Below, piece after piece: positions 1 through 64,000 of a stretch of 64,000 bases of DNA. Under the pieces are notes generated by a model. The model did no database searches. It was not told the origin of the DNA and saw only the letters and a list, made by a program, of their open reading frames with translations. The stretch spans positions 1-64,000 of the forward strand of contig NZ_BIXZ01000005.1 in assembly GCF_005406125.1 (NCBI RefSeq), written 5' to 3'. The stretch's first letter is position 1. Every line of letters starts with the position of its first letter. The DNA comes from Haloarcula mannanilytica. GTDB taxonomy: Archaea > Halobacteriota > Halobacteria > Halobacteriales > Haloarculaceae. The position numbers were made by a program, and so were the translations under genes.

Positions 1-120
1 TGGTTCAAGTACCGGCTTGTGCCTGATCTCTCGTCGCTGAAAGACTACATCTTACGAGGAGTGAACACGATCAGCGAACCAAACATTTGGCCGTATCTTA
101 TCGGTAAAGATTCGACTTAA
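1..120 (+). CDS. 3' end of an unidentified gene (cut by window edge)
   Basis: Frame 1 is open from the left edge to a TAA at 118-120 and would encode the last 39 residues of a protein (starts WFKYRLVPDL, ends YLIGKDST). I do not recognise it. It stops one base before the readable part of the transposase remnant that begins near 122. The ISH3-type N-terminus is missing there, so this ORF may have been cut or joined by a rearrangement. It could also be chance open frame. Confidence 0.3.
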   Translation, partial: WFKYRLVPDLSSLKDYILRGVNTISEPNIWPYLIGKDST

Positions 121-121
121 T

Positions 122-1171
122 CACTATGAGGACATCTACGAGGTTCTCGTCGGCGCTTGCGCCGACGGGACCTCGATATCTGAACTCTGCGAGACCAGTG
201 AAAATTCTCCCCACGAAAACACGGTTCTGTACCACCTCCGCGAAAAATTCGACCTAACGTCGGTTGAACAAGTCGGGAACGCACTTCTGCAAAAGGGCGT
301 TTTAGAGGTGCTTCCCGAGCAGGTGGAAATCGTCGTGGATCTCCACCTGCGTCCCTACTACGGTGACGAAGACGAGACAGATGGCCTCTATCACTCGGAA
401 GCGAAGCGTGGAACTACCGCGTTCCACGCGTATGCGACACTGTACGCGCGTGTGAGAAATTCGATACACGATAGCGGTGCGCCGTCTTGTCGACGGCGAC
501 ACCGCCAGCAATGTCTTGGCTGAGTTTCTTGGCCTCCTCGACGGCCTTGACCTCGGCGTCAAGGCCGTCTATCTTGACCGGGAATTCTACGATAGCAAGT
601 GTCTCACGCTCCTTCAGGCTCACAACTACGCGTACATGATGCCAATTGTCCGATGGGGAAAGACGATCAAGCAGGAACTCTCGGAAGGATGAAGTCGCGT
701 CATCCAACACGAGCTGACAGGGAAACTCGACGGTCACAGCTGGACCATCGATTTCCCGTCTACATCGACTGCACCTACCAAAAATGATGGTACGACGAAC
801 ATGGGGTGGCGCGTCAGCGGCGTAGCCGTGACGCGCCGTTTATCCAGACACCACGAGATGCGCGATACCACTACGCGAAACGCTTCGGTATCGAGGCCAG
901 CTACCGACTCTCCGAACAAAGCATCGTGACGACCACAATACAAGATCCGGTCGTACGGTTGCTGTACGTCGTGGTGAGTCTACTCTTGCAGAATGTCTGG
1001 CGGCACCTCCATTGGGAGTATGTGGCGACGCCCCGCCGTGGCGGGCGTCGCCTCTGGCCATGGTCGTTCCAAGAGTTCATCAACATGCTGTGTCGAGCAG
1101 CGTGGACGGCCCTCGCAGTGCGTCGGGCCGTCCCCGTCAATCGGCCACCTGATGACCGGTTCTACCGGTAA
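122..1171 (+). pseudogene. ISH3-family transposase remnant, multiply broken
   Basis: The translation follows the haloarchaeal ISH3-type (ISH27/ISH51-like) DDE transposase from its N-terminal third to its natural C-terminus (ends PPDDRFYR). Recognisable blocks are LPEQVEIVVDLHLRPYYGD, the LDREFYDS block, and the C-terminal RYHYAKRFGIEASYR block. The frame changes near 461 (frame 2 to frame 3). A nonsense TGA at 690-692 replaces the Trp expected after SEG. The frame changes back near 750, and another TGA lies at 785-787. The first roughly 50 residues are absent. It cannot make active transposase. No clear terminal inverted repeats were identified. Confidence 0.85.
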
Positions 1172-1790
1172 TCACTGATCGAGCACGCCTCTTCAGGAGT
1201 GGCAACGCTGTCTCGGTCGGCGGCTGATAATGGTCTCGGGACGATCTGAAAGCTCATTCTCAGTTCAGGAGGAACAGCGACTCTACTCCTACTTCTCAAA
1301 GAAGGCTATACGGTAGATGGATGATTTATATGCTGGTATCTAAAAACGGCTTAAAAGAGTTTTTTCTAGGTAAATTCGGACGGTATTGAGAAGCTAGAAT
1401 GAAATATTAGTAAGAGGACAGGAACCTCTGAAACCCAATTAGATCGGTGTAAACTTGGATTACGGCTCTTTGAATCGGTTATCTTTTCCTCACCCACTAG
1501 CTTTCAAACCTTCTCTGAGCCATTAATCGCCGCCGACCGCGACAGCTCTATACCCGCTCGGCGAAGATCAACTGTTACAGACAGCTCGTTGGGACAGAAA
1601 AGTAGGCTCAGATAGATTAGCTGGCGACGCATTGTAAGGTACTGAGACTGGTTGTCCGACAGATCTGGAAAGTAGCTACTTAAGTAGTTGCCACGATGAA
1701 ATAAATTACCCATCACTGAACCGTCGCTCGTTTGGACGGTGAAGTAGCAATAACGAAACACTCAAACCGCCTCCACAAAACGCCTACAGC
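1172..1790. other. Gene-poor AT-richer spacer between IS remnant and DUF4330-type gene
   Basis: This stretch has clearly lower GC than the rest of the window and no ORF I trust. A minus-strand 85-codon open frame (1504-1761) has no recognisable family and ordinary rather than acidic composition, so it is probably chance. The part next to 1171 should contain the right end of the decayed ISH3-type element. The part before 1791 should contain the promoter of the next gene, where A/T-rich stretches are visible around 1698-1715. Confidence 0.5.
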
Positions 1791-3206
1791 ATGGCAGATG
1801 GTCGCTCGTCACCCCTCCTCAATGATGAGGGTAGTCTCTTCGGGCTTATTAATATTGTTGATGCACTGGCCGTCCTACTTGTCCTTGCAGTTGTTGTCGC
1901 AGGCGCAGCACTCGTCCTCCAGCCAGACTCGGAGCCACCGGATCGGACAACAACCAACGTCACGCTTGATCTCGGCCCACAGCCACAGTACCTCGTCTCC
2001 GAGATCAACGAAGGCGACACATACAGCCCGAATAGTGACTCCGAACTCACAGTCACGGATGTCCACCTCACCCCACAGGACGACCAGACGCGAGTCATCC
2101 TTCGTACGACAATCGAAGGCCCCACCAGCGGTGACAGTCTCTCGTACTCGGGCGCACCGCTTCGCCTTAGCCGCTCACTGGCTATCGCGACAAGTCGATA
2201 CGAGGTGAGCGGGCAGATACGAGCTGTCAGTGGCGACAACAGCCTTGAAACGGAAACCACAACTGTTGTCCTCCGGGACACGATGGCCACCGCTGAAACC
2301 CGTGCCGTGACCGCTGGCGATGAGATCTGGATCGGTGGCCGGACTGTCGCGACCGTTGAGGATGTGGCTGCGTACGCACGCGAAAACGCCAGCCAACAGA
2401 CCGTCTTCATTGAAGCTGACCTCGAGACATATACACAGCAGGGTCGCCAGCGGTTCGGAAACAGGCAGGTCCGGCCCGGACAGCCAATTACGCTCTCAGC
2501 GGCGGAATACACAATCGACGGGCGTCTCGAACAGGTTGGCAGCGGTCTCCAGCCAACAACTGCCGATGTACTCGTCGAGACGACTGTCAACGCTGAAACA
2601 GCCAACGATATCGCCGCCGGTGACGTAGCGACCGTGGCTGGCCACGACACAGCCGAAATCGAGACTGTCACCACCTACGACACACAGAACCCCGACCGCA
2701 AGCGCGTCCTCGCCGGCCTCGCATTGACGACGCTCGAAGACGGTGACCGCCAGCGGTTCGGAAGCGCATACGTCCAGCGTGGGAATAATATATCCATCTC
2801 GACCGCCAGCTACGAACTCTCCGGCGCTATCGAACGCGTCGGCGCGCTCGAACCGCGTGGCACACTCGGAAATCGGACGGTAACGCTCCGTATGGCCGAC
2901 GTTCGTGAGGATATGGCCAGTGCAATCGAACCCGGCATGACCGAAACCAGTCGCGGCGAAACGATTGCGCGTATCAGCCGCGTTAACACTGAATCATCGG
3001 TCATCATCACGACGGGAGACAACGGCTCAGTCAACGTCGTGGACCATCCGTTCCTGCGTGACGTCACCATCACAGCCGAACTGCAAGTCCGGGAAACGAC
3101 AGGCGGTGTGCAGTTCAAGGGCGAGTCCATCCAGCAGGGGTCGTCGGTTGTGATCAATCTGGAGACGCTCACAATCAAGGCAGATGTGGTGAGTGTTGGC
3201 ACTTAG
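1791..3206 (+). CDS. Membrane-anchored DUF4330-type repeat protein
   Basis: The product has 471 residues. After a short charged N-terminus it has one membrane segment (about 20-43, INIVDALAVLLVLAVVVAG) and then a long extracytoplasmic acidic region, consistent with DUF4330 proteins of haloarchaea. The outer region contains repeated units ending in a pattern like Y-x-hydrophobic-x-G-x-I-x-x-V-G (about residues 137, 239, 342 and the C-terminus), each preceded by Q-x-G-x-x-I, so it is probably a string of small beta domains. The function is unknown. The ATG at 1791 is chosen because the hydrophobic anchor follows directly. It is the only intact gene in the decayed left end. Confidence 0.75.
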   Translation: MADGRSSPLLNDEGSLFGLINIVDALAVLLVLAVVVAGAALVLQPDSEPPDRTTTNVTLDLGPQPQYLVSEINEGDTYSPNSDSELTVTDVHLTPQDDQTRVILRTTIEGPTSGDSLSYSGAPLRLSRSLAIATSRYEVSGQIRAVSGDNSLETETTTVVLRDTMATAETRAVTAGDEIWIGGRTVATVEDVAAYARENASQQTVFIEADLETYTQQGRQRFGNRQVRPGQPITLSAAEYTIDGRLEQVGSGLQPTTADVLVETTVNAETANDIAAGDVATVAGHDTAEIETVTTYDTQNPDRKRVLAGLALTTLEDGDRQRFGSAYVQRGNNISISTASYELSGAIERVGALEPRGTLGNRTVTLRMADVREDMASAIEPGMTETSRGETIARISRVNTESSVIITTGDNGSVNVVDHPFLRDVTITAELQVRETTGGVQFKGESIQQGSSVVINLETLTIKADVVSVGT

Positions 3207-3255
3207 GCGACTCCGAAAACGATGTTATCGTCCACTCGAATGGATACGCAGTTGG

Positions 3256-3761
3256 ATGGTTAGCGTGTCCGGAACAGTAGACCCCGCTGAAAACTGTGGT
3301 AAAACCGATATTACCAGCGAGTTACAAATCATCAGTGCCGGGCGAGCGATCGGTGCTTGGACAGCTAGCGTTATCAAAGGCTCATTTTGCTACCGGTGGC
3401 TCACGAAAGAGCCAGAGCCGGAGGTAATCGTCATTGACCTCCGAGAGTCCTACACGGCGGGCCACTCATCGCACTACTAGACCGGCTCATCCCACATATC
3501 GAGCAAGCGTCGCAACACTCACGTGGCGGGACGGCCGTCCGAAGTGCGTACAAGCAACTACAAGAGAACGTGCTCGAATCACTTTCCGAGACCCGTGGGT
3601 ACGAACTCGTAGCCACTATGTTGGCACCACCGGAGCCACTGGAACACAGCAACAAACAACCGACGATTCGGCGTCGGACAAAGACGAACCTCATTCCACA
3701 GTCACGCTCTTCACCAGATTGCGGGGCTTGTCGATGTTCCGGCCCAGCAGCGCGGCTGTGT
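3256..3761 (+). pseudogene. Frameshifted conserved haloarchaeal hypothetical gene
   Basis: Frame 1 from the ATG at 3256 gives a plausible protein including WLTKEPEPEVIVIDLRES. It runs to a stop at 3478-3480 with a nonsense tail. Shifting frame near 3458 restores a sensible continuation (PLIALLDRLIPHIEQ, then ENVLESLSETRGYELVATML). A second shift near 3660 restores an acidic haloarchaeal tail (DDSASDKDEPH). I recall similar haloarchaeal proteins of unknown function with the E-T-Y-T-V-G-P motif at the first break. Two indels mean it is broken, unless the assembly is wrong. Its end overlaps the antisense glmS remnant. Confidence 0.6.
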
Positions 3762-4393
3762 GATACGACACTAGCTGCAGATGCGTGTTTACCAGCACCG
3801 CAGCGGCCCGTGGATGCATTTCTGGAATCTCCAGAACGTGGTCAGCGTAGCGTTCCACGTCGCTTTGCCCGTCGGTAATCGCAACCACCGGGGCGTCCCG
3901 TGCCTCGACCTCTTTGAAGTTCCCGATTGTCTTGCGGGCGCGCTTGTCGTCACCGGTCACGATAGCGAACGCAGGCATGTTCTCGGTCACCGGCACCACT
4001 GGCTCCTGGTAGCCGCAGGCGATGAAGAAGTAGGCGGTGGCGTCCTAGTACAGTTTAGCCACCTCTTGGGCGATGGATTCATCAAAAACCCCCTGTGACC
4101 GGGCGGGTCACGGAGTACGCTGATGGCCTGCCGGGCGTCGCCAGTCAAGGATATCTTGAGTGCAAGGGGGGTTCAGCGCAGCTAGCTGTGAGGAGAAGGC
4201 CTTGGTCGTAGCGACGCCAATCTCCGGATCGGCACGGATACACGCGTGGCCGCAGTCGCGGGCCACAGTGGAGCCGACGACGCTTCTCACGACCAGCGTT
4301 CACGCGCCGCGGCTGCGAGCGGGCCGATGTGATGAGCGTATCGAGGGTCTTGTCGCCGCGACCGACACAGCCAATAATCACACACGTTAGCAT
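3691..4393 (-). pseudogene. glmS: glmS remnant (3' part of glutamine-fructose-6-phosphate aminotransferase)
   Basis: The last 102 codons (3999 to 3691) read as the SIS-domain end of GlmS, finishing with the family signature IDKPRNL-x-KSVTVE. Upstream in other frames lie further pieces: VVGSTVARDC, then DPEIGVATTKAFSSQLAALN (about 4290-4180), and a diverged KTLDTLI piece near 4350. In-frame stops, frame changes and a deletion of the block between YFFIACGY and PVTENMPAFAI show decay. The glutaminase half is absent. GlmS makes glucosamine-6-phosphate, so an intact copy is expected elsewhere. Confidence 0.8.
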
Positions 4394-4446
4394 ACCTCTT
4401 CTGATGAGAGAAGATTGAAACCATCGCGGTCGCTCAGGGACGCAGC

Positions 4447-4462
4447 GAATTAAAAGAAGTGT
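4447..4462 (-). terminator. T-rich terminator candidate after secY
   Basis: Read on the minus strand, a T-rich tract (CTTCTTTTAATT) lies about 20 nt after the secY stop codon. Short T tracts are typical archaeal termination signals. It sits at the end of the ribosomal protein operon. The call is by position and composition only. Confidence 0.4.
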
Positions 4463-4477
4463 AGATACTCGACCGTT

Positions 4478-5941
4478 CTACCCGAACATCTGGCGCATCA
4501 TCGGATGCATCTCCATGAGCTGTTCCTCAGCGATTTCCTCGTACAGCTTGTACGTAATGGAGACCGTCAGCAGCAGCCCGGTACCGGAGACGCCGCCGAT
4601 GGTACCCAGCATGTTGGCCATAACAGCCAATAAACCAACCAAGGCCCCACCGATAACGGTCACCTGCGGAATGTACCGCTCGAGGACTTTCTCGATGACG
4701 CCGACGTTCTGTCGGAAGCCGGGAATCTGCATCCCGGAGTTGTGGATCTGCTTGGCAGTGGCTTCCGGGCCCATGTCGGTGGTTTCGACCCAGAAGACGG
4801 CGAAGATCGCGCCGCCGACCAGCATGACGAACAGGTCGATGCCGACGCGGGTCAGGATCTGCCAGATCGGTTGGGTAGTCCCTTCGAGCCACCACATCCA
4901 GTCGGCACGGCTCTGGACGGGGGCGAGGAAGTAGAACAGGCCACCGGTCGGCTGGCCGTTGGCGTACGTGCCGAGGAACGCAGGCATCGAATCCAGCTGG
5001 GCGTTCAGGATCCGGCCCAGGAACTGAATGTTCGCCTGCAGCGCCCGGACGAGGATCATCGGTAGAACACTCGCGTAGATGAGTTTGACCGGGAACCGGC
5101 CCCGGGCGCCTTTCACGCGGGCGTTCGACAGCGGGATCTCGACACGGACCGACTCGGCATAGACGACCACCGAGAAGATCAGGAGCGTCGTGAACAGCCC
5201 CAGCAGTTCGCCCTGGAGCAACACCGTCTGAAGGCCATCAGCAGCAAGCACTGGCCCGGTACCGCGCTGGCCGGTGATGAACAGGTACCAGGTGTAGATG
5301 ATCCCTTCGCTGTTGCCGATAAACGGCGCCGTCAGGACGCCCCCGACGAGCCGCTGGCTCACGCCGGCGACGATGAACAGGCCGATACCGGAGCCGACGC
5401 CCCACTTGGAGATGACCTCGTCCATGAACAGGATGAGGACACCGCCGACGAACATCTGGGCGAAGATGAGCCACTGGACACCGAACGTCCCGATACCCAG
5501 GGAACTCGCGACGGCCGTGTCTGCCGGCAGGAAGCCGCCGGCAAACACCATCGGGAGCCCGGTCAGGCAGATCATCACGAGCACCAGCAGCTTCTGGAGC
5601 CCCTGATAGAGGATCTGGTCACGCGGGTCATCCTGGGTGTTCAGCCCGAGCAGGTCCGCGCCACCGAGGAGCTGTAACACGATGGACGCCGTAACGATCG
5701 GACCGATACCCAGCTGCATGATGCTCCCCTGGCCCGAAGCCAGAATCGATGAGAAGCGCCCGAACACCTGTTGGCTGGCGTCGATGTCCAGCCCGAACAG
5801 TTTCACGTTCGTCAGGAAGAAATACAGCAAGAGCACGCCTCCTGTCCAGGTGAGCTTGCGCTTGAACGGGACGTGTCCGTCCGGCCGCTGGACTGCGGGC
5901 ATCCGGACAAGCAGTGGTTCGGCGGTGTCCTTCCAGCTCAT
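4478..5941 (-). CDS. secY: Preprotein translocase subunit SecY
   Basis: This 487-residue protein is the pore-forming subunit of the Sec translocon, which moves proteins across or into the cell membrane with SecE and Sec61beta. It begins MSWKDTAEPLLVRMPAVQ, has about ten hydrophobic segments, and ends LMEMHPMMRQMFG, as haloarchaeal SecY does. Length matches the family. The gene starts 6 nt after the uL15 stop and is the last gene of the spc part of the operon. Confidence 0.97.
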   Translation of the reverse strand: MSWKDTAEPLLVRMPAVQRPDGHVPFKRKLTWTGGVLLLYFFLTNVKLFGLDIDASQQVFGRFSSILASGQGSIMQLGIGPIVTASIVLQLLGGADLLGLNTQDDPRDQILYQGLQKLLVLVMICLTGLPMVFAGGFLPADTAVASSLGIGTFGVQWLIFAQMFVGGVLILFMDEVISKWGVGSGIGLFIVAGVSQRLVGGVLTAPFIGNSEGIIYTWYLFITGQRGTGPVLAADGLQTVLLQGELLGLFTTLLIFSVVVYAESVRVEIPLSNARVKGARGRFPVKLIYASVLPMILVRALQANIQFLGRILNAQLDSMPAFLGTYANGQPTGGLFYFLAPVQSRADWMWWLEGTTQPIWQILTRVGIDLFVMLVGGAIFAVFWVETTDMGPEATAKQIHNSGMQIPGFRQNVGVIEKVLERYIPQVTVIGGALVGLLAVMANMLGTIGGVSGTGLLLTVSITYKLYEEIAEEQLMEMHPMMRQMFG

Positions 5942-5947
5942 TGGTCG

Positions 5948-6439
5948 TTATTCCTCGTCCGCGTCGTCGTCTGTCTCGGCCTCGGCCTGGCGCTCCTCGC
6001 CGAGGTCGGTCAGTTCGACGCTCCCGCCTGCGGCTTCGACCTTCTCGCGAGCGGTCTCGGAGAAGTCGTCGGCGACGAGCGTGAGTTCGTGGCGAACCTG
6101 GCCGGCACCGAGGACCTTCACGTAGTCGGCGTCGTCGGCGTCGTCGACGATGTCACGCACGTCGACTCGGAAGCCGCCGTCCTCGACTTCGGCAACGTCC
6201 TCGGCGGCCAGCAGCGTGACATCCTCGTCGATCTCGCGAACGTCGATAGTAGCGGCCTCTTCCTGCACCTTCTGCGGGCGCTTGAAGCCGCTCTTGCCAA
6301 GCGGTTCGTAGTTGTGGAACTCGTGTTTGTCACGGCCTGCGGCACCGCGGCCACCGCGGTGGCCGGCACCGCGGTTGTTCTTGTGTGAACCGCCGCCGTG
6401 CGTGCGCGAACCGCGCTGTCGTTTCTTTTTACTCGTCAT
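5948..6439 (-). CDS. rpl15: 50S ribosomal protein uL15
   Basis: This 163-residue protein has a basic, glycine-rich N-terminus (RGSRTHGGGSHKNNRG, HRGGRG) that reaches into 23S rRNA, and an acidic C-terminal tail (DDDADEE) typical of halophiles. The ATG at 6439 is chosen because its A is shared with the TAA of uL30 (TAATG) and the family starts MTSKKKRQRGS. A longer upstream open frame is only readthrough of the uL30 region. Confidence 0.97.
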   Translation of the reverse strand: MTSKKKRQRGSRTHGGGSHKNNRGAGHRGGRGAAGRDKHEFHNYEPLGKSGFKRPQKVQEEAATIDVREIDEDVTLLAAEDVAEVEDGGFRVDVRDIVDDADDADYVKVLGAGQVRHELTLVADDFSETAREKVEAAGGSVELTDLGEERQAEAETDDDADEE

Positions 6440-6903
6440 TATCGCATCGCCTCCAGGAGTTCGTCGATACTCTCGGTGTCGTGTTTCCCGAGTTGCCCGC
6501 CCTCCTTGACGGGGTGTTTGACGCCGTCGTGGCCGCCGCGTGGCGGGTGGAGACGGAGCGTCGGGGACAGTCCCTGCTCGCGCAGCGTTGTCTCCTCGGA
6601 GAGGAGCGCAAATGCGAGCCCGGAGATGTCGTCGTAATCCGTGTTCTCGGCGACCCACTCGTCGTCCACGTCGGCGTCGCCCTCAAGGGGCTCGGCGCGC
6701 GTCTCCAGGATTGTCTCCAGGGTCTCCTGGCTCGGCTCGCCGAAGGCGACGAAGTCGTTGACCTTCGTCACCATGCCGCGGTAGGCGTCCGTCTCGGGGA
6801 CGAGCGTGCAGTGGTTCACGTGGTGGATGTTGAGCATCTCCAGGGTGTCCTGGATGTCGCCGTGCATGTTGACTTCGCCACGGAGCTGGACGAGCGCGTG
6901 CAT
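6439..6903 (-). CDS. rpl30: 50S ribosomal protein uL30
   Basis: This 154-residue archaeal-length uL30 starts [13 protein letters not shown] and ends LGKHDTESIDELLEAMR. A GTG lies one codon upstream, but the ATG at 6903 matches the known Haloarcula start and overlaps the uS5 stop by one base (TGATG), suggesting translational coupling. Confidence 0.96.
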   Translation of the reverse strand: MHALVQLRGEVNMHGDIQDTLEMLNIHHVNHCTLVPETDAYRGMVTKVNDFVAFGEPSQETLETILETRAEPLEGDADVDDEWVAENTDYDDISGLAFALLSEETTLREQGLSPTLRLHPPRGGHDGVKHPVKEGGQLGKHDTESIDELLEAMR

Positions 6904-7541
6904 CACTCGATCACCTCTCGTTTCTCGAAGGTTCGTTCGGGGACCCGCGCCTGGGCCGTGTTCTCGAGGGCGTTGAACGTCGCCTTCGCGAAGTTGACCG
7001 TGGTGCGCGTGTTCCCGCTACTGCGTGTCCAGATGTCTTCGATGCCGGCGAGTTCGAGCACCTTGCGGACGGTCTCTCCGCCCGCCAGGCCCAGCCCGCG
7101 TGGGGCCGGCTGGAGCTCGACCTCGACGCTCCCGGCCTTGCCCTTGGTGCGCAGCGCAACCGTGTGCGGACGGCCACAGCCACACTCCCAGGAGCCACAG
7201 CCACGGGAAACGTCGATGATGTTGAGCTTCGCGATGTCGATTGCTTTCTGGATGGCACCGCCGACCTGGTCGTCACGCCCCTCGGCGTAGCCGATGAGGC
7301 CGTCGCGGTTGCCAACGGCGACCACGCAGCGGAACTTCACGCGGCGGCCGGAGTCTGTCATCCGCTGGACCATGTTGATGTCCAGCACCTCGTCTTCCAG
7401 GTCGGGAACGAGCTGGTCGACGATTTCCGATTCTTTCAGCGGGAGCCCGGAGTTCAGCGCCTCCTGCATGGAGTCGATTTCGCCCTCGACAACCTGCTTG
7501 CCGAGGCGTGTCCGTGGTTCCCATCCGTTGTTAGCACTCAT
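6903..7541 (-). CDS. rps5: 30S ribosomal protein uS5
   Basis: This 212-residue protein has the S5 double-stranded-RNA-binding fold ([12 protein letters not shown]) and the C-terminal domain with [19 protein letters not shown] and [21 protein letters not shown]5 sits near the mRNA entry channel and affects decoding accuracy. The start overlaps the uL18 stop by 4 nt (ATGA). Confidence 0.97.
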
Positions 7542-8101
7542 AGTTCGATGTCACCGTCCAGTAGGGTCTCTCGGAGCTCGTCGAAATGCTCCGGGAGGTC
7601 TGCAGCGTCGAATTCGCCGCTGTACAGCGGCTCGTCGAGCTGCTCGTCGTACTCGGCGATGTGGGCACCGCGCGTGCGCTGCCAGTCGGCGAGTACGTCG
7701 TCGTTGTGTGGGATGTCCAGGCCGGCGTCGATTGCGCCTTCCTGTATTGCGAATACTTTGCTTCCGGGTGTCGGGCTGTTGAGTCCGATGTCGAGCACTG
7801 CTTCCTCGATACCCGCTTCTTTCGCGCGAAGCCCGGCGAGCAGACCGGTGAGGTACGCCGAGGGCATGTTGCCCGTCGGAGCCTCCCAGCCGTACTCGGC
7901 GAGGTCGCTCGAATGAGCGGACGCGAGGGTGTCGTCGCCGTTGGGGCCAAGCGTCACCAGCTGCGCCCTGACGTGTTTATTGCTCTTTCGAGCAACGAGA
8001 CGTGGCTTGCCGGATTTCAACAGGCGCAACCGCTGATGGTAATCGGTTCTGGCCTCGCGGCGTCGCCGCATCGGTACTTTGTATCGTGGTCCTGTCGCCA
8101 T
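7538..8101 (-). CDS. rpl18: 50S ribosomal protein uL18
   Basis: This 187-residue archaeal L18 (starts [20 protein letters not shown]) binds 5S rRNA together with uL5. The basic N-terminus and the block [12 protein letters not shown] fit the family. The start codon overlaps the eL19 stop by one base. Confidence 0.97.
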
Positions 8102-8550
8102 TATGCGTCACCGTGGTTTGCGTCGATGTAACGTTCGAGATCGGCAACGCTGTCGAACTCGCCACCGCCGGCCTTGTCGTACAGGTCGCGGTACTGCGAA
8201 CTCGAAAGCGTTCCCTCGTCACGCAGCTCGCGCAGCTTCGTCCGCTGTGCGCGGATGCGTGACTCCCAGTCCTCCTTGGAGTTCTGCCGTGCGCCTGCCT
8301 TGCCCTTCCGGGAACCGGCTCCCTTCTGGTGGCCGTACGCACGCTTCTTCTGGCGCTCCCGGGCGCGTCCACGGGAGTTGCCTTTCTTGTCTTTCGCCTG
8401 AATGGCGCCCTCATCAACCAGTTCGCGAACGTCCTCGCGGGTAATCGCGTCGGCGATGTCGCCCTGTCGCTCGGGGTTGAACCAGACGCGGTTCTTACCG
8501 ACATCGAGCACGTCAGCCGCGAGTCGCTTCTGTGCGGAGAGATCAGTCAT
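8101..8550 (-). CDS. rpl19e: 50S ribosomal protein eL19
   Basis: This 149-residue archaeal/eukaryal-type L19 ([15 protein letters not shown]) has a long basic middle (RGRARERQKKRAYGHQKGAGSRKG) that forms extended helices in 23S rRNA. The ATG at 8550 overlaps the eL32 stop (TGATG). A GTG one codon upstream is less likely. Confidence 0.96.
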   Translation of the reverse strand: MTDLSAQKRLAADVLDVGKNRVWFNPERQGDIADAITREDVRELVDEGAIQAKDKKGNSRGRARERQKKRAYGHQKGAGSRKGKAGARQNSKEDWESRIRAQRTKLRELRDEGTLSSSQYRDLYDKAGGGEFDSVADLERYIDANHGDA

Positions 8551-9398
8551 CACTCACTCACCTCGACTTCGACGTAGGTGGGGTTGAGCACGCGGATACC
8601 CGCGTCCTCGGCTTCCTCTTCGATTCGCTCGCGCTTGCGAGCGCCGACCTTCGAGGCGATACGGACGGCTTCCGTGTCCCCGTCGACGCCTTCGAGATCG
8701 TCCACGTTGTGCACGCGGACCTCCTCGAAGCCGGAGGGGTGCTTGCCCCGCACCGCTGTCGGCGAGCGGAAGCCCGCCTCGACCGTGTCGCCCTTGCCCT
8801 TCATGCCGCGGCGCTGCTTCGAAAGCTGGCCGCGCGGGCGTCGCCACGAGGTCGAGACGCGCTTTTTCTTGTGGTGGTCCTGACGGTTGAACTGCGGCTT
8901 GCCGACCCGGTGTCGCTGGGTCAACAGTCGCGCGTCCTCATCCGAGAGGTCCGGCGTCTTGTCAGTGAGCCCGCGGGCCTGGAGTTCCGTCTCCACGTCC
9001 TCGTCGGGCGCTTCCTCGCCGCCTTCCTCTTCGACTTCGGCTTCGGTCTCGGACTCGACTTCGAGTCCGCCGACATCGGCCTTGATACGGGCCGCCAGCG
9101 CGTTCCCGATACCGCTGACATCGGCGAGCGCGGACTGATCGGCGCCGCGGACGGCGTCGACATCCTCGAAGCCGGCCTCGCGGAGCGATTCCGCCTTGGA
9201 TGGGCCGACACCGCTGATGTCGGTCAGTTCGGTGTACTCGTCTTCTTCGGCTTCCTCGGCCACCTGGTCGGGATCCTCGGCAGGCTCGCCGTCGTGTGGC
9301 TGCTCGGACTCGATGTCCGCCTCGGGCGCGTCGCCCTGCGGAAGCCCTTCCTCGTTGGCGTCGGCGTCACTGCTCGTGTTATCTGGGTTGTCCGCCAT
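8550..9398 (-). CDS. rpl32e: 50S ribosomal protein eL32 with N-terminal HhH domain
   Basis: The protein has 282 residues, much longer than non-halophile eL32 (about 130). The ribosomal part is the C-terminal half ([23 protein letters not shown], then [17 protein letters not shown]). The N-terminal part is an acidic linker, then a helix-hairpin-helix unit with [19 protein letters not shown] and [18 protein letters not shown] (about residues 57-110), then another acidic stretch. HhH units usually bind nucleic acid without sequence preference. Haloarchaeal eL32 proteins are known to carry such an extension, and this one seems longer than the H. marismortui form I remember. Confidence 0.95.
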
Positions 9399-9934
9399 CA
9401 GGCGTCACCTCGGTTCGGTTTGCGGGTGATGTACACCCCGTCCTGGAACACGCGCACGTCCTTGTCGTTGATGCGCGTGAGCTGTTCGATGTCCGCGGCG
9501 GTCTGGCCGACGGCCTCGATATCGGGGCCGCTGATGGTCAGTTCCTCGCCGTCGATCTCGACATCCGTGTCGCCGTGGATCGTCGTGCGGCGGGGGGCCT
9601 TCTCGCCCAGAAAGTTCTCGATGACGACCTCGTCACCCTCGACGTTGACCTGCATCGGGAAGTGAGAGTAAAAGACTTCCATCCCGTACTCCCAGCCCTC
9701 GGTCACGCCGTGGAACATGTTCTCGATGTGGCTCTGGAAGGTACCGATCGTCGACATCGTCTTGGCGTTGTCCTCATCTGATTCGATGACGACCGTGTCG
9801 CCGTCGACGGACACGTCGATGTCAGGGTACCAGAGCCGACGCGTGACGCTGCCGTTGTCCCCCTCGACAGTGATGTCGAGATGGTCCTGCTCGGCGTCCA
9901 CGTCCTCCGGAATCTCCAGTTCTACTCGTGGCAT
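9398..9934 (-). CDS. rpl6: 50S ribosomal protein uL6
   Basis: This 178-residue L6 ([20 protein letters not shown]) consists of two similar alpha/beta domains and lies near the factor-binding site and the sarcin-ricin loop. The C-terminus ends [20 protein letters not shown]. The stop overlaps the eL32 ATG by one base. Confidence 0.97.
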
Positions 9935-9936
9935 TG

Positions 9937-10329
9937 TTAGTATACGTACGCGATGACTTGGCCACCAACGCCCTGCTCACGAGCCTCGTAGTGGCTCATG
10001 ATGCCGTGGCTGGTCGTGACGACGAGAGTCCCGTAGTCACGGGCGGGGAGGAATCGCTTCTCCCACTTTTCGAACTCGTCGGCACCCGCTGAGTAGCGGG
10101 GCTTGACCGGGCCACACTCGTTGATGGCTCCTTTCAGTTCGACTTCGAACTCGCCGGCTTTGCCGTCGTCGACGAAACTGAATCCGTCGATGTACCCGCG
10201 GTCGTAGAAGACCTCGAGGACGCTGCCGATCTCGTTCGAAGCGGGCGATACTGTCTGCTCTAAGTGCCCAACACTTTCGGCGTTGTTAAGCGCCGACAGT
10301 GCGTTGGCAAATGGGTCGTTCCCTGTCAT
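9937..10329 (-). CDS. rps8: 30S ribosomal protein uS8
   Basis: This 130-residue S8 starts MTGNDPFANALSALNNAE and ends VVTTSHGIMSHYEAREQGVGGQVIAYVY. It binds the central domain of 16S rRNA and in many organisms also represses its own operon. The ATG at 10329 is chosen from family alignment and its 2-nt spacing from the uS14 stop. The frame is open for 35 codons further upstream, but that region is the uS14 gene. Confidence 0.97.
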   Translation of the reverse strand: MTGNDPFANALSALNNAESVGHLEQTVSPASNEIGSVLEVFYDRGYIDGFSFVDDGKAGEFEVELKGAINECGPVKPRYSAGADEFEKWEKRFLPARDYGTLVVTTSHGIMSHYEAREQGVGGQVIAYVY

Positions 10330-10331
10330 TG

Positions 10332-10517
10332 TTAGCTGTACTTCCTGAAGCCCATGCCCCGCGAGATCTCGCGGAAGCACTGGCGGCACAGCCAGATGTC
10401 GTACTTGCCGACGAGTCCCTGTTCGCGACCGCACCGCTGACAGGACTCGAGCTGGCCAGTCCGTTCACTGGATGCCGTCTCGGACTCGGGCTCGTCTGTG
10501 GTTTCACTTTCGCTCAT
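10332..10517 (-). CDS. rps14: 30S ribosomal protein uS14 (zinc-binding)
   Basis: This 61-residue S14 has four cysteines C26, C29, C44 and C47 (CQRC and CRQC) forming the zinc site of the archaeal type. It has an acidic N-terminal extension of about 20 residues ([16 protein letters not shown]) and ends [11 protein letters not shown]. It overlaps the uL5 stop by 4 nt. Confidence 0.96.
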
Positions 10518-11047
10518 TCGCTCACCTCCACATCGTAGGTCGACTCGATGAAGGCGACCGCGTCCGCCGGGTTGAGTCGATGCTTCGTCGGAATCGAGCG
10601 CGACGCCTTGTCGCGCTTGGCGACGCGGTAGCCGGGGCGGACGAGGTTGACCGTCACGTCCAGCCCGTAGATTCCGATGCTCGGGTCGTACTCCTGGCTC
10701 GGGAACTCGGTGTGTTCCTCGACACCGAAGCTGAAGTTGCCGGTGTCGTCGAACTGACTCGCCGACAGCTCGGCAAGCGGCAGCGCGGTCTCGAGGAACT
10801 CTTCGGCCATCTCGGCACGGAGGGTGACCTTCGCACCGATGGGGTCACCCTCGCGGATGTCGAACTCGCCGACGGTCCGCTTGGCCTTCGTTCGCACCGG
10901 CGTCTGGCCGGTGATTTCCCCGAGGATGTCCTCGGCGTTGGCGAGGTCACGGCCACCGTGGCCGATACCCATGTGGACGACGACCTTCTCGACGCGCGGT
11001 TCGCGCATCTCGTGGAAGTCGCCGCCGGACTCACTCTCGGAGCTCAT
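10514..11047 (-). CDS. rpl5: 50S ribosomal protein uL5
   Basis: This 177-residue L5 contains [19 protein letters not shown] and [10 protein letters not shown]. It binds 5S rRNA with uL18 and contacts P-site tRNA. It starts [18 protein letters not shown] and overlaps the eS4 stop by 4 nt. Confidence 0.97.
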
Positions 11048-11748
11048 TCGTCATCACCCGTGAAGTTCTCGTCGATGACGACGACGTACTCTTCGACGGT
11101 CTCGAAGCCTTCGCCGTCCTCTTGAGAGACGATGACGTTGTTCTGGGCCGACCCCGGCGTCACCTGAATCTCCTCGATCTCGCCGATTTCGCCCGCGTGG
11201 GCACCGTCGACGGCGGTGACGAGCGCGCCCTCTTCGTACTCGAAGTGGGCCACGATGTCGCCGTCCTCGTTGCCGACGACGATGGAGTCGCCAGCGTCGT
11301 AGGTCTGGTCGTCCTCGACGATGAGCGTCTCACCGTCGTGGAGCCCCAGCTGGACATCGCCACCGGAGACGTGGGTCTTGGTGACGATCTTGCCGAGCTT
11401 CGATTCGGCCGCGTCCGGGTCGATTGCGGTCAGCGCCAGCCGTCCGCCCTCGCCGGGGAACACGCGGTAGTACTCCTCGCGCTCGGTGAAGGCCAGGATG
11501 TCGAACATCCCGACGGGGCGTTCCTCGTCGGAGATGGCCTTCCCGTTGATGAGGACGTTGTCCTCGTTGAGGGCGTAGCGGGCTTCTTTGCGGTTGTCGG
11601 CGTAGCCGAGCACGTCCCGAAGGACGATGAGGAGGGGAACCCCGTCCTCACCGTGTGGGCCGGCACCGGCTTTCACCGTAAACGTCGCGGTCTTGCGCTC
11701 TACGGGCCAACTGTTTGGCACCGAGAGTCGCTTCTGGTGGTTACTCAT
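11044..11748 (-). CDS. rps4e: 30S ribosomal protein eS4
   Basis: This 234-residue eS4 occurs only in archaea and eukaryotes. It has an N-terminal S4-type RNA-binding segment ([24 protein letters not shown], then VLINGKAI), a central domain, and a C-terminal KOW-like unit ([13 protein letters not shown]). It overlaps uL24 by 4 nt. Confidence 0.96.
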
Positions 11749-12107
11749 GCGGAATCATCCTCCGATTCGAGACGGGCCTCGCGCTTCTCGTCTTCGAGGT
11801 CCAGGTCCGTCACGCGGACGTTCGAGGTGTCCAGCGGTCGCGGGACTTCCTCGCCGTCCGTCTTTTCGAGCGTGACGTCTTCGACGTGGATGACGGCCTT
11901 ATCGAGGTCCACCTTGATGACTTCGCCATCTTCGCCGGCGAAGTCGCCACGGAGCACCTCGACGGTGTCACCAGCGTTGACGCGGACGTTGCGCTGGCCG
12001 TACTCCTCGCGGAGGTCGGCCGAGAGCGTTGCCCGGACCTGCTTGTGCCGCTCGTGGAGCGGGGCACGTCGTTGACTCTTGCGTTGTTTGTCTGGTTGCT
12101 TGCTCAT
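11745..12107 (-). CDS. rpl24: 50S ribosomal protein uL24
   Basis: This 120-residue L24 has a KOW motif ([21 protein letters not shown]), is an early assembly protein at the tunnel exit, and ends in an acidic tail (LESEDDSA). The start [22 protein letters not shown] fits the family. Four nucleotides separate it from the uL14 stop. Confidence 0.97.
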
Positions 12108-12111
12108 GGTT

Positions 12112-12510
12112 CTATACGATCATCGTCGCTGCTGATGCCACACTGCCGAATCGCTGTGCGACTTCCCGTGCGATGGGACCTTTCAGCTCGGTCCCGCGCG
12201 GGTCCTCGTTTTCGTCGACGATGACGGCCGCGTTGTCTTCGAACTTGACGCGGGTGCCGTCGGGTCGACGGATCGGCTTTCGCTGGCGGACGACGACGGC
12301 TTCGAGCACCTGGCGACGCATTTCGGGCGTCCCCTTGGTGACCGAGACCGTGATCTTGTCGCCCAGCCCAGCCTTGGGGTGGCGGTTCTTCGTTCCCGAG
12401 TAGCCGTGGACGGAAATGACCTTGAGCTCGCGTGCGCCCGTGTTGTCCGCACACGTGATGAGCGAGCCCTTCTCCAGGCCTTGCGTGACGTCAGCACCGA
12501 GTGCTTCCAT
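12112..12510 (-). CDS. rpl14: 50S ribosomal protein uL14
   Basis: This 132-residue L14 contains the family signature [20 protein letters not shown] and [17 protein letters not shown]. It lies at the subunit interface. The N-terminus is [20 protein letters not shown]. Its start base is shared with the uS17 stop. Confidence 0.97.
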
Positions 12511-12848
12511 CAGGCATCACCGTCCTGTTCGTCGGCGACCACGCCGACGACGACGTGGCTTTTCGTTTTCGAGAGCGGTCGACACTCTGCTATCGTGACC
12601 GTGTCACCAACCGCGAGGTCGAGACAATCGGGTGCGTGAGCCGGAACGCGGCTCCGCCGCTTCATGAAGCGGTCGTATTTCGGCACCTTCACGTCGTACT
12701 CGCGCTCGACGACAACGGTCTTCTCCATGTCAGTGGAGGCTACCTCGCCGTTCAGTGTCTGGCCGCGCACGGAGAGCTCTCCGTGGAACGGGCAGTTCTG
12801 ATCGGCACAGGTGTCCTCCGGTTCCTGTACGTTCAGTCCTAGCGCCAT
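12510..12848 (-). CDS. rps17: 30S ribosomal protein uS17
   Basis: This 112-residue S17 has the OB-fold core ([23 protein letters not shown], then [17 protein letters not shown]). The N-terminal [10 protein letters not shown] includes two cysteines typical of the archaeal form. It overlaps the 3' end of the Rpp29 gene by 10 nt, the largest overlap in the operon. Confidence 0.97.
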
Positions 12849-13123
12849 AGTGAATCTCCTGTGTTCTCTGTGCGACGAGCGGGACGCGCGACGAGTCGGT
12901 CACCGTCGACCAGTACCGTTTCGGTCGACAGGGCGAACGCGAATGTCGCGCTGTCCTTCGGCACGTGCCACACCCGGTCGGCTCCCTCGATTGTCAGCAT
13001 CTGCGTCGTCTCGGTGACGACAGTGCCGCTGATACCCACGGCGTCCGGGTTGGACGCCGAAACGACCTCGCAGTCGAGGCCGACGAGTTCGTGTCGTGGG
13101 AGCGTCTCGGGTGTTAGTGGCAT
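12839..13123 (-). CDS. rnp1: RNase P protein component 1 (Rpp29/Pop4)
   Basis: This 94-residue protein is the Rpp29-type subunit of archaeal RNase P, which trims the 5' leader of pre-tRNA. The core [27 protein letters not shown], with a later [13 protein letters not shown], is the Sm-like barrel of the family. Its place between uL29 and uS17 is conserved in archaea. It shares a base with uL29. Confidence 0.93.
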
Positions 13124-13338
13124 TATTCGTTCTCCTGCAGGTCGCCTTCTTCGCCCTGAATCGTCTTGATGCGGGCGATGGCCTTCCGCAGCTCCTTGAT
13201 GCGGCCGGGGTTTTCCGGCGCACCACCCGCGGCCTGGACGGCCCGGGCGTTCAGCAGTTCAGTCTTCAGGTCGTCGAGCTCCGATTCCCGCTCGGCGGGC
13301 GTCATGTCTCGAATCTCCTGGACGTGGAGGACGGTCAT
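13123..13338 (-). CDS. rpl29: 50S ribosomal protein uL29
   Basis: This 71-residue L29 forms a helical hairpin at the tunnel exit where SRP and chaperones dock. It begins [21 protein letters not shown] and has the conserved [17 protein letters not shown]. It overlaps the uS3 stop by 4 nt. Confidence 0.96.
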
Positions 13339-14252
13339 TCGTCGTTACCCTCCTCGTCGTCCATTTCGTCCATCAGCTCTTCTGCTTCCGCCTCGACATC
13401 TTCGTCGAGTTCCTCGTCGACAGCCTCTTCGAGTTCGTCGACATCGACATCCTCGACATCGTCGTCAGTCGGGACCTCAACGTCTTCCTCGACGACCTCC
13501 TCGTCGACGAACTCTTCGTCAGCCTCGGAGTCGTCGTCGGCCCCGGCGGCCACGTCTTCCTCGAGTTCCTCGGCCGTCTCGCTGTCGTCGGGCTCGCCTT
13601 CGAGGAGTTCCTCGACGGACTCGCCGTCGGTGTCGGCCACGTAGTCCTCGACATCGACATCCTCGTAGATCTCGAAGTCGTCGGGAAGCTCCGCGTCCGG
13701 CGGGATGATCTTGACTCGGACCCCGATGGTACCGAGCTTCATCACGGCGACGCCGACACCGCTGTCGACGATCTCCTCTGCGGGTTCGCCGTTGTGCTTG
13801 ACGTAACCACGGTTGAACTTCTCCACGCGTGAGCGTGCACCCGTGACCTTTCCGGAGAGGACGATCTCTGCGCCGAGTGCGCCCGACTCCATGATCCGGT
13901 CGATGGTGGTGTGGCCCGCTTTGCGGAAGTACCAGCCACGCTCTAAGGCGTTGGCCAGTCGGTCCGCGACGATGCGGGCGTTGAGATCCGGCTCGTCGAC
14001 TTCCTGCACGTCGACCTGCGGGTCGTCGAGGTTGAACCGCTCCTCGAGTTCCGTCGTGATCTTCCGGATGTTCTTCCCGCCCTTGCCGATAACCATCCCT
14101 GGCTTCTCGGCTTTGAGCACGATCTGGGTCCCCATCGGCGTCTTGGCGACATCCATGCCGCCGTAGCCGGCGCGACCGAGTTCCTCTGCGAAGAACTCGT
14201 CGATCTGGGTCCGCTGAAGTCCGTCCTCGATGAACTGTTGTTCGTCAGCCAT
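13335..14252 (-). CDS. rps3: 30S ribosomal protein uS3 with long acidic tail
   Basis: This 305-residue S3 has the KH domain GxxG loop ([20 protein letters not shown]) and the C-terminal S3 domain ([24 protein letters not shown]). From about residue 205 onward it is almost entirely Asp/Glu, a haloarchaeal extension. The start at 14252 ([12 protein letters not shown]) shares its A with the uL22 stop. The additional 20 upstream codons are uL22 sequence. Confidence 0.96.
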
Positions 14253-14719
14253 TATTCTTCGGCCTCCGGTTCTTCGAGGATGAGTTCGACATCGACCTGC
14301 GGGCTGTTCCACGCTGAGGCACGCCCCATCGCGCGGGGCTTGCGACCCTGCTGCTCGCCGACCTTGTGGGCGGCGACGTGCGTGATGATCATGGCTTCAC
14401 CGTCGAAGCCCTGGTGGTCGGCGTTGCCGACTGCGTTTTCCAGCAGGTCGAGGAAGGCCTTGCTGGCCTTCTCCGGGTAGCGCCCGGCGTCCCAGCCGTC
14501 GACCTTGCTTTTGTGGCCAACGCCCGAGTTGTGCTGTTTGAACGGAACGGGCTGGTCGCCCTCGATAACCGCCTCGAGGTAGTCGACAGCCTCGCCGGCC
14601 GTTTTGCCCTTGATCTCGCGGGCGATGGCCTTGCTGTGCTTGAAGCTCATCTGCCGCTCCCGGAGCATCGCTTTGGCCGTCGTGTCCGGGTCGGCTTCGA
14701 CTGAGTAACTGATTCCCAT
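14252..14719 (-). CDS. rpl22: 50S ribosomal protein uL22
   Basis: This 155-residue archaeal L22 (MGISYSVEADPDTTAKAMLRERQ) has a long beta hairpin that lines the exit tunnel (GRKPRAMGRASAWNSPQVDVELIL). It ends with an acidic tail. It starts 2 nt from the uS19 stop. Confidence 0.97.
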   Translation of the reverse strand: MGISYSVEADPDTTAKAMLRERQMSFKHSKAIAREIKGKTAGEAVDYLEAVIEGDQPVPFKQHNSGVGHKSKVDGWDAGRYPEKASKAFLDLLENAVGNADHQGFDGEAMIITHVAAHKVGEQQGRKPRAMGRASAWNSPQVDVELILEEPEAEE

Positions 14720-14721
14720 GA

Positions 14722-15144
14722 TTATTTGAGCGGTACGAACTTCGAGGAGCGTGTCGCTCCGATACCGGCCTGACCGTGTTCGACGCTACTCCGTGTGAGC
14801 TGGAACTCACCGAGGTAGTGGCCGAGCATCTCGGGCTCGACGTTGACACGCTCGAAGTTCTGGCCGTCGTGGACGGCGAAGGTCAGCCCGACCATCTCCG
14901 GAACCACCGGCATGTCGCGCAGGTGGGTCCGGATCGGGTCGTTGGCTGTCTCCTCTTCGCCGGCCTCGCGGGCCTTTTCGAGGAGCTTGTGCTTCTCCTC
15001 GGTCAGGCCGCGTTCGATACTTCGCCGCTGTCGAGCGGGGAGCAGTTCCGCGACTTCCTCGAGCTCCATTGCCTGCAGCTCGTCGAGCGTGTGGCCGCGG
15101 AAGGAGAACTCTCCTTCGTGGCCGATTTGATACTCTGAACTCAT
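14722..15144 (-). CDS. rps19: 30S ribosomal protein uS19
   Basis: This 140-residue S19 contains the family core [33 protein letters not shown] and ends [14 protein letters not shown]. It lies in the small-subunit head near the A site. It overlaps uL2 by 4 nt. Confidence 0.97.
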
Positions 15145-15863
15145 TCGTTCCCACCTCGACCAGTCCGCTTCGAGGCGATGTCCCCGACCTTACGGCCTGG
15201 CGGGGCGTTCCGCGAAATGGACTTGGGTTTGCCGGGGTGCTGGCGGCCACCGCCACCGAACGGGTGGTCGACGGCGTTCATCGCCACACCACGGACACGC
15301 GGGTACTTCGTCCCGCGCGCTTTCATCTTGTGATGCTTGTTGCCAGCCTTCACGAAGGGCTTGTCAGTTCGGCCGCCACCGGCGACGACGCCGATGGTGG
15401 CGCGACACTGCGGGTCAAGCCGCTTCATCTCCCCGGAGGGGAGCTTGACGACCGCGACGTTGCGGTCGTGGGTGAGCAGCTGGGCGTTGACACCCGACGC
15501 ACGGGCGAACTTCCCACCGTCACCGGGGCTGGATTCGACGTTACACACCGGAACCCCCTCTGGGATCTCCGCCAGCGGGAGCGTGTTCCCGGGTGCGATC
15601 TCGGCGCTGACGCCGACCTGTAGCTCGTCGCCCACCCCGACGCCTTCCGGCGCGAGGATGAGTCGTCGGTCGCCGTCTTCGAACTCGACGGCGGCGACAG
15701 GGGCCGAGCGGGCAGGGTCGTGCTCGATGTCGACGACCGTGCCGGCGATAACGTCGCCGTCCTCGACCTTGCGGTGCTCCAGATCAGCCTTGTAACGGTG
15801 CGACGGAGCGCGGAACGTGGAGGTCCCGCGGCCGCGCCGTTGTCCTTGGATTCGTCGTCCCAT
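15141..15863 (-). CDS. rpl2: 50S ribosomal protein uL2
   Basis: This 240-residue L2 starts [21 protein letters not shown]. The C-terminal [20 protein letters not shown] block (about 199-218) carries the conserved histidine near the peptidyl-transferase centre. L2 is needed for subunit joining. It starts 2 nt after the uL23 stop. Confidence 0.98.
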
Positions 15864-15865
15864 GG

Positions 15866-16123
15866 TTAGAACACCCCAATTCTGGAGGCGACTTCCTGGG
15901 CGTCGTCGTCCTCGGAGAGGCGAACGACGGCCTTCTTTTCGCCGTCCATCGTGTTTTGCGTGTTGACCTGTACGACGGTCACGTCGTACTGCTCCTCGAC
16001 GGCGTCGGAGACCTCGCCCTTGGAGGCGCGGTCGTCGACGGCGAACTGGAGCTTGTTCTGGAAGTCCATGTCGTTCATGGCCTTCTCAGTGACGTGTGGG
16101 TGTTTGATGACATCCCAGCTCAT
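15866..16123 (-). CDS. rpl23: 50S ribosomal protein uL23
   Basis: This 85-residue L23 (MSWDVIKHPHVTEKAMNDMD) sits at the exit-tunnel rim and is the docking site for SRP. The length is the normal archaeal length. It overlaps the uL4 stop by 4 nt. Confidence 0.97.
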   Translation of the reverse strand: MSWDVIKHPHVTEKAMNDMDFQNKLQFAVDDRASKGEVSDAVEEQYDVTVVQVNTQNTMDGEKKAVVRLSEDDDAQEVASRIGVF

Positions 16124-16860
16124 CGCTCGGCCACCTCCGCGAGTGCGGATTCCGTGAAAACGGTAAGTCGACCGGGCTCGCCGCCGGGGGCGAGGTCTTC
16201 CGTGTTGACCTCACTGGCGGTTGCCACGTCGGCCCCCGCGAGGTTGCGGGCGGCCTTCGACGGCTCGTCGCTGGTCACGAAGAGGATGGAGGCGGGACGA
16301 CGGTACTTCCGTCCGCGGGCCGACCCCTGTCCAGCCTTGATCTTCGTCTCGTCGGCGCGTTCGATGTCGGCGTCGACATCGAGCGCCTCCAGCAGCGAGA
16401 CGACTTCCTGCGTCTTGACGAGGTCCTCGAAGTCGTCGGAGACGACGACGGGCACTTCGTCACGGTCGAACTCGTGGCCACGGTCGGCGACGAGGTCGGC
16501 GTCGGCCGTCGCGGCCAGCGCCGAGCGAACGGCCAGCTGCCGTTCCTTGTCGTTGAGGTCGAGCGAGCGATCCTTCTCGGCTTTCGGCGGGTGAGCGCGT
16601 CGCCCCTTGACCGCCTGCGGGACGCGGCGGGCACGGCCGTCCTGCTTCGGGACGTGTGCCTGCCCGCGGCCGCTACCGAAGGACTCGGCCGGCGTTCGGA
16701 GGCCGGCGTACTCGTCGGACCCGTAGTCCTGCTTTCGGTTGGCCTGTGCGGCACGTACAGCTTTGCCGATGAGGTCGGACCGAACCGGCGTCTCGAAGAC
16801 ATCCGGCAGGTCGACCTCGCCGTCTGCGTTGCCGTCCAGGTCGTGGATTGTTGCCTGCAT
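16120..16860 (-). CDS. rpl4: 50S ribosomal protein uL4
   Basis: This 246-residue archaeal L4 starts MQATIHDLDGNADGEVDLPDVF. The loop RTPAESFGSGRGQAHVPKQDGRARRVPQAVKGRRAHPPK reaches the exit tunnel. It starts 3 nt after the uL3 stop. Confidence 0.97.
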   Translation of the reverse strand: MQATIHDLDGNADGEVDLPDVFETPVRSDLIGKAVRAAQANRKQDYGSDEYAGLRTPAESFGSGRGQAHVPKQDGRARRVPQAVKGRRAHPPKAEKDRSLDLNDKERQLAVRSALAATADADLVADRGHEFDRDEVPVVVSDDFEDLVKTQEVVSLLEALDVDADIERADETKIKAGQGSARGRKYRRPASILFVTSDEPSKAARNLAGADVATASEVNTEDLAPGGEPGRLTVFTESALAEVAER

Positions 16861-16863
16861 AGG

Positions 16864-17880
16864 TTATCCCTGATTCGATTCGTTGGAGACGTAGCGCACC
16901 TCGGGGTCGAGGCGCGGTTGGTCGTTCGGACGCACCGCGGGCCGGAAGCGCACCAGGCGCTTGTCCGGACCGGGCACGGAGCCCTTCACGAGCGTGTACG
17001 GCCCGTCGACTTCACCGTAGTTGACGAAGCCGCCGTCGACGGTCGGCTCGTCGCCGTCGCCGATGTCGATGAGACGCTTGTTGAGCTCGGTGCGCTGGTG
17101 GTAGCCGGTCTGCCCCTGCTGGGGGACCGTCGAGCGCACACGGGACGGGTTCCACGGACCGAGGTTGCCGATCCGTCGGCGCCATCCCTGGCGGGCGTGC
17201 TTGCCTTTCCGCTTCTGGACGCCCCATCGCTTGACGGGACCCTGCGTCCCTTTGCCTTTCGTGACACCGGCCACGTCGGCGTACTCGCCGGCGCGGAAGA
17301 TGTCGTTCATGGCGTGTTCGCCACCGTCCTCGACGAGGTCGAGGGCGTGGTCGAGGCGGTCCGAAACGGATCCACCGCCGACGCGAGTCTCCATCACGTC
17401 GGGCTTTTTCTTCGGGACGCTCGGGACGGCGTCGGGGACGGTGTGCGTAATGAGTCGCACGTCCCCGAGGTCACCGGCCTCGAGTGCGTCGCGTACCTGT
17501 TCCTCAGCAGCGTCCGGGTCGTGGTCCTCCGGAACGTCCAGAGTCCGGTCGAGTTCCGAGTGGAACTCGTCGGTCCAGACTTCCGTCAGCGGACGCTGAC
17601 CGTACGGCGTGTCTTCGTACGCTCGCAGGGCAACGGCGCGCATCGGCGGCGTCTCGATGACTGTCACGGGGACAGTCTCCTCCATCCCCTCGCGGGGGGA
17701 GTTGGGTTCGTCGTTGACGAGCACGACGTGTGTCATGCCTGCCTTGTAGCCGGCGAACCCTTGGACGCCCGGCTGCCCGTCGTCAGACGGCCAGCTGTTG
17801 AAGCGAGGTGTCTCGCTCGTCGAGCGCTTGCGCGGGCCAAAGCCCATTGAGCCTTTGCGTGGTCTGCTTGGTTGTGGCAT
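16864..17880 (-). CDS. rpl3: 50S ribosomal protein uL3
   Basis: This 338-residue archaeal L3 starts MPQPSRPRKGSMGFGPRKR. It includes VAGVTKGKGTQGPVKRWG and the loop that reaches the peptidyl-transferase centre (WGVQKRKGKHARQGWRRRIG). L3 is an early assembly protein. It lies 4 nt after the SPOUT methyltransferase gene in the same operon. Confidence 0.97.
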   Translation of the reverse strand: MPQPSRPRKGSMGFGPRKRSTSETPRFNSWPSDDGQPGVQGFAGYKAGMTHVVLVNDEPNSPREGMEETVPVTVIETPPMRAVALRAYEDTPYGQRPLTEVWTDEFHSELDRTLDVPEDHDPDAAEEQVRDALEAGDLGDVRLITHTVPDAVPSVPKKKPDVMETRVGGGSVSDRLDHALDLVEDGGEHAMNDIFRAGEYADVAGVTKGKGTQGPVKRWGVQKRKGKHARQGWRRRIGNLGPWNPSRVRSTVPQQGQTGYHQRTELNKRLIDIGDGDEPTVDGGFVNYGEVDGPYTLVKGSVPGPDKRLVRFRPAVRPNDQPRLDPEVRYVSNESNQG

Positions 17881-17884
17881 TCGT

Positions 17885-18730
17885 TTACTCCGTGAGGGTT
17901 AGACAGGTGAGGGAGGCGAACAGAGCTTCTTCCGTTCGCACGACCTCACTGCCCTGGTTCGGAACCGTATTCAGCCAGAGGTCGAACCCTTCTGGTTCGT
18001 CGCTCGTCTGGTCTCCCCCGACGGCGTCCGGGGCAACGTCGAGTATCGACGGTAACCCGCGCTCGGGTGCCCCGAAGGCGACAGTCATGCCGCCCTCGGC
18101 GTCGCGCCGCTCGGCCAGCTGGCCGAGACGGGTCGACGTTACCGGCTCGCCGTATCGCGAGGACGCGATAGTGAGCCCGGCATCGTCGCGCGAGAGTGCC
18201 GCATCGAGGTCCGCGGCGACAACGTCGAATCCCGTTGTGGGGGCGTCGACGAGTTTCGCCCGGACCGGCCGTCGCGAAGAGACCCTGACGGTCACGCGCT
18301 CCCCCTGTTCCACGTCCATATCCGCTGGGACGGGAAGGGAGATCGGGTGTTGCATGCCGCAATTGACCCGGACGCGCCCATCAGCTCCGACCTCGGTCAC
18401 GATTCCCTGTCTTAACGACCCCGAACCCTCAGATCCGGAGCCGGTCTGTGAACGCACGCGGAGCGGCGGCAGGACGCCGACGTACTCTAGTTCGTCCCGC
18501 TTACCCCACATCTCTTTTCGGAGGTGCGGGGGCGTCGCGGCGTACCGCAGCACGGTTTCGACGAACCCATCTTCCCACTTGCCCGCCCCATCTGGGTCGG
18601 GGTACACTATCAGCCGATCAACCCGGTATATCGTGGCCGCGCGGGCCACGTAACCGAGCTTGCGAGTTGCCTCGCGTCTGTCTTCGGCTTCCCGTGTGAG
18701 GGAAGACGGCACGAGTACGCTGGTCGTCAT
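17885..18730 (-). CDS. Putative SPOUT-fold RNA methyltransferase (DUF171, RNA uridine N3 type)
   Basis: This 281-residue protein (MTTSVLVPSSLTREAEDRRE) matches the archaeal/eukaryal C9orf114-like family annotated as putative RNA uridine-N3 methyltransferase. The start TREAEDRREATRKLGYVARAATIYRVDRLIVYPDPD and the C-terminal MTVAFGAPERGLPSIL (SAM-binding knot) followed by NTVPNQGSEVVRTEEALFASL are typical. A middle OB-like insert holds VTEVGADGRVRVNCG. It is the first gene of the ribosomal operon, a place conserved in haloarchaea, which suggests a target in rRNA. The substrate is not shown by sequence. Confidence 0.85.
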   Translation of the reverse strand: MTTSVLVPSSLTREAEDRREATRKLGYVARAATIYRVDRLIVYPDPDGAGKWEDGFVETVLRYAATPPHLRKEMWGKRDELEYVGVLPPLRVRSQTGSGSEGSGSLRQGIVTEVGADGRVRVNCGMQHPISLPVPADMDVEQGERVTVRVSSRRPVRAKLVDAPTTGFDVVAADLDAALSRDDAGLTIASSRYGEPVTSTRLGQLAERRDAEGGMTVAFGAPERGLPSILDVAPDAVGGDQTSDEPEGFDLWLNTVPNQGSEVVRTEEALFASLTCLTLTE

Positions 18731-18782
18731 GCCGTAACGCTTCCACGTCGCGCCACTAGACTGTGCCGATATGTCCCCTTCC

Positions 18783-18796
18783 CGTCCTTAAAAAGA
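18783..18796 (-). promoter_or_regulatory. TATA box of the ribosomal protein operon
   Basis: On the minus strand GTCTTTTTAAGG lies about 55-65 nt before the SPOUT methyltransferase start. Transcription would begin near 18762, giving a leader of roughly 30 nt for the long operon. The remaining spacer up to tRNA-Gly (18797-19028) shows no gene. Confidence 0.5.
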
Positions 18797-18976
18797 CCCC
18801 GTTTCGTGGTCGCGGTGCGTCGCGTTCACATGGTTCGTCATGCCGATTTGTCCGCGATGCAACCGTTCACTAGATTGCCGCTTCCGAAAGCCCATGTCTC
18901 GTGACGCCATCACATGATTCCCCGTCGGGCGGGGCGGCGATTGCCCTCACTTCCCACGGTTTGTCCCGGAAAACGG

Positions 18977-18990
18977 AAGGCTTTTTACTC
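18977..18990 (+). promoter_or_regulatory. TATA box of tRNA-Gly
   Basis: GGCTTTTTACTC lies about 45 nt upstream of the tRNA-Gly gene. Transcription would start near 19010 and leave a short 5' leader for RNase P. Confidence 0.45.
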
Positions 18991-19028
18991 TCACCCCCGC
19001 CAGATTTGATTGCAACGAAAGGCCGACT

Positions 19029-19100
19029 GCGCTGGTAGTGTAGTTGGTATCACGTGACCTTGCCATGGTCACAACCTGGGTTCAAATCCCAGCCAGCGCA
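19029..19100 (+). tRNA. tRNA-Gly (GCC)
   Basis: The gene is 72 nt. Acceptor arms GCGCTGG and CCAGCGC pair fully, followed by discriminator A. The anticodon stem TGACC/GGTCA encloses loop TTGCCAT with anticodon GCC. The T arm holds GGTTCAAATCC. CCA is not encoded and there is no intron. Confidence 0.95.
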
Positions 19101-19166
19101 CTTCTCTGAACCTAATCGACAAGCGACGCGTTTTATCGGGTTGCGTTCTCGGTTCTATGCCGTAAC

Positions 19167-19319
19167 TCACTCTTCGATTCGAGTCACAGTGATACCATCA
19201 TCTGCAGAAAAGTCCGCATAACAGTCGTCACACAGCGGAAGTGACACGCTCTTTCCGGAGTCAACGAACTCGATCTTCGTTTGCTTCCCTGGGGCAGAAT
19301 TACAGACGGAGCATTCCAT
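19167..19319 (-). CDS. Small two-CxxC zinc-finger protein (50 aa)
   Basis: A short minus-strand gene encodes 50 residues beginning MECSVCNSAPGKQTK. CSVC (C3, C6) and CDDC (near 30-33) form a likely zinc site, and the tail is acidic (DDGITVTRIEE). A TATA-like TTAACT/TTAAAG element near 19344-19350 lies about 26 nt before the ATG, so the mRNA is probably leaderless. Haloarchaea have many such tiny CxxC proteins, several linked to stress or biofilm behaviour. This one's role is unknown. Confidence 0.7.
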   Translation of the reverse strand: MECSVCNSAPGKQTKIEFVDSGKSVSLPLCDDCYADFSADDGITVTRIEE

Positions 19320-19509
19320 ATCATGGGTGTTCTCGCTCCCTCAGTTAAAGTTATTTTCAAATGAAACTTCATGTGGTCGGTAAACCGTCCCGCAGACCGA
19401 GCCTGTGACTAGACGTGCCAGACGGGTTTGTCGCTTCAAAACTACTCGACAATATTGCTCAACGGATAGGGAGTACCATTATTTGTTATCCCATCGACAG
19501 TGTGGTTGC

Positions 19510-20157
19510 ATGACAGACGAGACGGTCCACGAGTCACAGGAGAAGCGAAGTCGAAGAGGAATCGCGTCGTATTTCCGGCGGTTGGCGAACAGGCTCAGCA
19601 GCGGCGAGCCAGCCCCGGCAGACGAGGAACAGACTGTGACGGTCGATCCGCCGGCGGAGGCGGATTTCGAGGTCGAGGTCGAGCGCCAGGACGGCACGGT
19701 CAGCCTCGAAATCGACATGGAGTGGGACGAAGCGGAGGGAGGGGTCGAAACCGATGTCGTTGCGAGCAAAGCCACGTTCGAGGTGTACGAGGACAGCGCC
19801 GAACAGTACCGCTGGCGGCTTCGTCACGACAACGGGAACATCATCGCGGATGGCGGCGAGGGCTACGCCTCCAAGCAGAAGGCCAAACAGGGGCTGGAAA
19901 GCGTCAAGGACAACGCGCCCGGCGCGTATGTCGTTGACGAATCGAAAGACGAGGCCGCGCCCGACGAGGGCGGCAGCAAGGCGACGTTCGAACTGTTCAA
20001 AGACAGCGAAGACAAGGCTCGCTGGCGGCTCCGCCACGACAACGGGGAGATCATCGCGGACTGCGGTCAGGGCTACTCCTCCAAACAGAAGGCCAAGCAA
20101 GGGCTGGAAAGCGTCAAGTCGAACGCCCGCGGGGCAGCCGTCGAAGAGACGGACTAA
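19510..20157 (+). CDS. Tandem DUF1508 (YegP/HVO_2922-like) protein
   Basis: The 215-residue protein has a charged N-terminus with an amphipathic segment (RRGIASYFRRLANRLSS) and an acidic linker. Two DUF1508 units follow (about 98-150 and 165-212), each with the signature YRWRLRHDNGNIIADGGEGYASK and KAKQGLESVK. DUF1508 forms a small alpha/beta fold of unknown role. The ATG at 19510 is preferred over an upstream in-frame start because a TATA-like ATTATTTGTTA lies 26 nt before it. Confidence 0.8.
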   Translation: MTDETVHESQEKRSRRGIASYFRRLANRLSSGEPAPADEEQTVTVDPPAEADFEVEVERQDGTVSLEIDMEWDEAEGGVETDVVASKATFEVYEDSAEQYRWRLRHDNGNIIADGGEGYASKQKAKQGLESVKDNAPGAYVVDESKDEAAPDEGGSKATFELFKDSEDKARWRLRHDNGEIIADCGQGYSSKQKAKQGLESVKSNARGAAVEETD

Positions 20158-20239
20158 CGGGTTTCGAGCCGAGACGGTTTTCAGCGGATAGATCGCGCGC
20201 TGGGGAAGCGTTTAGTCTCGGGCACGCGTGCGAGCCGAC

Positions 20240-20572
20240 ATGACCTGCATAGGGTTCCTCTCGGTCGCACCAGTCATCGAAGGCAGCATGTCGTCGTACG
20301 TCGCCGACGCTGTGGCGGCCCTAGAGGCGTTCGATGTCGAGTATGAGACGACGCCGATGGGGACCATCATCGAAGCGGAGGACAGCAAGGAATTGTTTGC
20401 GGCCACCCACGCCGCCCACGAGGCCGTCGGCGAGCAGACCGACCGCGTGAGCACGTTCCTGAAAGTCGACGACAAGCGGACCGTCGACCAACAGGCGCGG
20501 GACAAAGTCGACGCCGTCGAGGAGCATCTGGGCCGGGAGGCCAGAAGCGGCGCGGCCGAAGGCGGCAATTAA
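20240..20572 (+). CDS. MTH1187-family (DUF77) thiamine-binding-like protein
   Basis: This protein of 110 residues starts MTCIGFLSVAPVIEG and belongs to the MTH1187/YkoF-like family of small ferredoxin-like proteins, some of which bind thiamine. The pattern of V-x-P-x-x-x-G followed by YETTPMGTIIE and an AVGEQTDRVSTFLKVDDK end fits. A GTG four codons upstream is possible, but a TATA-like GCGTTTAGTC near 20208-20217 is spaced for leaderless start at the ATG. Confidence 0.8.
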   Translation: MTCIGFLSVAPVIEGSMSSYVADAVAALEAFDVEYETTPMGTIIEAEDSKELFAATHAAHEAVGEQTDRVSTFLKVDDKRTVDQQARDKVDAVEEHLGREARSGAAEGGN

Positions 20573-20596
20573 AGGGGAGGCTGCCAAAGACGGCCC

Positions 20597-21529
20597 ATGG
20601 ACAGTCTCAATCGGATGGCCACGGAACTTGTCGACGAGGCCATCGACTTCGCGGACGAACTCACGATAGACGTACACGCGCTGGAGGGCGACGCCGCGGT
20701 CCTTGATTTCGGCGTCGAGGTCCCCGGCGCTGTCGAAGCCGGGATGCTGCTCGCGGAGATCCAGACAGCAGGGCTGGCAACGGTCCAGTCCACGATGGAC
20801 ACCGTCGACGGCGCGCCGCTGAACCACGTCGAACTGTCGACGGACCACCCGGCGCTGGCCCTGCTGTGCTCACAGAAGGGTGGCTGGGAACTGGCCGTCG
20901 ACGACTTCGAGGCGCTCGGAAGCGGGCCCGCACGCGCGCTCGTCGCCGAGGAGGAAGCGTTCCAGCGCATCGGCTACCGCGAGGACGCCGACTTCGCCGT
21001 GCTGGCTCTGGAGACCGACGAACTGCCGGACGAAGCCGTCGCCAGCCAGGTCGCAGAGCGCACCGGCGTCCCCGAGACGGGCGTGTTCCTGCCGTCGTTC
21101 GCAACGGCGAGTGTCACCGGGAGCGTCGTCGCCGCGGCACGGGCCGCCGAATTGGCCGTCTTCCGGCTGGCCGAACTCGGCTTCGACCCGGTGTCGGTGC
21201 TGTCAGCCAGCGGTCGCGCCCCGGTCGCGCCGGTCGCTGGCGACGAGGCGACCGCGATGGCTCGGACGACGGACGCACTCGCCTACGGTAGCGAGGTACA
21301 TCTCACCGTCGACGAATCCTTCGACCGCTTCAATGAGATCCCGTCCGTCGCAGCCGAAAAATACGGCGAGCCGCTGGAAGGCGTCTTCGAGGACGTGGAC
21401 TGGGACTTCGCAGAACTCCCGGTCGAACTGTTCGGCCCGGCCGCGGTGACCATCAATGTCGTCGGCGGCGACACGCACGTGGTCGGTGAGACGAGCGAAG
21501 ACGTGCTGGCCGAAAGCTTCGGCCTGTAA
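20597..21529 (+). CDS. mch: Methenyltetrahydromethanopterin cyclohydrolase
   Basis: The 310-residue protein matches Mch (EC 3.5.4.27), which interconverts methenyl- and formyl-tetrahydromethanopterin. In non-methanogenic halophiles it probably serves folate-type one-carbon metabolism. Diagnostic blocks are VEVPGAVEAGMLLAEIQTAGLA, AFQRIGYREDADFAVLALE, and DALAYGSEVHLTV with the closing VNVVGGDTH-type loop (INVVGGDTHVVGE). A TATA-like CAATTAAAG lies 26 nt before the ATG. Confidence 0.92.
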   Translation: MDSLNRMATELVDEAIDFADELTIDVHALEGDAAVLDFGVEVPGAVEAGMLLAEIQTAGLATVQSTMDTVDGAPLNHVELSTDHPALALLCSQKGGWELAVDDFEALGSGPARALVAEEEAFQRIGYREDADFAVLALETDELPDEAVASQVAERTGVPETGVFLPSFATASVTGSVVAAARAAELAVFRLAELGFDPVSVLSASGRAPVAPVAGDEATAMARTTDALAYGSEVHLTVDESFDRFNEIPSVAAEKYGEPLEGVFEDVDWDFAELPVELFGPAAVTINVVGGDTHVVGETSEDVLAESFGL

Positions 21530-21537
21530 TCTGGACC

Positions 21538-22035
21538 GTGCGCTACAAGGTCGCGCCGCCGGCCCGCCCGATCTCGTTTCTGCGGACCGCCCGCGAAGCG
21601 ATCCCGCTGGTCCCCGACAGCGAGGCCGATTGCTGTCGATCTATTCAGACCGCGACGGACGTGTCCGACCGCGAAACGGCTCGGGAGTATCTGGTGTTCC
21701 TGCAGGCGCTTGGGCTGGTCGCTGAGAGCGACCGAGGGTATTACCGGGCGAGAGCGGACATCGACCGGGCGGCTCTCGCTGCGGCGTTCGAGGACTCGGT
21801 TTTCGGCGTCGACGTGCTACTGGCCGCTCTCGGTTCGGAGGCAATAGACGCCGACACTGCGTTCGAAGCGATCCGGGACGAGATTCCCCGCTGGGAGCGA
21901 GAGCGTCACGTCGACTGGGAAGCCGTCTGGCGGGTGCGTGTCACGAACCTGCTGGAATGGGCGGTGCTGTTCGAACTTGTAGAAACAACGGCTGGCGGCT
22001 ACCGGCAATCGACCGGAGACGGCACGAACCGGTGA
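21538..22035 (+). CDS. Haloarchaeal hypothetical, winged-helix-like
   Basis: The 165-residue protein starts with GTG 8 nt after mch, so it probably shares its transcript. The N-terminal 70 residues (REAIPLVPDSEADCCRSIQTATDVSDRETAREYLVFLQALGLVAESDRGYYR) look like a winged helix, and the rest is helical with a conserved-looking WEAVWRVRVTNLLEWAVLFELV end. It resembles haloarchaeal proteins of unknown function. A role next to mch is guesswork. Confidence 0.7.
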   Translation: MRYKVAPPARPISFLRTAREAIPLVPDSEADCCRSIQTATDVSDRETAREYLVFLQALGLVAESDRGYYRARADIDRAALAAAFEDSVFGVDVLLAALGSEAIDADTAFEAIRDEIPRWERERHVDWEAVWRVRVTNLLEWAVLFELVETTAGGYRQSTGDGTNR

Positions 22036-22061
22036 GCTGTGAGACCGGAAACAGCGGGCCG

Positions 22062-23693
22062 CTACGTCGCCGGGTCGATGTCGGTGACGGTCCCGACGCC
22101 TTTCGAACTCCCTTCGCGGAAGACGAACTTCTGTCCTTCCTCGACGAGATAGGAGCGGAATTTGAACCGGACGCGGGTCTTGCCGGCGTCGCCCGGGAGC
22201 AACTGTCCGCCCTCCGGATAAAAGGCCGCGGCCTCGCTGACTGTTTCGAGGTGGACCACAGGCTCGTAGCCGTCGCCGATGCGGGTCGGGTGGTTCAACA
22301 CCATCACCTCGGCCTCGAACTCTCGGACGGGCGAGGGGTCGGCGTCGCTCGGTAGCAAGACCATCCCGCGCTCGATGTCCGGTTCGCGGACGCCTTTCAG
22401 CGCGATGCCGACGATGCGACCGGCCTTGGCCTCGTCGACCCGATGGTAGTGCATCTCGATAGACCGAACCTCGACCTCGCGGAAGCTCCCGTCCTGCATC
22501 GGCCCGAGCAAGAGTTCATCGCCGGCTTCGACCTCGCCGGATTTGATGGTGCCCGACGCGACCGCGCCGACGCCCTGAACGTTGTACGTCCGGTCGACGT
22601 ACATGCGGAACTCGCCCACTTCGCCGGCGGTCTTGGGCAGCGCCTCGAACATCTCGTCTAAGTCGTCCAGGCCCTCCTTCGTGACGGCGCTGGTGGTGAC
22701 GACGGGGACAACAGTCTCGGAAATCTCGTCGATGGCCGTGTCGACACCGTGACGTTCGACCCGGAGCGGCGTCTTGTCGACCTCCCGCAGTGCCTGCTCG
22801 ACGTTGCGCTCGACCTCGGCGGCCCGTGTCTCGTCGACAAGGTCGCGTTTCGTGATGGCGACAATCGTCGGAAGGTCCGTTGCCAGCAGGATGCCGAGGT
22901 GTTCCCGCGTCGTCTCGGTCACGCCGTCGTCGGCCGCGACAGTCAGGAGGCCGTAATCGAGCTTCTGGCCGACGAGGCCGCGGATCGTCGTCCGGAGCCA
23001 CGGCTCGTGGCCGACGGTATCAACGAAGGAGACGAGGCGGTCGGACTCCTCGACGACCCGCGCCCGGTCGTCTTTCCGATGCGGATTGTCCATGCGGATC
23101 GGCTCGCCGCCCTCGTCGAAGCCGTAGACGCCGTAGGAGAGGTCAGCGGACAGCCCCCGCTCGACCTCGTGTGGCTGTACGTCTAGGAAGCCGCGGGTCC
23201 CGCCTTCGCCGTCGTCGGCGTCGCCAGTGACCAGCGACCCCACGAGCGTGGATTTGCCGTGGTCGACGTGGCCGGCGGTACCGACGACGATGTGGTCATC
23301 GTCTGCGAGGACCGACCCCTCCGAGACCGTCGCAACACCCACGATACCGTCTGTGTCCGCCGACCCGTTCTCGGATACGCCGTCGACACCCCACGTTTTG
23401 ACATCCTCGATGTGTGCGCCAGCTTCCTCTGCCAGCAGGCTAAGTACATCCATCGACTCCGAGAACTCCGTTGGCGAGATGCCAGCGAGACCGCCGTCGT
23501 CGGTGACGCCGACGACGTACGTTGCCTCCCCATCCCCGGAGAGAACGCGGTGGCGAAGCTGTGCCGCGAGGGATTCGAGTCGCCCCTCGGACAGGTGGAG
23601 GTTCTCGGTGAGCCGTTCTTTGAACTCGACGCTGCCGCCCTCCCGCTCGCCGCGGTCAAGCGCGCGACGGAGGACAGCCCGGTCGGGGCTCAT
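22062..23693 (-). CDS. GTPBP1-like translational-type GTPase
   Basis: The 543-residue protein has an N-terminal domain (1-135), then an EF-Tu-type G domain with G1 GHVDHGKS (141-148), DTVGHE (G3) and TKRDL (G4), then beta-barrel domains 2 and 3 (YNVQGVGAVASGTIKSGEV; TRVRFKFRSYLVEEGQKFVFREG). This is the GTPBP1/GTPBP2-like group in archaea. Human GTPBP1 acts in elongation and mRNA decay, but the archaeal role is not established. It lies 19 nt or more from a convergent neighbour and has its own promoter. Confidence 0.88.
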   Translation of the reverse strand: MSPDRAVLRRALDRGEREGGSVEFKERLTENLHLSEGRLESLAAQLRHRVLSGDGEATYVVGVTDDGGLAGISPTEFSESMDVLSLLAEEAGAHIEDVKTWGVDGVSENGSADTDGIVGVATVSEGSVLADDDHIVVGTAGHVDHGKSTLVGSLVTGDADDGEGGTRGFLDVQPHEVERGLSADLSYGVYGFDEGGEPIRMDNPHRKDDRARVVEESDRLVSFVDTVGHEPWLRTTIRGLVGQKLDYGLLTVAADDGVTETTREHLGILLATDLPTIVAITKRDLVDETRAAEVERNVEQALREVDKTPLRVERHGVDTAIDEISETVVPVVTTSAVTKEGLDDLDEMFEALPKTAGEVGEFRMYVDRTYNVQGVGAVASGTIKSGEVEAGDELLLGPMQDGSFREVEVRSIEMHYHRVDEAKAGRIVGIALKGVREPDIERGMVLLPSDADPSPVREFEAEVMVLNHPTRIGDGYEPVVHLETVSEAAAFYPEGGQLLPGDAGKTRVRFKFRSYLVEEGQKFVFREGSSKGVGTVTDIDPAT

Positions 23694-23798
23694 ATCCCCC
23701 CGTTACCGTGGGGCAGACATAAGCCTTCCCCGGATTTTCGCCTCCAGAGCACTCCTGAATCCGGTGGCTGAGTGTGTCTCTCACAGTAGTATTCGGAC

Positions 23799-23811
23799 GG
23801 ATATTTATACG
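23799..23811 (-). promoter_or_regulatory. Strong TATA box upstream of the GTPase gene
   Basis: On the minus strand CGCGTATAAATATCC is the best TATA match in this area. It is about 108-118 nt before the GTPase ATG, implying a leader of roughly 80 nt, which is unusual in haloarchaea. Confidence 0.5.
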
Positions 23812-23957
23812 CGATGACGTGGCCAGACCGGCTCGTGGACTGAACTGCCACGCGGGGTTTGGGGTTGCGTGACGCCGCTCCGTGTGTCCACTCGGTCATG
23901 GCGTCACCTGTTTGCTACACCACCTAGCGACTGGTCTGACCGTCCGTCACACGCCCG

Positions 23958-24641
23958 TCACTCCCGGTACGGCGTGACCGCTTCGAGAAACCCGTCACCG
24001 TAGGTCGCGTCGGTCACCCGGTCTGCCCGTTCGCGTGCCGTCTCGTCAGCGTTGGCGACGGCCACGGCCTCCCCAGCCAGGTCAAACATCTGTGCGTCGT
24101 TCACCGAGTCGCCGACCGCCAGAAACTCCGCCGGCTCCAGTTCCAGTTCCGCACACACCGCTTCCAGGCCCGTTCCCTTGTCGACGACCGGGTCCGTCAC
24201 GTGGTAGGCGAAACCTGTGTCGAGAACGACGAGTCCCTGCGCTGCAGCCAGTTCCTCCAGCGGTTCGAGCGGCTGGTCGAGGGACACGACGAGTTCCGTC
24301 TCGCGCCATCGGTTCGCCAGATCGATCTGTCCGAAGCCGAGGTCGTGACCGAGGTTCCGGTAGGCTTCGCCGACCGCAAGCGCCGCTTCGTGGTCGCCTT
24401 CGAATCTGAGCTCGTCGGTGGCTTCGACGAACACGACGCCACCGTTCTCGGCGACAACCGTCCGCTCGATACCGAGAAACTCACAGAGCGCAATCGGGAA
24501 CGGCATCGCCTTCCCGGTCGCGATGACGACGCGTGCGGGCCACTCGCGGAGAACCGGCATGACGCGGGGGTCTATTGCACGGGTCTCGTCGGTCAGCGTC
24601 CCGTCGATATCGACGATAAGGGGCGGCGTGTCGCTGTCCAT
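23958..24641 (-). CDS. pgp: Phosphoglycolate phosphatase (archaeal HAD type)
   Basis: The 227-residue HAD phosphatase starts MDSDTPPLIVDIDGTLTDE, with the nucleophile motif DIDGT (D11) and the C-terminal GDSVNDAQMFDLAG metal-binding motif. The cap and the ATGKAMPF block match archaeal phosphoglycolate phosphatases, which remove phosphate from 2-phosphoglycolate. The exact substrate within this Cof-like group cannot be proven from sequence. Confidence 0.85.
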   Translation of the reverse strand: MDSDTPPLIVDIDGTLTDETRAIDPRVMPVLREWPARVVIATGKAMPFPIALCEFLGIERTVVAENGGVVFVEATDELRFEGDHEAALAVGEAYRNLGHDLGFGQIDLANRWRETELVVSLDQPLEPLEELAAAQGLVVLDTGFAYHVTDPVVDKGTGLEAVCAELELEPAEFLAVGDSVNDAQMFDLAGEAVAVANADETARERADRVTDATYGDGFLEAVTPYRE

Positions 24642-24684
24642 ACGTCGAGATTCGGAGCGGCGGATATGTTGGTGTTGGTTGCGG

Positions 24685-25254
24685 TCAGTCGTCGGTCAAC
24701 GTCTCGTAGGCCGCTTGCACCTGCTTGAACTCCGCCTCGCTTCCGCTGTCGGTGTCGGGATGGACCTCCTTGACTTTCTCCCGGTAGGCCCGCTTGATTG
24801 TGCCCTGGTCGGCGTCCGGGTCGACGCCGAGCCGCTGGTAGGCCTCCGCCGGACTCGGTCCCGAGGACTGGACGCGCTGTCGGCGCTGCCGGCCGCCCGC
24901 TGTCTGGCGGCGTTGTCGCTGTCGCCCCTGCCGACGGCGTTGGCCGCCCTGGGTCGCTCGCGAGCGACGCGCACGGCGGCCGTCCCGCGGCGGTTCCCAC
25001 TCTTCCCGCGGGCCGGCCCCGAACCCGCCCCGGCGGGCGTTCCCCGTGTTCTGTGCGGCCTGTCGCTCCACCCGCTCGTAGAGACGCGCGGCCATCTTCC
25101 CACTGAGATGGTAGTACATGAAATACGTCGACGCGCCGAACATCAGCGCCAGGAAAAGCACCGCGGGATTGACCAGCACCCCCACCGCTGTCAGGACGAC
25201 TGTCAGGACTCCGAACACCGCTGCGATTCCCTTGGTGAGCCCGTCGTACTGCAC
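24685..25254 (-). CDS. Membrane-anchored J-domain protein
   Basis: The 189-residue protein has two membrane segments near the N-terminus (about 8-50), a very Arg/Gln-rich linker (RRQGRQRQRRQTAGGRQRRQ) and a C-terminal J domain (AEAYQRLGVDPDADQGTIKRAYREKVKEVHPD) with the essential HPD tripeptide. J domains stimulate the ATPase of DnaK. The anchor suggests it brings DnaK to the membrane. The basic linker stands out in a halophile proteome. Confidence 0.85.
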   Translation of the reverse strand: MQYDGLTKGIAAVFGVLTVVLTAVGVLVNPAVLFLALMFGASTYFMYYHLSGKMAARLYERVERQAAQNTGNARRGGFGAGPREEWEPPRDGRRARRSRATQGGQRRRQGRQRQRRQTAGGRQRRQRVQSSGPSPAEAYQRLGVDPDADQGTIKRAYREKVKEVHPDTDSGSEAEFKQVQAAYETLTDD

Positions 25255-25466
25255 GCGCTTGCCTTCGGTCCACAGACCCGTAAGCGTCCCGCCTCTCGCT
25301 CCCCCTGCCTGTTTCCCGAGCTCGATAGCGGGGGATCACACCGGAGGCAGAACGGCACGCCCCGAGACACTGGATCGACACCGCACGGGCTGACAGTCCG
25401 GTTCTAGAAAAACCGCAATACAGCGATACGTCTGACGGCGCTATATTGACTCCCTACGTACGGTTA

Positions 25467-25524
25467 GTGAGCGTATATATCCGCACGAAAACCCCCGCTG
25501 GTTTCCACTGGATATCTCGCTCAC
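25467..25524. repeat. Inverted repeat with origin-box-like loop
   Basis: GTGAGCG (25467-25473) pairs with CGCTCAC (25518-25524). Inside, ATATCC (25477-25482) pairs with GGATAT (25510-25515), with a 3x2-nt mismatch between the two stems. The 27-nt centre contains CCCCCGCTGGTTTCCACTGG. Its reverse complement (CCAGTGGAAACCAGCGGGGG) resembles haloarchaeal origin recognition boxes with a G-run. It could be an operator, an RNA hairpin or an Orc1 site. Confidence 0.5.
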
Positions 25525-25804
25525 GTCTGGTGGTTCACGGGGTTGGGTTTTCACTTTCACCCTGGTCTGGACAGTATTAAGGAGAATCAAGTACGTCTAT
25601 TCCGTTGTACGCGACTATCGTTTCACGCGTCGCCAGCACAGATCGACGAGCACCGTAGCCGCGACTCTGGAGATTGCTACGGCCGCCGCCGAATCGCAGA
25701 CAAGAAGGATTAAACGCTATCGATGAATACGTATTCGCCGCCAGAAATGACAGGATCACGGGTAGCTACGACGAGGGGTATTGACCGACAGACGGCCGCT
25801 GTCG

Positions 25805-25812
25805 GGAGGAGG
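25805..25812 (+). promoter_or_regulatory. Shine-Dalgarno sequence of nrdJ
   Basis: GGAGGAGG lies 8 nt before the nrdJ ATG at 25821. This supports a leadered transcript and this start, in contrast to the many leaderless genes nearby. Confidence 0.65.
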
Positions 25813-25820
25813 AGCGGGCG

Positions 25821-28800
25821 ATGAGTAACAGCGACCTTTCCGCCGACGAGATCACGCTGCCGATCAAACGTACCGACGGTGACACGATCGAAGAGCGGCT
25901 CACAGACAACGCCTACCACAACATCCTCCCGGCGCGGTACCTCCGGAAGGACGCCAACGGCGACCTCATCGAGGAGCCCGAAGACCTCTTCGACCGCGTC
26001 GCGAAGAACATCGCACTCGCCGAAGCTGTGTTCGAGGCCGACAAGCAGGGCGTCGACGTACACGTCTCGCCCGACCAGCTGAAACCCGACCACCCGCGCC
26101 GCGACGAACTCGCCGACGAAGTGTTCGGCAAGGGAACGTCCGTCGACGACAATGTCGAGACCGAACTCTCTGTCTACAACGTCAACAAGTTCGCCTACGA
26201 GACGGTCGTGCCGGAACTGCCGGGTAGCGTCCGCGAGCACGTCGAATCGACCGCCGACGCCTTCCAGGAGCAGATGGAGCAGCTCTCCTTTATGCCGAAC
26301 TCGCCGACGCTGATGAACGCCGGCGACGAACTCCAGCAGCTCTCTGCCTGTTTCGTCGACTCGCCCGGCGACGACATCGACGACATCCACCAGACGGCCA
26401 AGGAAGCCGCACAGGTCTTCCAGTCCGGCGGTGGCATGGGCTATGCGTTCTGGAAGCTCCGCCCGTACGGCGACCCCGTCGGCTCAACCGGCGGCATCGC
26501 CTCCGGGCCGATCACGTTCATGCGAACGTATGACCAAATGTGCGAGACCATCGCCCAGGGTGGCGCCCGCCGTGGCGCACAGATGGGTGTCATGCGCGTC
26601 TCTCACCCGGATGTCATCCAGTTCATCCACGCCAAGAACAAGGATGTCTCGCTGGCCGAGACGCTGCGCCTGAACGACCCGGACGACTTCACGCACAACT
26701 CCTTTGCCGAGGCACTGGAGGAAGCCCGCGAACTCATCGACGACGATGGAAAGGTGCCAAAGCACCTCCGCAACGCCGTCGAGGGCCATCTCTCGAACTT
26801 CAACATCTCCGTCGGCGTCACCGACGACTTCATGGAGGCGCTGAAGGCCGGCGAGGAGTTCACCTTCACCAACCCGCGGACGGGCGAGGCCCACATCGTC
26901 ACCGAGGAGACGAAAGAACTGTACGACATGTTCGGCCTCGGCGAGCACGTCGAGGTCGGCGAGGAACTCTCGATCCCGGCCGAGGAACTCTGGGACGACA
27001 TCGTCGAGGGTGCCCACGAGAACGGCGAACCTGGCGTCATCTACCTCGAACGGGTGAACAAGCAGCACTCCTTCGACGTGGAGGAACACCCCGACCACGA
27101 GATTCTCGCGACGAACCCCTGTGGCGAGCAGCCCCTCGAAGAGTACGAGGCCTGTAACCTCGGGCACATCAACCTCTCGACGCTGGCCGCCGAAGACGCC
27201 CCCGACTGGCGCGTCTGGTCGGAGGCACACGCCGACGAGTACGACTCGACGGCCGAAGCCATCGACGCGTTCCTCGAGGACGCCATCGACTGGGACGAGT
27301 TCGACCGTCGTATCGAACTCGGTACCCGCTTCCTCGAAAACGTCGTCACGATGTCCGACTTCCCGGTCGAGAAGATCGAGCAAAAGGTCCGAGAGATGCG
27401 GAAAATCGGCCTCGGTATCATGGGGCTGGCCCAGCTCTACATCCAGCTTGGCGTCGCCTACGGGACCGACGAGGCCAACGAGATCGCCCGGCAGACGATG
27501 CGCCACATCAACCACGGATCCAAGGCCACGAGCCACGAACTCGCCGAGGAACGGGGCGTCTTCACCGAGTGGGAGAACTCCAAGTACGCGAACCCGACGG
27601 ACTACCCCGAGTGGTTCGAGAAGCAGACCGGCGAGAACGCCGAGGACTGGGCGGACGGCTACCCCATCCGCAACCACAACACGACAACCATCGCCCCGAC
27701 CGGGACGACCTCGATGATCGGCAACACGACCGGTGGGTGTGAGCCGATCTACAACGTCGCCTACTACAAGAACGTCTCCGACGACGTGCAGGGCGACGAG
27801 ATGCTCGTGGAGTTCGACGACTACTTCCTCCGAGCGCTAGAGGACAACGACATCGATGTCGAGGCCGTCAAACAGGAGGCCCAAGAGCAGATGGCCAACA
27901 ACGAATTCGACGGCGTCGACGGGCTGACGACCGTGCCCGACGCTATTGGCGAGCTGTTCGTCACCACTGGCGACCTCTCGGCGAAGCAGCACGCCGGCAT
28001 TCAGGTGGCCTGTCAGGAGGGCGTCGACTCCGCTATCTCGAAGACGGTCAACGCGCCAAACGACTCAACTGTCGACGACGCCGCCGAAGTGTTCGAGTAC
28101 ATCTACGACCACGGCGGCAAGGGCGTCACCTACTACCGCGATGGCACCCGGAGCAAGCAGGTGCTGACGACGCGCGCCCAGAACACCGAGTTCTCGGACA
28201 TGGACGCCGACGAGATCGTCGCCCAGATCGAGGAGGTCTTCGGCGGTATCGAAGGCTTCCTCGAAGACGACGCCGTGCAGGCAGCCATCGACGACTCCAT
28301 CGAACAGGTACTCGGTGTCGCCGACGGGGACGCCGAGTACGCCGAGAAACAGACGCGGCCGGACGTGCTCCACGGCGTGACCCAGCGCATCGACACCGGC
28401 TACGGGAAACTCTACGTCAACATCAACGAGGACCCCGACACCGACCGACCGTTCGAGCTGTTCGCCAACATCGGCAACTCCGGTGGCTTCACCGCCTCCT
28501 TCACCGAGGCGCTGGCCAAGACCATCTCGACAGCGCTGCGCTCGGGCGTCGACCCCGAGGAGATCGCCGACGAACTGCAGGGCATCCGGTCGCCGAAGGT
28601 CGCCTGGGACAAGGGCGAGCAGATCCAGTCCATCCCGGACGCCATCGGCACGGCCCTGCGTCGCTACCTCGATGGCGATGTCGACAAGGCCTACCCCGAT
28701 CAGACCACGCTTGAGGAGACGGCCGAGAAAGCCGACGAAGAGACCGAACGCGAGGCCGGAGCCGCCACGCAGACCCAGACCGACGGCGGCGCGGCGGCCG

Positions 28801-28940
28801 CTGCATCCGGAACGAGCGGCGACCAGCAGGACATCATCGACGCCGGCGAGAGCCCGGAGTGTCCTGACTGTGGCTCGCTGTCGCTGTACTACTCGGAAGG
28901 CTGCAAGACCTGCGAGTCCTGTGGCTGGTCCGAGTGCTGA
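25821..28940 (+). CDS. nrdJ: Adenosylcobalamin-dependent (class II) ribonucleotide reductase
   Basis: The 1039-residue enzyme makes deoxyribonucleotides using coenzyme B12. An N-terminal cone-like region is followed by the barrel with [12 protein letters not shown] (C177), the NPCGEQPL finger loop (C434, E436) and [25 protein letters not shown]. A variable region follows, then a C-terminal four-cysteine zinc ribbon ([17 protein letters not shown]) preceded by a Gln/Ala/Gly linker. The tail cysteines probably re-reduce the active site. No intein is present. It is the sole product of its transcript. Confidence 0.95.
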   Translation: [1039 protein letters not shown]

Positions 28941-29020
28941 CGTAGTCGTGTGACACACGGAGCCGGCTTTCACCGCGACTGACGCTGTTTCTTTTCAGGT
29001 CCGCTGTCGACGAGCGTCTG

Positions 29021-29311
29021 CTACCGAAATTCAGTAACGTCGTACACGCCGGCAATCGTCGTCTCCTCGACAGCCACGGTGATTTCCGTCCCTTCTTCAG
29101 CCGTCGAGTCTGCGACGAGCGTCACCGGCTCGATAGGTTGGCGGCGCAGAAAGGCCACTATGCGTTCGACCCACGACGGCTTGCCGCCTTTGCGACAGAC
29201 GATGACGTAGCGCGATTCGGCGAGTGTCGCCATCTCCGGCTCGAAGTCGTAATCCTCGTGCTCGGCTGGCTCCACAACGTGGATGACCTCGCCGGCGATC
29301 GTCTCGTCCAT
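29021..29311 (-). CDS. Conserved haloarchaeal hypothetical protein (96 aa)
   Basis: The 96-residue acidic protein starts MDETIAGEVIHVVEPAE, with a central ESRYVIVCRKGGKPSWVERI block and a C-terminal TEITVAVEETTIAGVYDVTEFR. I recognise it as a haloarchaea-only family without known function. The ATG at 29311 is chosen over an upstream in-frame one because the family begins here. It is divergent from the next small membrane gene. Confidence 0.65.
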   Translation of the reverse strand: MDETIAGEVIHVVEPAEHEDYDFEPEMATLAESRYVIVCRKGGKPSWVERIVAFLRRQPIEPVTLVADSTAEEGTEITVAVEETTIAGVYDVTEFR

Positions 29312-29382
29312 ACCCGCGATAGCGGCTAGAGCGGTATGTGCCGCTCGCTTCGACCGCGCCCGCAGAAATATCATCCCAGGAA

Positions 29383-29394
29383 CCTATTTATCCC
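29383..29394 (+). promoter_or_regulatory. TATA box for leaderless small membrane gene
   Basis: CCTATTTATCC is centred 26 nt upstream of the ATG at 29414, the spacing expected for a leaderless haloarchaeal transcript. Confidence 0.55.
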
Positions 29395-29413
29395 GTCTCC
29401 GCGTTCCAGCGGT

Positions 29414-29620
29414 ATGGACAGTTCGCCGGCGGTACAGTTCGCAGTGACGGTCGTTGCAGCGGTCGTCATCGGCGTGCCGCTCGCAACCCTCCTCGCGCCG
29501 CCCGACCCGTACACGCAACTGTTCACCCTGGGGCTGCTGCTGGTGGTGGCCGTGCCGGTGGGGTACTACCTCAGTTACAGGGGCGGCTACGAATCGCTCA
29601 GTGTGCGATTTGACCGGTAA
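29414..29620 (+). CDS. Small two-segment membrane protein (68 aa)
   Basis: The 68-residue protein has two hydrophobic segments (AVTVVAAVVIGVPLATLLA and FTLGLLLVVAVPVGYYLSY) separated by a short Pro-Asp loop, then a charged tail. The start is set by a TATA box 26 nt upstream. The function is unknown. It converges with the molybdoenzyme gene. Confidence 0.6.
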   Translation: MDSSPAVQFAVTVVAAVVIGVPLATLLAPPDPYTQLFTLGLLLVVAVPVGYYLSYRGGYESLSVRFDR

Positions 29621-29637
29621 GGCGGTGGTTCCCGCAG

Positions 29638-31158
29638 CTACGAGTACTGTTTGGACACCCAGCCCGAGGCACCGCTGGGATAGGAATCGGTTTCGTCTTC
29701 TGGCTGGACCTCGCCGCGCTGGTCGACCATCCGAACGACGACGGTGTGGCCGCCGGACGGCGGGTCGTAGGTATACTCCCACTGTCGCCAGGCGTCCTCG
29801 GCGGGGCCGTCGCCGCTGGCCGCTGGCAGTTGGTCCGAGAGCGTTGCGTCCGTCCAGGTCTCGCCGCCATCGGTCGAGACTTCGACGCGCTGGACCCCGC
29901 GCAGGCCGGCGTAGGCATGCCCGCCGATGCGTCGGCGGCCGTCCGAGAGCGTGGATTCGTGGTGGAGCTTGGCGACCGGATTGACGGGGCCGGTCCCCTG
30001 CCAGCCGCGCTTCTCCCAGTAGCCGTCGGCCTCCTCGTCCAGCACTTCGATTTCAGAGAGCCATTTGACGTTGACCTCGCCCCAGTGACCGGGGACCAGC
30101 GCCCGGACTGGGTAGCCGTGGCCCCGCGGGAGGACTGTCCCGTTCATGCCGTAGGCGAGCATCCCGCCCCGGAGCGCGTCGATGGGGAACTCCTCGTAAA
30201 AGTCGTCCGCCGCGCGGAGCATCACACACTCACAGCCGCTCTGGACGCCGGCTTCCTCAAGGAGCCTATCGACGGGAACACCGGTCCACAGGGCGGTGTC
30301 TGTCTTGTAGCCGTTGAGGCTCTCGCCCACGCAGCGGAGCGTGACGAATCGGTTTTCGCCCTCCATACCCTGAATGTCCTCGTAATCGAGCGTGACCTCC
30401 TCTTCGACGGCGCCGGTGATAGAGAGCGACCAGTCCGCGGCCGAGAGGTCCGGGTCGATGGAGTTGATGTCGACCTCGTAGAAGTTCTCGCTGACCAGCG
30501 GGTCTATGTCGCCGAGATTCAGGGAGGCGTCCGCTGCGACGGCAAGTTTCTCTTCGACATCGTCGAGGTCCGCGCCGGGCGCATCTAGGGTGAGCGCAGC
30601 GTCGCCCGTCGCACCGGTCGTTCTCCGGTTGCCGGCCGTGTAGCCGACCGTTGCTGCGCCGACAGCCGCGCCAACGGTCGAGAGCGCCCGTCTGCGTTTC
30701 GAGGAGATGGGCGTCATCGGGCCACCGAGTCCGTCGAGGGCCTGCGCGAGTCCGACGACGGCAGCGGCGGGAACCGCCGGGCCAGCGGCGAGGACGACCT
30801 CACCAGTGAGAACGACCGCGACGCCCCAGGTCACGACGGCCGTTCCAACGACTGGGAGGGCACGGTTGTTCGTGAACTGACCGGTGAGAATGGCCGCCCG
30901 AGCCGCCAGCGCGATGAACAGCCCCGCGAGTCCGATGGCGAGCAGGAGATTGAGCTGCTGGCCGAGGCTTCCGAGCGTCGAGATGGCGGTCGAGACGACG
31001 ATTCCAGGCATCGACCGTGCGAGCGCCCGTTCAATCGGCGAGGCGATGAACGCGGGTGCGTAGCCGGTCACCGCATAGGAGCCGGCCAGGCCCGCGACGG
31101 CTGCGGCGACGCTGACCAGCAGCCGGCCGCCGGGCGAGTCGAGGAGGTCGTCAGTCAT
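29638..31158 (-). CDS. Sulfite-oxidase-family molybdopterin enzyme with membrane domain
   Basis: The 506-residue protein begins with about four or five hydrophobic segments (1-150). A KRRR stretch and a further hydrophobic/TAT-like segment (KRRRALSTVGAAVGAATVGY) come next. The molybdopterin domain holds FVTLRCVGESLNG with the molybdenum-ligand cysteine, and GHGYPVRALVPGHWGEVNVKW. A C-terminal dimerisation domain ends in GASGWVSKQYS. The family includes sulfite oxidase and YedY-type reductases. The substrate is not certain. Confidence 0.85.
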   Translation of the reverse strand: MTDDLLDSPGGRLLVSVAAAVAGLAGSYAVTGYAPAFIASPIERALARSMPGIVVSTAISTLGSLGQQLNLLLAIGLAGLFIALAARAAILTGQFTNNRALPVVGTAVVTWGVAVVLTGEVVLAAGPAVPAAAVVGLAQALDGLGGPMTPISSKRRRALSTVGAAVGAATVGYTAGNRRTTGATGDAALTLDAPGADLDDVEEKLAVAADASLNLGDIDPLVSENFYEVDINSIDPDLSAADWSLSITGAVEEEVTLDYEDIQGMEGENRFVTLRCVGESLNGYKTDTALWTGVPVDRLLEEAGVQSGCECVMLRAADDFYEEFPIDALRGGMLAYGMNGTVLPRGHGYPVRALVPGHWGEVNVKWLSEIEVLDEEADGYWEKRGWQGTGPVNPVAKLHHESTLSDGRRRIGGHAYAGLRGVQRVEVSTDGGETWTDATLSDQLPAASGDGPAEDAWRQWEYTYDPPSGGHTVVVRMVDQRGEVQPEDETDSYPSGASGWVSKQYS

Positions 31159-31263
31159 GGCTTAACTGACGGTCTACGCCGCAAAAGGGATTGTTCCAAA
31201 TTCGGCCACAATCCCTTCCGAAACTCCGGAAGACACAAGCGACCGGCGGTGTTCTGCTGAGGC

Positions 31264-31386
31264 ATGGACGAGCAGCCCGGTGGGCGGCCCTGCCCGCGCT
31301 GTGAGCGCCCGATGTACCACCGTCACTGCAAGTACGTCTGTCCCGAACACGGCGTCGTCTTCGACTGTGCTGACACGTTCTACTGA
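31264..31386 (+). CDS. Tiny zinc-finger protein, HVO_2523-like (40 aa)
   Basis: The frame encodes 40 residues (starts MDEQPGGRPCPRCERPMYHR) with CPRC (C10, C13) and HCKYVCPEHGVVFDC giving further Cys/His ligands (C22, C26, H29). It ends DTFY. It resembles the haloarchaeal HVO_2523-type zinc-finger family I remember. The function is unknown. It is followed 45 nt later by the histidine kinase. Confidence 0.7.
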   Translation: MDEQPGGRPCPRCERPMYHRHCKYVCPEHGVVFDCADTFY

Positions 31387-31431
31387 GTTTCGCTGGCGGG
31401 TTTAATACCCTGGAACAACGAGGTGGGTGGT

Positions 31432-34032
31432 ATGAGTAGCCACGGAGACGAGATTTCCGTGCTGCACGTCGACGACGACCCCGATCTCGGCGATCTCGTC
31501 GCCATACATTTAGAGCGAGTTCAGAGCGATATCTCTGTCTGCACTGAGCGAAGCGCGACCGATGGGTTAGACCGGTTGTCCGAGGGCGATTTTGACTGTG
31601 TCGTCAGCGATCACGACATGCCGGGCATGAACGGGCTCGAATTTCTGAAGGTCGTCCGCGAGGAGGACGAGGAGCTACCGTTTATTCTCTTTACCGGCAA
31701 AGGAAACGAGGAGATTGCGAGTGATGCGATCTCTGCCGGCGTCACGGAGTACCTCCAGAAGGGGGCCGGGACGGACCAGTACGCGGTTCTCGCCAACCGT
31801 ATCGAACGGGCAGTGGGAGAGCAACGGGCAAAGAGAGCTCTGGAGGAGTCCGAGCGGATGCTGTCGACGCTCATCTCCAATCTACCGGGGATGGTGTACC
31901 GCGCGCGGAACGAACCCGATTGGCCGATGCAGTTCGTCAGCGACGGGGCGGCGGAACTGGTGGGCTACAGTTCAGCGGCCATCGAGCGCGGCGAGGTCTC
32001 CTGGGAGGCCCTCATCAAGGACGAGGAAACGGAGCGACTCTGGGAGACCGTCCAGACCTGTATCGCCGCCGGTGAACCCTTCGAAGTCACCTACGAGGTG
32101 GAGACAGCCCACGGGGAGACCCGCTCGATGTGGGAGCGCGGGCGCGTCGTCGAGACCGATGACGACGGCGTCGAGATACTCGAGGGGTTCATCACCGACA
32201 TAACTGCCCGGGAGGAACGGGAGCGTGAACTCGCGAACCAACGGGCGTTCACCGAGAAGCTCATCGATTCAGTCGACGATATGTTCTACGTCGTCGGTGC
32301 CGACGGTAGCCTGGTCCGGTGGAACGACACCGTCTCGGCAGTGACCGGCTACACCAACGAGGAGTTGGCGTCAATCGATATCGAGGAACTCATCGTGGAG
32401 TCCGACCACGAGAAATTATGGAGCGTATTCGAGGAGACGCTGGAGACGGGGTACGGAACCGTCGAGGTAGGAATCGAGACGGCTGCCGGCGAGCGACTCC
32501 AATACGAGTTCAGGGGGTCACGCATCGAAGACGAGCGTGGCGACCTGTTCGGGATTGCCGGCATCGGTCGTGATATCACCGAACGGAGACACCGAGAGCG
32601 GGAACTCAGGGAGTACCGGACGCTGGTCGAAAACATCGGAGACCCGATGTACATCCTCGATACCGACGGGACAATAGAGATGATAAACGAGGCGATGGCC
32701 GCCCATCTGGGGTACGAGCGCTCGGAGATCATCGGCTCGGAGCCGACCCGGTTTATGCCCGAAGAAGACGTGGAAAAGGGGACAGCACACATCCGTGACC
32801 TGCTTGACGACGACGAGCGAACGTGGGCCACCTTCGAAATGCGGACGATATCCGCTGACGGGACAGTCCGGATCAACGAGGACAAGGTCGCACCGCTGTT
32901 CGACGACGATGGGGCCTTCGACGGCTCGGTCGGTGTGATGCGCGAGACGACGGCGCGCAAGCAACGCGAACGGGAACTCGAACGCTACGAGACCATCATC
33001 GAGGCCGTCGGCGATCCGGTGTACACCCTCGATGACGAGGGCGTGTTCACCTACGTGAACGAGGCGATAGCGCGACTGACGGGGTTCGAACCCGACGCGC
33101 TCATCGGCGAGCACATCTCCACGATTATGGCCGGCGAGGACATCGACAGGGGCAGTGAGCTTATCAGGACAATGCTGTCTGACCCGACCCGGCAGAACGT
33201 GACCTTCGAGACGGATATCGTCGACCAGACCGGGGAGCACACGCCTATCGAGATCCATATCGCGTTGCTTCCGGCAGTGGCCGGGGAGTTCAACGGGACA
33301 GCGGGCGTGATCCGTGATATCAGCGACCAGAAAGAGAAGGAGCGACAGCTCGCGGAGTTCGCGTCCGTCGTTAGCCACGACCTCCGAAACCCGCTGAACG
33401 TAGTCAAGGGGCGAATATCGGTCGCCCGAACATCGGGCGACGTATCACACCTCGAGGCGGCAGAGTCCGCGGCTGACCGGATGGACGAACTCATCAACGA
33501 TCTGTTGACACTCGCCAGGCAGGGCGATACGGTTGGCGAGACGACGATGATTGACCTCGCTGCCATCGCAGGTCAGGCCTGGGCCGATGTCGAAACCGGC
33601 GATGCCACGCTGGAAAAACACGGGACAGCAACGGTCGAAGCCGACGCGGCACGGCTCCGTGCGGTGTTCGAGAACCTGTTCCGGAACAGCGTGGAGCACG
33701 GTTCCGCAAGCAGTCGGACGGAGTCCGACGACAGTGGAGAACATGGCTCCACGGGCAGTCCGCCAGGGGCCGACGACAGAGACAGCGCCCCACTCACTGT
33801 CACTGTCGGCACGACGGACACCGGGTTTTATGTCGCCGACGACGGCGCCGGTATCCCGCCGAAAGAGCGAGATGGCGTGTTCGAGCGCGGCTACACCACG
33901 AGTGACGCGGGAACCGGGTTCGGGCTGGCAATAGTCGCTGAGGTCGCACAGGCCCACGGGTGGTCGGTGTCGGTGACAGAGAGCGAGAGCGGCGGCGCGC
34001 GCTTCGAGTTCACGACGACTCCGGAGAACTGA
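31432..34032 (+). CDS. Hybrid sensor histidine kinase: receiver + four PAS + HATPase
   Basis: The 866-residue soluble protein has no membrane segment. It has an N-terminal receiver domain (about 8-125, phospho-acceptor D60 in SDHDMPGMNG), four PAS/PAC units (about 140-265, 275-390, 395-510, 520-635), a dimerisation domain with phospho-histidine H649 (SHDLRNPL), and an HATPase domain (NLFRNSVEHG, DDGAGIPPKERD, GTGFGLAIV). The receiver-first layout is common in haloarchaea. The ATG at 31432 fits a TATA-like TTTAATA at 31401-31407. The 3' end overlaps the convergent DedA-type gene by 23 nt. Confidence 0.9.
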   Translation: MSSHGDEISVLHVDDDPDLGDLVAIHLERVQSDISVCTERSATDGLDRLSEGDFDCVVSDHDMPGMNGLEFLKVVREEDEELPFILFTGKGNEEIASDAISAGVTEYLQKGAGTDQYAVLANRIERAVGEQRAKRALEESERMLSTLISNLPGMVYRARNEPDWPMQFVSDGAAELVGYSSAAIERGEVSWEALIKDEETERLWETVQTCIAAGEPFEVTYEVETAHGETRSMWERGRVVETDDDGVEILEGFITDITAREERERELANQRAFTEKLIDSVDDMFYVVGADGSLVRWNDTVSAVTGYTNEELASIDIEELIVESDHEKLWSVFEETLETGYGTVEVGIETAAGERLQYEFRGSRIEDERGDLFGIAGIGRDITERRHRERELREYRTLVENIGDPMYILDTDGTIEMINEAMAAHLGYERSEIIGSEPTRFMPEEDVEKGTAHIRDLLDDDERTWATFEMRTISADGTVRINEDKVAPLFDDDGAFDGSVGVMRETTARKQRERELERYETIIEAVGDPVYTLDDEGVFTYVNEAIARLTGFEPDALIGEHISTIMAGEDIDRGSELIRTMLSDPTRQNVTFETDIVDQTGEHTPIEIHIALLPAVAGEFNGTAGVIRDISDQKEKERQLAEFASVVSHDLRNPLNVVKGRISVARTSGDVSHLEAAESAADRMDELINDLLTLARQGDTVGETTMIDLAAIAGQAWADVETGDATLEKHGTATVEADAARLRAVFENLFRNSVEHGSASSRTESDDSGEHGSTGSPPGADDRDSAPLTVTVGTTDTGFYVADDGAGIPPKERDGVFERGYTTSDAGTGFGLAIVAEVAQAHGWSVSVTESESGGARFEFTTTPEN

Positions 34033-34669
34033 CGTGGCGGTAGGCCGGACCGGCGAGCACCAGCACGGCCAGCGCTGCGGAGAACAACAGGACATGTGGG
34101 AGCGCGTCGACGCTGAGTCCGGTGAGCGTCAGCGACCGGAGCGATGCGCCGGCGGTGACCTCGACGGCGACCCACGGAATCTCCCCAAGGAACGTCCCGA
34201 CGGCGAACGACCGCGGGGAGACGCGAGCGAACCCGGCCCCGTAGGAGACGGGGTCTGCCGGCACTGGCGAGAGCCGCGCCGCGAGGACGCCCCGCGTCTC
34301 GCCGGTCACCTCGATAATCCGCCGGCCGGAGTCGCCCAGCCAGCCGAACATCCCGCCCTGCTCGCCGGCCCGCAACGCGAACCGATAGGGGATGAGGCAG
34401 GTGACGAGCGCGCCCATCAACGCGACGGGGAAGCCGTATTTGATACCGAGCGTGAACCCGACGAACGCGGACAGGGGCATCGTCGGCCACGCGAAGAAGG
34501 GCCGGACCAGATACAGCCCGACGATGACGCCGGCGAGATAGATCGGGTGGTCGGCGAGACGCATGGTCTGGGCCACCACCCGCTCGGGCGTGAGCAGCGT
34601 CGTCGCGATAGCGACGACTGCCACCAGCCCAGCGGTCCCGACCAGCTGTCGCTTCGCGAGGCTATCCAT
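34010..34669 (-). CDS. TVP38/TMEM64 (SNARE-associated, DedA-like) membrane protein
   Basis: The 219-residue protein has about six hydrophobic segments and the VTT-domain pattern: FFAWPTMPLSAFVGFTLGIKYGFPVALMGALV, and later RLSPVPADPVSYGAGFARVSPRSFAVGTFLGEIPW. This family is implicated in lipid scrambling or envelope function elsewhere. Its 3' end lies in the 3' end of the kinase gene on the other strand. Confidence 0.8.
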   Translation of the reverse strand: MDSLAKRQLVGTAGLVAVVAIATTLLTPERVVAQTMRLADHPIYLAGVIVGLYLVRPFFAWPTMPLSAFVGFTLGIKYGFPVALMGALVTCLIPYRFALRAGEQGGMFGWLGDSGRRIIEVTGETRGVLAARLSPVPADPVSYGAGFARVSPRSFAVGTFLGEIPWVAVEVTAGASLRSLTLTGLSVDALPHVLLFSAALAVLVLAGPAYRHVSSPESS

Positions 34670-34744
34670 CTACCCAATTGGGCGGTAGCAGTCGACAAAC
34701 GCTTTGTGGTATCTTTTAGGTTGTTCGGGGTTGAAACGGCGATT

Positions 34745-35110
34745 GTGTCCGAGACGGGAGACCCGGTCGAACTCGGCGTCAAACTGCTCGCTCACCTGGA
34801 ACACGGCGAGCTGTCGGTCGCCGATGCGCTCGACCGCATCGAAACGGTGACCACCAACCCACAGGTCCAGCGTGAGATACTCGACACCGCAGTGATGCGC
34901 GGGCTCATCGAACGCGAGAACGGCGTCGTCCGTCCGCGGTCACAGGGCTCGTACGTGAACTTCGACAGCGACGTGGTCGTCCGCGAGGGCGAGTTCTCGT
35001 GTCAGCGGTGTGGCGCGGCTATCAGCACGGGGCATTTCGTCCAGTTTGACGACGGCGAACTGGGACCGTTCGGGTCGACGTGTATTCGGAAAGTGTTAGG
35101 GAGAGAGTAG
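34745..35110 (+). CDS. DUF5830-like haloarchaeal protein
   Basis: The 121-residue protein starts with GTG (VSETGDPVELGVKLLAHL). Its first 70 residues are helical (ADALDRIETVTTNPQVQREILDTAVMRGLIERENG), like a small winged helix. The second part holds EFSCQRCGAAISTGHFVQFDDGELGPFGSTCIRKV, a Cys-rich finger with CQRC and a later C. I match it to the family I know as DUF5830. The GTG start is supported by a TATA-like ATCTTTTAGG about 28 nt upstream. Confidence 0.65.
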   Translation: MSETGDPVELGVKLLAHLEHGELSVADALDRIETVTTNPQVQREILDTAVMRGLIERENGVVRPRSQGSYVNFDSDVVVREGEFSCQRCGAAISTGHFVQFDDGELGPFGSTCIRKVLGRE

Positions 35111-35137
35111 CGAGAGCGAGGGGCGCGACCGCAGGGA

Positions 35138-35213
35138 GCGGCCCTCGACAGAGCGAACGGCGACGGAAGGAGCCGTGAGCAGCAAAGCGCGCGGCCCTGG
35201 ATAAAGCGAACGG
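35138..35213. repeat. GC-rich direct repeat pair
   Basis: GCGGCCCTCGACAGAGCGAA and what follows (35138-35160) reappears as GCGGCCCTGGATAAAGCGAA and what follows (35191-35213), 23 nt with three differences, start to start 53 nt. It lies between two convergent genes (gap 35111-35242). Confidence 0.6.
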
Positions 35214-35242
35214 TCCCAAAATACAAGACGGAAACTGACGAG

Positions 35243-36274
35243 TCAGCGGCCCTGGCGGAGTTCCTTGATGAGCTGTTTGATCGTCCGTTCCTGTTTCTGA
35301 ATCTGCTCCTGCTGTTTCTCGACGGCGGCGGTCAGTTCGGCGACCTGCGCTTCGAGTTCGGCGATATCGGGGTCCCCAGTGGTGTCCGGTTCGACTGATT
35401 CCGTGTCTGACTGGACACTGACCGAGTCATCGGATTGCGTTTCCGCCGTGGCTTCGGTGGTGGTCCCCTGTTCGCCGGCGGATGCGGTCGCAGTCTGCTT
35501 GCTGGGCGCTGCGGACTCGCGCTCGGCGCTGTGGTCGTCTCCGCCTTCGCCTTCCTCGTCGTCGTTACTGACGAGTGGGTCGATACCGGATTCGAGGCCG
35601 AGGCCGCTGCCGGCGTTGTCGGCACCGTCCTCCGGGTCCGCCCCGACCTTGGCGTTGAGGTCAGCGAGCGACTCGACCTCGTGGAACGCAAACAGGGCTT
35701 CTTCGAGTGTTTTACGGACCATCGGCGCCTGCTCCGACGGCGCTTTGATTCGTTCCGGGCGGTCGTTGAACGACAGCACGACGGCGGTGGCGACGCTGCC
35801 CTCTTCGAACTCCAAGCCGGTCACGTCGTCGAAGGAGAACGCCTCGTAGTCGGCGTCCCAGGTGACGTTGCCGATGTGCTTGAGCAACTGACGGTCAGTG
35901 ACGACCAGCGTGAGTTCGCTGAACCGGAACACGCCGGCGATGGTCTCGTCGCTGTCGATACCGCCGGCGACGGTGAGTTTGCCTTCCAACAGCCGTTCGA
36001 GGACAGCGTCGCCGCGGCTGCCAGGGACGGACAGTTCGAGCTTCTCGCTGGTGTAGATGAGCGAGAACTTGGTCTTTCGCCGGCCTTCCGAGACCGTGAG
36101 CCGTTCGAAATCGTGCGGGTAGCTGGCGACCTTCTCGTCGCTGAGAAGGCCCTCGCCGCGGTAGACGAGCGTCCGGGTCGGTGTGAAACAAGCCGCGTCT
36201 TCGTCGCCGAGGTTGACACCGCCCCGGATCTCCTCGTCCCCGAGTTCCTGCCGGACGAGGTCTGGTATCTCCAT
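35243..36274 (-). CDS. Haloarchaeal PH-like-domain protein with coiled-coil tail
   Basis: The 343-residue protein starts MEIPDLVRQELGDEEIRGGVN. The first 200 residues contain two PH-like or bPH2-like beta units (FTPTRTLVYRGEGLLSDEKVASYPHDFERL; DRQLLKHIGNVTWDADYEAFSFDDVTGLEFEEGS). An acidic, Ser/Thr-rich linker follows (about 215-300), and a C-terminal coiled coil (IAELEAQVAELTAAVEKQQEQIQKQERTIKQLIKEL). It may assemble on other proteins or membranes. I recall this as a haloarchaeal DUF family, with no known function. Confidence 0.6.
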   Translation of the reverse strand: MEIPDLVRQELGDEEIRGGVNLGDEDAACFTPTRTLVYRGEGLLSDEKVASYPHDFERLTVSEGRRKTKFSLIYTSEKLELSVPGSRGDAVLERLLEGKLTVAGGIDSDETIAGVFRFSELTLVVTDRQLLKHIGNVTWDADYEAFSFDDVTGLEFEEGSVATAVVLSFNDRPERIKAPSEQAPMVRKTLEEALFAFHEVESLADLNAKVGADPEDGADNAGSGLGLESGIDPLVSNDDEEGEGGDDHSAERESAAPSKQTATASAGEQGTTTEATAETQSDDSVSVQSDTESVEPDTTGDPDIAELEAQVAELTAAVEKQQEQIQKQERTIKQLIKELRQGR

Positions 36275-36428
36275 ACTGCCTGCATACCTGCGTGGTGGCT
36301 TAAATCCGCGGGTCGATTATCAGCGGCTATCACGCCCGAACGGACCACACACCGTGAGACAGCGACCCAGCCCCGGCAGAGATGAGAACCTTCAAGACGG
36401 CTAACGGCCAACGGCTGAATGCACCCGC

Positions 36429-36573
36429 GCCCGGGTGGCTTAGCTGGACATAGCGCCGCACTCATAGGGTCTCTTGACTCATGCGGCAGTGCACCCGTCA
36501 TGACCCCGGGGCGCTCGTCACGCCCCAGACCTGGGCCATGCGGAGATCGAGGGTTCGGAGCCCTCCCCGGGCA
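36429..36573 (+). tRNA. tRNA-Met (CAT, elongator) with 71-nt intron
   Basis: Exon 1 is 36429-36466 and exon 2 is 36538-36573. The intron is 36467-36537, after anticodon-loop position 37, the usual archaeal site. Acceptor arms GCCCGGG/CCCGGGC pair and the discriminator is A. The joined anticodon arm is CCGCA-CTCATAA-TGCGG with CAT. The intron start GGTCT pairs with AGACC near its end, fitting a bulge-helix-bulge. Haloarchaeal elongator tRNA-Met is known to carry an intron here. Confidence 0.9.
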
Positions 36574-36761
36574 TTTTCCAAACACATCGACCAGCCCCCA
36601 GCGGCGTCGCCGTCTCGGGTTCGGTCCCATAGCCGATGGCTACCCTGCGTAGTTCCGTATTAAAAGAGCGGACCGCTAACCGGACAGTTTCTAAACACCG
36701 GTCTGGTCTCACCACTGCGCGGAGCCTGTGCATGGTTTGGCGGGACAGAAATCGCCGCCGG

Positions 36762-37379
36762 TCAGTCCGACAAAAGTCCACTTTCGCCGGGGAACTGTTG
36801 AAACACGGCCTCGAAGTCATCGATCTCCGAAGCGGTGGAATCGGCTGTCTCGCGGAGTTCTTCGACCCGCTCGCTGACAGTCCGGTACTCGTCGCTGGCT
36901 TCCAGTTGCGGGGTGTTCTTCTGCGTTTCCAGGGTCGCTTTCTTCGAAGCCATCGCGAAGTACTCCTGGACCTGATTGTCGTACGTGGTCCGGACGAGCA
37001 TCTCCGAAACGGTTTCGAGAAGGTCCTCGCGGGTGACCGGCTTGGTCAGGTACTCATCGAAGGGCATCTCGACGATGTCGAAGTCCGGGTCGACGGCTGT
37101 CACCATCACTACTGCGGGGTCGATCCCCCGTTCCGCGATGGTATCGAGGACCTCGTCGCCGCTCATGTCGGGCATCTGGCGGTCCAGAAAGACGACATCG
37201 ACGGATTCGTCGACTAGCTGGAGCGCCTCCGTCCCGCTGTGTGCGGTCCGAACGTCGTGTGCGGTCACCAGCCACGTCGAATACAGGTCCGCGATATCTT
37301 GTTCATCGTCGACGACGAGAACCGTTGCACCCTCCCTCTCAACACTCTCTTGCACTTGTAGTCCCTCCTGTCGTCTCAC
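36762..37379 (-). CDS. Receiver-HalX response regulator
   Basis: The 205-residue protein has a receiver domain (about 19-125: VLVVDDEQDIADLY, phospho-acceptor in VVFLDRQMPDMSGDEVL, KPV lysine in EYLTKPVTREDLLE) and a helical HalX domain (QVQEYFAMASKKATLETQKNTPQLEASDEYRTVSERVEELRE). HalX is a halophile-type output domain of unclear partner. The start is uncertain between GTG at 37379 and GTG at 37355. It is orphaned from any kinase gene. Confidence 0.85.
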   Translation of the reverse strand: MRRQEGLQVQESVEREGATVLVVDDEQDIADLYSTWLVTAHDVRTAHSGTEALQLVDESVDVVFLDRQMPDMSGDEVLDTIAERGIDPAVVMVTAVDPDFDIVEMPFDEYLTKPVTREDLLETVSEMLVRTTYDNQVQEYFAMASKKATLETQKNTPQLEASDEYRTVSERVEELRETADSTASEIDDFEAVFQQFPGESGLLSD

Positions 37380-37551
37380 GTACTTCTCTTGCGGAGACTT
37401 CCTTGAACACCAAGATAAATCTAGGCGGCGTATTATTGGTTCTGATAACGCTGAAGTCGATTAGTTGATACCTGCCCGCAAACACAGAGCTATCACTCCA
37501 CAGTGATCTATCCCAGAGAGGTTAACACAGCGGCGACCGTACAGTGTCGGT

Positions 37552-37989
37552 ATGGTGACCGTCTCCGGACCGTGGACGCGCGAGGAGATGGAACGGTTTC
37601 TCGACGCCGAAACTGTCCCGCTCCGTCTGGGGTGCCGGACGCCCGCCGACAAACCTTGGATGCTCTCACTCTGGTACCGATTCGTTGACGGTGCGTTCCA
37701 GTGTGCAACGGGGGCCGACGCGGCAGTTGTCGAGTATCTCGACTACGACGACGCTGTTTCCTTCGAGGTTTCGACGAACGAGCCGCCGTACTGCGGTGTG
37801 AGAGGCAACGGGACGGCAACGATGACAGCGGACGAGGACAAGACGGTGCTCACCGAGTTGCTACAGCGCTATCTCGGCGGGACCGACTCGCCGCTGGCCG
37901 AACAGTTACTCGCTCCTGACCGCCGCGAGATACAGATCACAATCACGCCCGACCGTCTCCACACCTGGGACTACAGCGACCGGATGTAA
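37552..37989 (+). CDS. Pyridoxamine-5'-phosphate-oxidase-like flavoprotein
   Basis: The 145-residue protein (MVTVSGPWTREEMERFL) has the split-barrel FMN-binding pattern of the PPOX class: CRTPADKPWMLSLWYRFVDGAFQCATGADA, then VSFEVSTNEPPYCGVRGNGTATM. The bound flavin may be FMN or F420. The substrate is unknown. TATA-like GTTAACA is 28 nt before the ATG. The next gene follows after 12 nt, so they probably form an operon. Confidence 0.75.
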   Translation: MVTVSGPWTREEMERFLDAETVPLRLGCRTPADKPWMLSLWYRFVDGAFQCATGADAAVVEYLDYDDAVSFEVSTNEPPYCGVRGNGTATMTADEDKTVLTELLQRYLGGTDSPLAEQLLAPDRREIQITITPDRLHTWDYSDRM

Positions 37990-38001
37990 CAGACTGAATC
38001 A

Positions 38002-38436
38002 ATGGAACCCACAGACTCAGCCACGGACACAGACCCGACAGACATCAAATCAATCGCCGTAAGCGCCACTGACCTCGTCGCCGCCATCGAGGCAACTGCG
38101 GACGGATCAGAGACCGTGGTACGCGTCACGCCGCCGTTCAGCGGTCGGATGCGAGCGCGTCTGCACGTCGTCCAATCCGATGACAGCGACGACGAAACGC
38201 TTCACATCGACCCCGCCTCGCTCTTGACTGCGGACGCACCAGCGTATCCGACACCCGACGACACTGCCGACGAACTCCGGGACGCGGACGACGAGACGTA
38301 CTCGGTAGAGCGCCATCGAACCTACCACGAGCAGCGACTCGCCGAGTGGCGGGCTTCCGTTCCAGACCACGTCGTCGATAGCACGACACTGGGGGACAGA
38401 GACCAGGACGTAACCGTGTCTCTACTCGGCCCGTAG
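38002..38436 (+). CDS. Acidic haloarchaeal hypothetical protein
   Basis: The 144-residue protein is very acidic. It has a conserved-looking core (VSATDLVAAIEATADGSETVVRVTPPFSGRMRARLHV) and a C-terminal HEQRLAEWRASVPDHVV. I recognise the RVTPPFSGRMRARLHV block as a haloarchaeal-only family of unknown function. It starts 12 nt after the PPOX gene. Confidence 0.65.
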   Translation: MEPTDSATDTDPTDIKSIAVSATDLVAAIEATADGSETVVRVTPPFSGRMRARLHVVQSDDSDDETLHIDPASLLTADAPAYPTPDDTADELRDADDETYSVERHRTYHEQRLAEWRASVPDHVVDSTTLGDRDQDVTVSLLGP

Positions 38437-38650
38437 TCGCCAACATAGATCGGAAATAAATGTCTCTGTGTTTACTAGTGTGGTAAGCTCTCACGCGAGA
38501 GCTGCGAATCCGATAAAACGTCTAACGCCCGCTGACCCAGTAATAAAATGAACGAGTAGGAGTCGGTTGCGCGTGAAACGAAGCGAAACGGGTGGAAACC
38601 TCTAGCGGTTATAAGATATCTCCAGTAGAAGCCGTGGATAGGTCCCTTCA

Positions 38651-38896
38651 ATGTCAAGTTCGTCCGCATACGAATTACTCGCCCAGTTTGATGAGTTCCT
38701 CCCGGAGTTCGACGAGCCGCTCGTCTCCGCCGTCCGAGGTATCGCGTTCTGGACAGCGATTGCACTCCCGTTTCTCTATCTACCGCTGCTGATTACCGGC
38801 CTGAACTCCGGGGCGACGCGGATCGCGTTCGTCGCGCTCGTCGTTTGCAACGCCGTGGCACTGCTTGTCGGCCATTCACACCGCGAAAGCGACTGA
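38651..38896 (+). CDS. Small membrane protein (81 aa)
   Basis: The 81-residue protein has an acidic start, then two hydrophobic segments (ISFWTAIALPFLYLPLLITG-like and IAFVALVVCNAVALLVG). It is divergent from other genes and has a 214-nt upstream gap. No family with a known function is recognised. Confidence 0.55.
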   Translation: MSSSSAYELLAQFDEFLPEFDEPLVSAVRGIAFWTAIALPFLYLPLLITGLNSGATRIAFVALVVCNAVALLVGHSHRESD

Positions 38897-38927
38897 GAAA
38901 CAGCGCTCGATAAGACCCCACCCTCCG

Positions 38928-39179
38928 TTACTCTTCGAGAAGGTCGACCCACTCTCTGAGCGGCCCTCTGATGCCGTCGACTGAGACCATCACGTCGCCG
39001 TCGAAGCGCCACGTCGCCTGCGGAGAGTCCGTGCCGAACCGCATCGGAACGGAGACCGATACATCGTCGGCCGTGACGTGAAGCGCCTCGTCGCGGTCCA
39101 CCGTTTCGTCAAGCAGTCGTTCGACGGCCAGGCGGAGCTGTTCCGGGTCCGGTTCCGGGAGTTCCGTGGAGTGGCTCAT
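38928..39179 (-). CDS. Small acidic haloarchaeal hypothetical (83 aa)
   Basis: The 83-residue protein (MSHSTELPEPDPEQLRLAVE) is acidic with a beta-rich second half (ADDVSVSVPMRFGTDSPQATWRFDGDVMVSVDGIRGPLREWVDLLEE). No known motif. Composition and ATG fit a real halophile gene. It converges with the small membrane gene. Confidence 0.55.
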   Translation of the reverse strand: MSHSTELPEPDPEQLRLAVERLLDETVDRDEALHVTADDVSVSVPMRFGTDSPQATWRFDGDVMVSVDGIRGPLREWVDLLEE

Positions 39180-39264
39180 AGCTGTCCCTTGGAACCGAAG
39201 CTACCTCGGTGTTGTCCCAGTGGCGAGTCCGCGGAGTCTTGACGGTGGAACCCGTCGGGGAGAT

Positions 39265-39915
39265 ATGGACGAGCGTACGGGCGTGTTCAGGGTCTACCGC
39301 GTCGTCGAAGCGTTCCCGCATATCAATCTGTTCGACACTGACGCGACGCGGCTCTACACGGTGTATCAGTCCGGCTACGGCGAGCGACAGCCGGCGGTCG
39401 ACGCCCTCCGAACGGGCGACCTCGTCGAGGCGACCCTCGGCGGCGACCCCGACGATCAGGAGGAGGCGTGGTCGCTACTTTCCGTCGATCGACTCGATCG
39501 GGTCGCAATGGATTTCGCCGTTGACGCCGAACTCCCGGAAGTGGCGGCTGACCTCTGGGAACCGGGGCTGGAACGCCCGGCGAGTGCGACGCTCGAAGAG
39601 GACGGCGAGCCGGTCGCGGAATGTTTCGTCCAACCGCGCGCGCCGCTGCCCGGCGGCACCTTCGTTCCGAGCGTGCTCACCGGCCTGCTGCCGATGGAAT
39701 CACTGCTGACCGAACTCCCCGCCATCGGCGAGCCGCCGACGAACGCTCTCTTTATCGACCCCGACGCGCCGGACGCAGACGGATACTCCCGGCCCTACGG
39801 CGTCGCCGTGCTGTTCACCGCCGAGGCTGACGAACTGCTTGCCGAGTTCCGGGAGCGCTACGACCTCCCCACTGATACCGACAACAGGCCCGAGTACGAC
39901 CCCTACGGGCTGTGA
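39265..39915 (+). CDS. Acidic haloarchaeal hypothetical (216 aa)
   Basis: The product is 216 residues, starting MDERTGVFRVYRVVEAFPHINLFDT. It has an OB/beta-like first part (FRVYRVV, LYTVYQSGYGERQPAVDALRTGDLVEATLGGDPDD) and a second part ending in a domain with GVAVLFTAEADELLAEFRERYDLP. It resembles haloarchaeal DUF families I cannot place. The ATG at 39265 fits the composition, and the ORF upstream of it is not acidic. Confidence 0.6.
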   Translation: MDERTGVFRVYRVVEAFPHINLFDTDATRLYTVYQSGYGERQPAVDALRTGDLVEATLGGDPDDQEEAWSLLSVDRLDRVAMDFAVDAELPEVAADLWEPGLERPASATLEEDGEPVAECFVQPRAPLPGGTFVPSVLTGLLPMESLLTELPAIGEPPTNALFIDPDAPDADGYSRPYGVAVLFTAEADELLAEFRERYDLPTDTDNRPEYDPYGL

Positions 39916-39948
39916 GCCGCTGACTGAGAAGGCTGCCACGGTGAGTCG

Positions 39949-41052
39949 CTATATCGTGATGACCAGCGGTACTGGAACGAAACAGAGCATGCCGAGAACG
40001 AACGTTACCAGGCCGATAGCCCAGCGCCCCAGTCCCAGCGGCGTCTCGTCGAGCGGCGTCGCCGAGCCGAGCCTGCCGAACACCAGCGCCAGCAGTCCCC
40101 AGAATGCCCACAGTCCGGCCGCGCGGCCGCCCTCGAAGGCGACGAGATACCCGGCTAGTCCGAACAGAGCGATGGGGACAGCTATCTGAACCAGCGACAG
40201 CCGGTCGCCGAACAGCGACCGGGCGACGTGTGCGCCGTCGAGTTGCCCCACCGGCAGGAGGTTCAGGAACGTCACGAACGCCCCCACCCAGCCGCCGATG
40301 ACCACCGGGTTCGGGAGCAGTCGCGGATTAGCGTACTCCAGTTGTTCGCCCATCAGTGCGGCGATACCCCGCAACAAGAGTGGGTAGCCGAGTTCGATGT
40401 TCGTGACGATGCCGCGAGTCACCTCCACCGGCGGGAGCGTCACGCCGATGGCGGTCACGATGACCGTCGCAACGAGACCCGCCAGCGGTCCGGCGACACC
40501 GATGTCGAACAGCGCCCGCCGGTCGGGAATGTGGTCGTTCATGCTGATGACTGCACCCAGCGTCCCGAGCACGTTCGGAAACGGCAGGAAGTACGGTAGA
40601 CTTGCCTCTACCTCGTGGTAGCGGCTCATAACGTAGTGGCCGAACTCGTGGACGGTGAGGATTCCAAGGGCTGCTGCGGCGAAGGGCCATGCACTGAGCA
40701 TCGCCGTCGGGTCTTCGAGAACGGACAGCCCGTACCAGCGCGTCCCAGCGTACAGCGTCGATACGAGCGTCAGGACGGCGAGCCCGACGTTCAGCCACGG
40801 AATCCCGTCAACGCCGAGCGAGCGCTCCCGCGCGATCAGGACCCACTCGCCCATCTCTTTTTTGAGCGCCACGCGGTACCCGCGCTGCCGGAACACCGGC
40901 GCGATGCGGTGAATGACCTGTTCGGACTCGGTCACCGGCTCGCCGTAGTACCGGACGCCGTCGTCAGCCGTCATGTCGACCTCGTACACCCGGAAGGTAT
41001 CAGCGAGCGACTCCGGGTCCGGCAACTCCGGCGGCGAGGACTGGGTCGCCAT
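39949..41052 (-). CDS. Site-2 protease family membrane metalloprotease
   Basis: The 367-residue protein has an N-terminal soluble region (1-85) with a conserved VIHRIAPVFRQRGYRVALKKEMGEWVL, then about seven hydrophobic segments. The zinc motif HEFGH is at 135-139 and the third ligand is in NLLPVGQLDGAH. S2P enzymes cut regulatory proteins within membranes. Its target is unknown. Confidence 0.88.
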   Translation of the reverse strand: MATQSSPPELPDPESLADTFRVYEVDMTADDGVRYYGEPVTESEQVIHRIAPVFRQRGYRVALKKEMGEWVLIARERSLGVDGIPWLNVGLAVLTLVSTLYAGTRWYGLSVLEDPTAMLSAWPFAAAALGILTVHEFGHYVMSRYHEVEASLPYFLPFPNVLGTLGAVISMNDHIPDRRALFDIGVAGPLAGLVATVIVTAIGVTLPPVEVTRGIVTNIELGYPLLLRGIAALMGEQLEYANPRLLPNPVVIGGWVGAFVTFLNLLPVGQLDGAHVARSLFGDRLSLVQIAVPIALFGLAGYLVAFEGGRAAGLWAFWGLLALVFGRLGSATPLDETPLGLGRWAIGLVTFVLGMLCFVPVPLVITI

Positions 41053-41134
41053 TATCGACGCTTAGGGTTCGACCCGTTTGAACCTGTTTGCCGCGTCGCT
41101 GCTTGCTGCTTTGCCCCTCGCCGGGGACGGCATC

Positions 41135-42157
41135 TCAGTCCGCGACGGCCTCGTCCGACCCGGTCGCGGCGCTGGGGTCCTGAATCCAGAGGTCGCCAAA
41201 GAGGTCGTCCTGCTGGAGCCGGACCTGGCCGCGGTGGGCCAAAAAGAGCAGCCCGAGGAACGTCTCGACGCGGGTCCCGCCGGCGGTGTCGACCTCACGG
41301 TACAGCACCTCCTCGCGGCCCTGGTCGTACTGCTCGCGGACGGCGTCGTGTACGTCGGCGATGATGTCGTCGATGTTCTCGGCGTGGGCCGTCCCGGTCA
41401 CGTCCGCTGCCGACGGTTCCTCGTCCAGTCGCATGTCGTCGGCTCCACGGTAATCCAGTTCCTGCGTCCCGCGGTCGTACCCGCTCGGGGAGTCGCTGGT
41501 GTCGTACTCCCGGGACTCCTTCCACCACGATTCGCGCTCGGCGTCGCGGAGGTCCCGAACGAGTTCGTCGAGCGTCTGTGGCATCCCGCGGGCGCGGCGG
41601 CGTTCGAGCCGGCGGTCCATCTCCGACTCCAGCGCGGCGAACGGGTCCGGCTCCTCGATGGGGGCGTCCTCGTGCATCGCCTGCTCCCACGGCTCGGCCG
41701 GTTCTTCCTCCGTCTCACTCTCGCCGAGCATCGCGTCGCTTTTCATCCGGATGAGGACGCTCGCGTAGAACAGCGCCCGCCCCGACGTGCGCAGGTCCGC
41801 GTCGTCGATGCGCTGGAGGAACTTGTCGGTGACACGCACCACGTCGATATCCCACGGGTCGATTTCGCCGTCGTCCGCGAGCTGGACCAGCACCTCGACC
41901 GGTTCGACATCCTCGTCGTCGCTGTCGTCGGTGGCCCCCTCACTGTCTTGCTCCGGCGCGTCGTCGCTCGGGTCCGGGTCGTCGCCCAGCAGCGCCGCCG
42001 CGTCTCCCGATTCACCGGGCGGGTCGCGGTCTTCGTGGCCGGTGATGTTGAGTGGGATGTCATCTGCCTCGTCGTCCTGCTCACGGGTCGCGTCGCTCTC
42101 CGTTCGCGATTTCGAGGAGCCCCCGTCGCGCTGCTCCGTCGGCTCCTCGCTAGTCAT
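41135..42157 (-). CDS. scpA: Segregation and condensation protein ScpA (kleisin)
   Basis: The 340-residue protein has an acidic N-terminus, then the kleisin core (VEPVEVLVQLADDGEIDPWDIDVVRVTDKFLQRI; FYASVLIRMKSDAMLGE) and a C-terminal winged helix (TRVETFLGLLFLAHRGQVRLQQDDLFGDLWIQ). It bridges the SMC heads. Its start overlaps the smc stop by 8 nt, a clear operon. Codons for residues about 14-26 overlap a dispersed repeat also found upstream of aspS. Confidence 0.93.
   Translation of the reverse strand: MTSEEPTEQRDGGSSKSRTESDATREQDDEADDIPLNITGHEDRDPPGESGDAAALLGDDPDPSDDAPEQDSEGATDDSDDEDVEPVEVLVQLADDGEIDPWDIDVVRVTDKFLQRIDDADLRTSGRALFYASVLIRMKSDAMLGESETEEEPAEPWEQAMHEDAPIEEPDPFAALESEMDRRLERRRARGMPQTLDELVRDLRDAERESWWKESREYDTSDSPSGYDRGTQELDYRGADDMRLDEEPSAADVTGTAHAENIDDIIADVHDAVREQYDQGREEVLYREVDTAGGTRVETFLGLLFLAHRGQVRLQQDDLFGDLWIQDPSAATGSDEAVAD
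42078..42117. repeat. Dispersed repeat copy inside scpA 5' coding part
   Basis: TGCTCACGGGTCGCGTCGCT and the following 20 nt match 58579-58618 (upstream of aspS) at 37 of 40 positions. Here the repeat is translated on the minus strand as part of the ScpA N-terminal tail. Confidence 0.65.
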
Positions 42158-45100
42158 CGGCCGGCACCTCCTCATCACCGTCACCCTCGCCCGAGAGGTC
42201 AATCCCGGTGACGGCGCTCACGTTGTCGCCCTGCATCATCACACCGATGGCGCGCTCGGACCGCTCCAGCATGGCCGAGCGGTGCGAGACGACGACGAAC
42301 TGGGCGTCGCCGGCGAGTTCGTCGACCAGTTCGCCGACGAGGTCGGCGTTGGCCGCGTCGAGGAAGGCATCCACTTCGTCAAGCGCGTAGAACGGCGCGG
42401 GGTTGTGCCGCTGGATGGCGAAGATGAACGCCAGCGCCGTCAGCGACTTCTCGCCGCCGGACATCGCGTTCAAGCGCTGAATCGGCTTGTCGCCCGGCTG
42501 GGCCTTCATCGTCAGCCCGCCCTCGAAGGGGTCGTCCTCGTCTTCAAGGTGGAGGTGTCCGGTGCCGTTCGAGAGCCGTTCGAAGATGTTCTGGAACTGG
42601 TCGTTGATCTCCGTGTACGACTCCATGAACGTCTCCTTCTTGCGCGCCTCGTAGGTATCGATGCGCTCGCGGATGCCGTCGGCCTCCTCGACGAGCGTGG
42701 CCTTCTTCTCCTCCAGTTCGTCGAGGTCGTCAGCCACGCGGTCGTACTCCTCGATGGCCCGCATGTTGACCGGCTCCAGTTTCTCCATCTCCGTTTCGAG
42801 CCGGTCGATCTCCTGCTCGACAGTCTCATGGTCGGGCACGTCCTCGGGGTCGTAGTCGCCGACCTGCGCTTCGAGTTCGTCGATTTCCCAGTCCAGGCGC
42901 TCCTGGGTTTCCCGCTCGTTTTCGAGGTCCCGCTCGATTTCAGAGACGGCGGCCTGTTGCTCGTCGCGGGCTTCCTTTGCTTCCTGCAGGTCAGCTTTCA
43001 GGTCCTCGCGTTCGGACTTGAGTTCGGCCAGTTCCTCTTCGAGGTCGGCGACGGCCTGTTCCTTCTCGTCTTTCAGCTCCTGCTTCTCTGCGACGTTCGC
43101 TTCCAGCTCCTCGATACGCTCCTCGTGTTCGGCCTTGCGGTTCTGGGCCGCCTCGATGTCGTCATGGAGGTCCTCGATGGCCTCCTCGGCGTACTGCTTT
43201 TCGAGTTCGTATTCGTTGAGTTCGGCGTCGAGTTCGTCCTGGCGGTCTTCGAGGGCGTCGATGTCGTCCTTGATGGCCTCGCGCTGGTCGGTCAGGTCCG
43301 GCAGTTCCGAGTCCTCGACTTCGGCTTCAAGCTCGTCGATGTCGGCCTGGAGCGCGTCGATTTCCTCGGTCTTTTCCTCGATGTCGGCCTCCAGTTCGTC
43401 CATCTGGTCGGCGACTTCCTCGCGTTCGGCGGCGATTTCTTCGAGGTCGGCTTCCAGTTGGTCGATGCGCTCGCGCGTGTCTTCCAGCGCGCTTTGCTTG
43501 CGCTCGATGCTCGTCTCGATGTCTCGGACCTGCTCGGTCGCGTCGGACTCGCGGTCACGGGCGTCGTCCAGTCGCTCCTCCACGTCGCGTAGGTCCTCAC
43601 GCACGTCTGCCCGCTCGTCTTCGAGCTCGTTGATTCGCTTCGCCACGCGTTCGAGCTTGCCAGCGCCGCCCGAGAAAGAGTAGCGCGTGCCCGAGGACGA
43701 ACCCCCGGTCATCGCGCCCGATTTCTCGACGAGGTCGCCCTCAAGCGTGACCATCCGGTAGTCGCCCATCAGTTCGCGGGCGGTGTCCATGCTGTCGACG
43801 ACGACGGTGTCGCCGAGGACGTACGAGAAGATGCCCGCGTACTCGCGGTCGAAGTCCACGAGGTTGTACGCGAAGTCGATGACGCCGTCGGCACTGGGCA
43901 GCGATCCCAGCGAGCGGTTCTGCATCTGCGTAATCGGCAGGAACGTCGCCCGGCCGGCGCTACGTGATTTGAGGTACTCGATACAGCGCTGGCCGACGCT
44001 GTCGTCGTCGACGACGACGTGGGCGAGCCGCCCGCCCGCTGCCGTCTCACAGGCCGTGGCGTACTCGGGGTCGACGCCGCCCAGTTGGCCGACAGTGCCG
44101 TGGACGCCCTCCTGGCCGGCGTTGAGAATTGCCGTCACCGCGCGGCCATAGGAGGAGTCACCGTCCTCGCCGGCCTTCGCTTCGAGCTGGGCGTACTCCT
44201 GTTGTTTCGCGCTGATCTCGTCTTCGAGGTCGTCTAAGTCCGACTGGAGTTCCCGCTTCTCGGCACGTAAGTCGTCGACGACCTCGCCGATGGTCGCCTT
44301 GTTCTGCTCGGCCTTCTCCAGTTCCGTCTCCAAGTCCTCGATATCGGCTTCGAGGTCCGGAATCTCGGCCTCGGCCTCCTCGATGGCTTCGCGTTTCTCG
44401 TCCTCGGCGTTCGAGCGCCGCCGGGCCTCATCCAGCAGGCGGTCCTGCTCGCGCTGGAGGTCGTTCTTCTCGCTTTTGAGCGTCTCCAGCCGCGAGCGTT
44501 TCTCCTCCAGCTCGTCCTTGACCTCCTGAAACTCCTCGCCAACCTCGTCGATGCGCTGCTGGACCTCCGCGAGTTCGGATTCCTTCTCGGCGATGTCGGC
44601 TTTGACATTGGATTTGGCGACCTTCGTCTCGCGGATGTCGCTTTCGAGGTCGTCGATAGTCTCCTGCTTGCGGTCTATCTGGACGAACGCCTGCCGGCGC
44701 TCGTTCTCGGCTTCTTCGACGGTCTCCTCGGCGGACTCGATCTTGTCCTCCAGCCTGGAGATGTCGCCTTTGATCTCCTCGATTTCGCGCTTGATGGCGA
44801 GCTGTTCGTCCTCGCCCTTGCGCTCGATTTCCTGATTGAGTTCGTGCAGCTCGTCTTCCAGACGAATGACCGCACCCTGGCGTTCGTCCAGTTCTGTCTG
44901 GAGCTCTTGGAGTTCCCCTTCCAGGTCTTCGATGGTTTCCTCGACAGCGGCCAGTTCCTCGCGCTTGTCCTCGAGCTCGGCGGCCTTGCGGTAGCCCTCG
45001 TACTCCTCTTTCTCGTCGCGGAGGTTCTGGTACTTGAGCGCCGTCTCGCGCTCGTCTTCGAGCTGGTCGAGCCGATCCTGTTTCTCCTCGATACGGAGCT

Positions 45101-45737
45101 CGGCCTCGTCGATGCGCTCTTGGACGACCTCCAGTTCGTCGAAGGCGTCGGCCTTCTTCGCGTCGAACTGGGCGACGCCGGCGATCTCGTCGATGATTTC
45201 CCGACGGGAGCCGGCGGTCATGTTGATGATTTCGGTCACGTCGCCCTGCATGACGACGTTGTACCCCTCCGGCGTCACGCCGGCCTGGGCGAGCAGGTCC
45301 TGAATGTCCGAGAGATTGACCGAGCGACCGTTGATGTAGTAGTAGGAGTAGTAGTTGTCCTCGGTCTCCTTGACACGGCGCTTGATGGCGATTTCGTCCA
45401 CGTCGCCGACATCCTCCGTGCCGGCGGCGTTGACAACCTGTGCCCGTTCCAGCGTGCGGTCGTCATTTGCCAGAATTACCTTGACGCTGGCCTGGCGCTC
45501 ACCGTCGTACTCGGCGTCTTCGTCGGCGTGACCGGGGTTGTAAATGAGGTCAGTCAGCTTCTCGGCGCGGATACCCGAGGTGCGAGCGAGTCCGAGCGCG
45601 AATAAAATTGCGTCGATGATGTTGGACTTGCCCGAGCCGTTCGGGCCGCTGATGGTAGTGAAATCTTCGTAAAACGGAATTCGGGTCTTACGCCCGAAGC
45701 TCTTGAAGTTGTCGAGGACGAGCTCTTTGATATGCAT
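42150..45737 (-). CDS. smc: Chromosome segregation protein SMC
   Basis: The 1195-residue protein has the Walker A GPNGSGKS (31-38), ATP-head N-terminal half, a long coiled coil (about 170-510 and 640-1010), a hinge domain around 515-640 (GVHGTVGQLGGVDPEYATACETAAGGRL), and a C-terminal head with the signature MSGGEKSLTALAF and the Walker B AFYALDEVDAFLD. With ScpA it compacts and separates chromosomes. The length fits archaeal SMC. Confidence 0.97.
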   Translation of the reverse strand: MHIKELVLDNFKSFGRKTRIPFYEDFTTISGPNGSGKSNIIDAILFALGLARTSGIRAEKLTDLIYNPGHADEDAEYDGERQASVKVILANDDRTLERAQVVNAAGTEDVGDVDEIAIKRRVKETEDNYYSYYYINGRSVNLSDIQDLLAQAGVTPEGYNVVMQGDVTEIINMTAGSRREIIDEIAGVAQFDAKKADAFDELEVVQERIDEAELRIEEKQDRLDQLEDERETALKYQNLRDEKEEYEGYRKAAELEDKREELAAVEETIEDLEGELQELQTELDERQGAVIRLEDELHELNQEIERKGEDEQLAIKREIEEIKGDISRLEDKIESAEETVEEAENERRQAFVQIDRKQETIDDLESDIRETKVAKSNVKADIAEKESELAEVQQRIDEVGEEFQEVKDELEEKRSRLETLKSEKNDLQREQDRLLDEARRRSNAEDEKREAIEEAEAEIPDLEADIEDLETELEKAEQNKATIGEVVDDLRAEKRELQSDLDDLEDEISAKQQEYAQLEAKAGEDGDSSYGRAVTAILNAGQEGVHGTVGQLGGVDPEYATACETAAGGRLAHVVVDDDSVGQRCIEYLKSRSAGRATFLPITQMQNRSLGSLPSADGVIDFAYNLVDFDREYAGIFSYVLGDTVVVDSMDTARELMGDYRMVTLEGDLVEKSGAMTGGSSSGTRYSFSGGAGKLERVAKRINELEDERADVREDLRDVEERLDDARDRESDATEQVRDIETSIERKQSALEDTRERIDQLEADLEEIAAEREEVADQMDELEADIEEKTEEIDALQADIDELEAEVEDSELPDLTDQREAIKDDIDALEDRQDELDAELNEYELEKQYAEEAIEDLHDDIEAAQNRKAEHEERIEELEANVAEKQELKDEKEQAVADLEEELAELKSEREDLKADLQEAKEARDEQQAAVSEIERDLENERETQERLDWEIDELEAQVGDYDPEDVPDHETVEQEIDRLETEMEKLEPVNMRAIEEYDRVADDLDELEEKKATLVEEADGIRERIDTYEARKKETFMESYTEINDQFQNIFERLSNGTGHLHLEDEDDPFEGGLTMKAQPGDKPIQRLNAMSGGEKSLTALAFIFAIQRHNPAPFYALDEVDAFLDAANADLVGELVDELAGDAQFVVVSHRSAMLERSERAIGVMMQGDNVSAVTGIDLSGEGDGDEEVPADD

Positions 45738-45758
45738 GCGGTGGTGTGGCCGACAGCC

Positions 45759-46061
45759 CTACGCGACGATGATGTCGGACTCCGAGTCCTCCTCGGTCTC
45801 GGCCTCCGACGCGGCCTCGGCTTCCTCCCTGTTATCAACCTCGTTGGTATCCTCGGCTTTAGGTGTGTCGGCCTCCGCGGGGGTGGCGGCCGATTCCTCC
45901 GAGCCGGACTCGTCAGCGCTGAATCCGTTGTCCTCGTCGACGCTGGCTTCGAGTTCGCGGATACGGACCTTACATTCAACGAGTTCGTCGGTCAGCCCCT
46001 CGACCGACGCTTCCAGTTCTCTGACGCGCGTTTCGAGTTCCTCGACTCGGTTGCCGCACAT
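45759..46061 (-). CDS. Small coiled-coil protein upstream of smc (DUF7518-like)
   Basis: The 100-residue protein starts MCGNRVEELETRVRELEASVEGLTDELVECKVRIRELEASVD, a perfect short coiled coil, and continues as a disordered Glu/Asp-rich tail. It ends 21 nt before smc and so heads the smc-scpA operon. A TATA-like GGTATAAGTG lies 26 nt before the ATG at 46061, and this decides the start over an in-frame ATG 15 codons upstream. A role with condensin is inference. Confidence 0.65.
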   Translation of the reverse strand: MCGNRVEELETRVRELEASVEGLTDELVECKVRIRELEASVDEDNGFSADESGSEESAATPAEADTPKAEDTNEVDNREEAEAASEAETEEDSESDIIVA

Positions 46062-46203
46062 ACCCGATACCCAGCCATTCTGGACACTTATACCTACGTC
46101 AGACATTGGCAGTTCGAGTGATACGTCCGCTCCGGTCGCAGGTGTCCGGGCGCGATTAGACGGGGTCGTTAGCCTTTAGCCACGCGCCACCGAACCCCGG
46201 ACA

Positions 46204-47718
46204 ATGACTGCACAAGCGTCCGAGTCCCGCGAGCTCGCGGCCGTCATCGGGCTGGAGGTCCACGTCCAGCTTGAGACGGAGACGAAGATATTCTGTGGCT
46301 GTTCGACCGACGTGGCTGACGCTGAACCCAACACCCACACCTGTCCGGTGTGTCTCGGCCTCCCCGGCGCGCTTCCGGTGGTCAACGAGGGTGCTGTCGA
46401 GGCCGCCGTGAAGGTCGGCAAGGCTATCGACGCCGACATCCCCGAAGAAACGACGTTCCACCGGAAGAACTACTACTACCCCGACCTCCCGAAGAACTTC
46501 CAGATAACGCAGTATGACTCGCCCATCTGCCAGGACGGCGAACTCGAATTTAGTGTCGAGGGCGAACGCCGAAGCGTCGACATCCGCCGGGCACATCTCG
46601 AAGAGGACCCCGGCTCCATCAAGCACGTCCGTGAAGGCTCCGGCCCGCTCGAGTCCCGGACCTGCTCCATCGAGCGCGCGGACTACACCCTCATCGACTA
46701 CAACCGCGCCGGCACGCCGCTGATGGAAATCGTCACCGAACCGGACTTCCGCGCGCCGGGCGAGGTCCGGTCGTTCCTGGAAAAGCTCGAAGAAGTGCTT
46801 GAGTATCTGGGCGTGTTCGACGCGACGCGGGACGGCAGCCTCCGCATCGACGCGAACCTCTCGATGGTCGACGCCGACGCGGTGGGCGAGGACGGCGACA
46901 TCGACGAGTCCGTCCTCGAAGACGCCAACCGCACCGAAGTCAAGAACATCTCCAGTCACAAGGGCGCGGAGCAGGCCCTCTCCTTCGAAGCGTCTCGCCA
47001 GCGGAAGCTCATCCAGTCGGGCCGCGCCGTCGAGCAGGAGACGCGTCACTTCAACGAAACGCACGGCAACACGGTGTCGATGCGCTCGAAGGAAGAGGAG
47101 AAGGACTACCGCTACTTCCGGGAGGCGGACCTCCCGCCCCTGCGGGTCAGCCACTGGAAGGACGAGGTCCCGATTCCGGAGCTCCCCGACGCCCGCCGCG
47201 AGCGGTTCGTCGAGGAGTACGGTCTCAGCGAGGAAGCCGCGTCGAAGCTCACGAGCACGAAACAGGTCGCGGACTTCTTCGAGGACGTGGCCGAGCGCTT
47301 CGACGCCGACCTCGCCGCGACCTGGGTCGCCGACAACCTGCTTGGCGAGCTGAACTACCGTGACATGGAAATTACGGACATCGACGACCGCTTCGACGAG
47401 GTGACCCGGCTCGTGGAACTCGTCGCCGAGGACGAAATCACGGCGAAAAACGCCCGCGAGACCGTGCTGCGGGAGATGCTCGATACGGGTGACGACCCCG
47501 ACGCCGTTGTCGACCGCGAGGGACTGGGCAAGACCTCCGGCGACGAGGTCCAGCAGGCCGTCGTGGACGCCATCGACGAGAACCCCGACGCCGTTGAGGA
47601 CTACCACAACGGCGAGGACGGCGCACTCAACTTCCTGGTGGGACAGGTCATGCAAAAGACCGGCGGGAGCGCCGACCCTGGCGACGTGAACGGGTTGTTG
47701 CAGGAAGAGCTAAACTGA
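46204..47718 (+). CDS. gatB: Asp-tRNA(Asn)/Glu-tRNA(Gln) amidotransferase subunit B
   Basis: The 504-residue subunit binds mischarged tRNA and moves ammonia from GatA to the aminoacyl group. Diagnostic blocks are AVIGLEVHVQLETETKIFCGCS, PVCLGLPGALPVVNEGAVE, FHRKNYYYPDLPKNFQITQYD, RADYTLIDYNRAGTPLMEIVTEPD, and the helical YqeY-like tail with FLVGQVMQKTGGSADP. A TATA-like CCTTTAGCC is 26 nt before the ATG. Confidence 0.97.
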   Translation: MTAQASESRELAAVIGLEVHVQLETETKIFCGCSTDVADAEPNTHTCPVCLGLPGALPVVNEGAVEAAVKVGKAIDADIPEETTFHRKNYYYPDLPKNFQITQYDSPICQDGELEFSVEGERRSVDIRRAHLEEDPGSIKHVREGSGPLESRTCSIERADYTLIDYNRAGTPLMEIVTEPDFRAPGEVRSFLEKLEEVLEYLGVFDATRDGSLRIDANLSMVDADAVGEDGDIDESVLEDANRTEVKNISSHKGAEQALSFEASRQRKLIQSGRAVEQETRHFNETHGNTVSMRSKEEEKDYRYFREADLPPLRVSHWKDEVPIPELPDARRERFVEEYGLSEEAASKLTSTKQVADFFEDVAERFDADLAATWVADNLLGELNYRDMEITDIDDRFDEVTRLVELVAEDEITAKNARETVLREMLDTGDDPDAVVDREGLGKTSGDEVQQAVVDAIDENPDAVEDYHNGEDGALNFLVGQVMQKTGGSADPGDVNGLLQEELN

Positions 47719-47770
47719 CCGCGAACGGGTTGCTACGCGAGAAACTGGAGAGCTGAGGGCGGCCAGACAG

Positions 47771-48319
47771 TCAGGGCTCGCTCGACGCTGTCGACTCGAC
47801 GTTCTCACGCTGTTCGTCCGGGATAATCGCCGGGTCTTTCCACAGCAGAGTCACGAAGAGAGCGGCCGCAATCGCTTCGAGGGTCTTGAGGCCGGATTCG
47901 ACCGGTTCGGTGTTGAAATGGTCGAGTATCAGCAGGACGGTACTGCCGCCGTGATGGTGGCCGCCGCCACCGGACGACGGCGCGGAGAACCCCTCGACGA
48001 GGAAGGCCCCGTGGCCGGTGGCGTGCCAGAACACCCAGCCGGCGATGGAGGCGACCATGAGAAGCGTCCCGGCAATGTAGGCGTTGCGCAGGCCGACGAC
48101 ACCACGGGTGACGAGGTACGGCCCGGCGAGCAACACCGCGGCGAAGGCGACGAACAGGAAGGGGCGCGGGTCCGGCGGCAACCCCTGACCTAGCAGCCCG
48201 CTCATAGCCTGCGCGTAGATGATGCTTCGCGGGAGGCCCCACCAGAGGTGAAACGCCGCCGTCGCGAACACGAGCGCGGCAACGACGCCGCGGAGGATCT
48301 TTGTCGTCCGGCGGTCCAT
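47771..48319 (-). CDS. Multi-pass membrane protein, haloarchaeal hypothetical
   Basis: The 182-residue protein starts MDRRTTKILRGVVAALVFATAAFHLWWGLPR and has four to five hydrophobic segments and a loop of Gly/His (SGGGGHHHGGS) that might bind metal. It ends in an acidic tail. The function is unknown. Its ATG at 48319 is selected because everything upstream in that frame lacks acidic character. Confidence 0.6.
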   Translation of the reverse strand: MDRRTTKILRGVVAALVFATAAFHLWWGLPRSIIYAQAMSGLLGQGLPPDPRPFLFVAFAAVLLAGPYLVTRGVVGLRNAYIAGTLLMVASIAGWVFWHATGHGAFLVEGFSAPSSGGGGHHHGGSTVLLILDHFNTEPVESGLKTLEAIAAALFVTLLWKDPAIIPDEQRENVESTASSEP

Positions 48320-48490
48320 ACCGACAGTCGGAGTGTCAGCGCCAAGAGTGCGTCGAAGTGGTGAGTGTCGCCGTCGTCCGGTGGCAGCGTGAAGACGAGT
48401 GCCGGATTGGTAAAGGGCAACCTCCGCGCGGGCGCGAGCGGCCCCGCAAGCGCCCGCACACCCGCGCTGTCGCCTGATTTTCCCGAAAGC

Positions 48491-48546
48491 CTTTAGAACA
48501 GTTGACTCCGTAGCGACCAGTAATGACAGCAACAGGTGGTGTCTGA
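48491..48546 (+). promoter_or_regulatory. topA promoter with leaderless mini-ORF and internal SD
   Basis: A TATA-like CTTTAGAA (48491-48498) predicts transcription from about 48520. Three bases later is an ATG (48523) that opens a 7-codon frame (MTATGGV). Its TGA (48544-48546) overlaps the topA ATG (TGATG). An AGGTG (48533-48537) in it could serve as the topA Shine-Dalgarno, at 8 nt. Translation of the leader would end at the topA start. Confidence 0.45.
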
Positions 48547-51500
48547 TGCGGCTGATTATCACCGAGAAGGACAACGCCGCCCGTCGCATCGCGGAGATTC
48601 TCTCCGAGGGGAGCGCCTCTGCGAGCCGGCAAAACGGCGTCAACGTCTATCGGTGGGGAAACACCCGCGTCGTCGGCCTCTCCGGCCACGTCGTCGGCGT
48701 CGACTTCCCCGAGGAGTACAACGACTGGCGCGACGTGGAGCCGGTCGAACTCATCGACGCCGACGTGACGAAGGAACCGACCCAGGAGAACATCGTCACG
48801 ACGCTGAAGCAACTGGCCCGTGAGGCCGACGAGGCCACTATCGCGACTGACTACGACCGCGAGGGGGAACTCATCGGCAAGGAGGCCTACGAGCTCATCC
48901 GCGAGGAGACCGACGCGCCCGTCGACCGCGTCCGCTTCTCCTCGATCACAGAGCGAGAGGTCCGGGACGCATTCGCCAACCCCGACGACATCGACTTCGA
49001 TCTGGCGGCCGCGGGCGAGGCCCGCCAGATTATCGACCTCGTGTGGGGCGCTGCGCTGACCCGCTTCCTCTCGCTGTCGGCCCGGCAGCTGGGCGACGAC
49101 TTCATCTCCGTTGGCCGGGTCCAGTCCCCGACGCTGAAGCTCATCGTCGACCGCGAGCGCGAGATTCAGGCCTTCGACCCCGAGGATTACTGGGAAATCT
49201 TCGCCGATCTCCAGAAGAACGGCTCGGGCTTCGAAGCCCAGTACTTCTACGACGACGACGGCAAAGAGGCCGAGCGGGTGTGGGACGAGAGCGAGGCCGA
49301 TTCCGCCTACGCCGACCTGACGAGCGTCGACGCGGCGACGGTGACGAGCGTCCGCCGCCGGACTCGCACCGACAGCCCGCCGACGCCGTTCAACACCACC
49401 GCCTTCATCTCCGCGGCCAGTTCGCTGGGCTACTCCGCCCAGCGCGCCATGTCCATCGCCGAGGAGCTGTACACCACCGGCTACATCACCTACCCCCGGA
49501 CCGACAACACGGTGTATCCCGACGACCTCGAAGAGGACGCGCTGCTCGATGAGTTCGTTGGGGCCGGCCATTTCGGCGAGGACGCCGAGGCGCTGCTGGA
49601 GCAAGACGACATCACCGCCACCGAGGGCGACGAGGAGACCACCGACCACCCGCCCATCCATCCGACGGGCGAGATTCCGCCGAAGGCCGACCTCTCTGAC
49701 GACGAATGGGAGATATACGAACTGGTCGTCCGGCGCTTCTTCGCGACGGTCGCCGAGGCCGCCACGTGGGAGCACCTCCGCGTCGTCGCCGACGCCGGCG
49801 GTCGCTCGCTGAAGGCCAACGGCAAACGGCTGGTCGAACCGGGCTACCACGCGGTGTACCCCTACTCCAGCGCCAGCGAGAACCACGTCCCAGATGTCGA
49901 GGAGGGCGAGGAACTGGCGATTTCCGAGGTACGGATGGAGGACAAACAGACGCAGCCACCGCGTCGCTACGGTCAGTCTCGGCTTATCCAGACGATGGAG
50001 GACAAGGGACTTGGGACGAAATGCCTCACAGCGGACAGTAACGTGCTTGTCAGGTCCGAAAACGGAGATATCGAGCGTCGGACGGTTGATTCTCTCTTTG
50101 ACGACGGACAGGTGGTTCTCGCGGATGGAGATACAGATATTGCGGTCAGTAAAGAGACACCGACAGTCCTCTCGCTTGACGAATCGGCCGAACAAGTCTC
50201 GGAGCGGGAGTCGACGCTAATCAGTGAGCGGCCGCTGAGTGATGAAGAGGGCGTCCGTGCAATCGTGACCAGTCGTGGGACGATTACAGTTACCGACGAC
50301 CATCCGATGTACGTCTGGCAGGACGGCGAAGTCACAGTCTGTCCAGCGTCAGATATCGAAGCGGGAACCGAGCTTGTCGCGGTCCGTAGGCCACCGGACA
50401 CAATGGTCGATCCGTCCGACGAGACAGTGCTTTCGTGGGATACGTTTGCTGCAGACTGCGGCAAGAACTCGAAGCTCTACGGCGTCGATTGTGGAACCGA
50501 ACTCGCGGCACAGCGAGAGGCGAGTGATGAAAGCCAAGCCGCGTTTGCTGACCGATACAGTTCCTACGGGTCTGCAATCGGAAAATACGAACGCGGTGAG
50601 AAAGATGTCCCCGTCTGGCTGCTCGGCAAGTTGGATATCCGGCCGGACAGAATTCACGGTCTGAATTACGAGAAGAGCTTCGGGAATCCGTTCCCCTTGG
50701 AGTGGTCACCGGATCTGGCGCGGGTCATTGGCTGCCTCTTGGGTGACGGCTCGATACACCATAACGACGACGAGAACGTCGTCGACGTGCGGTACCACAA
50801 CACGGACTCGGCATTGATACACCGATTCGCCCGTGATATCGAACGCGTATTCGATATCGAACCAACAGTCACCGCCCGGCCGGGAAGAGAAGCACACCAC
50901 AAACGAAAGTATCAGGTCGACGTTCCATCGGCAGTTGGCCGAGTCCTCGTGTACGTGCTCGAAACCGTGACCGAGAACGGAACACCGTCCCTTCCGGCCG
51001 CAGTTCGGCCAGCGTTCGTCGGTGCGCTGTTCGACGACGAGGGCCATATCTCCACTGAGGGGAAGGCCTTCATTTCGAACACGGACCACACACTTCTGAC
51101 GGGCGTGGGAGAAATGCTCGCCGAAATGGGCGTTGAAACGAAACTGGCCCCCGAGCAACACAAGCTCCATATCCGGGGACGGCGGAATCTTGAGCGATTC
51201 CTCGATCGAATACCCATCGCGTCGGACGAGAAGTTCTATCGTGGACTCGATGCACTTTCCACGTATGGAGTAACCACGAGGAAAGCGGAGCTACTGGAAG
51301 CGATTCAGCGAGAGCCGAAGACGAGTTCCACGCTCGCTGAGTCTCTCGGCGTCAGCCAGGGCAGCGTAAACAAGTATCTCCGCGAACTACGAGAGAGCGG
51401 CCACGTCAAAAAACAGATCGACGGGAGCAATCGCAGCCTGGATGAGAACAGAACAGTCCGGTACGTTGCGACTAATTTCGAGGGATCGGTGTACGCGACA

Positions 51501-52640
51501 CTCCGCGGCGAACCGTCGTCAGTCACCATCGAAGACGTGGAGCACCGCGAGTACGACGGCCCCGTGTACGACCTCACTGTCAACGAGGCGGCACCGAACT
51601 TCGCCGTCGAGGGCGGTGCAGTGGTTCACAACTCGACCCGCCACAACTCCATCGAGAAACTGTACGACCGCGGCTACATCGAGGGCGACCCGCCCCGGCC
51701 GACGACGCTGGCGATGGCCGTCGTCGAGGCCGCAGAGGAGTTCGCCGACCACGTCGTCAGCGACGATATGACCGCCCAGCTGGAGGCGGACATGACCGCC
51801 ATCGCCAACGGCGAGGCGACGCTCGACGACGTGGCTGACGAGTCCCGGGAGATGCTCAAGCGCGTCTTCGACGAACTGCGGGACTCCCGCGAGGAGATCG
51901 GCGAACACCTTCAGGAGTCGCTGAAGGCCGACAAGACGCTCGGTCCCTGTCCCAAGTGCGGCGAGGACATGCTGGTCCGGCGCTCGCGCCAGGGGTCGTA
52001 CTTCGTCGGCTGTGACGGCTTCCCCGAGTGTCGCAACACGCTCCCGCTGCCCTCGACGGGCGAGCCGCAAGTGCTCGAAGACCACTGCGAGGAACACGAC
52101 ATGCACCACGTGAAGATGCTCGCCGGGCGGGACACCTTCGTCCACGGCTGTCCCCGCTGTGAGGCCGAGAAAGCCGAGGAGAGCGAGGACGAGGTCATTG
52201 GGCCGTGTCCCGATTGTGGTTCCGAGCACAACGGAGAGTTAGCTATCAAACACCTCCGCTCGGGCTCCCGTCTGGTCGGCTGTACGCGCTACCCCGACTG
52301 TGACTACTCGCTGCCGCTGCCCCGCAACGGCGACATCTCGGTGACCGAAGCGTTTTGTGAGGAACACGACCTGCCGGAACTGGTCATCGACGCCGACAGC
52401 GACGACCCCTGGGAGCTTGGCTGTCCCATCTGTAACTACGAGGAGTACCAGGCCCGCACCGCCGTCGAAGATCTGGAGGACCTGAGCGGCATCGGGTCGG
52501 CGACCGCTGAAAAGCTTGGTGACGCTGGCGTCGACTCGCTGGCGGCGCTTCGGGAGGCCGACCCCGACAACGTCGCCACCGAGGTACAGGGCGTCAGCGC
52601 CACCCAGGTCCGGGAGTGGCAGGACGAACTCGAAGCCTGA
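48546..52640 (+). CDS. topA: DNA topoisomerase I interrupted by an intein
   Basis: The 1364-residue precursor becomes an 827-residue type IA topoisomerase after splicing. Extein parts: TOPRIM (MRLIITEKDNAARRIA, DYDREGELIG), catalytic Tyr316 in GYITYPRTDN, then GLGTK joined to STRHNSIEKLYDRGY after splicing. Two or three Cys4 zinc ribbons follow (CPKCGEDM, CDGFPEC, CPDCGSEH, CPICN), and a C-terminal helix-hairpin-helix (DLSGIGSATAEKL). It relaxes negative supercoils. The spliced product should be normal in size. Confidence 0.95.
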   Translation: MRLIITEKDNAARRIAEILSEGSASASRQNGVNVYRWGNTRVVGLSGHVVGVDFPEEYNDWRDVEPVELIDADVTKEPTQENIVTTLKQLAREADEATIATDYDREGELIGKEAYELIREETDAPVDRVRFSSITEREVRDAFANPDDIDFDLAAAGEARQIIDLVWGAALTRFLSLSARQLGDDFISVGRVQSPTLKLIVDREREIQAFDPEDYWEIFADLQKNGSGFEAQYFYDDDGKEAERVWDESEADSAYADLTSVDAATVTSVRRRTRTDSPPTPFNTTAFISAASSLGYSAQRAMSIAEELYTTGYITYPRTDNTVYPDDLEEDALLDEFVGAGHFGEDAEALLEQDDITATEGDEETTDHPPIHPTGEIPPKADLSDDEWEIYELVVRRFFATVAEAATWEHLRVVADAGGRSLKANGKRLVEPGYHAVYPYSSASENHVPDVEEGEELAISEVRMEDKQTQPPRRYGQSRLIQTMEDKGLGTKCLTADSNVLVRSENGDIERRTVDSLFDDGQVVLADGDTDIAVSKETPTVLSLDESAEQVSERESTLISERPLSDEEGVRAIVTSRGTITVTDDHPMYVWQDGEVTVCPASDIEAGTELVAVRRPPDTMVDPSDETVLSWDTFAADCGKNSKLYGVDCGTELAAQREASDESQAAFADRYSSYGSAIGKYERGEKDVPVWLLGKLDIRPDRIHGLNYEKSFGNPFPLEWSPDLARVIGCLLGDGSIHHNDDENVVDVRYHNTDSALIHRFARDIERVFDIEPTVTARPGREAHHKRKYQVDVPSAVGRVLVYVLETVTENGTPSLPAAVRPAFVGALFDDEGHISTEGKAFISNTDHTLLTGVGEMLAEMGVETKLAPEQHKLHIRGRRNLERFLDRIPIASDEKFYRGLDALSTYGVTTRKAELLEAIQREPKTSSTLAESLGVSQGSVNKYLRELRESGHVKKQIDGSNRSLDENRTVRYVATNFEGSVYATLRGEPSSVTIEDVEHREYDGPVYDLTVNEAAPNFAVEGGAVVHNSTRHNSIEKLYDRGYIEGDPPRPTTLAMAVVEAAEEFADHVVSDDMTAQLEADMTAIANGEATLDDVADESREMLKRVFDELRDSREEIGEHLQESLKADKTLGPCPKCGEDMLVRRSRQGSYFVGCDGFPECRNTLPLPSTGEPQVLEDHCEEHDMHHVKMLAGRDTFVHGCPRCEAEKAEESEDEVIGPCPDCGSEHNGELAIKHLRSGSRLVGCTRYPDCDYSLPLPRNGDISVTEAFCEEHDLPELVIDADSDDPWELGCPICNYEEYQARTAVEDLEDLSGIGSATAEKLGDAGVDSLAALREADPDNVATEVQGVSATQVREWQDELEA
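50022..51632 (+). mobile_element. TopA intein with LAGLIDADG homing endonuclease and HTH modules
   Basis: The in-frame 537-residue segment (residues 493-1029 of TopA) starts with Cys493 and ends in VVHN followed by Ser. It splits the conserved GTK/STRHN. Block B is present (TDDHPMYV) and block F (YDLTVNEAAPNFAVEG). The endonuclease has two LAGLIDADG-type motifs with aspartates, IGCLLGDGS (728-736) and FVGALFDDEG (824-833). It also contains an XRE-like HTH (about 650-700: QAAFADRY, then KYERG) and a winged helix (about 913-965: KTSSTLAESLGVSQGSVNKYLRELRESG). By eye its DNA is less GC-rich than the exteins. Confidence 0.93.
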
Positions 52641-52683
52641 CGCCGGCGGTACCATTAATCCGCTCGCGGGACTGCCTGCAGCT

Positions 52684-53082
52684 GTGCCATCCATTCCCTC
52701 GGAGTTCCACGACCTGTTCGAGAAGGCGACGTTCGCACACGTGACAACGATGACGCCGGAGGGCAAGCCACACGCCACGCCGGTGTGGGTCGACTACGAC
52801 AGCGACGACGACCGACTGCTTATCAACACAGAACGGGAACGAAAAAAGACGAAAAACGTCGAGGCTGACCCGACTGTCGCTGTGAGCATGACCGACCCGG
52901 ACAATCCGTATCGGTTCCTCTCCGTGACGGGCGAAGTCGAGGAGATAACCACGGACGGGGCGCGCGAACACATCGACACGCTGGCACAGCGGTACATGGG
53001 CGAAGACGAGTATCCGAACCCGATACAGTCCGAGCGTGTGATTCTCCGGATTCGGGCTGACGAGGTCCGCAGCGGGGGATAG
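52684..53082 (+). CDS. PPOX-class F420/FMN-dependent oxidoreductase
   Basis: The 132-residue protein starts with GTG (VPSIPSEFHDLFEK). It has the split-barrel family pattern FAHVTTMTPEGKPHATPVWVDYD, LLINTERERKKTKNVEADPTVAVSMTDPDNPYRFLSVTGEVEEI. Members bind F420 or FMN and act as reductases. The substrate is unknown. A TATA-like CATTAATCC is 26 nt before the GTG, which fixes the start. It lies 43 nt after topA. Confidence 0.8.
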   Translation: MPSIPSEFHDLFEKATFAHVTTMTPEGKPHATPVWVDYDSDDDRLLINTERERKKTKNVEADPTVAVSMTDPDNPYRFLSVTGEVEEITTDGAREHIDTLAQRYMGEDEYPNPIQSERVILRIRADEVRSGG

Positions 53083-53114
53083 GCATCGTCAGCCAGATCG
53101 GATTCTGGCCTCGA

Positions 53115-53306
53115 TTAGTCAACGACGAACGACACACCATCACACACCGGACAGGCGACGGCCTCGGCGTTGTCGGCCGTCACCGCATCGGCAGCGCCGT
53201 AGACGATGGCGTGCGTGACTGGCTCGGGAATCTGGCGCTCACAGAGCGGGCATTCGACGACGCCGGCCCGCAGTCGGTCCCGGTCGATGCTGTTGCCCTC
53301 GGTCAC
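53115..53306 (-). CDS. Small CxxC zinc-ribbon protein (63 aa)
   Basis: The 63-residue protein has CPLC (near residue 19) and CPVC (near 52) as a zinc ribbon and a negatively charged middle. It overlaps the end of the Rieske gene by 4 nt (53303-53306), so the two are translationally coupled. The function is unknown. Confidence 0.6.
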   Translation of the reverse strand: MTEGNSIDRDRLRAGVVECPLCERQIPEPVTHAIVYGAADAVTADNAEAVACPVCDGVSFVVD

Positions 53307-53704
53307 AGCTGGAGATGCGAGGTGGAACTCGGGCCGTCGTCGTCATCGATGCCACCCTCGTGGGCGAACGTGTAGTCGTCGTCCGTGAGGAACACGTCGC
53401 CGTGGGTCTCGGAGATTTCGACGCCCGGCAGTGTCGTTCCCGCGGCGTCGCCGTTGTCGCAGTCACCGTTACAGGCGTCAAACAGCGAGCCGTGCCGGGG
53501 GCAGATGAGTTGGTCGCCGCGCATCGGGACGCCCCGCCCGGTGTCGAACCGCTGTGCCTCGTGGGTACATCGGTTCACCCACGCTTCAACGCCGTCCTCG
53601 CAGGGGACGAGGACGATTTCCTCAAGGTCGCCGTAGGGGTCTTCGGCAGTAAACAGCCACGACCCGTCCTCGTGGACCGTCTCGACTGTCGTAAGTCGCT
53701 GCAC
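53303..53704 (-). CDS. Rieske [2Fe-2S] protein
   Basis: The 133-residue soluble protein has C46-T-H48 and C68-P-R-H71 as cluster ligands in NRCTHEAQRFD and ICPRHGSLFD. The tail DDYTFAHEGGIDDDDG is acidic. Such single-domain Rieske ferredoxins serve as electron carriers in oxygenases or nitrite reductases. No partner gene is evident here. Confidence 0.85.
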   Translation of the reverse strand: MQRLTTVETVHEDGSWLFTAEDPYGDLEEIVLVPCEDGVEAWVNRCTHEAQRFDTGRGVPMRGDQLICPRHGSLFDACNGDCDNGDAAGTTLPGVEISETHGDVFLTDDDYTFAHEGGIDDDDGPSSTSHLQL

Positions 53705-53772
53705 GGCCGGCGTGTTGGGCCGCCACCGGTATCAGCGTTGCCGTGTGGCGTATCGTGCAGCGAGCCGAATCG

Positions 53773-54249
53773 TTACTCCCCGGATTCCGCGGCGATGAGT
53801 CGGACCAGCGCGGTGACAAACACCTCGAACAGACGCCAGATCAGCACACAACTGACCACGAGAACGGCAAGGATAGTGGCGACGAGCCAGAGGAAGAGGC
53901 CGAACGGCAACTGGGTGAGCAGCCCTGTCGCCAATCCGACGACAAACCCGACCACAAAGAGGCCGCCAGCGCCCTGGAGACAGCGGCGTTGCCAGCGGTC
54001 GAACGCCAGCGTGTCCTCGGCCCCCAACAGCGATGGTAAGGCGATGCCCAGCCCGGCACCGCCCACAGCAAGGACGAAAAAGACGCTGCCAAACAGATAC
54101 GAGAGCCCGCGGACGAAGCCGTCGCCGGATCCCGACGCTGTCGGCATCGTCGAGAAGGAGTACAGTACTGCCACCGTCACGACGGCCCCCGTGAGAACGA
54201 GGACGGCCCGGATGGCAGCGACAACGTACCGGTGCTTGTCCGTTGTCAT
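53773..54249 (-). CDS. Four-segment membrane protein, hypothetical
   Basis: The 158-residue protein has four hydrophobic segments (about 12-34, 51-72, 94-115, 118-140) and short charged loops. It is not part of a family I know. It is divergent from the GGGP synthase gene. Confidence 0.6.
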   Translation of the reverse strand: MTTDKHRYVVAAIRAVLVLTGAVVTVAVLYSFSTMPTASGSGDGFVRGLSYLFGSVFFVLAVGGAGLGIALPSLLGAEDTLAFDRWQRRCLQGAGGLFVVGFVVGLATGLLTQLPFGLFLWLVATILAVLVVSCVLIWRLFEVFVTALVRLIAAESGE

Positions 54250-54409
54250 CGTCTCCCGATTGTAACATAGCCATCATAAATCTTCGGAGATGAATGAAGG
54301 AATCGGCACCGAACGGACGCCGTCGGCCCGTCAGGCCGGGACTGCGAGAGCGACCACTGTGATCGGCGTATCCGAAGCGGTTATACGGCCACGCGTAAGT
54401 CTGGCAGGT

Positions 54410-55123
54410 ATGAGCGACTGGGCGGACTGGGACCATATCGTGAAGATAGACCCCGACAAGACGCTGGTCGACGGCGAAACGTTCGAGGATGTCGCGGCGA
54501 CGGGGACTGACGCCATCGAAGTCGGCGGGACCACCGGGATGACCGAGGAGAAGATGAAGCGGGTTGTCGACGCCTGCGGGAAACACGACATTCCCGTGTA
54601 TATCGAGCCGTCCAACCCCGCGTCAGTTGTCCACAGCGACCGTCACGACGGCTACCTCGTTCCGGTCGTGATGAACGCCGGCGACGTGACGTGGATCACC
54701 GGCGCGCACAAGGAGTGGATACGCATCGACGACGAGATCGACTGGTCGCGGACCTTCACCGAGGCCTACATCGTGATGAACCCCGAGGCGTCGGTCGCGT
54801 CCTACACACAGGCCGACTGCGACCTCGACGCCGACGACGTGGCCGCCTACGCCGAGGCCGCCGAGCACCTTCTCGGGCAGGAAATCGTCTACGTTGAGTA
54901 CTCGGGGATGCTCGGTGACACCGACATCGTCGCCGCCGCGGCCGAGATCCTCGACGACGCGACGCTGTTTTACGGCGGCGGTATCCACGACTACGAGTCC
55001 GCGCGCACGATGGCACAGCACGCCGACACCATCGTCGTCGGCGACCTCGTCCACGACGAAGGCGTCGACGCGGTTCGAGAGACAGTCAAAGGCGCGAAGG
55101 ACGCGACGGCGGCGGTCAAGTAG
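54410..55123 (+). CDS. Geranylgeranylglyceryl phosphate synthase
   Basis: The 237-residue TIM-barrel enzyme ([19 protein letters not shown]) joins sn-glycerol-1-phosphate and geranylgeranyl diphosphate, the first step of archaeal ether lipid synthesis. Signature blocks are [53 protein letters not shown] and [18 protein letters not shown]-like GTTATAC at 54380-54386 gives a leaderless start at 54410. Its stop directly abuts that of the convergent permease (55123/55124). Confidence 0.93.
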
Positions 55124-57328
55124 CTAGAACGCCAGCCGTTCGAGCAGTCGCCCGACGACGCCGTCGGGATGTGTTTTCGTGTCTACTTCCATCGACGCGT
55201 GATCGCTGTCCTCGATTGCCGACTGCGTGGACCCCTCGCCGCTTGACGCGCGGGCCGACAGCCCACCGTCGTTCGCGTGTACGAGCAGTGTCCTAGTACT
55301 GTCAGCCGCGTCTATCGCCGCCGAGAGATCGGTGCGGTCGACAAACCGCTGTTCCGTCGGCACGTCACAGAGTTCCAGCAGATCGTCGTGGTACGCTTCG
55401 AGTTGCTCGCGTTCCTCGGCTGACTGGCGCTCGTTGAGCGGATAGAGGAACTGGAGGTCGGCCCCAGTCTCCGTCGCGACGGCGTTGCCGACGCGGACTT
55501 TCAGCGGGTCGTACGGGCCGCGGGTCGTCACAAGCGTGACGGTCTCCAGCGCTTCGAGGGGCTGTGCGTCGACAGCGATAGTGTCGCAGTCGGTTTGTTT
55601 GCGGATACGGTCGATACTGTCGCCCAGCAGCGAGTCCTCGAACGACGCGCCCCGTTCCACCAGCAGCACGTCAACGTCCCGCTCAGCGACGGCGTTGGCG
55701 ACGGCCCGCTCTGGGTGGTGGCTGACGAGTTCGCCGTACTCGACCGGAACGTCGAGGTCGGCCGCCAGCGTGTCGGTCCGGCACTCGAATTCGAGGTCGC
55801 CGGGTGACTGCACGCCGGAGGCGTAATCCAGCGGTTGCTGGTCGGGCACTTCGTCGAACTGGACGACGGAGAGACCGCGGCCGTCCGGCGAGAGCGCGGC
55901 CCCGATTTCCAGCAGCGTCGCCTCGCTTTCGCGTGACGACCCTTCGGGAAGCGCGACCAGCACGGATGTCTCCGCAGACTCCTCAAGCGTCTCCTCGGTC
56001 CGGTCGAGCGCGCGGTCGCCGATACTCCGGCGGACGGACTCCTTGATTGCCCCCTCTCTGGTGACCCGCGGTCGGACGTATCCCAGGTACCAGATGAGGC
56101 TAGCAACGACGATGCCGACGGCCCCGACCATCGCGATCAGGCCCATCTGCGTCAGCAGGGCAAACCCGGTTATAGTGCCGAATATCGGCGTCCAGGGGTA
56201 CAGCGGCACCTCGAAAGAGGGGTCGTAGTCCGGGGCATCGCTCTCCCGGAAGCCGATGAGCGCGACGTTGATGAGCGCGAACACGAGTATCTTGAACGCG
56301 CTCGCGAGCTTCGCGATTTCCAGAATCGGGACGAAGAGGATGAGGAGCAGCATTACGCCGCCGGTCAGCGTAATCGCGGTCACCGGCGTGCCAAAGCGGT
56401 CGCTGACCGTACTGAACAGGCCGGGTGCGAGCCCGTCGCGGCTCATAGCGAAGGGGTAGCGCGACGAGGAGAGGATGCCGGCGTTGGCCGTGCTGACCAG
56501 CGCCAGAATCGCCGCCAGGACGACCGCCGCGACACCGGCGGTACCAAGTGTCGCCTCGGCCGCATCCGCAATCGGGGTCGTGCTCCCGGCGAGTTGGTCG
56601 AGTGGGACCACGCCGACGACGATGGCGACGACAAGCACGTACAGCAGCGTCGTGAAGCCGAGCGAGCCGAGCATCCCGAGCGGGATGACGCGGTCCGGGT
56701 CCTCAACCTCCTCGGCGATTGAGGCGATCTTCGTCACGCCGGCAAAGGAGACGAACACGAGGCCGGTCGCGGCGAAGATCCCGCTCGCGCCGTAGTCCCA
56801 CATCCCGCCGTAGCTCGCGGGGTCGACCGCCGGGCCGCCGCCGGCGACGAACCAGCCGATCGCCACGAGCATCAGTGCGACGATACCGATCTGGAGCCGT
56901 CCGGTCTGTTCCGCGCCGAGGATGTTGATGAGGATGAGAACGACGGCGAGCGTGATCGCGACCGGCTGGATCGGCAGATCGAAGAGAAGGACAAGATACG
57001 GGACGCCGCCCACGAGCGCGAGCGCACCCTTGAACGAGAGGGAGAACCATGTCCCGAGTCCGGAGACCGTGCCCAGCAGCGGCCCCATCGAGCGCTCGAT
57101 ATAGACGTACGTGCCACCGGCCTCCGGCATGGCTGTCGCCATCTCGGCCTTACTGAGGGCGGCCGGAAGCACGAGCACGCCAGCGAGAAGATAGGCCGCG
57201 ATGATGCCGGCTCCGGCGTCTTTCACCGCCAGCGCCGGCAGGATGAAGATACCGCTGCCGACCATCGCGCCGATAGATATCGCTACCACTGACAGCAGTC
57301 CGAGGTCACGTTCCAGGTCCTTGGCCAT
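55124..57328 (-). CDS. APC-family amino acid permease with UspA-like C-terminal domains
   Basis: The 734-residue protein has about 12 hydrophobic segments (1-425) with the APC signature GAMVGSGIFILPALAVKDAG and GLVFVSFAGVTKIASIAEEVEDPDRVIP. The cytoplasmic part (about 440-734) is two universal-stress-like domains (TSVLVALPEGSSRESEATLLEIGAAL; VTLVTTRGPYDPLKVRVGNAVATETGADLQFLYPL), probably a regulatory unit. It follows the TrkA-like gene by 2 nt and so shares its operon. Confidence 0.88.
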   Translation of the reverse strand: MAKDLERDLGLLSVVAISIGAMVGSGIFILPALAVKDAGAGIIAAYLLAGVLVLPAALSKAEMATAMPEAGGTYVYIERSMGPLLGTVSGLGTWFSLSFKGALALVGGVPYLVLLFDLPIQPVAITLAVVLILINILGAEQTGRLQIGIVALMLVAIGWFVAGGGPAVDPASYGGMWDYGASGIFAATGLVFVSFAGVTKIASIAEEVEDPDRVIPLGMLGSLGFTTLLYVLVVAIVVGVVPLDQLAGSTTPIADAAEATLGTAGVAAVVLAAILALVSTANAGILSSSRYPFAMSRDGLAPGLFSTVSDRFGTPVTAITLTGGVMLLLILFVPILEIAKLASAFKILVFALINVALIGFRESDAPDYDPSFEVPLYPWTPIFGTITGFALLTQMGLIAMVGAVGIVVASLIWYLGYVRPRVTREGAIKESVRRSIGDRALDRTEETLEESAETSVLVALPEGSSRESEATLLEIGAALSPDGRGLSVVQFDEVPDQQPLDYASGVQSPGDLEFECRTDTLAADLDVPVEYGELVSHHPERAVANAVAERDVDVLLVERGASFEDSLLGDSIDRIRKQTDCDTIAVDAQPLEALETVTLVTTRGPYDPLKVRVGNAVATETGADLQFLYPLNERQSAEEREQLEAYHDDLLELCDVPTEQRFVDRTDLSAAIDAADSTRTLLVHANDGGLSARASSGEGSTQSAIEDSDHASMEVDTKTHPDGVVGRLLERLAF

Positions 57329-57330
57329 AG

Positions 57331-57795
57331 TCAGGCGGTTTCGGGTGTCTGAAATGTTGTTTCGACAGCACGCTCCAGTTCCGTCGCCAGGATGCGCGAG
57401 CCACAGATCACCGTCGCATCGACCGACTCGAAGGCCGGTGCATGCTGTGGATCGTTGAGTACCACGACCACGGTGTCGACATCGAACTGCGTCCGAAGCA
57501 GTTGTGTCACAAGGAAGGCACCGTGGTCCGCCTGCATCGAAACCAGGGCCATATCAGTCGTTTCGGCCCCGGCGTCTCGGAGAACAGCACGTTTCCGTCC
57601 GTCACCGACTACCACGCGGGTGTCGTCGGGCGTTTGCCCGGCAACGCCGTCGTGGTCGGTGACGAGACAGGCATCGGCGTCTCGATCTAACGTCGTTACT
57701 ACCTCGGACCCGACGTGACAGTCGCTGATGACCAGCACTGACGGCGGGTCGATATCGTCGTCCACTCGTTCGCGGAGTCCTGAAAGAGAGATCAT
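57331..57795 (-). CDS. TrkA-N (RCK-like) NAD-binding regulatory protein
   Basis: The 154-residue protein starts MISLSGLRERVDDDIDPPSVLVISDCHVGSEVV. It has the Rossmann-type TrkA-N order (DADACLVTDHDGVAG, ALVSMQADHGAFLVTQLLRTQFDVDTVVVVLNDPQHAPAFE), but the first glycine loop is degenerate. There is no TrkA-C domain. The position 2 nt before the permease suggests it controls or assists it. Confidence 0.7.
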   Translation of the reverse strand: MISLSGLRERVDDDIDPPSVLVISDCHVGSEVVTTLDRDADACLVTDHDGVAGQTPDDTRVVVGDGRKRAVLRDAGAETTDMALVSMQADHGAFLVTQLLRTQFDVDTVVVVLNDPQHAPAFESVDATVICGSRILATELERAVETTFQTPETA

Positions 57796-57922
57796 GGGGT
57801 TCCTGAGAGCCGGCCCTTCCCGGCCGACACCCGCCAATTGATTCCGGAAGCCGATAAATATCTAGGAAATAGTTCCGATTCAGGATCTCAATAGATATAT
57901 GATCAATTGTCGGAAGGATATA
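57796..57922 (-). promoter_or_regulatory. Permease operon promoter region
   Basis: The A/T-rich gap holds two TATA-like stretches on the minus strand (CATATATCTATTG near 57892-57904; GATATTTATCGG near 57852-57863). It lies between the Lrp gene and the permease operon. No perfect palindrome was seen. Confidence 0.4.
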
Positions 57923-58414
57923 CTACTCCATATCGGTCTCGACGTTCTCATTCCCGAACTGGTGGAACGGCCGGGTGTACTCGTTCCGGATGAGGTCCTC
58001 GTCGACGACTTCCAGTCCGATGTCGTTGAGGTCCCGGCCGATTCGGCTCAGGTCGTTGCCATCGGTGCCGACCACCTCGACGTGGACGTTGTCGGCCCCG
58101 GTCATGACCTCCCGGATGGCGACGACGCCGGACACCTCCAGCGCCCGCTGTGCGATCTCCTCACGCTCGTGGATGGGTGCGGTACAGACTATGAGCGTAT
58201 GGAGCTGATAGCCCGCGGCCTCGTAATCGACATCGACATCGTAGCCGGCGATGACGCCGGATTCTTCGAGCTTGCTGATCCGGTTGCGGACGGTTCGCGC
58301 GGAGACATCCAGCGATTCGGCGATTGCACTCGCCGAGGTGTGTCTCGCGTCCTGCTGGAGCGCGTAGATGATATTCCGGTCCAGATCGTCTATCGGGTAC
58401 TCCGAATCGCCCAT
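57923..58414 (-). CDS. Lrp/AsnC-family transcriptional regulator
   Basis: The 163-residue protein has an N-terminal HTH ([47 protein letters not shown]) and a RAM ligand-binding domain ([47 protein letters not shown]). It lies just upstream of the permease operon on the same strand with a 127-nt gap, so it is the obvious candidate regulator, but no binding site is proven. Confidence 0.88.
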
Positions 58415-58495
58415 GGCGACTGCTTTGACGGCTATCAGTACAAAGGTTCAGGATGTAAGATTCGGTCCGCAGGGTGGCCGGTGTGCTCGTCCGGC

Positions 58496-58535
58496 GCTGG
58501 TCGCGGGTCGTCTCTCCCCGCTCGCTATGTCGAGG
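58496..58535. repeat. Dispersed repeat, diverged copy before aspS
   Basis: GCTGGTCGCGGGTCGTCTCT and following bases resemble the repeat at 58579-58618 (same order: CGGGTCG, CTCCCCG-TCGC, TCGAGG), with several changes. Confidence 0.5.
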
Positions 58536-58578
58536 GTCGCTTCTTTCTTGCGTCTCTCGCACTCCTCGCGCCTCTCGC

Positions 58579-58618
58579 TGCTCACGGGTCGCGTTGCTCC
58601 CCGTTCGCAATTTCGAGG
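58579..58618. repeat. Dispersed repeat copy before aspS
   Basis: TGCTCACGGGTCGCGTTGCT and the next 20 nt match the scpA copy (42078-42117) at 37 of 40 positions. It lies about 70 nt before aspS and is not coding in any supported frame. Confidence 0.65.
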
Positions 58619-58657
58619 TCCTTCGCGTTGCTCAGGACCTCGCTTCGAAAGACTGTC

Positions 58658-58667
58658 CTTAAGTTAC
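58658..58667 (+). promoter_or_regulatory. TATA box of aspS
   Basis: CTTAAGTTAC is centred 26 nt before the ATG at 58688, giving a leaderless transcript. The dispersed repeats lie directly upstream of the promoter. Confidence 0.5.
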
Positions 58668-58687
58668 GGCCACAAGAACGAACGTCC

Positions 58688-59992
58688 ATGGAAAACCGCA
58701 CCTACACGGCGGACGCAGCGCCGGGTGACACGGTCACCGTCGCCGGCTGGGTCCACGAGATCCGAGACCTCGGTGGAATCGCCTTCCTCATCCTCCGGGA
58801 TACCACCGGGAAGATTCAGGTCAAGTTCGAGAAAGACGAGATGGACGATGACCTCGTGGAAACGGGGCTGAACGTCCAGCGTGAGTCGGTCATCTCCGTC
58901 ACGGGCGATGTCGAGGAGGAGCCACGTGCGCCGACCGGAGTCGAGGTCACGCCCGAGTCGGTCGACGTGATTTCCGAGGCCGACCCCGAACTCCCGCTTG
59001 ACCCCTCGGGGAAGGTCGACGCCGAACTGCCGACCCGCCTCGACAACCGGACGCTCGACCTCCGCAAAGACGAGGTCAAAGCCATCTTCGAGATCCGCGC
59101 GGAAGTCCTCCGGTCGGTCCGCGAGGCGTTCCGCGAGCTCAACTGCACGGAGATCAACACGCCGAAGATCGTCGCCACGGGGACCGAGGGCGGCACCGAG
59201 CTGTTCCCGATCACCTACTTCGGGCAGGAAGCGTTCATGAACCAGAGCCCGCAGCTGTTCAAGCAGCTAATGGTCGGCTCCGGCCTCGAACGCGTCTTCG
59301 AGATCGGTCCGATCTTCCGCGCCGAGGAGCACAACACGCCCCGGCACCTCAACGAGGCGACCTCTATCGACTTCGAGTCGGCCTTCTACGACCACACCGA
59401 GGCGATGGACGCCTGCGAACACGTCGTCCAGTCCGCCTACGAGGGTGTCGCTGAGAACTGTCAGGGTGAACTCGAAGCGCTCGGCCTCGAAGACGAGTTC
59501 GAAGCGCCAGAGGGCGACTTCCCACGACTCACCTACGAGGACGCACTGGACAAAATCAACGCCACCGGCGAACTCGACGAGCCGCTGGTGTGGGGCGACG
59601 ACCTCTCGACGGAGGCCGAACACGTCCTCGGTCAGGAAGTCGGCGAGCACTACTTCATCACCGACTGGCCAAGCGAGATCAAGCCGTTCTACATCAAGGA
59701 CCACGACGACGACGAGGAGGTCTCGACCGGCTTCGACATGATGCATCCGTCGATGGAACTGGTCTCGGGCGGGCAGCGTGAGCACCGCTTCGAGCACCTC
59801 GTCGAAGGGTTCGAACAGCAGGGGCTGGACCCGGAGGCCTTCGAGTACTACACCAAGATGTTCAAGTACGGCATGCCGCCCCACGCCGGCTGGGGGCTCG
59901 GTGGCGAGCGCCTCATCATGACGATGCTCGGGCTGGAGAACATCCGCGAGGCTGTGCTGTTCCCGCGAGACCGGCAGCGTCTGTCACCGTAG
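58688..59992 (+). CDS. aspS: Aspartyl-tRNA synthetase, probably non-discriminating (Asp/Asn)
   Basis: The 434-residue class II synthetase has an anticodon-binding OB fold ([19 protein letters not shown]) and catalytic motifs 2 ([21 protein letters not shown]) and 3 ([15 protein letters not shown]). Residues H23 and P82, at the positions I know as markers of non-discriminating AspRS, suggest it also charges tRNA-Asn with Asp. GatB (46204) would then amidate it. The final codons (RQRLSP) lie in a repeated 26-nt sequence. Confidence 0.93.
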
Positions 59993-60072
59993 GCGACGAC
60001 GCGATGTGTCGAGCGGGAGCTCGTCACGAGCGGAGCGAAGTGACGGTGTTCCCGCGAGATCGGCAGCGTCTG
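59958..60072. repeat. Duplicate of the aspS 3' end downstream
   Basis: TGTTCCCGCGAGACCGGCAG and six more bases (59958-59983, inside aspS) reappear at 60047-60072 with one difference. A third, shorter, related piece lies near 60231-60253 (GAGATCCGCAGCGTCTGAG). Confidence 0.65.
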
Positions 60073-60396
60073 AGTAGGGCGAAGACCTGGGTGCCAGCGG
60101 GACGAACGGAGTGAGTCCCACAGGACCGACAGCGACTCTCTCCGTAGGAAGCGAGGTCTTCCCTGCGGTCAGATCCTCGAACCGCGAGCGGGAGCGAAGC
60201 GACACCCGAGCGCGCTGTCTCGCAGCGGTTTGAGATCCGCAGCGTCTGAGCCGAAAAACCACGGCACAGAGATCGACAAGAGCCGGCATGCGAGTGCGCG
60301 TTTCACACATGCCGCTGCCATCCAACAACTGTCAGCAGTGGAAAGGGGCGGACCTTCCCGGGCCGACACAAGAAGGAGAGCGGAGCGTGTCTCCCG
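59993..60396. other. Repeat-rich spacer between aspS and the next gene
   Basis: No gene is supported in this 404-nt stretch. It is built of short GC-rich repeats (CGAGCGGAGCGAAGTG, CGAACGGAGTGAGT, GCGGGAGCGAAGCGAC), a near-palindrome GCTCGTCACGAGC, the duplicated aspS end and an inverted copy of the dispersed repeat (60175-60211). Confidence 0.6.
60175..60211. repeat. Dispersed repeat, inverted diverged copy after aspS
   Basis: The reverse complement (GCTCGGGTGTCGCTTCGCTC, then CCGCTCGCGGTTCGAGG) resembles the repeat before aspS, which reads forward. aspS is therefore flanked by inversely oriented copies. Confidence 0.5.
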
Positions 60397-60579
60397 CTAT
60401 GCGTTCGACGCCGCCTGTTTCAGAATCTGTGGCGTGACCACAACTTCGAGCGCGGCGATACCGAGTGCAACGTACCGTATCGTTCCCTCAAGAAAGAGGA
60501 ACGCGACGGCTGCGACTACTGCGGCACTGACCAGTGGGATACCGTAGTGAACAATCGGGTTTTCGAAGGGGGAGGGCAT
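60397..60579 (-). CDS. Small two-segment membrane protein (60 aa)
   Basis: The 60-residue protein (MPSPFENPIVHYGIPLVSAAV) has two hydrophobic segments and an Ala/Asn end (QILKQAASNA). Similar short proteins are common in haloarchaea without known role. No regulatory features are evident. Confidence 0.55.
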   Translation of the reverse strand: MPSPFENPIVHYGIPLVSAAVVAAVAFLFLEGTIRYVALGIAALEVVVTPQILKQAASNA

Positions 60580-60719
60580 ACAGACTAGTCAATCGAGCGA
60601 TATGGCATATTCGTTTCTGATTTCGACGGTCATGGAGATGCAGATGACACAGCGAGAGTCGGTCGGTACCGTCGAGAATATAGTAATAAACGAAGGCCGT
60701 CCGCGTCTCGGCGCACTGC

Positions 60720-61538
60720 TCAGTCGTCCGCGGGCGCAGCACCGCCGGACCCGATACTCGTCCCGGCCTGGGAGACAGTGCCTTCGTTGGCGGCCACCCA
60801 GCGCAGGAGCAGGAACGCGAAGACGTACTTCGCGAGGATGTCGAGGCCGGAGTATCCCCACGAGGTGACGCCAACACTCAGGAGTGCAAGTCCTTCCGAG
60901 CCCAGCGCCCACAGAATCGGGTAGCCGAGCCACAGCACGACCGTCAGCAGCTTGAGCGTCCCGAATATCTCGCTGGTCCCGGCGGCTTCAGCGTCGGCCG
61001 GCCACTCAACAAGCAGGACGTACAGCACGGCGACGAAGAACGCACAGCTGATGCCGTAAAACACCCAACGCAGCAGGTGCGAGGAGGTGATCAGCGCCGC
61101 CGCGAGGCCGGTCACGCACATCCCGATGTCCATCGTGATGGCGGTGAACAGCGACGCGATGTCGGTGTCGGCCAGCAGCCCCAGCGCCAGGAGGATCATC
61201 GGTGTCGAGAACGTCCAGGTCAGGTATCGGCCCCACGGGGACAGGACCTCTTGCCCGGCCAGTGCATGGCCCGGTGGCATCTGCAGGAAGCCGACCGTTA
61301 GCCCGGACGCCAAGCCGACGTAGCTGGAAATCGAGACCAGCGGCACCAGCATGGTTGCGACCCAGATGAGTTTCGCCCGGGACGATTCGAGTTCGCGGCC
61401 CATTGCGACGAACAGCAGGATAACGACGCCAGCCAGCGCGATGTTCACCCAGAGCGAGGAGTTCAGGAGGACATTCGACTGGATCTCCTGGAGCACCTCG
61501 GACTGTGAGGCCTGGAGTAGTGTCGTGGCAGCTGTCAT
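60720..61538 (-). CDS. hop: Halorhodopsin (light-driven chloride pump)
   Basis: The 272-residue seven-helix microbial rhodopsin has helix C RYLTWTFSTPMILLALG. T107, S111 and A118 stand at the positions of Asp85, Thr89 and Asp96 of bacteriorhodopsin, which is the TSA pattern of chloride pumps. K237 (LDILAKYVFAF) binds retinal. The N-terminus is short with an export-compatible hydrophobic region. TATA-like GTTTATG (minus strand) 26 nt before the ATG makes it leaderless. Confidence 0.95.
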   Translation of the reverse strand: MTAATTLLQASQSEVLQEIQSNVLLNSSLWVNIALAGVVILLFVAMGRELESSRAKLIWVATMLVPLVSISSYVGLASGLTVGFLQMPPGHALAGQEVLSPWGRYLTWTFSTPMILLALGLLADTDIASLFTAITMDIGMCVTGLAAALITSSHLLRWVFYGISCAFFVAVLYVLLVEWPADAEAAGTSEIFGTLKLLTVVLWLGYPILWALGSEGLALLSVGVTSWGYSGLDILAKYVFAFLLLRWVAANEGTVSQAGTSIGSGGAAPADD

Positions 61539-61559
61539 GCATACCGTCTACGAAGGGGG

Positions 61560-61571
61560 GACATAAACCCG
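61560..61571 (-). promoter_or_regulatory. TATA box of halorhodopsin
   Basis: On the minus strand GGGTTTATGTC lies 22-33 nt before the ATG at 61538. No copy of the Halobacterium bop UAS was found. ACCGTTTGGC lies just upstream, with unknown relevance. Confidence 0.45.
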
Positions 61572-61699
61572 CGTAGCCAAACGGTATCGGTATCCCCTGT
61601 TAGATTCGGGTTTCGGAAGTCCGGACCGAATCCGGGCATCCTGGTGAAATTACCGCACGAGGCAGCTACAGGCCGGTTCTGTCCGGGTGGCTCGGCGAC

Positions 61700-62461
61700 T
61701 CACTCCGGAAACAGCTCTTCCTCGCGCTCGATGGCTTCGATGCGCGCGATTTCGGCGTCAGTCAGTTCCAGGTCGGCGGCGGCGAGGTTCGCTTCGAGAT
61801 GTCCCCGGGAGGACGCCTTCGGAATCGTGACGACGTTGTCGTAGCTTGTCACCCAGGCGATGCTGACCGCGGCCGGCGTGGTATCGTGTGTCTCGGCGAT
61901 GTCGATGATAGTCGGTTCCTCGAACACGCGACCGCCGGCAAGTGGTGAGTACGCGACCAGTGGATAGCCGTGCGCCTGTGCGTCGGTGAGCAGCGATTCG
62001 CGCCAGTACAGCGGGTGGAATTCGACCTGATGGGCGGCGATTTCATCGAGATGGTCCCGGGCAACCGTTAGCTGGTCGGGTTCGAAATTCGAGAGTCCGA
62101 CGTGCTCGGTCAGTCCCGCCTCGCGTACAGCCTCGACAGCGGGTAGCGTCGTGTCGGGGTCATAGTCGCCCCGCGGTCTGTGAACGTACAGGAGGTCGAC
62201 AGCGTCGAGTCCGAGCCGGTCGAGGCTGGCTTCTGTTCCCGGGCGGACAGCCGACGCCCCGAGCGCGTCGACCCAGAGTTTCGTCGCGACGGTCAGGTCG
62301 GCCCGGCCGGTGTCGGCGGCGGCGATGCCCGCACCCACGACGCCCTCGTTGTCGTATATCTGTGCGGTGTCGAGGTGGCGGTAGCCACAGTCGATAGCCG
62401 TGTTGATGACGGCCGCGTCCTCGATACCCATCGTGCCGAGTCCGACCGGTGGGAGATCCAT
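61700..62461 (-). CDS. Aldo/keto reductase
   Basis: The 253-residue TIM-barrel NADPH-dependent oxidoreductase (MDLPPVGLGTMGIEDAAVIN) has the catalytic tetrad in DCGYRHLDTAQIYDNE (Asp, Tyr), TKLWVDAL (Lys) and LLYVHRP (His). The ATG at 62461 is chosen because the family starts with the first strand here. The upstream 18 codons are not conserved in style. The substrate is unknown. Confidence 0.85.
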   Translation of the reverse strand: MDLPPVGLGTMGIEDAAVINTAIDCGYRHLDTAQIYDNEGVVGAGIAAADTGRADLTVATKLWVDALGASAVRPGTEASLDRLGLDAVDLLYVHRPRGDYDPDTTLPAVEAVREAGLTEHVGLSNFEPDQLTVARDHLDEIAAHQVEFHPLYWRESLLTDAQAHGYPLVAYSPLAGGRVFEEPTIIDIAETHDTTPAAVSIAWVTSYDNVVTIPKASSRGHLEANLAAADLELTDAEIARIEAIEREEELFPE

Positions 62462-62541
62462 GCATCGGGGTTCGGACCCTTCGCAAAAAGCAGTAGTGTC
62501 TCCGACAGGCCACATCCCCCCAGATGTGGGCTGTCGGTCGG

Positions 62542-62949
62542 TTAGAAGTCGGTACGTCGCGTAACGGCCTGTGCGTGGTCAGCCCACTTTTCGACGGTGG
62601 GCGACCCCCAGTACTTCACCGCGCCGCTTCGCTCGTCGTAGTCGATGAGCCCGATCTGGTGGAGCACCGGCAGGTGCTTTTCTTCGAGTTGTGTCTGGAT
62701 CGTCGACGGCGACGTACTTGCCGCACCACTCGCGCTCCTGGCCCCTTTGTTCGAGACCTCCGTTGCCAGCGTCTCGACATCGGTTGCCGTTCGGTCACTG
62801 GTCGCGAAGTAGTGACAGACGGCACGGCGTCGCCAGTCTGCCAGGACCTCGAACACGTCGTCGACATCCGCCGTGGACAGTGTTCTCTCCGACGGCGTCA
62901 TCCCACACCACTGATCACTGCGAGGACCTCCATTCCGTTGATTACTCAT
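62542..62949 (-). CDS. Winged-helix regulator (DUF7344-like)
   Basis: The 135-residue protein has a haloarchaeal winged helix pattern (DDVFEVLADWRRRAVCHYFATSDRTATDVETLATEVS; LEEKHLPVLHQIGLIDYDERSGAVKYWG). The ATG at 62949 is one of two plausible starts (the other is 62901). Such proteins often act as transcription regulators. It lies between the aldo/keto reductase and the GAF/HTH-10 gene. Confidence 0.75.
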   Translation of the reverse strand: MSNQRNGGPRSDQWCGMTPSERTLSTADVDDVFEVLADWRRRAVCHYFATSDRTATDVETLATEVSNKGARSASGAASTSPSTIQTQLEEKHLPVLHQIGLIDYDERSGAVKYWGSPTVEKWADHAQAVTRRTDF

Positions 62950-63059
62950 CAGTGCGTGTAAAATTAATATCGCCAAGTAGTATTAACCGTATGCCTAGAC
63001 GGCTAGGCAGGGTTCGAAAAACGGTACGGTAATCGACCGCAACAATCGGTTCAGTCGGT

Positions 63060-64000
63060 TCAATTGATATCAAACACTGCGTCGATGAGGTTTCGCTCCG
63101 CCCGTCGGAGATGCTGATGGAGCGTCGGTGAGGCGATACCGAGCGTCTCCGCGAGTTGCTCGGCGTTCGTGTCCCGTGGCCAGGCGTAGTATCCCGTCAA
63201 AAAGGCCGTCCGGAGGACTTCCTGCTGGCGGTCGGTCAGGTTGTCCCGCGGGTCCGTCTCGGTATCGGCCGGCGCGTACTCCTGTTCACACTCCTGTTTC
63301 GCCGTCAGTGTGAAGTCCGATGTACAGGTGGTGAGTACCTCCCGTATCGCTCGGGAATCGGCGTCCGGGGGTGCCTCAACGGTAATCGAGAGTGTTCCGC
63401 CGTCGACGGTCATCGCCTGCCGGCGAGCGCCGACATCCAGCAGGAGCGACTGGATGGTTTCTGCGACCTGCACCTCGACGACGCCCCCGTCGTCATCCGT
63501 CCGAACGACCCGCGTATCGAGAATCTCCGAGTGAGCGCGGAGGTCATCTGAGACCGTCTCGGCCGACGCCCCATCGACAGAGAAATACAGGAGATGGGTC
63601 GTCCCGATATCGACGCTTCCCACGGCTTCGAGCCGACACTCGTGTGCGTTCGCCACCGAGACAAGGGGGTTGTCGGGGTTCCGCGATTCGAACGTCAGTT
63701 CGAGAACAGTGTCGTGGGACAACAGCTGCCTGTTCTGGACGGCGGCGAACGTGTACCCAACCATCTCGCCGACGACAGCGAAGCTCTCGACGATTCTGGG
63801 GCTGAACGCTGCCGGCTGGTCCGAGTACATGCAGAGCACACCGTGGACGACATCCCCCTGGACCAGCGGGATCGCTGCGACGGATTCGTACCCCTGCTGA
63901 TGCGCGGCAACTCCCCACCGCTCGAACTCGGTCGCCTCGTTGCAGTCCTGGATAGTCTGGACTTCGCCCGTCACGAGCGCTGTTTCGCCCGGTCCCTGTC
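63060..64000 (-). CDS. GAF / HTH-10 (bacterio-opsin activator-like) regulator, 5' part outside window
   Basis: The frame is open to the right edge. It encodes the end of a GAF domain (DCNEATEFERWGVAAHQQGYESVAAIPLVQGDVVHGVLCMYSD), a Bat-type middle domain, and a C-terminal HTH-10 (DNLTDRQQEVLRTAFLTGYYAWPRDTNAEQLAETLGIASPTLHQHLRRAERNLIDAVF). A GTG at 63974 is not the true start, because the codons before it (QGPGETALVTGE) continue the GAF domain. Bat-like proteins control bacterio-opsin genes in halobacteria. Confidence 0.85.
   Translation of the reverse strand, partial: QGPGETALVTGEVQTIQDCNEATEFERWGVAAHQQGYESVAAIPLVQGDVVHGVLCMYSDQPAAFSPRIVESFAVVGEMVGYTFAAVQNRQLLSHDTVLELTFESRNPDNPLVSVANAHECRLEAVGSVDIGTTHLLYFSVDGASAETVSDDLRAHSEILDTRVVRTDDDGGVVEVQVAETIQSLLLDVGARRQAMTVDGGTLSITVEAPPDADSRAIREVLTTCTSDFTLTAKQECEQEYAPADTETDPRDNLTDRQQEVLRTAFLTGYYAWPRDTNAEQLAETLGIASPTLHQHLRRAERNLIDAVFDIN

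Follow-up and report, generated by a model that had tools for sequence, protein, structure and literature searches.

Probable class 1 intein with a LAGLIDADG homing endonuclease in topA of Haloarcula mannanilytica, and codon switching at its target site that may reflect escape of intein-free alleles

The DNA analysed here (the window) is the 64,000-nucleotide stretch at positions 1 to 64,000, forward strand, of contig NZ_BIXZ01000005.1 of the Haloarcula mannanilytica assembly GCF_005406125.1. It carries topA, a gene for DNA topoisomerase I whose reading frame contains an in-frame insert with the motifs of an intein. The features of the locus are as follows:

48546..52640, + strand: topA, archaeal DNA topoisomerase I precursor plus intein, 1364 aa and stop (ORF, translation)
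48546..50021, + strand: N-extein, 492 aa, C-terminal end GLGTK (93-98% identity to the uninterrupted genes of 13 same-genus species)
49992..50021, + strand: putative homing target, left half, split off here by the intein (clustered changes from -30 to +15 in a sister pair)
50022..51632, + strand: intein, 537 aa, C1 to HN537 (motifs, profiles; missing from the genes of close relatives)
50022..50048, + strand: block A with the Cys1 nucleophile (CLTADSNVL; C1 invariant in 14 alleles)
50289..50318, + strand: block B, TxxH (VTDDHPMYVW; T91 and H94 invariant)
50493..50612, + strand: XRE-like helix-turn-helix, residues 158-197, between the splicing and endonuclease parts (Pfam HTH_31, model helices)
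50715..50756, + strand: LAGLIDADG motif 1 (LARVIGCLLGDGSI; G241, D242, G243 and S244 invariant)
51006..51050, + strand: LAGLIDADG motif 2 (RPAFVGALFDDEGHI; LAGLIDADG_3; D338, D339, E340 and G341 invariant)
51264..51431, + strand: MarR-like winged helix-turn-helix, residues 415-470 (Pfam MarR_2, model)
51546..51581, + strand: block F (REYDGPVYDLTV; sequence motif)
51597..51632, + strand: block G (NFAVEGGAVVHN), terminal Asn (H536 and N537 invariant)
51633..51635, + strand: TCG (Ser) as +1 codon, encoding the nucleophile of the C-extein and lying within the putative homing target (allele comparison)
51633..51647, + strand: putative homing target, right half
51633..52640, + strand: C-extein, 335 aa and stop, first residues S+1 TRHN (ORF, genes of relatives)

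The topA precursor matched the NCBIfam model NF005555 (DNA topoisomerase I) with 1012 bits against a cut-off of 635, and its product contains the Pfam domains Topoisom_bac, Toprim, Zn_ribbon_Top1 and HHH_5. The intein occupies precursor residues 493-1029, in frame between GLGTK and STRHN; it starts with CLTADSNVL and finishes with NFAVEGGAVVHN, followed by S+1. A first-pass annotation had placed a 537-residue intein splitting GTK/STRHN at exactly these coordinates, and the comparison with empty sites that it proposed bore this out, as topA is uninterrupted in 13 same-genus species, with GLGTK/STRHN unbroken precisely at the intein's point. The lengths of the exteins joined without the intein sum to 827 aa, the size it had given for mature TopA. 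Its description of the site as a catalytic-site motif was imprecise: the motif is conserved (the equivalent in human Topo IIIalpha is GIGTDATHAE), but the insertion point after residue 492 lies 176 residues from the catalytic Tyr, residue 316 (GYITYPRTD).

Alignment of the alleles from the family's genomes revealed that C1, block B, blocks F and G, the HN/S junction and both LAGLIDADG Asp residues are conserved in 14/14 alleles. The splice residues (Cys at the start, HN at the end, then Ser), block B and the two motifs with Asp that had been read from the letters are thus all present and intact. Two observations had been named in advance as telling against an intein, namely relatives keeping the segment as ordinary sequence and mutated splice-site residues; related TopA proteins were found without the segment, and the splice residues are unaltered. 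Among profiles, the NCBIfam intein C-terminal region (TIGR01443) scored 20.5 bits, over its cut-off of 15.6, the Pfam intein-splicing profile PF14890 reached 34.8 bits, marginally under 35.8, and the N-terminal region TIGR01445 18.2 bits, under 24.5. Pfam LAGLIDADG_3 (PF14528) matched residues 331-397 with 51 bits and MarR_2 scored 33.5 bits (cut-off 27), while the HTH_31 match (E 4e-4) remained under its curated cut-off. In the predicted model, which has a pLDDT of 75 and low confidence in the splicing part, the XRE-like domain shows helices at 158-167, 172-178 and 183-190, and the MarR-like domain helices at 416-430, 435-442 and 446-458 with a strand at 462-467. The best fold matches were PI-TkoII (2cw7, E 9e-14) and PI-PfuI (1dq3), which the predicted fold of the topA intein resembles over most of its length, and the endonuclease core matched I-DmoI (TMt 0.72). 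Sequence identity to PI-TkoII and PI-PfuI is only 14-17%, and the topA intein differs from them in having the XRE-like and MarR-like domains. The in-frame insert, intein-free orthologues, Cys1, TxxH, His-Asn and +1 Ser place it in class 1 (Cys1), and two motifs with acidic residues in a predicted LAGLIDADG fold assign the endonuclease.

The first-pass annotation mentioned a TopA intein listed for Haloarcula, and topA does appear as an intein allele, with four halobacterial sequences and one other euryarchaeal sequence (Soucy et al. 2014, PMC4071816, Tables 1 and 2). The host gene is the same; as the text consulted gives no residue for the insertion, a shared site is judged from the allele name. 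Occupancy here is wider than in those tables: it extends to 14/146 genomes of the family and also takes in MAGs of DPANN and Thaumarchaeota. The H. mannanilytica intein is therefore one more sequence of an already listed allele, and the target-site pattern described below is the new part. Taken together, these data make it very probable that the element is a full-length class 1 intein of the known topA allele with a two-motif LAGLIDADG homing endonuclease, predicted to be capable of self-splicing and homing. In the 1364-aa precursor, Cys1 would make the N-S shift, Ser+1 would then take over the N-extein, and cyclisation of Asn537 would release the 827-aa topoisomerase I. Homing would start with cleavage of topA across GTK/STRHN by the endonuclease in a cell that lacks the intein, and repair of the cut gene from an intein-bearing copy would insert it.

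Homing-cycle theory has long asked how intein-free alleles can persist while a homing nuclease is active beside them. All 27 occupied topA genes compared read GTK or GTR and then STR, and the +1 codon was a TCN Ser in 23/23 occupied alleles analysed. The 172 intein-free alleles carried TCN in 64 cases, AGY in 42 and Ala in 66. Switching between the two Ser codon sets occurred 24 times on the tree at +1, the highest count among 37 Ser columns (the runner-up has 14), and was found in 14/37 close Ser-Ser pairs vs 4/1211 at conserved Ser columns. Likewise, the Arg codon at +3 showed 22 codon-set switches, rank 1 of 43 Arg columns (median 3). In the sister pair L013 (occupied) and L121 (empty), 12 of 63 differences lie in 45 nt at the site; these include six derived synonymous changes in L121, clustered over 34 nt, while L013 has five derived changes, including two replacements, at most 45 nt from the insertion. 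An independent-pairs test of occupancy vs Ser pointed in one direction throughout, on too small a sample (median p 0.25).

These codon data would fit a DNA-level arms race between haloarchaeal hosts and the topA intein. Intein-free hosts would gain resistance of the target DNA through silent switches, of Ser from TCN to AGY and of Arg from CGN to AGR, or, by another route, through replacement of Ser by Ala at +1, where an inserted intein should then fail to splice. Repeated escape of this kind is put forward tentatively, at somewhat under even confidence. Whole-window synonymous excess, examined as the principal signature, was strong in close relatives of H. mannanilytica (first of 769 at third positions) and ranked fifth of 813 in 39 Ser-Ser pairs (rank 19 without the +1 codon). 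The new order-level set alone, which speaks against escape, gave a weak excess (1.22x, rank 96 of 813), so the proposal rests on the codon-set switches and not on the whole-window excess. It is also opposed by a report on two Haloferax species, between which differences, mainly synonymous, left the MCM sites open to cleavage (PMC10643990).

Switching at +1 and +3 could instead reflect relaxed constraint or mutational intermediates, a reading that is possible but on the doubtful side. Both Ser and Ala are tolerated at +1, as seen from the Ala of 66/172 empty alleles and of human Topo IIIalpha at this position. However, other mixed Ser/Ala columns gave 0/20 switches (a small sample), the codon of the invariant Arg +3 ranks first as well, and one tolerant residue does not explain the clustered synonymous changes of L121. 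As for intermediates, Cys, found at +1 of the MCM-a intein site in 10/66, could bridge TCN and AGY; at topA +1, none of the 172 empty alleles had Thr, Gly or Cys. Less likely still, the clustered changes may be conversion tracts, left by inteins with foreign flanks that were later lost or by short stretches from topA paralogues. The flank replacements in L013 do look co-converted, and G062 and G064 each have a second topA-like site that carries an AGC codon. Against this, AGY at +1 was found in 0/23 occupied alleles, which excludes each of these 23 as the tract source, and the flanks in H. mannanilytica showed no unusual divergence or similarity; a co-conversion tract around its insertion was looked for and none was found.

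Returning to escape at the target site, the MCM-a site showed the same trend as topA, which suggests that such escape may be general to intein targets. At the MCM-d intein of haloarchaea, empty sites often have the non-splicing residue Pro at +1 and occupied ones Ser, and empty alleles with a non-splicing +1 were termed resistant to invasion (PMC10643990). The topA site differs in that the putative non-splicing residue is Ala and that Ser-type empty alleles additionally switch codon sets. In yeast, too, a homing nuclease (of the WHO elements) faces a host gene, FBA1, whose target alleles are either sensitive or resistant (PMC7282813); unlike the topA case, WHO elements are not inteins, and resistance accompanies replacement of the gene's 3' end. 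No published synonymous-escape signature at intein sites was found in the non-subscription literature searched. The target-site pattern weighs more than the intein sequence itself: a nucleotide signature of a few codons, readable in sequence databases, can be probed directly by a cleavage assay. If true, such a signature would document, in nature and over the long term, the kind of resistance alleles that engineered gene drives are expected to meet, and the escape changes would resemble functional resistance alleles to such drives.

The inteins of the 14 occupied family genomes are all 532-538 aa long and without stops, and the nearest homologue in the genomes searched, in G019, has 87% amino acid identity (13% different). 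An alignment query matched 22 loci in genomes but none in viral contigs, which leaves the intein with no known viral carrier; single-protein scans of genome contigs and viral contigs returned no relative of the intein. Occupancy changed at least 11 times on the extein tree, where occupied species nest among empty ones, and 14 times on a larger tree. Extein dS to empty species was 0.28 for G000 and 0.24 for G019, compared with 0.39 between the two. The LAGLIDADG part had the lowest dN/dS among the intein parts in this pair (0.08), within a range of 0.06-0.14, and the endonuclease core, judged from these ratios, is under purifying selection. In view of this selection and of at least 11-14 presence changes, homing probably remains active. 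An inert element, passed on vertically and splicing with a dead endonuclease, its patchiness due to repeated loss, is very improbable. Presence/absence counts do not distinguish gain from loss, and a 167-aa mini-intein that has lost the endonuclease sits at the same site in L173; nevertheless, none of the 14 alleles departs from GDGS and DDEG in the two motifs, and the low dN/dS, the nesting of occupied species and the changes near the L013 insertion, which resemble co-conversion traces, all speak against it. A reading of the segment as a normal domain of TopA was rejected with near certainty, as close relatives are uninterrupted, 14 of the 146 family genomes are occupied and the intein blocks are complete.

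Between G000 and G019 the intein dS was 0.56, a value possibly inflated by weaker codon bias. The intein has a GC content of 57.8% (GC3 65.5%), compared with 66% (GC3 85-88%) in the exteins.

The topA open reading frame (48546-52640, forward strand) was stop-free over its 1364 codons, and the host protein scored 1012 bits against the NCBI DNA topoisomerase I model NF005555. The reading frame and its translation matched to the base the 537-residue intein called in the first-pass annotation, and the flanks joined without the insert gave a protein of 827 residues. The features are as follows.

50022-51632, forward strand: intein insert, residues 493-1029 (537 residues), starting CLTADSNVL and ending GGAVVHN, then Ser
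51264-51431: MarR-like winged helix-turn-helix (HTH) within the intein, a profile match over cut-off

The insert had a GC content of 57.8% against 66% in the flanks (GC3 65.5% against 85-88%) and was single-copy in its genome, where the remaining matches were weak and short. The comparison with empty sites that had been proposed earlier yielded 13 same-genus species with contiguous flanks (GLGTK/STRHN, the slash marking the insertion point; N-extein identity 93-98%), and the existence of these empty alleles ruled out chance. The motif described previously as catalytic is indeed conserved, but it is not the tyrosine motif, since the catalytic Tyr is residue 316 while the intein is inserted after residue 492. 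At the equivalent place, human Topo IIIalpha reads GIGTDATHAE, with Ala at the +1 position (the first codon of the C-extein).

Blocks A, B, F and G and two LAGLIDADG motifs were found, in agreement with the splice residues, block B and the two LAGLIDADG aspartates recognized before, and Cys1, T91/H94, G241-D242-G243-S244, D338-D339-E340-G341 and H536-N537 were invariant across 14 alleles. AlphaFold2 modelled the insert at a mean pLDDT of 75, with low confidence for the splicing part; the best fold matches of the model were PI-TkoII and PI-PfuI, and its endonuclease core aligned to I-DmoI with a TM score of 0.72. Judged from its sequence, the insert is almost certainly an intein of the typical build, with one part for splicing and one for the endonuclease, and both activities are likely to be functional. 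An XRE-like HTH gave a weak profile match, under cut-off, and the MarR-like winged HTH may be a domain acquired from a regulator of the host, because numerous short haloarchaeal ORFs match the intein solely over this domain.

The family survey revealed that 14 of 146 genomes were occupied, each by an intein of 532-538 amino acids at the identical insertion point, while the order survey gave a full-length relative in 18 of 392 genomes. The TopA intein mentioned in the first-pass annotation corresponds to the topA allele listed among 24 halobacterial intein alleles (four halobacterial sequences and one other euryarchaeal; PMC4071816), and the intein of the window thus adds to an already known allele class. 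One further genome of these 392 carries a mini-intein of 167 amino acids at the common topA site (locus L173, genome G157; ORF 1-3003), from which the endonuclease and HTH parts are gone; it represents a late step in the homing cycle. Presence or absence of the intein changed at least 11 times on one extein tree and at least 14 times on another, in which order-level occupied genomes were deliberately included; no carrier was found among the viral contigs searched for the intein. The nearest intein (87% amino acid identity) was that of genome G019, with a dS to the window of 0.56 for the intein, possibly inflated by its weaker codon bias, and 0.39 for the extein. The exteins of both genomes were closest to empty species, which, together with the higher intein dS, suggests that the two inteins arrived separately. 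Between these two inteins, dN/dS was 0.12 over the full length and 0.08 in the LAGLIDADG part, which indicates that the endonuclease is under constraint.

The codons at empty sites showed a pattern additional to the claims of the first-pass annotation. Of the 172 alleles that lack the intein, 64 have a TCN serine codon at +1, 42 have an AGY serine codon and 66 have Ala; all 23 occupied alleles of the same set (22 full-length inteins and the mini-intein) have TCN. In the established chemistry of inteins, alanine is incapable of acting as C-extein nucleophile. At the sequence level, the topA Ala alleles parallel the MCM-d alleles with Pro at +1, a residue that precluded a working intein-bearing allele but still allowed the endonuclease to recognize the site; the authors termed such alleles resistant (PMC10643990). 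Genomes G062 and G064, whose main topA has Ala, each have an additional topA-like site (C2:163309-163335 and C2:136807-136833, respectively) in which the serine is encoded by AGC, probably a topA paralogue.

TCN and AGY codons differ at two positions (PMC6872785), so a switch between the sets requires a double change. On an extein tree built with the site region excluded, the +1 Ser showed 24 set switches, the highest of 37 Ser columns (runner-up 14; conserved Ser columns 0-8), and the +3 Arg showed 22, the highest of 43 Arg columns (median 3). In close species pairs, the +1 Ser switched in 14 of 37, whereas conserved Ser columns gave 4 switches in 1211, counts in which columns inside one pair are not fully independent. 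Across 13 close same-genus species, it was the sole between-set polymorphic codon of 39 invariant Ser codons. For the MCM-a intein, whose insertion point we take to be GDPGTGK/S, the +1 codon at empty sites in 66 family genomes was TCN in 45, AGY in 11 and Cys in 10; the conserved SRFD-motif Ser of the MCM protein was TCN almost throughout, with AGY in 1 of 115 genomes counted.

A sister pair with near-identical TopA, L013 (occupied) and L121 (empty), showed 63 differences over 2469 nt. Twelve of them, against 1.1 expected, fell between positions -30 and +15 about the insertion point, a 45-nt stretch more divergent in this comparison than any other of that length in the gene; the genomes are a MAG and a draft assembly, respectively, and assembly error is possible, but such clustering is unlikely from error. 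Polarization with two further loci, L126 and L127, assigned five derived changes to L013, two of them amino-acid replacing, as co-conversion would leave, and six to L121, all synonymous.

It is a real possibility, although one we rate just short of probable, that hosts evade the homing endonuclease through silent target changes. Such escape is favored by the first ranks of two different amino acids (+1 Ser and +3 Arg) at neighboring codons, by the finding that no occupied allele carries AGY, and by the pattern of the sister pair. The alternative that the changes are recombination footprints stands against escape, as do the weakness of the synonymous excess that the order-level set showed around the target site (rank 96 of 813) and published data in which MCM sites were still cut despite mostly synonymous differences (PMC10643990). 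Tolerance at the +1 position, where Ser and Ala both work, is another possible explanation.

The intein and flanks of locus L017 (genome G095) were a near-perfect match to L009, L010 and L015 of another genus, and this near-identity raises the possibility that the MAG contig was misassigned during binning. Far from Halobacteria, topA intein loci (L149, L152, L153 and L155) were observed in Woesearchaeota and Nanoarchaeota MAGs, with inteins about 27-34% identical at the GTK/STR or GTR/STR point, and in a Thaumarchaeota MAG, as an intein fragment ending VVHN/STRAE.
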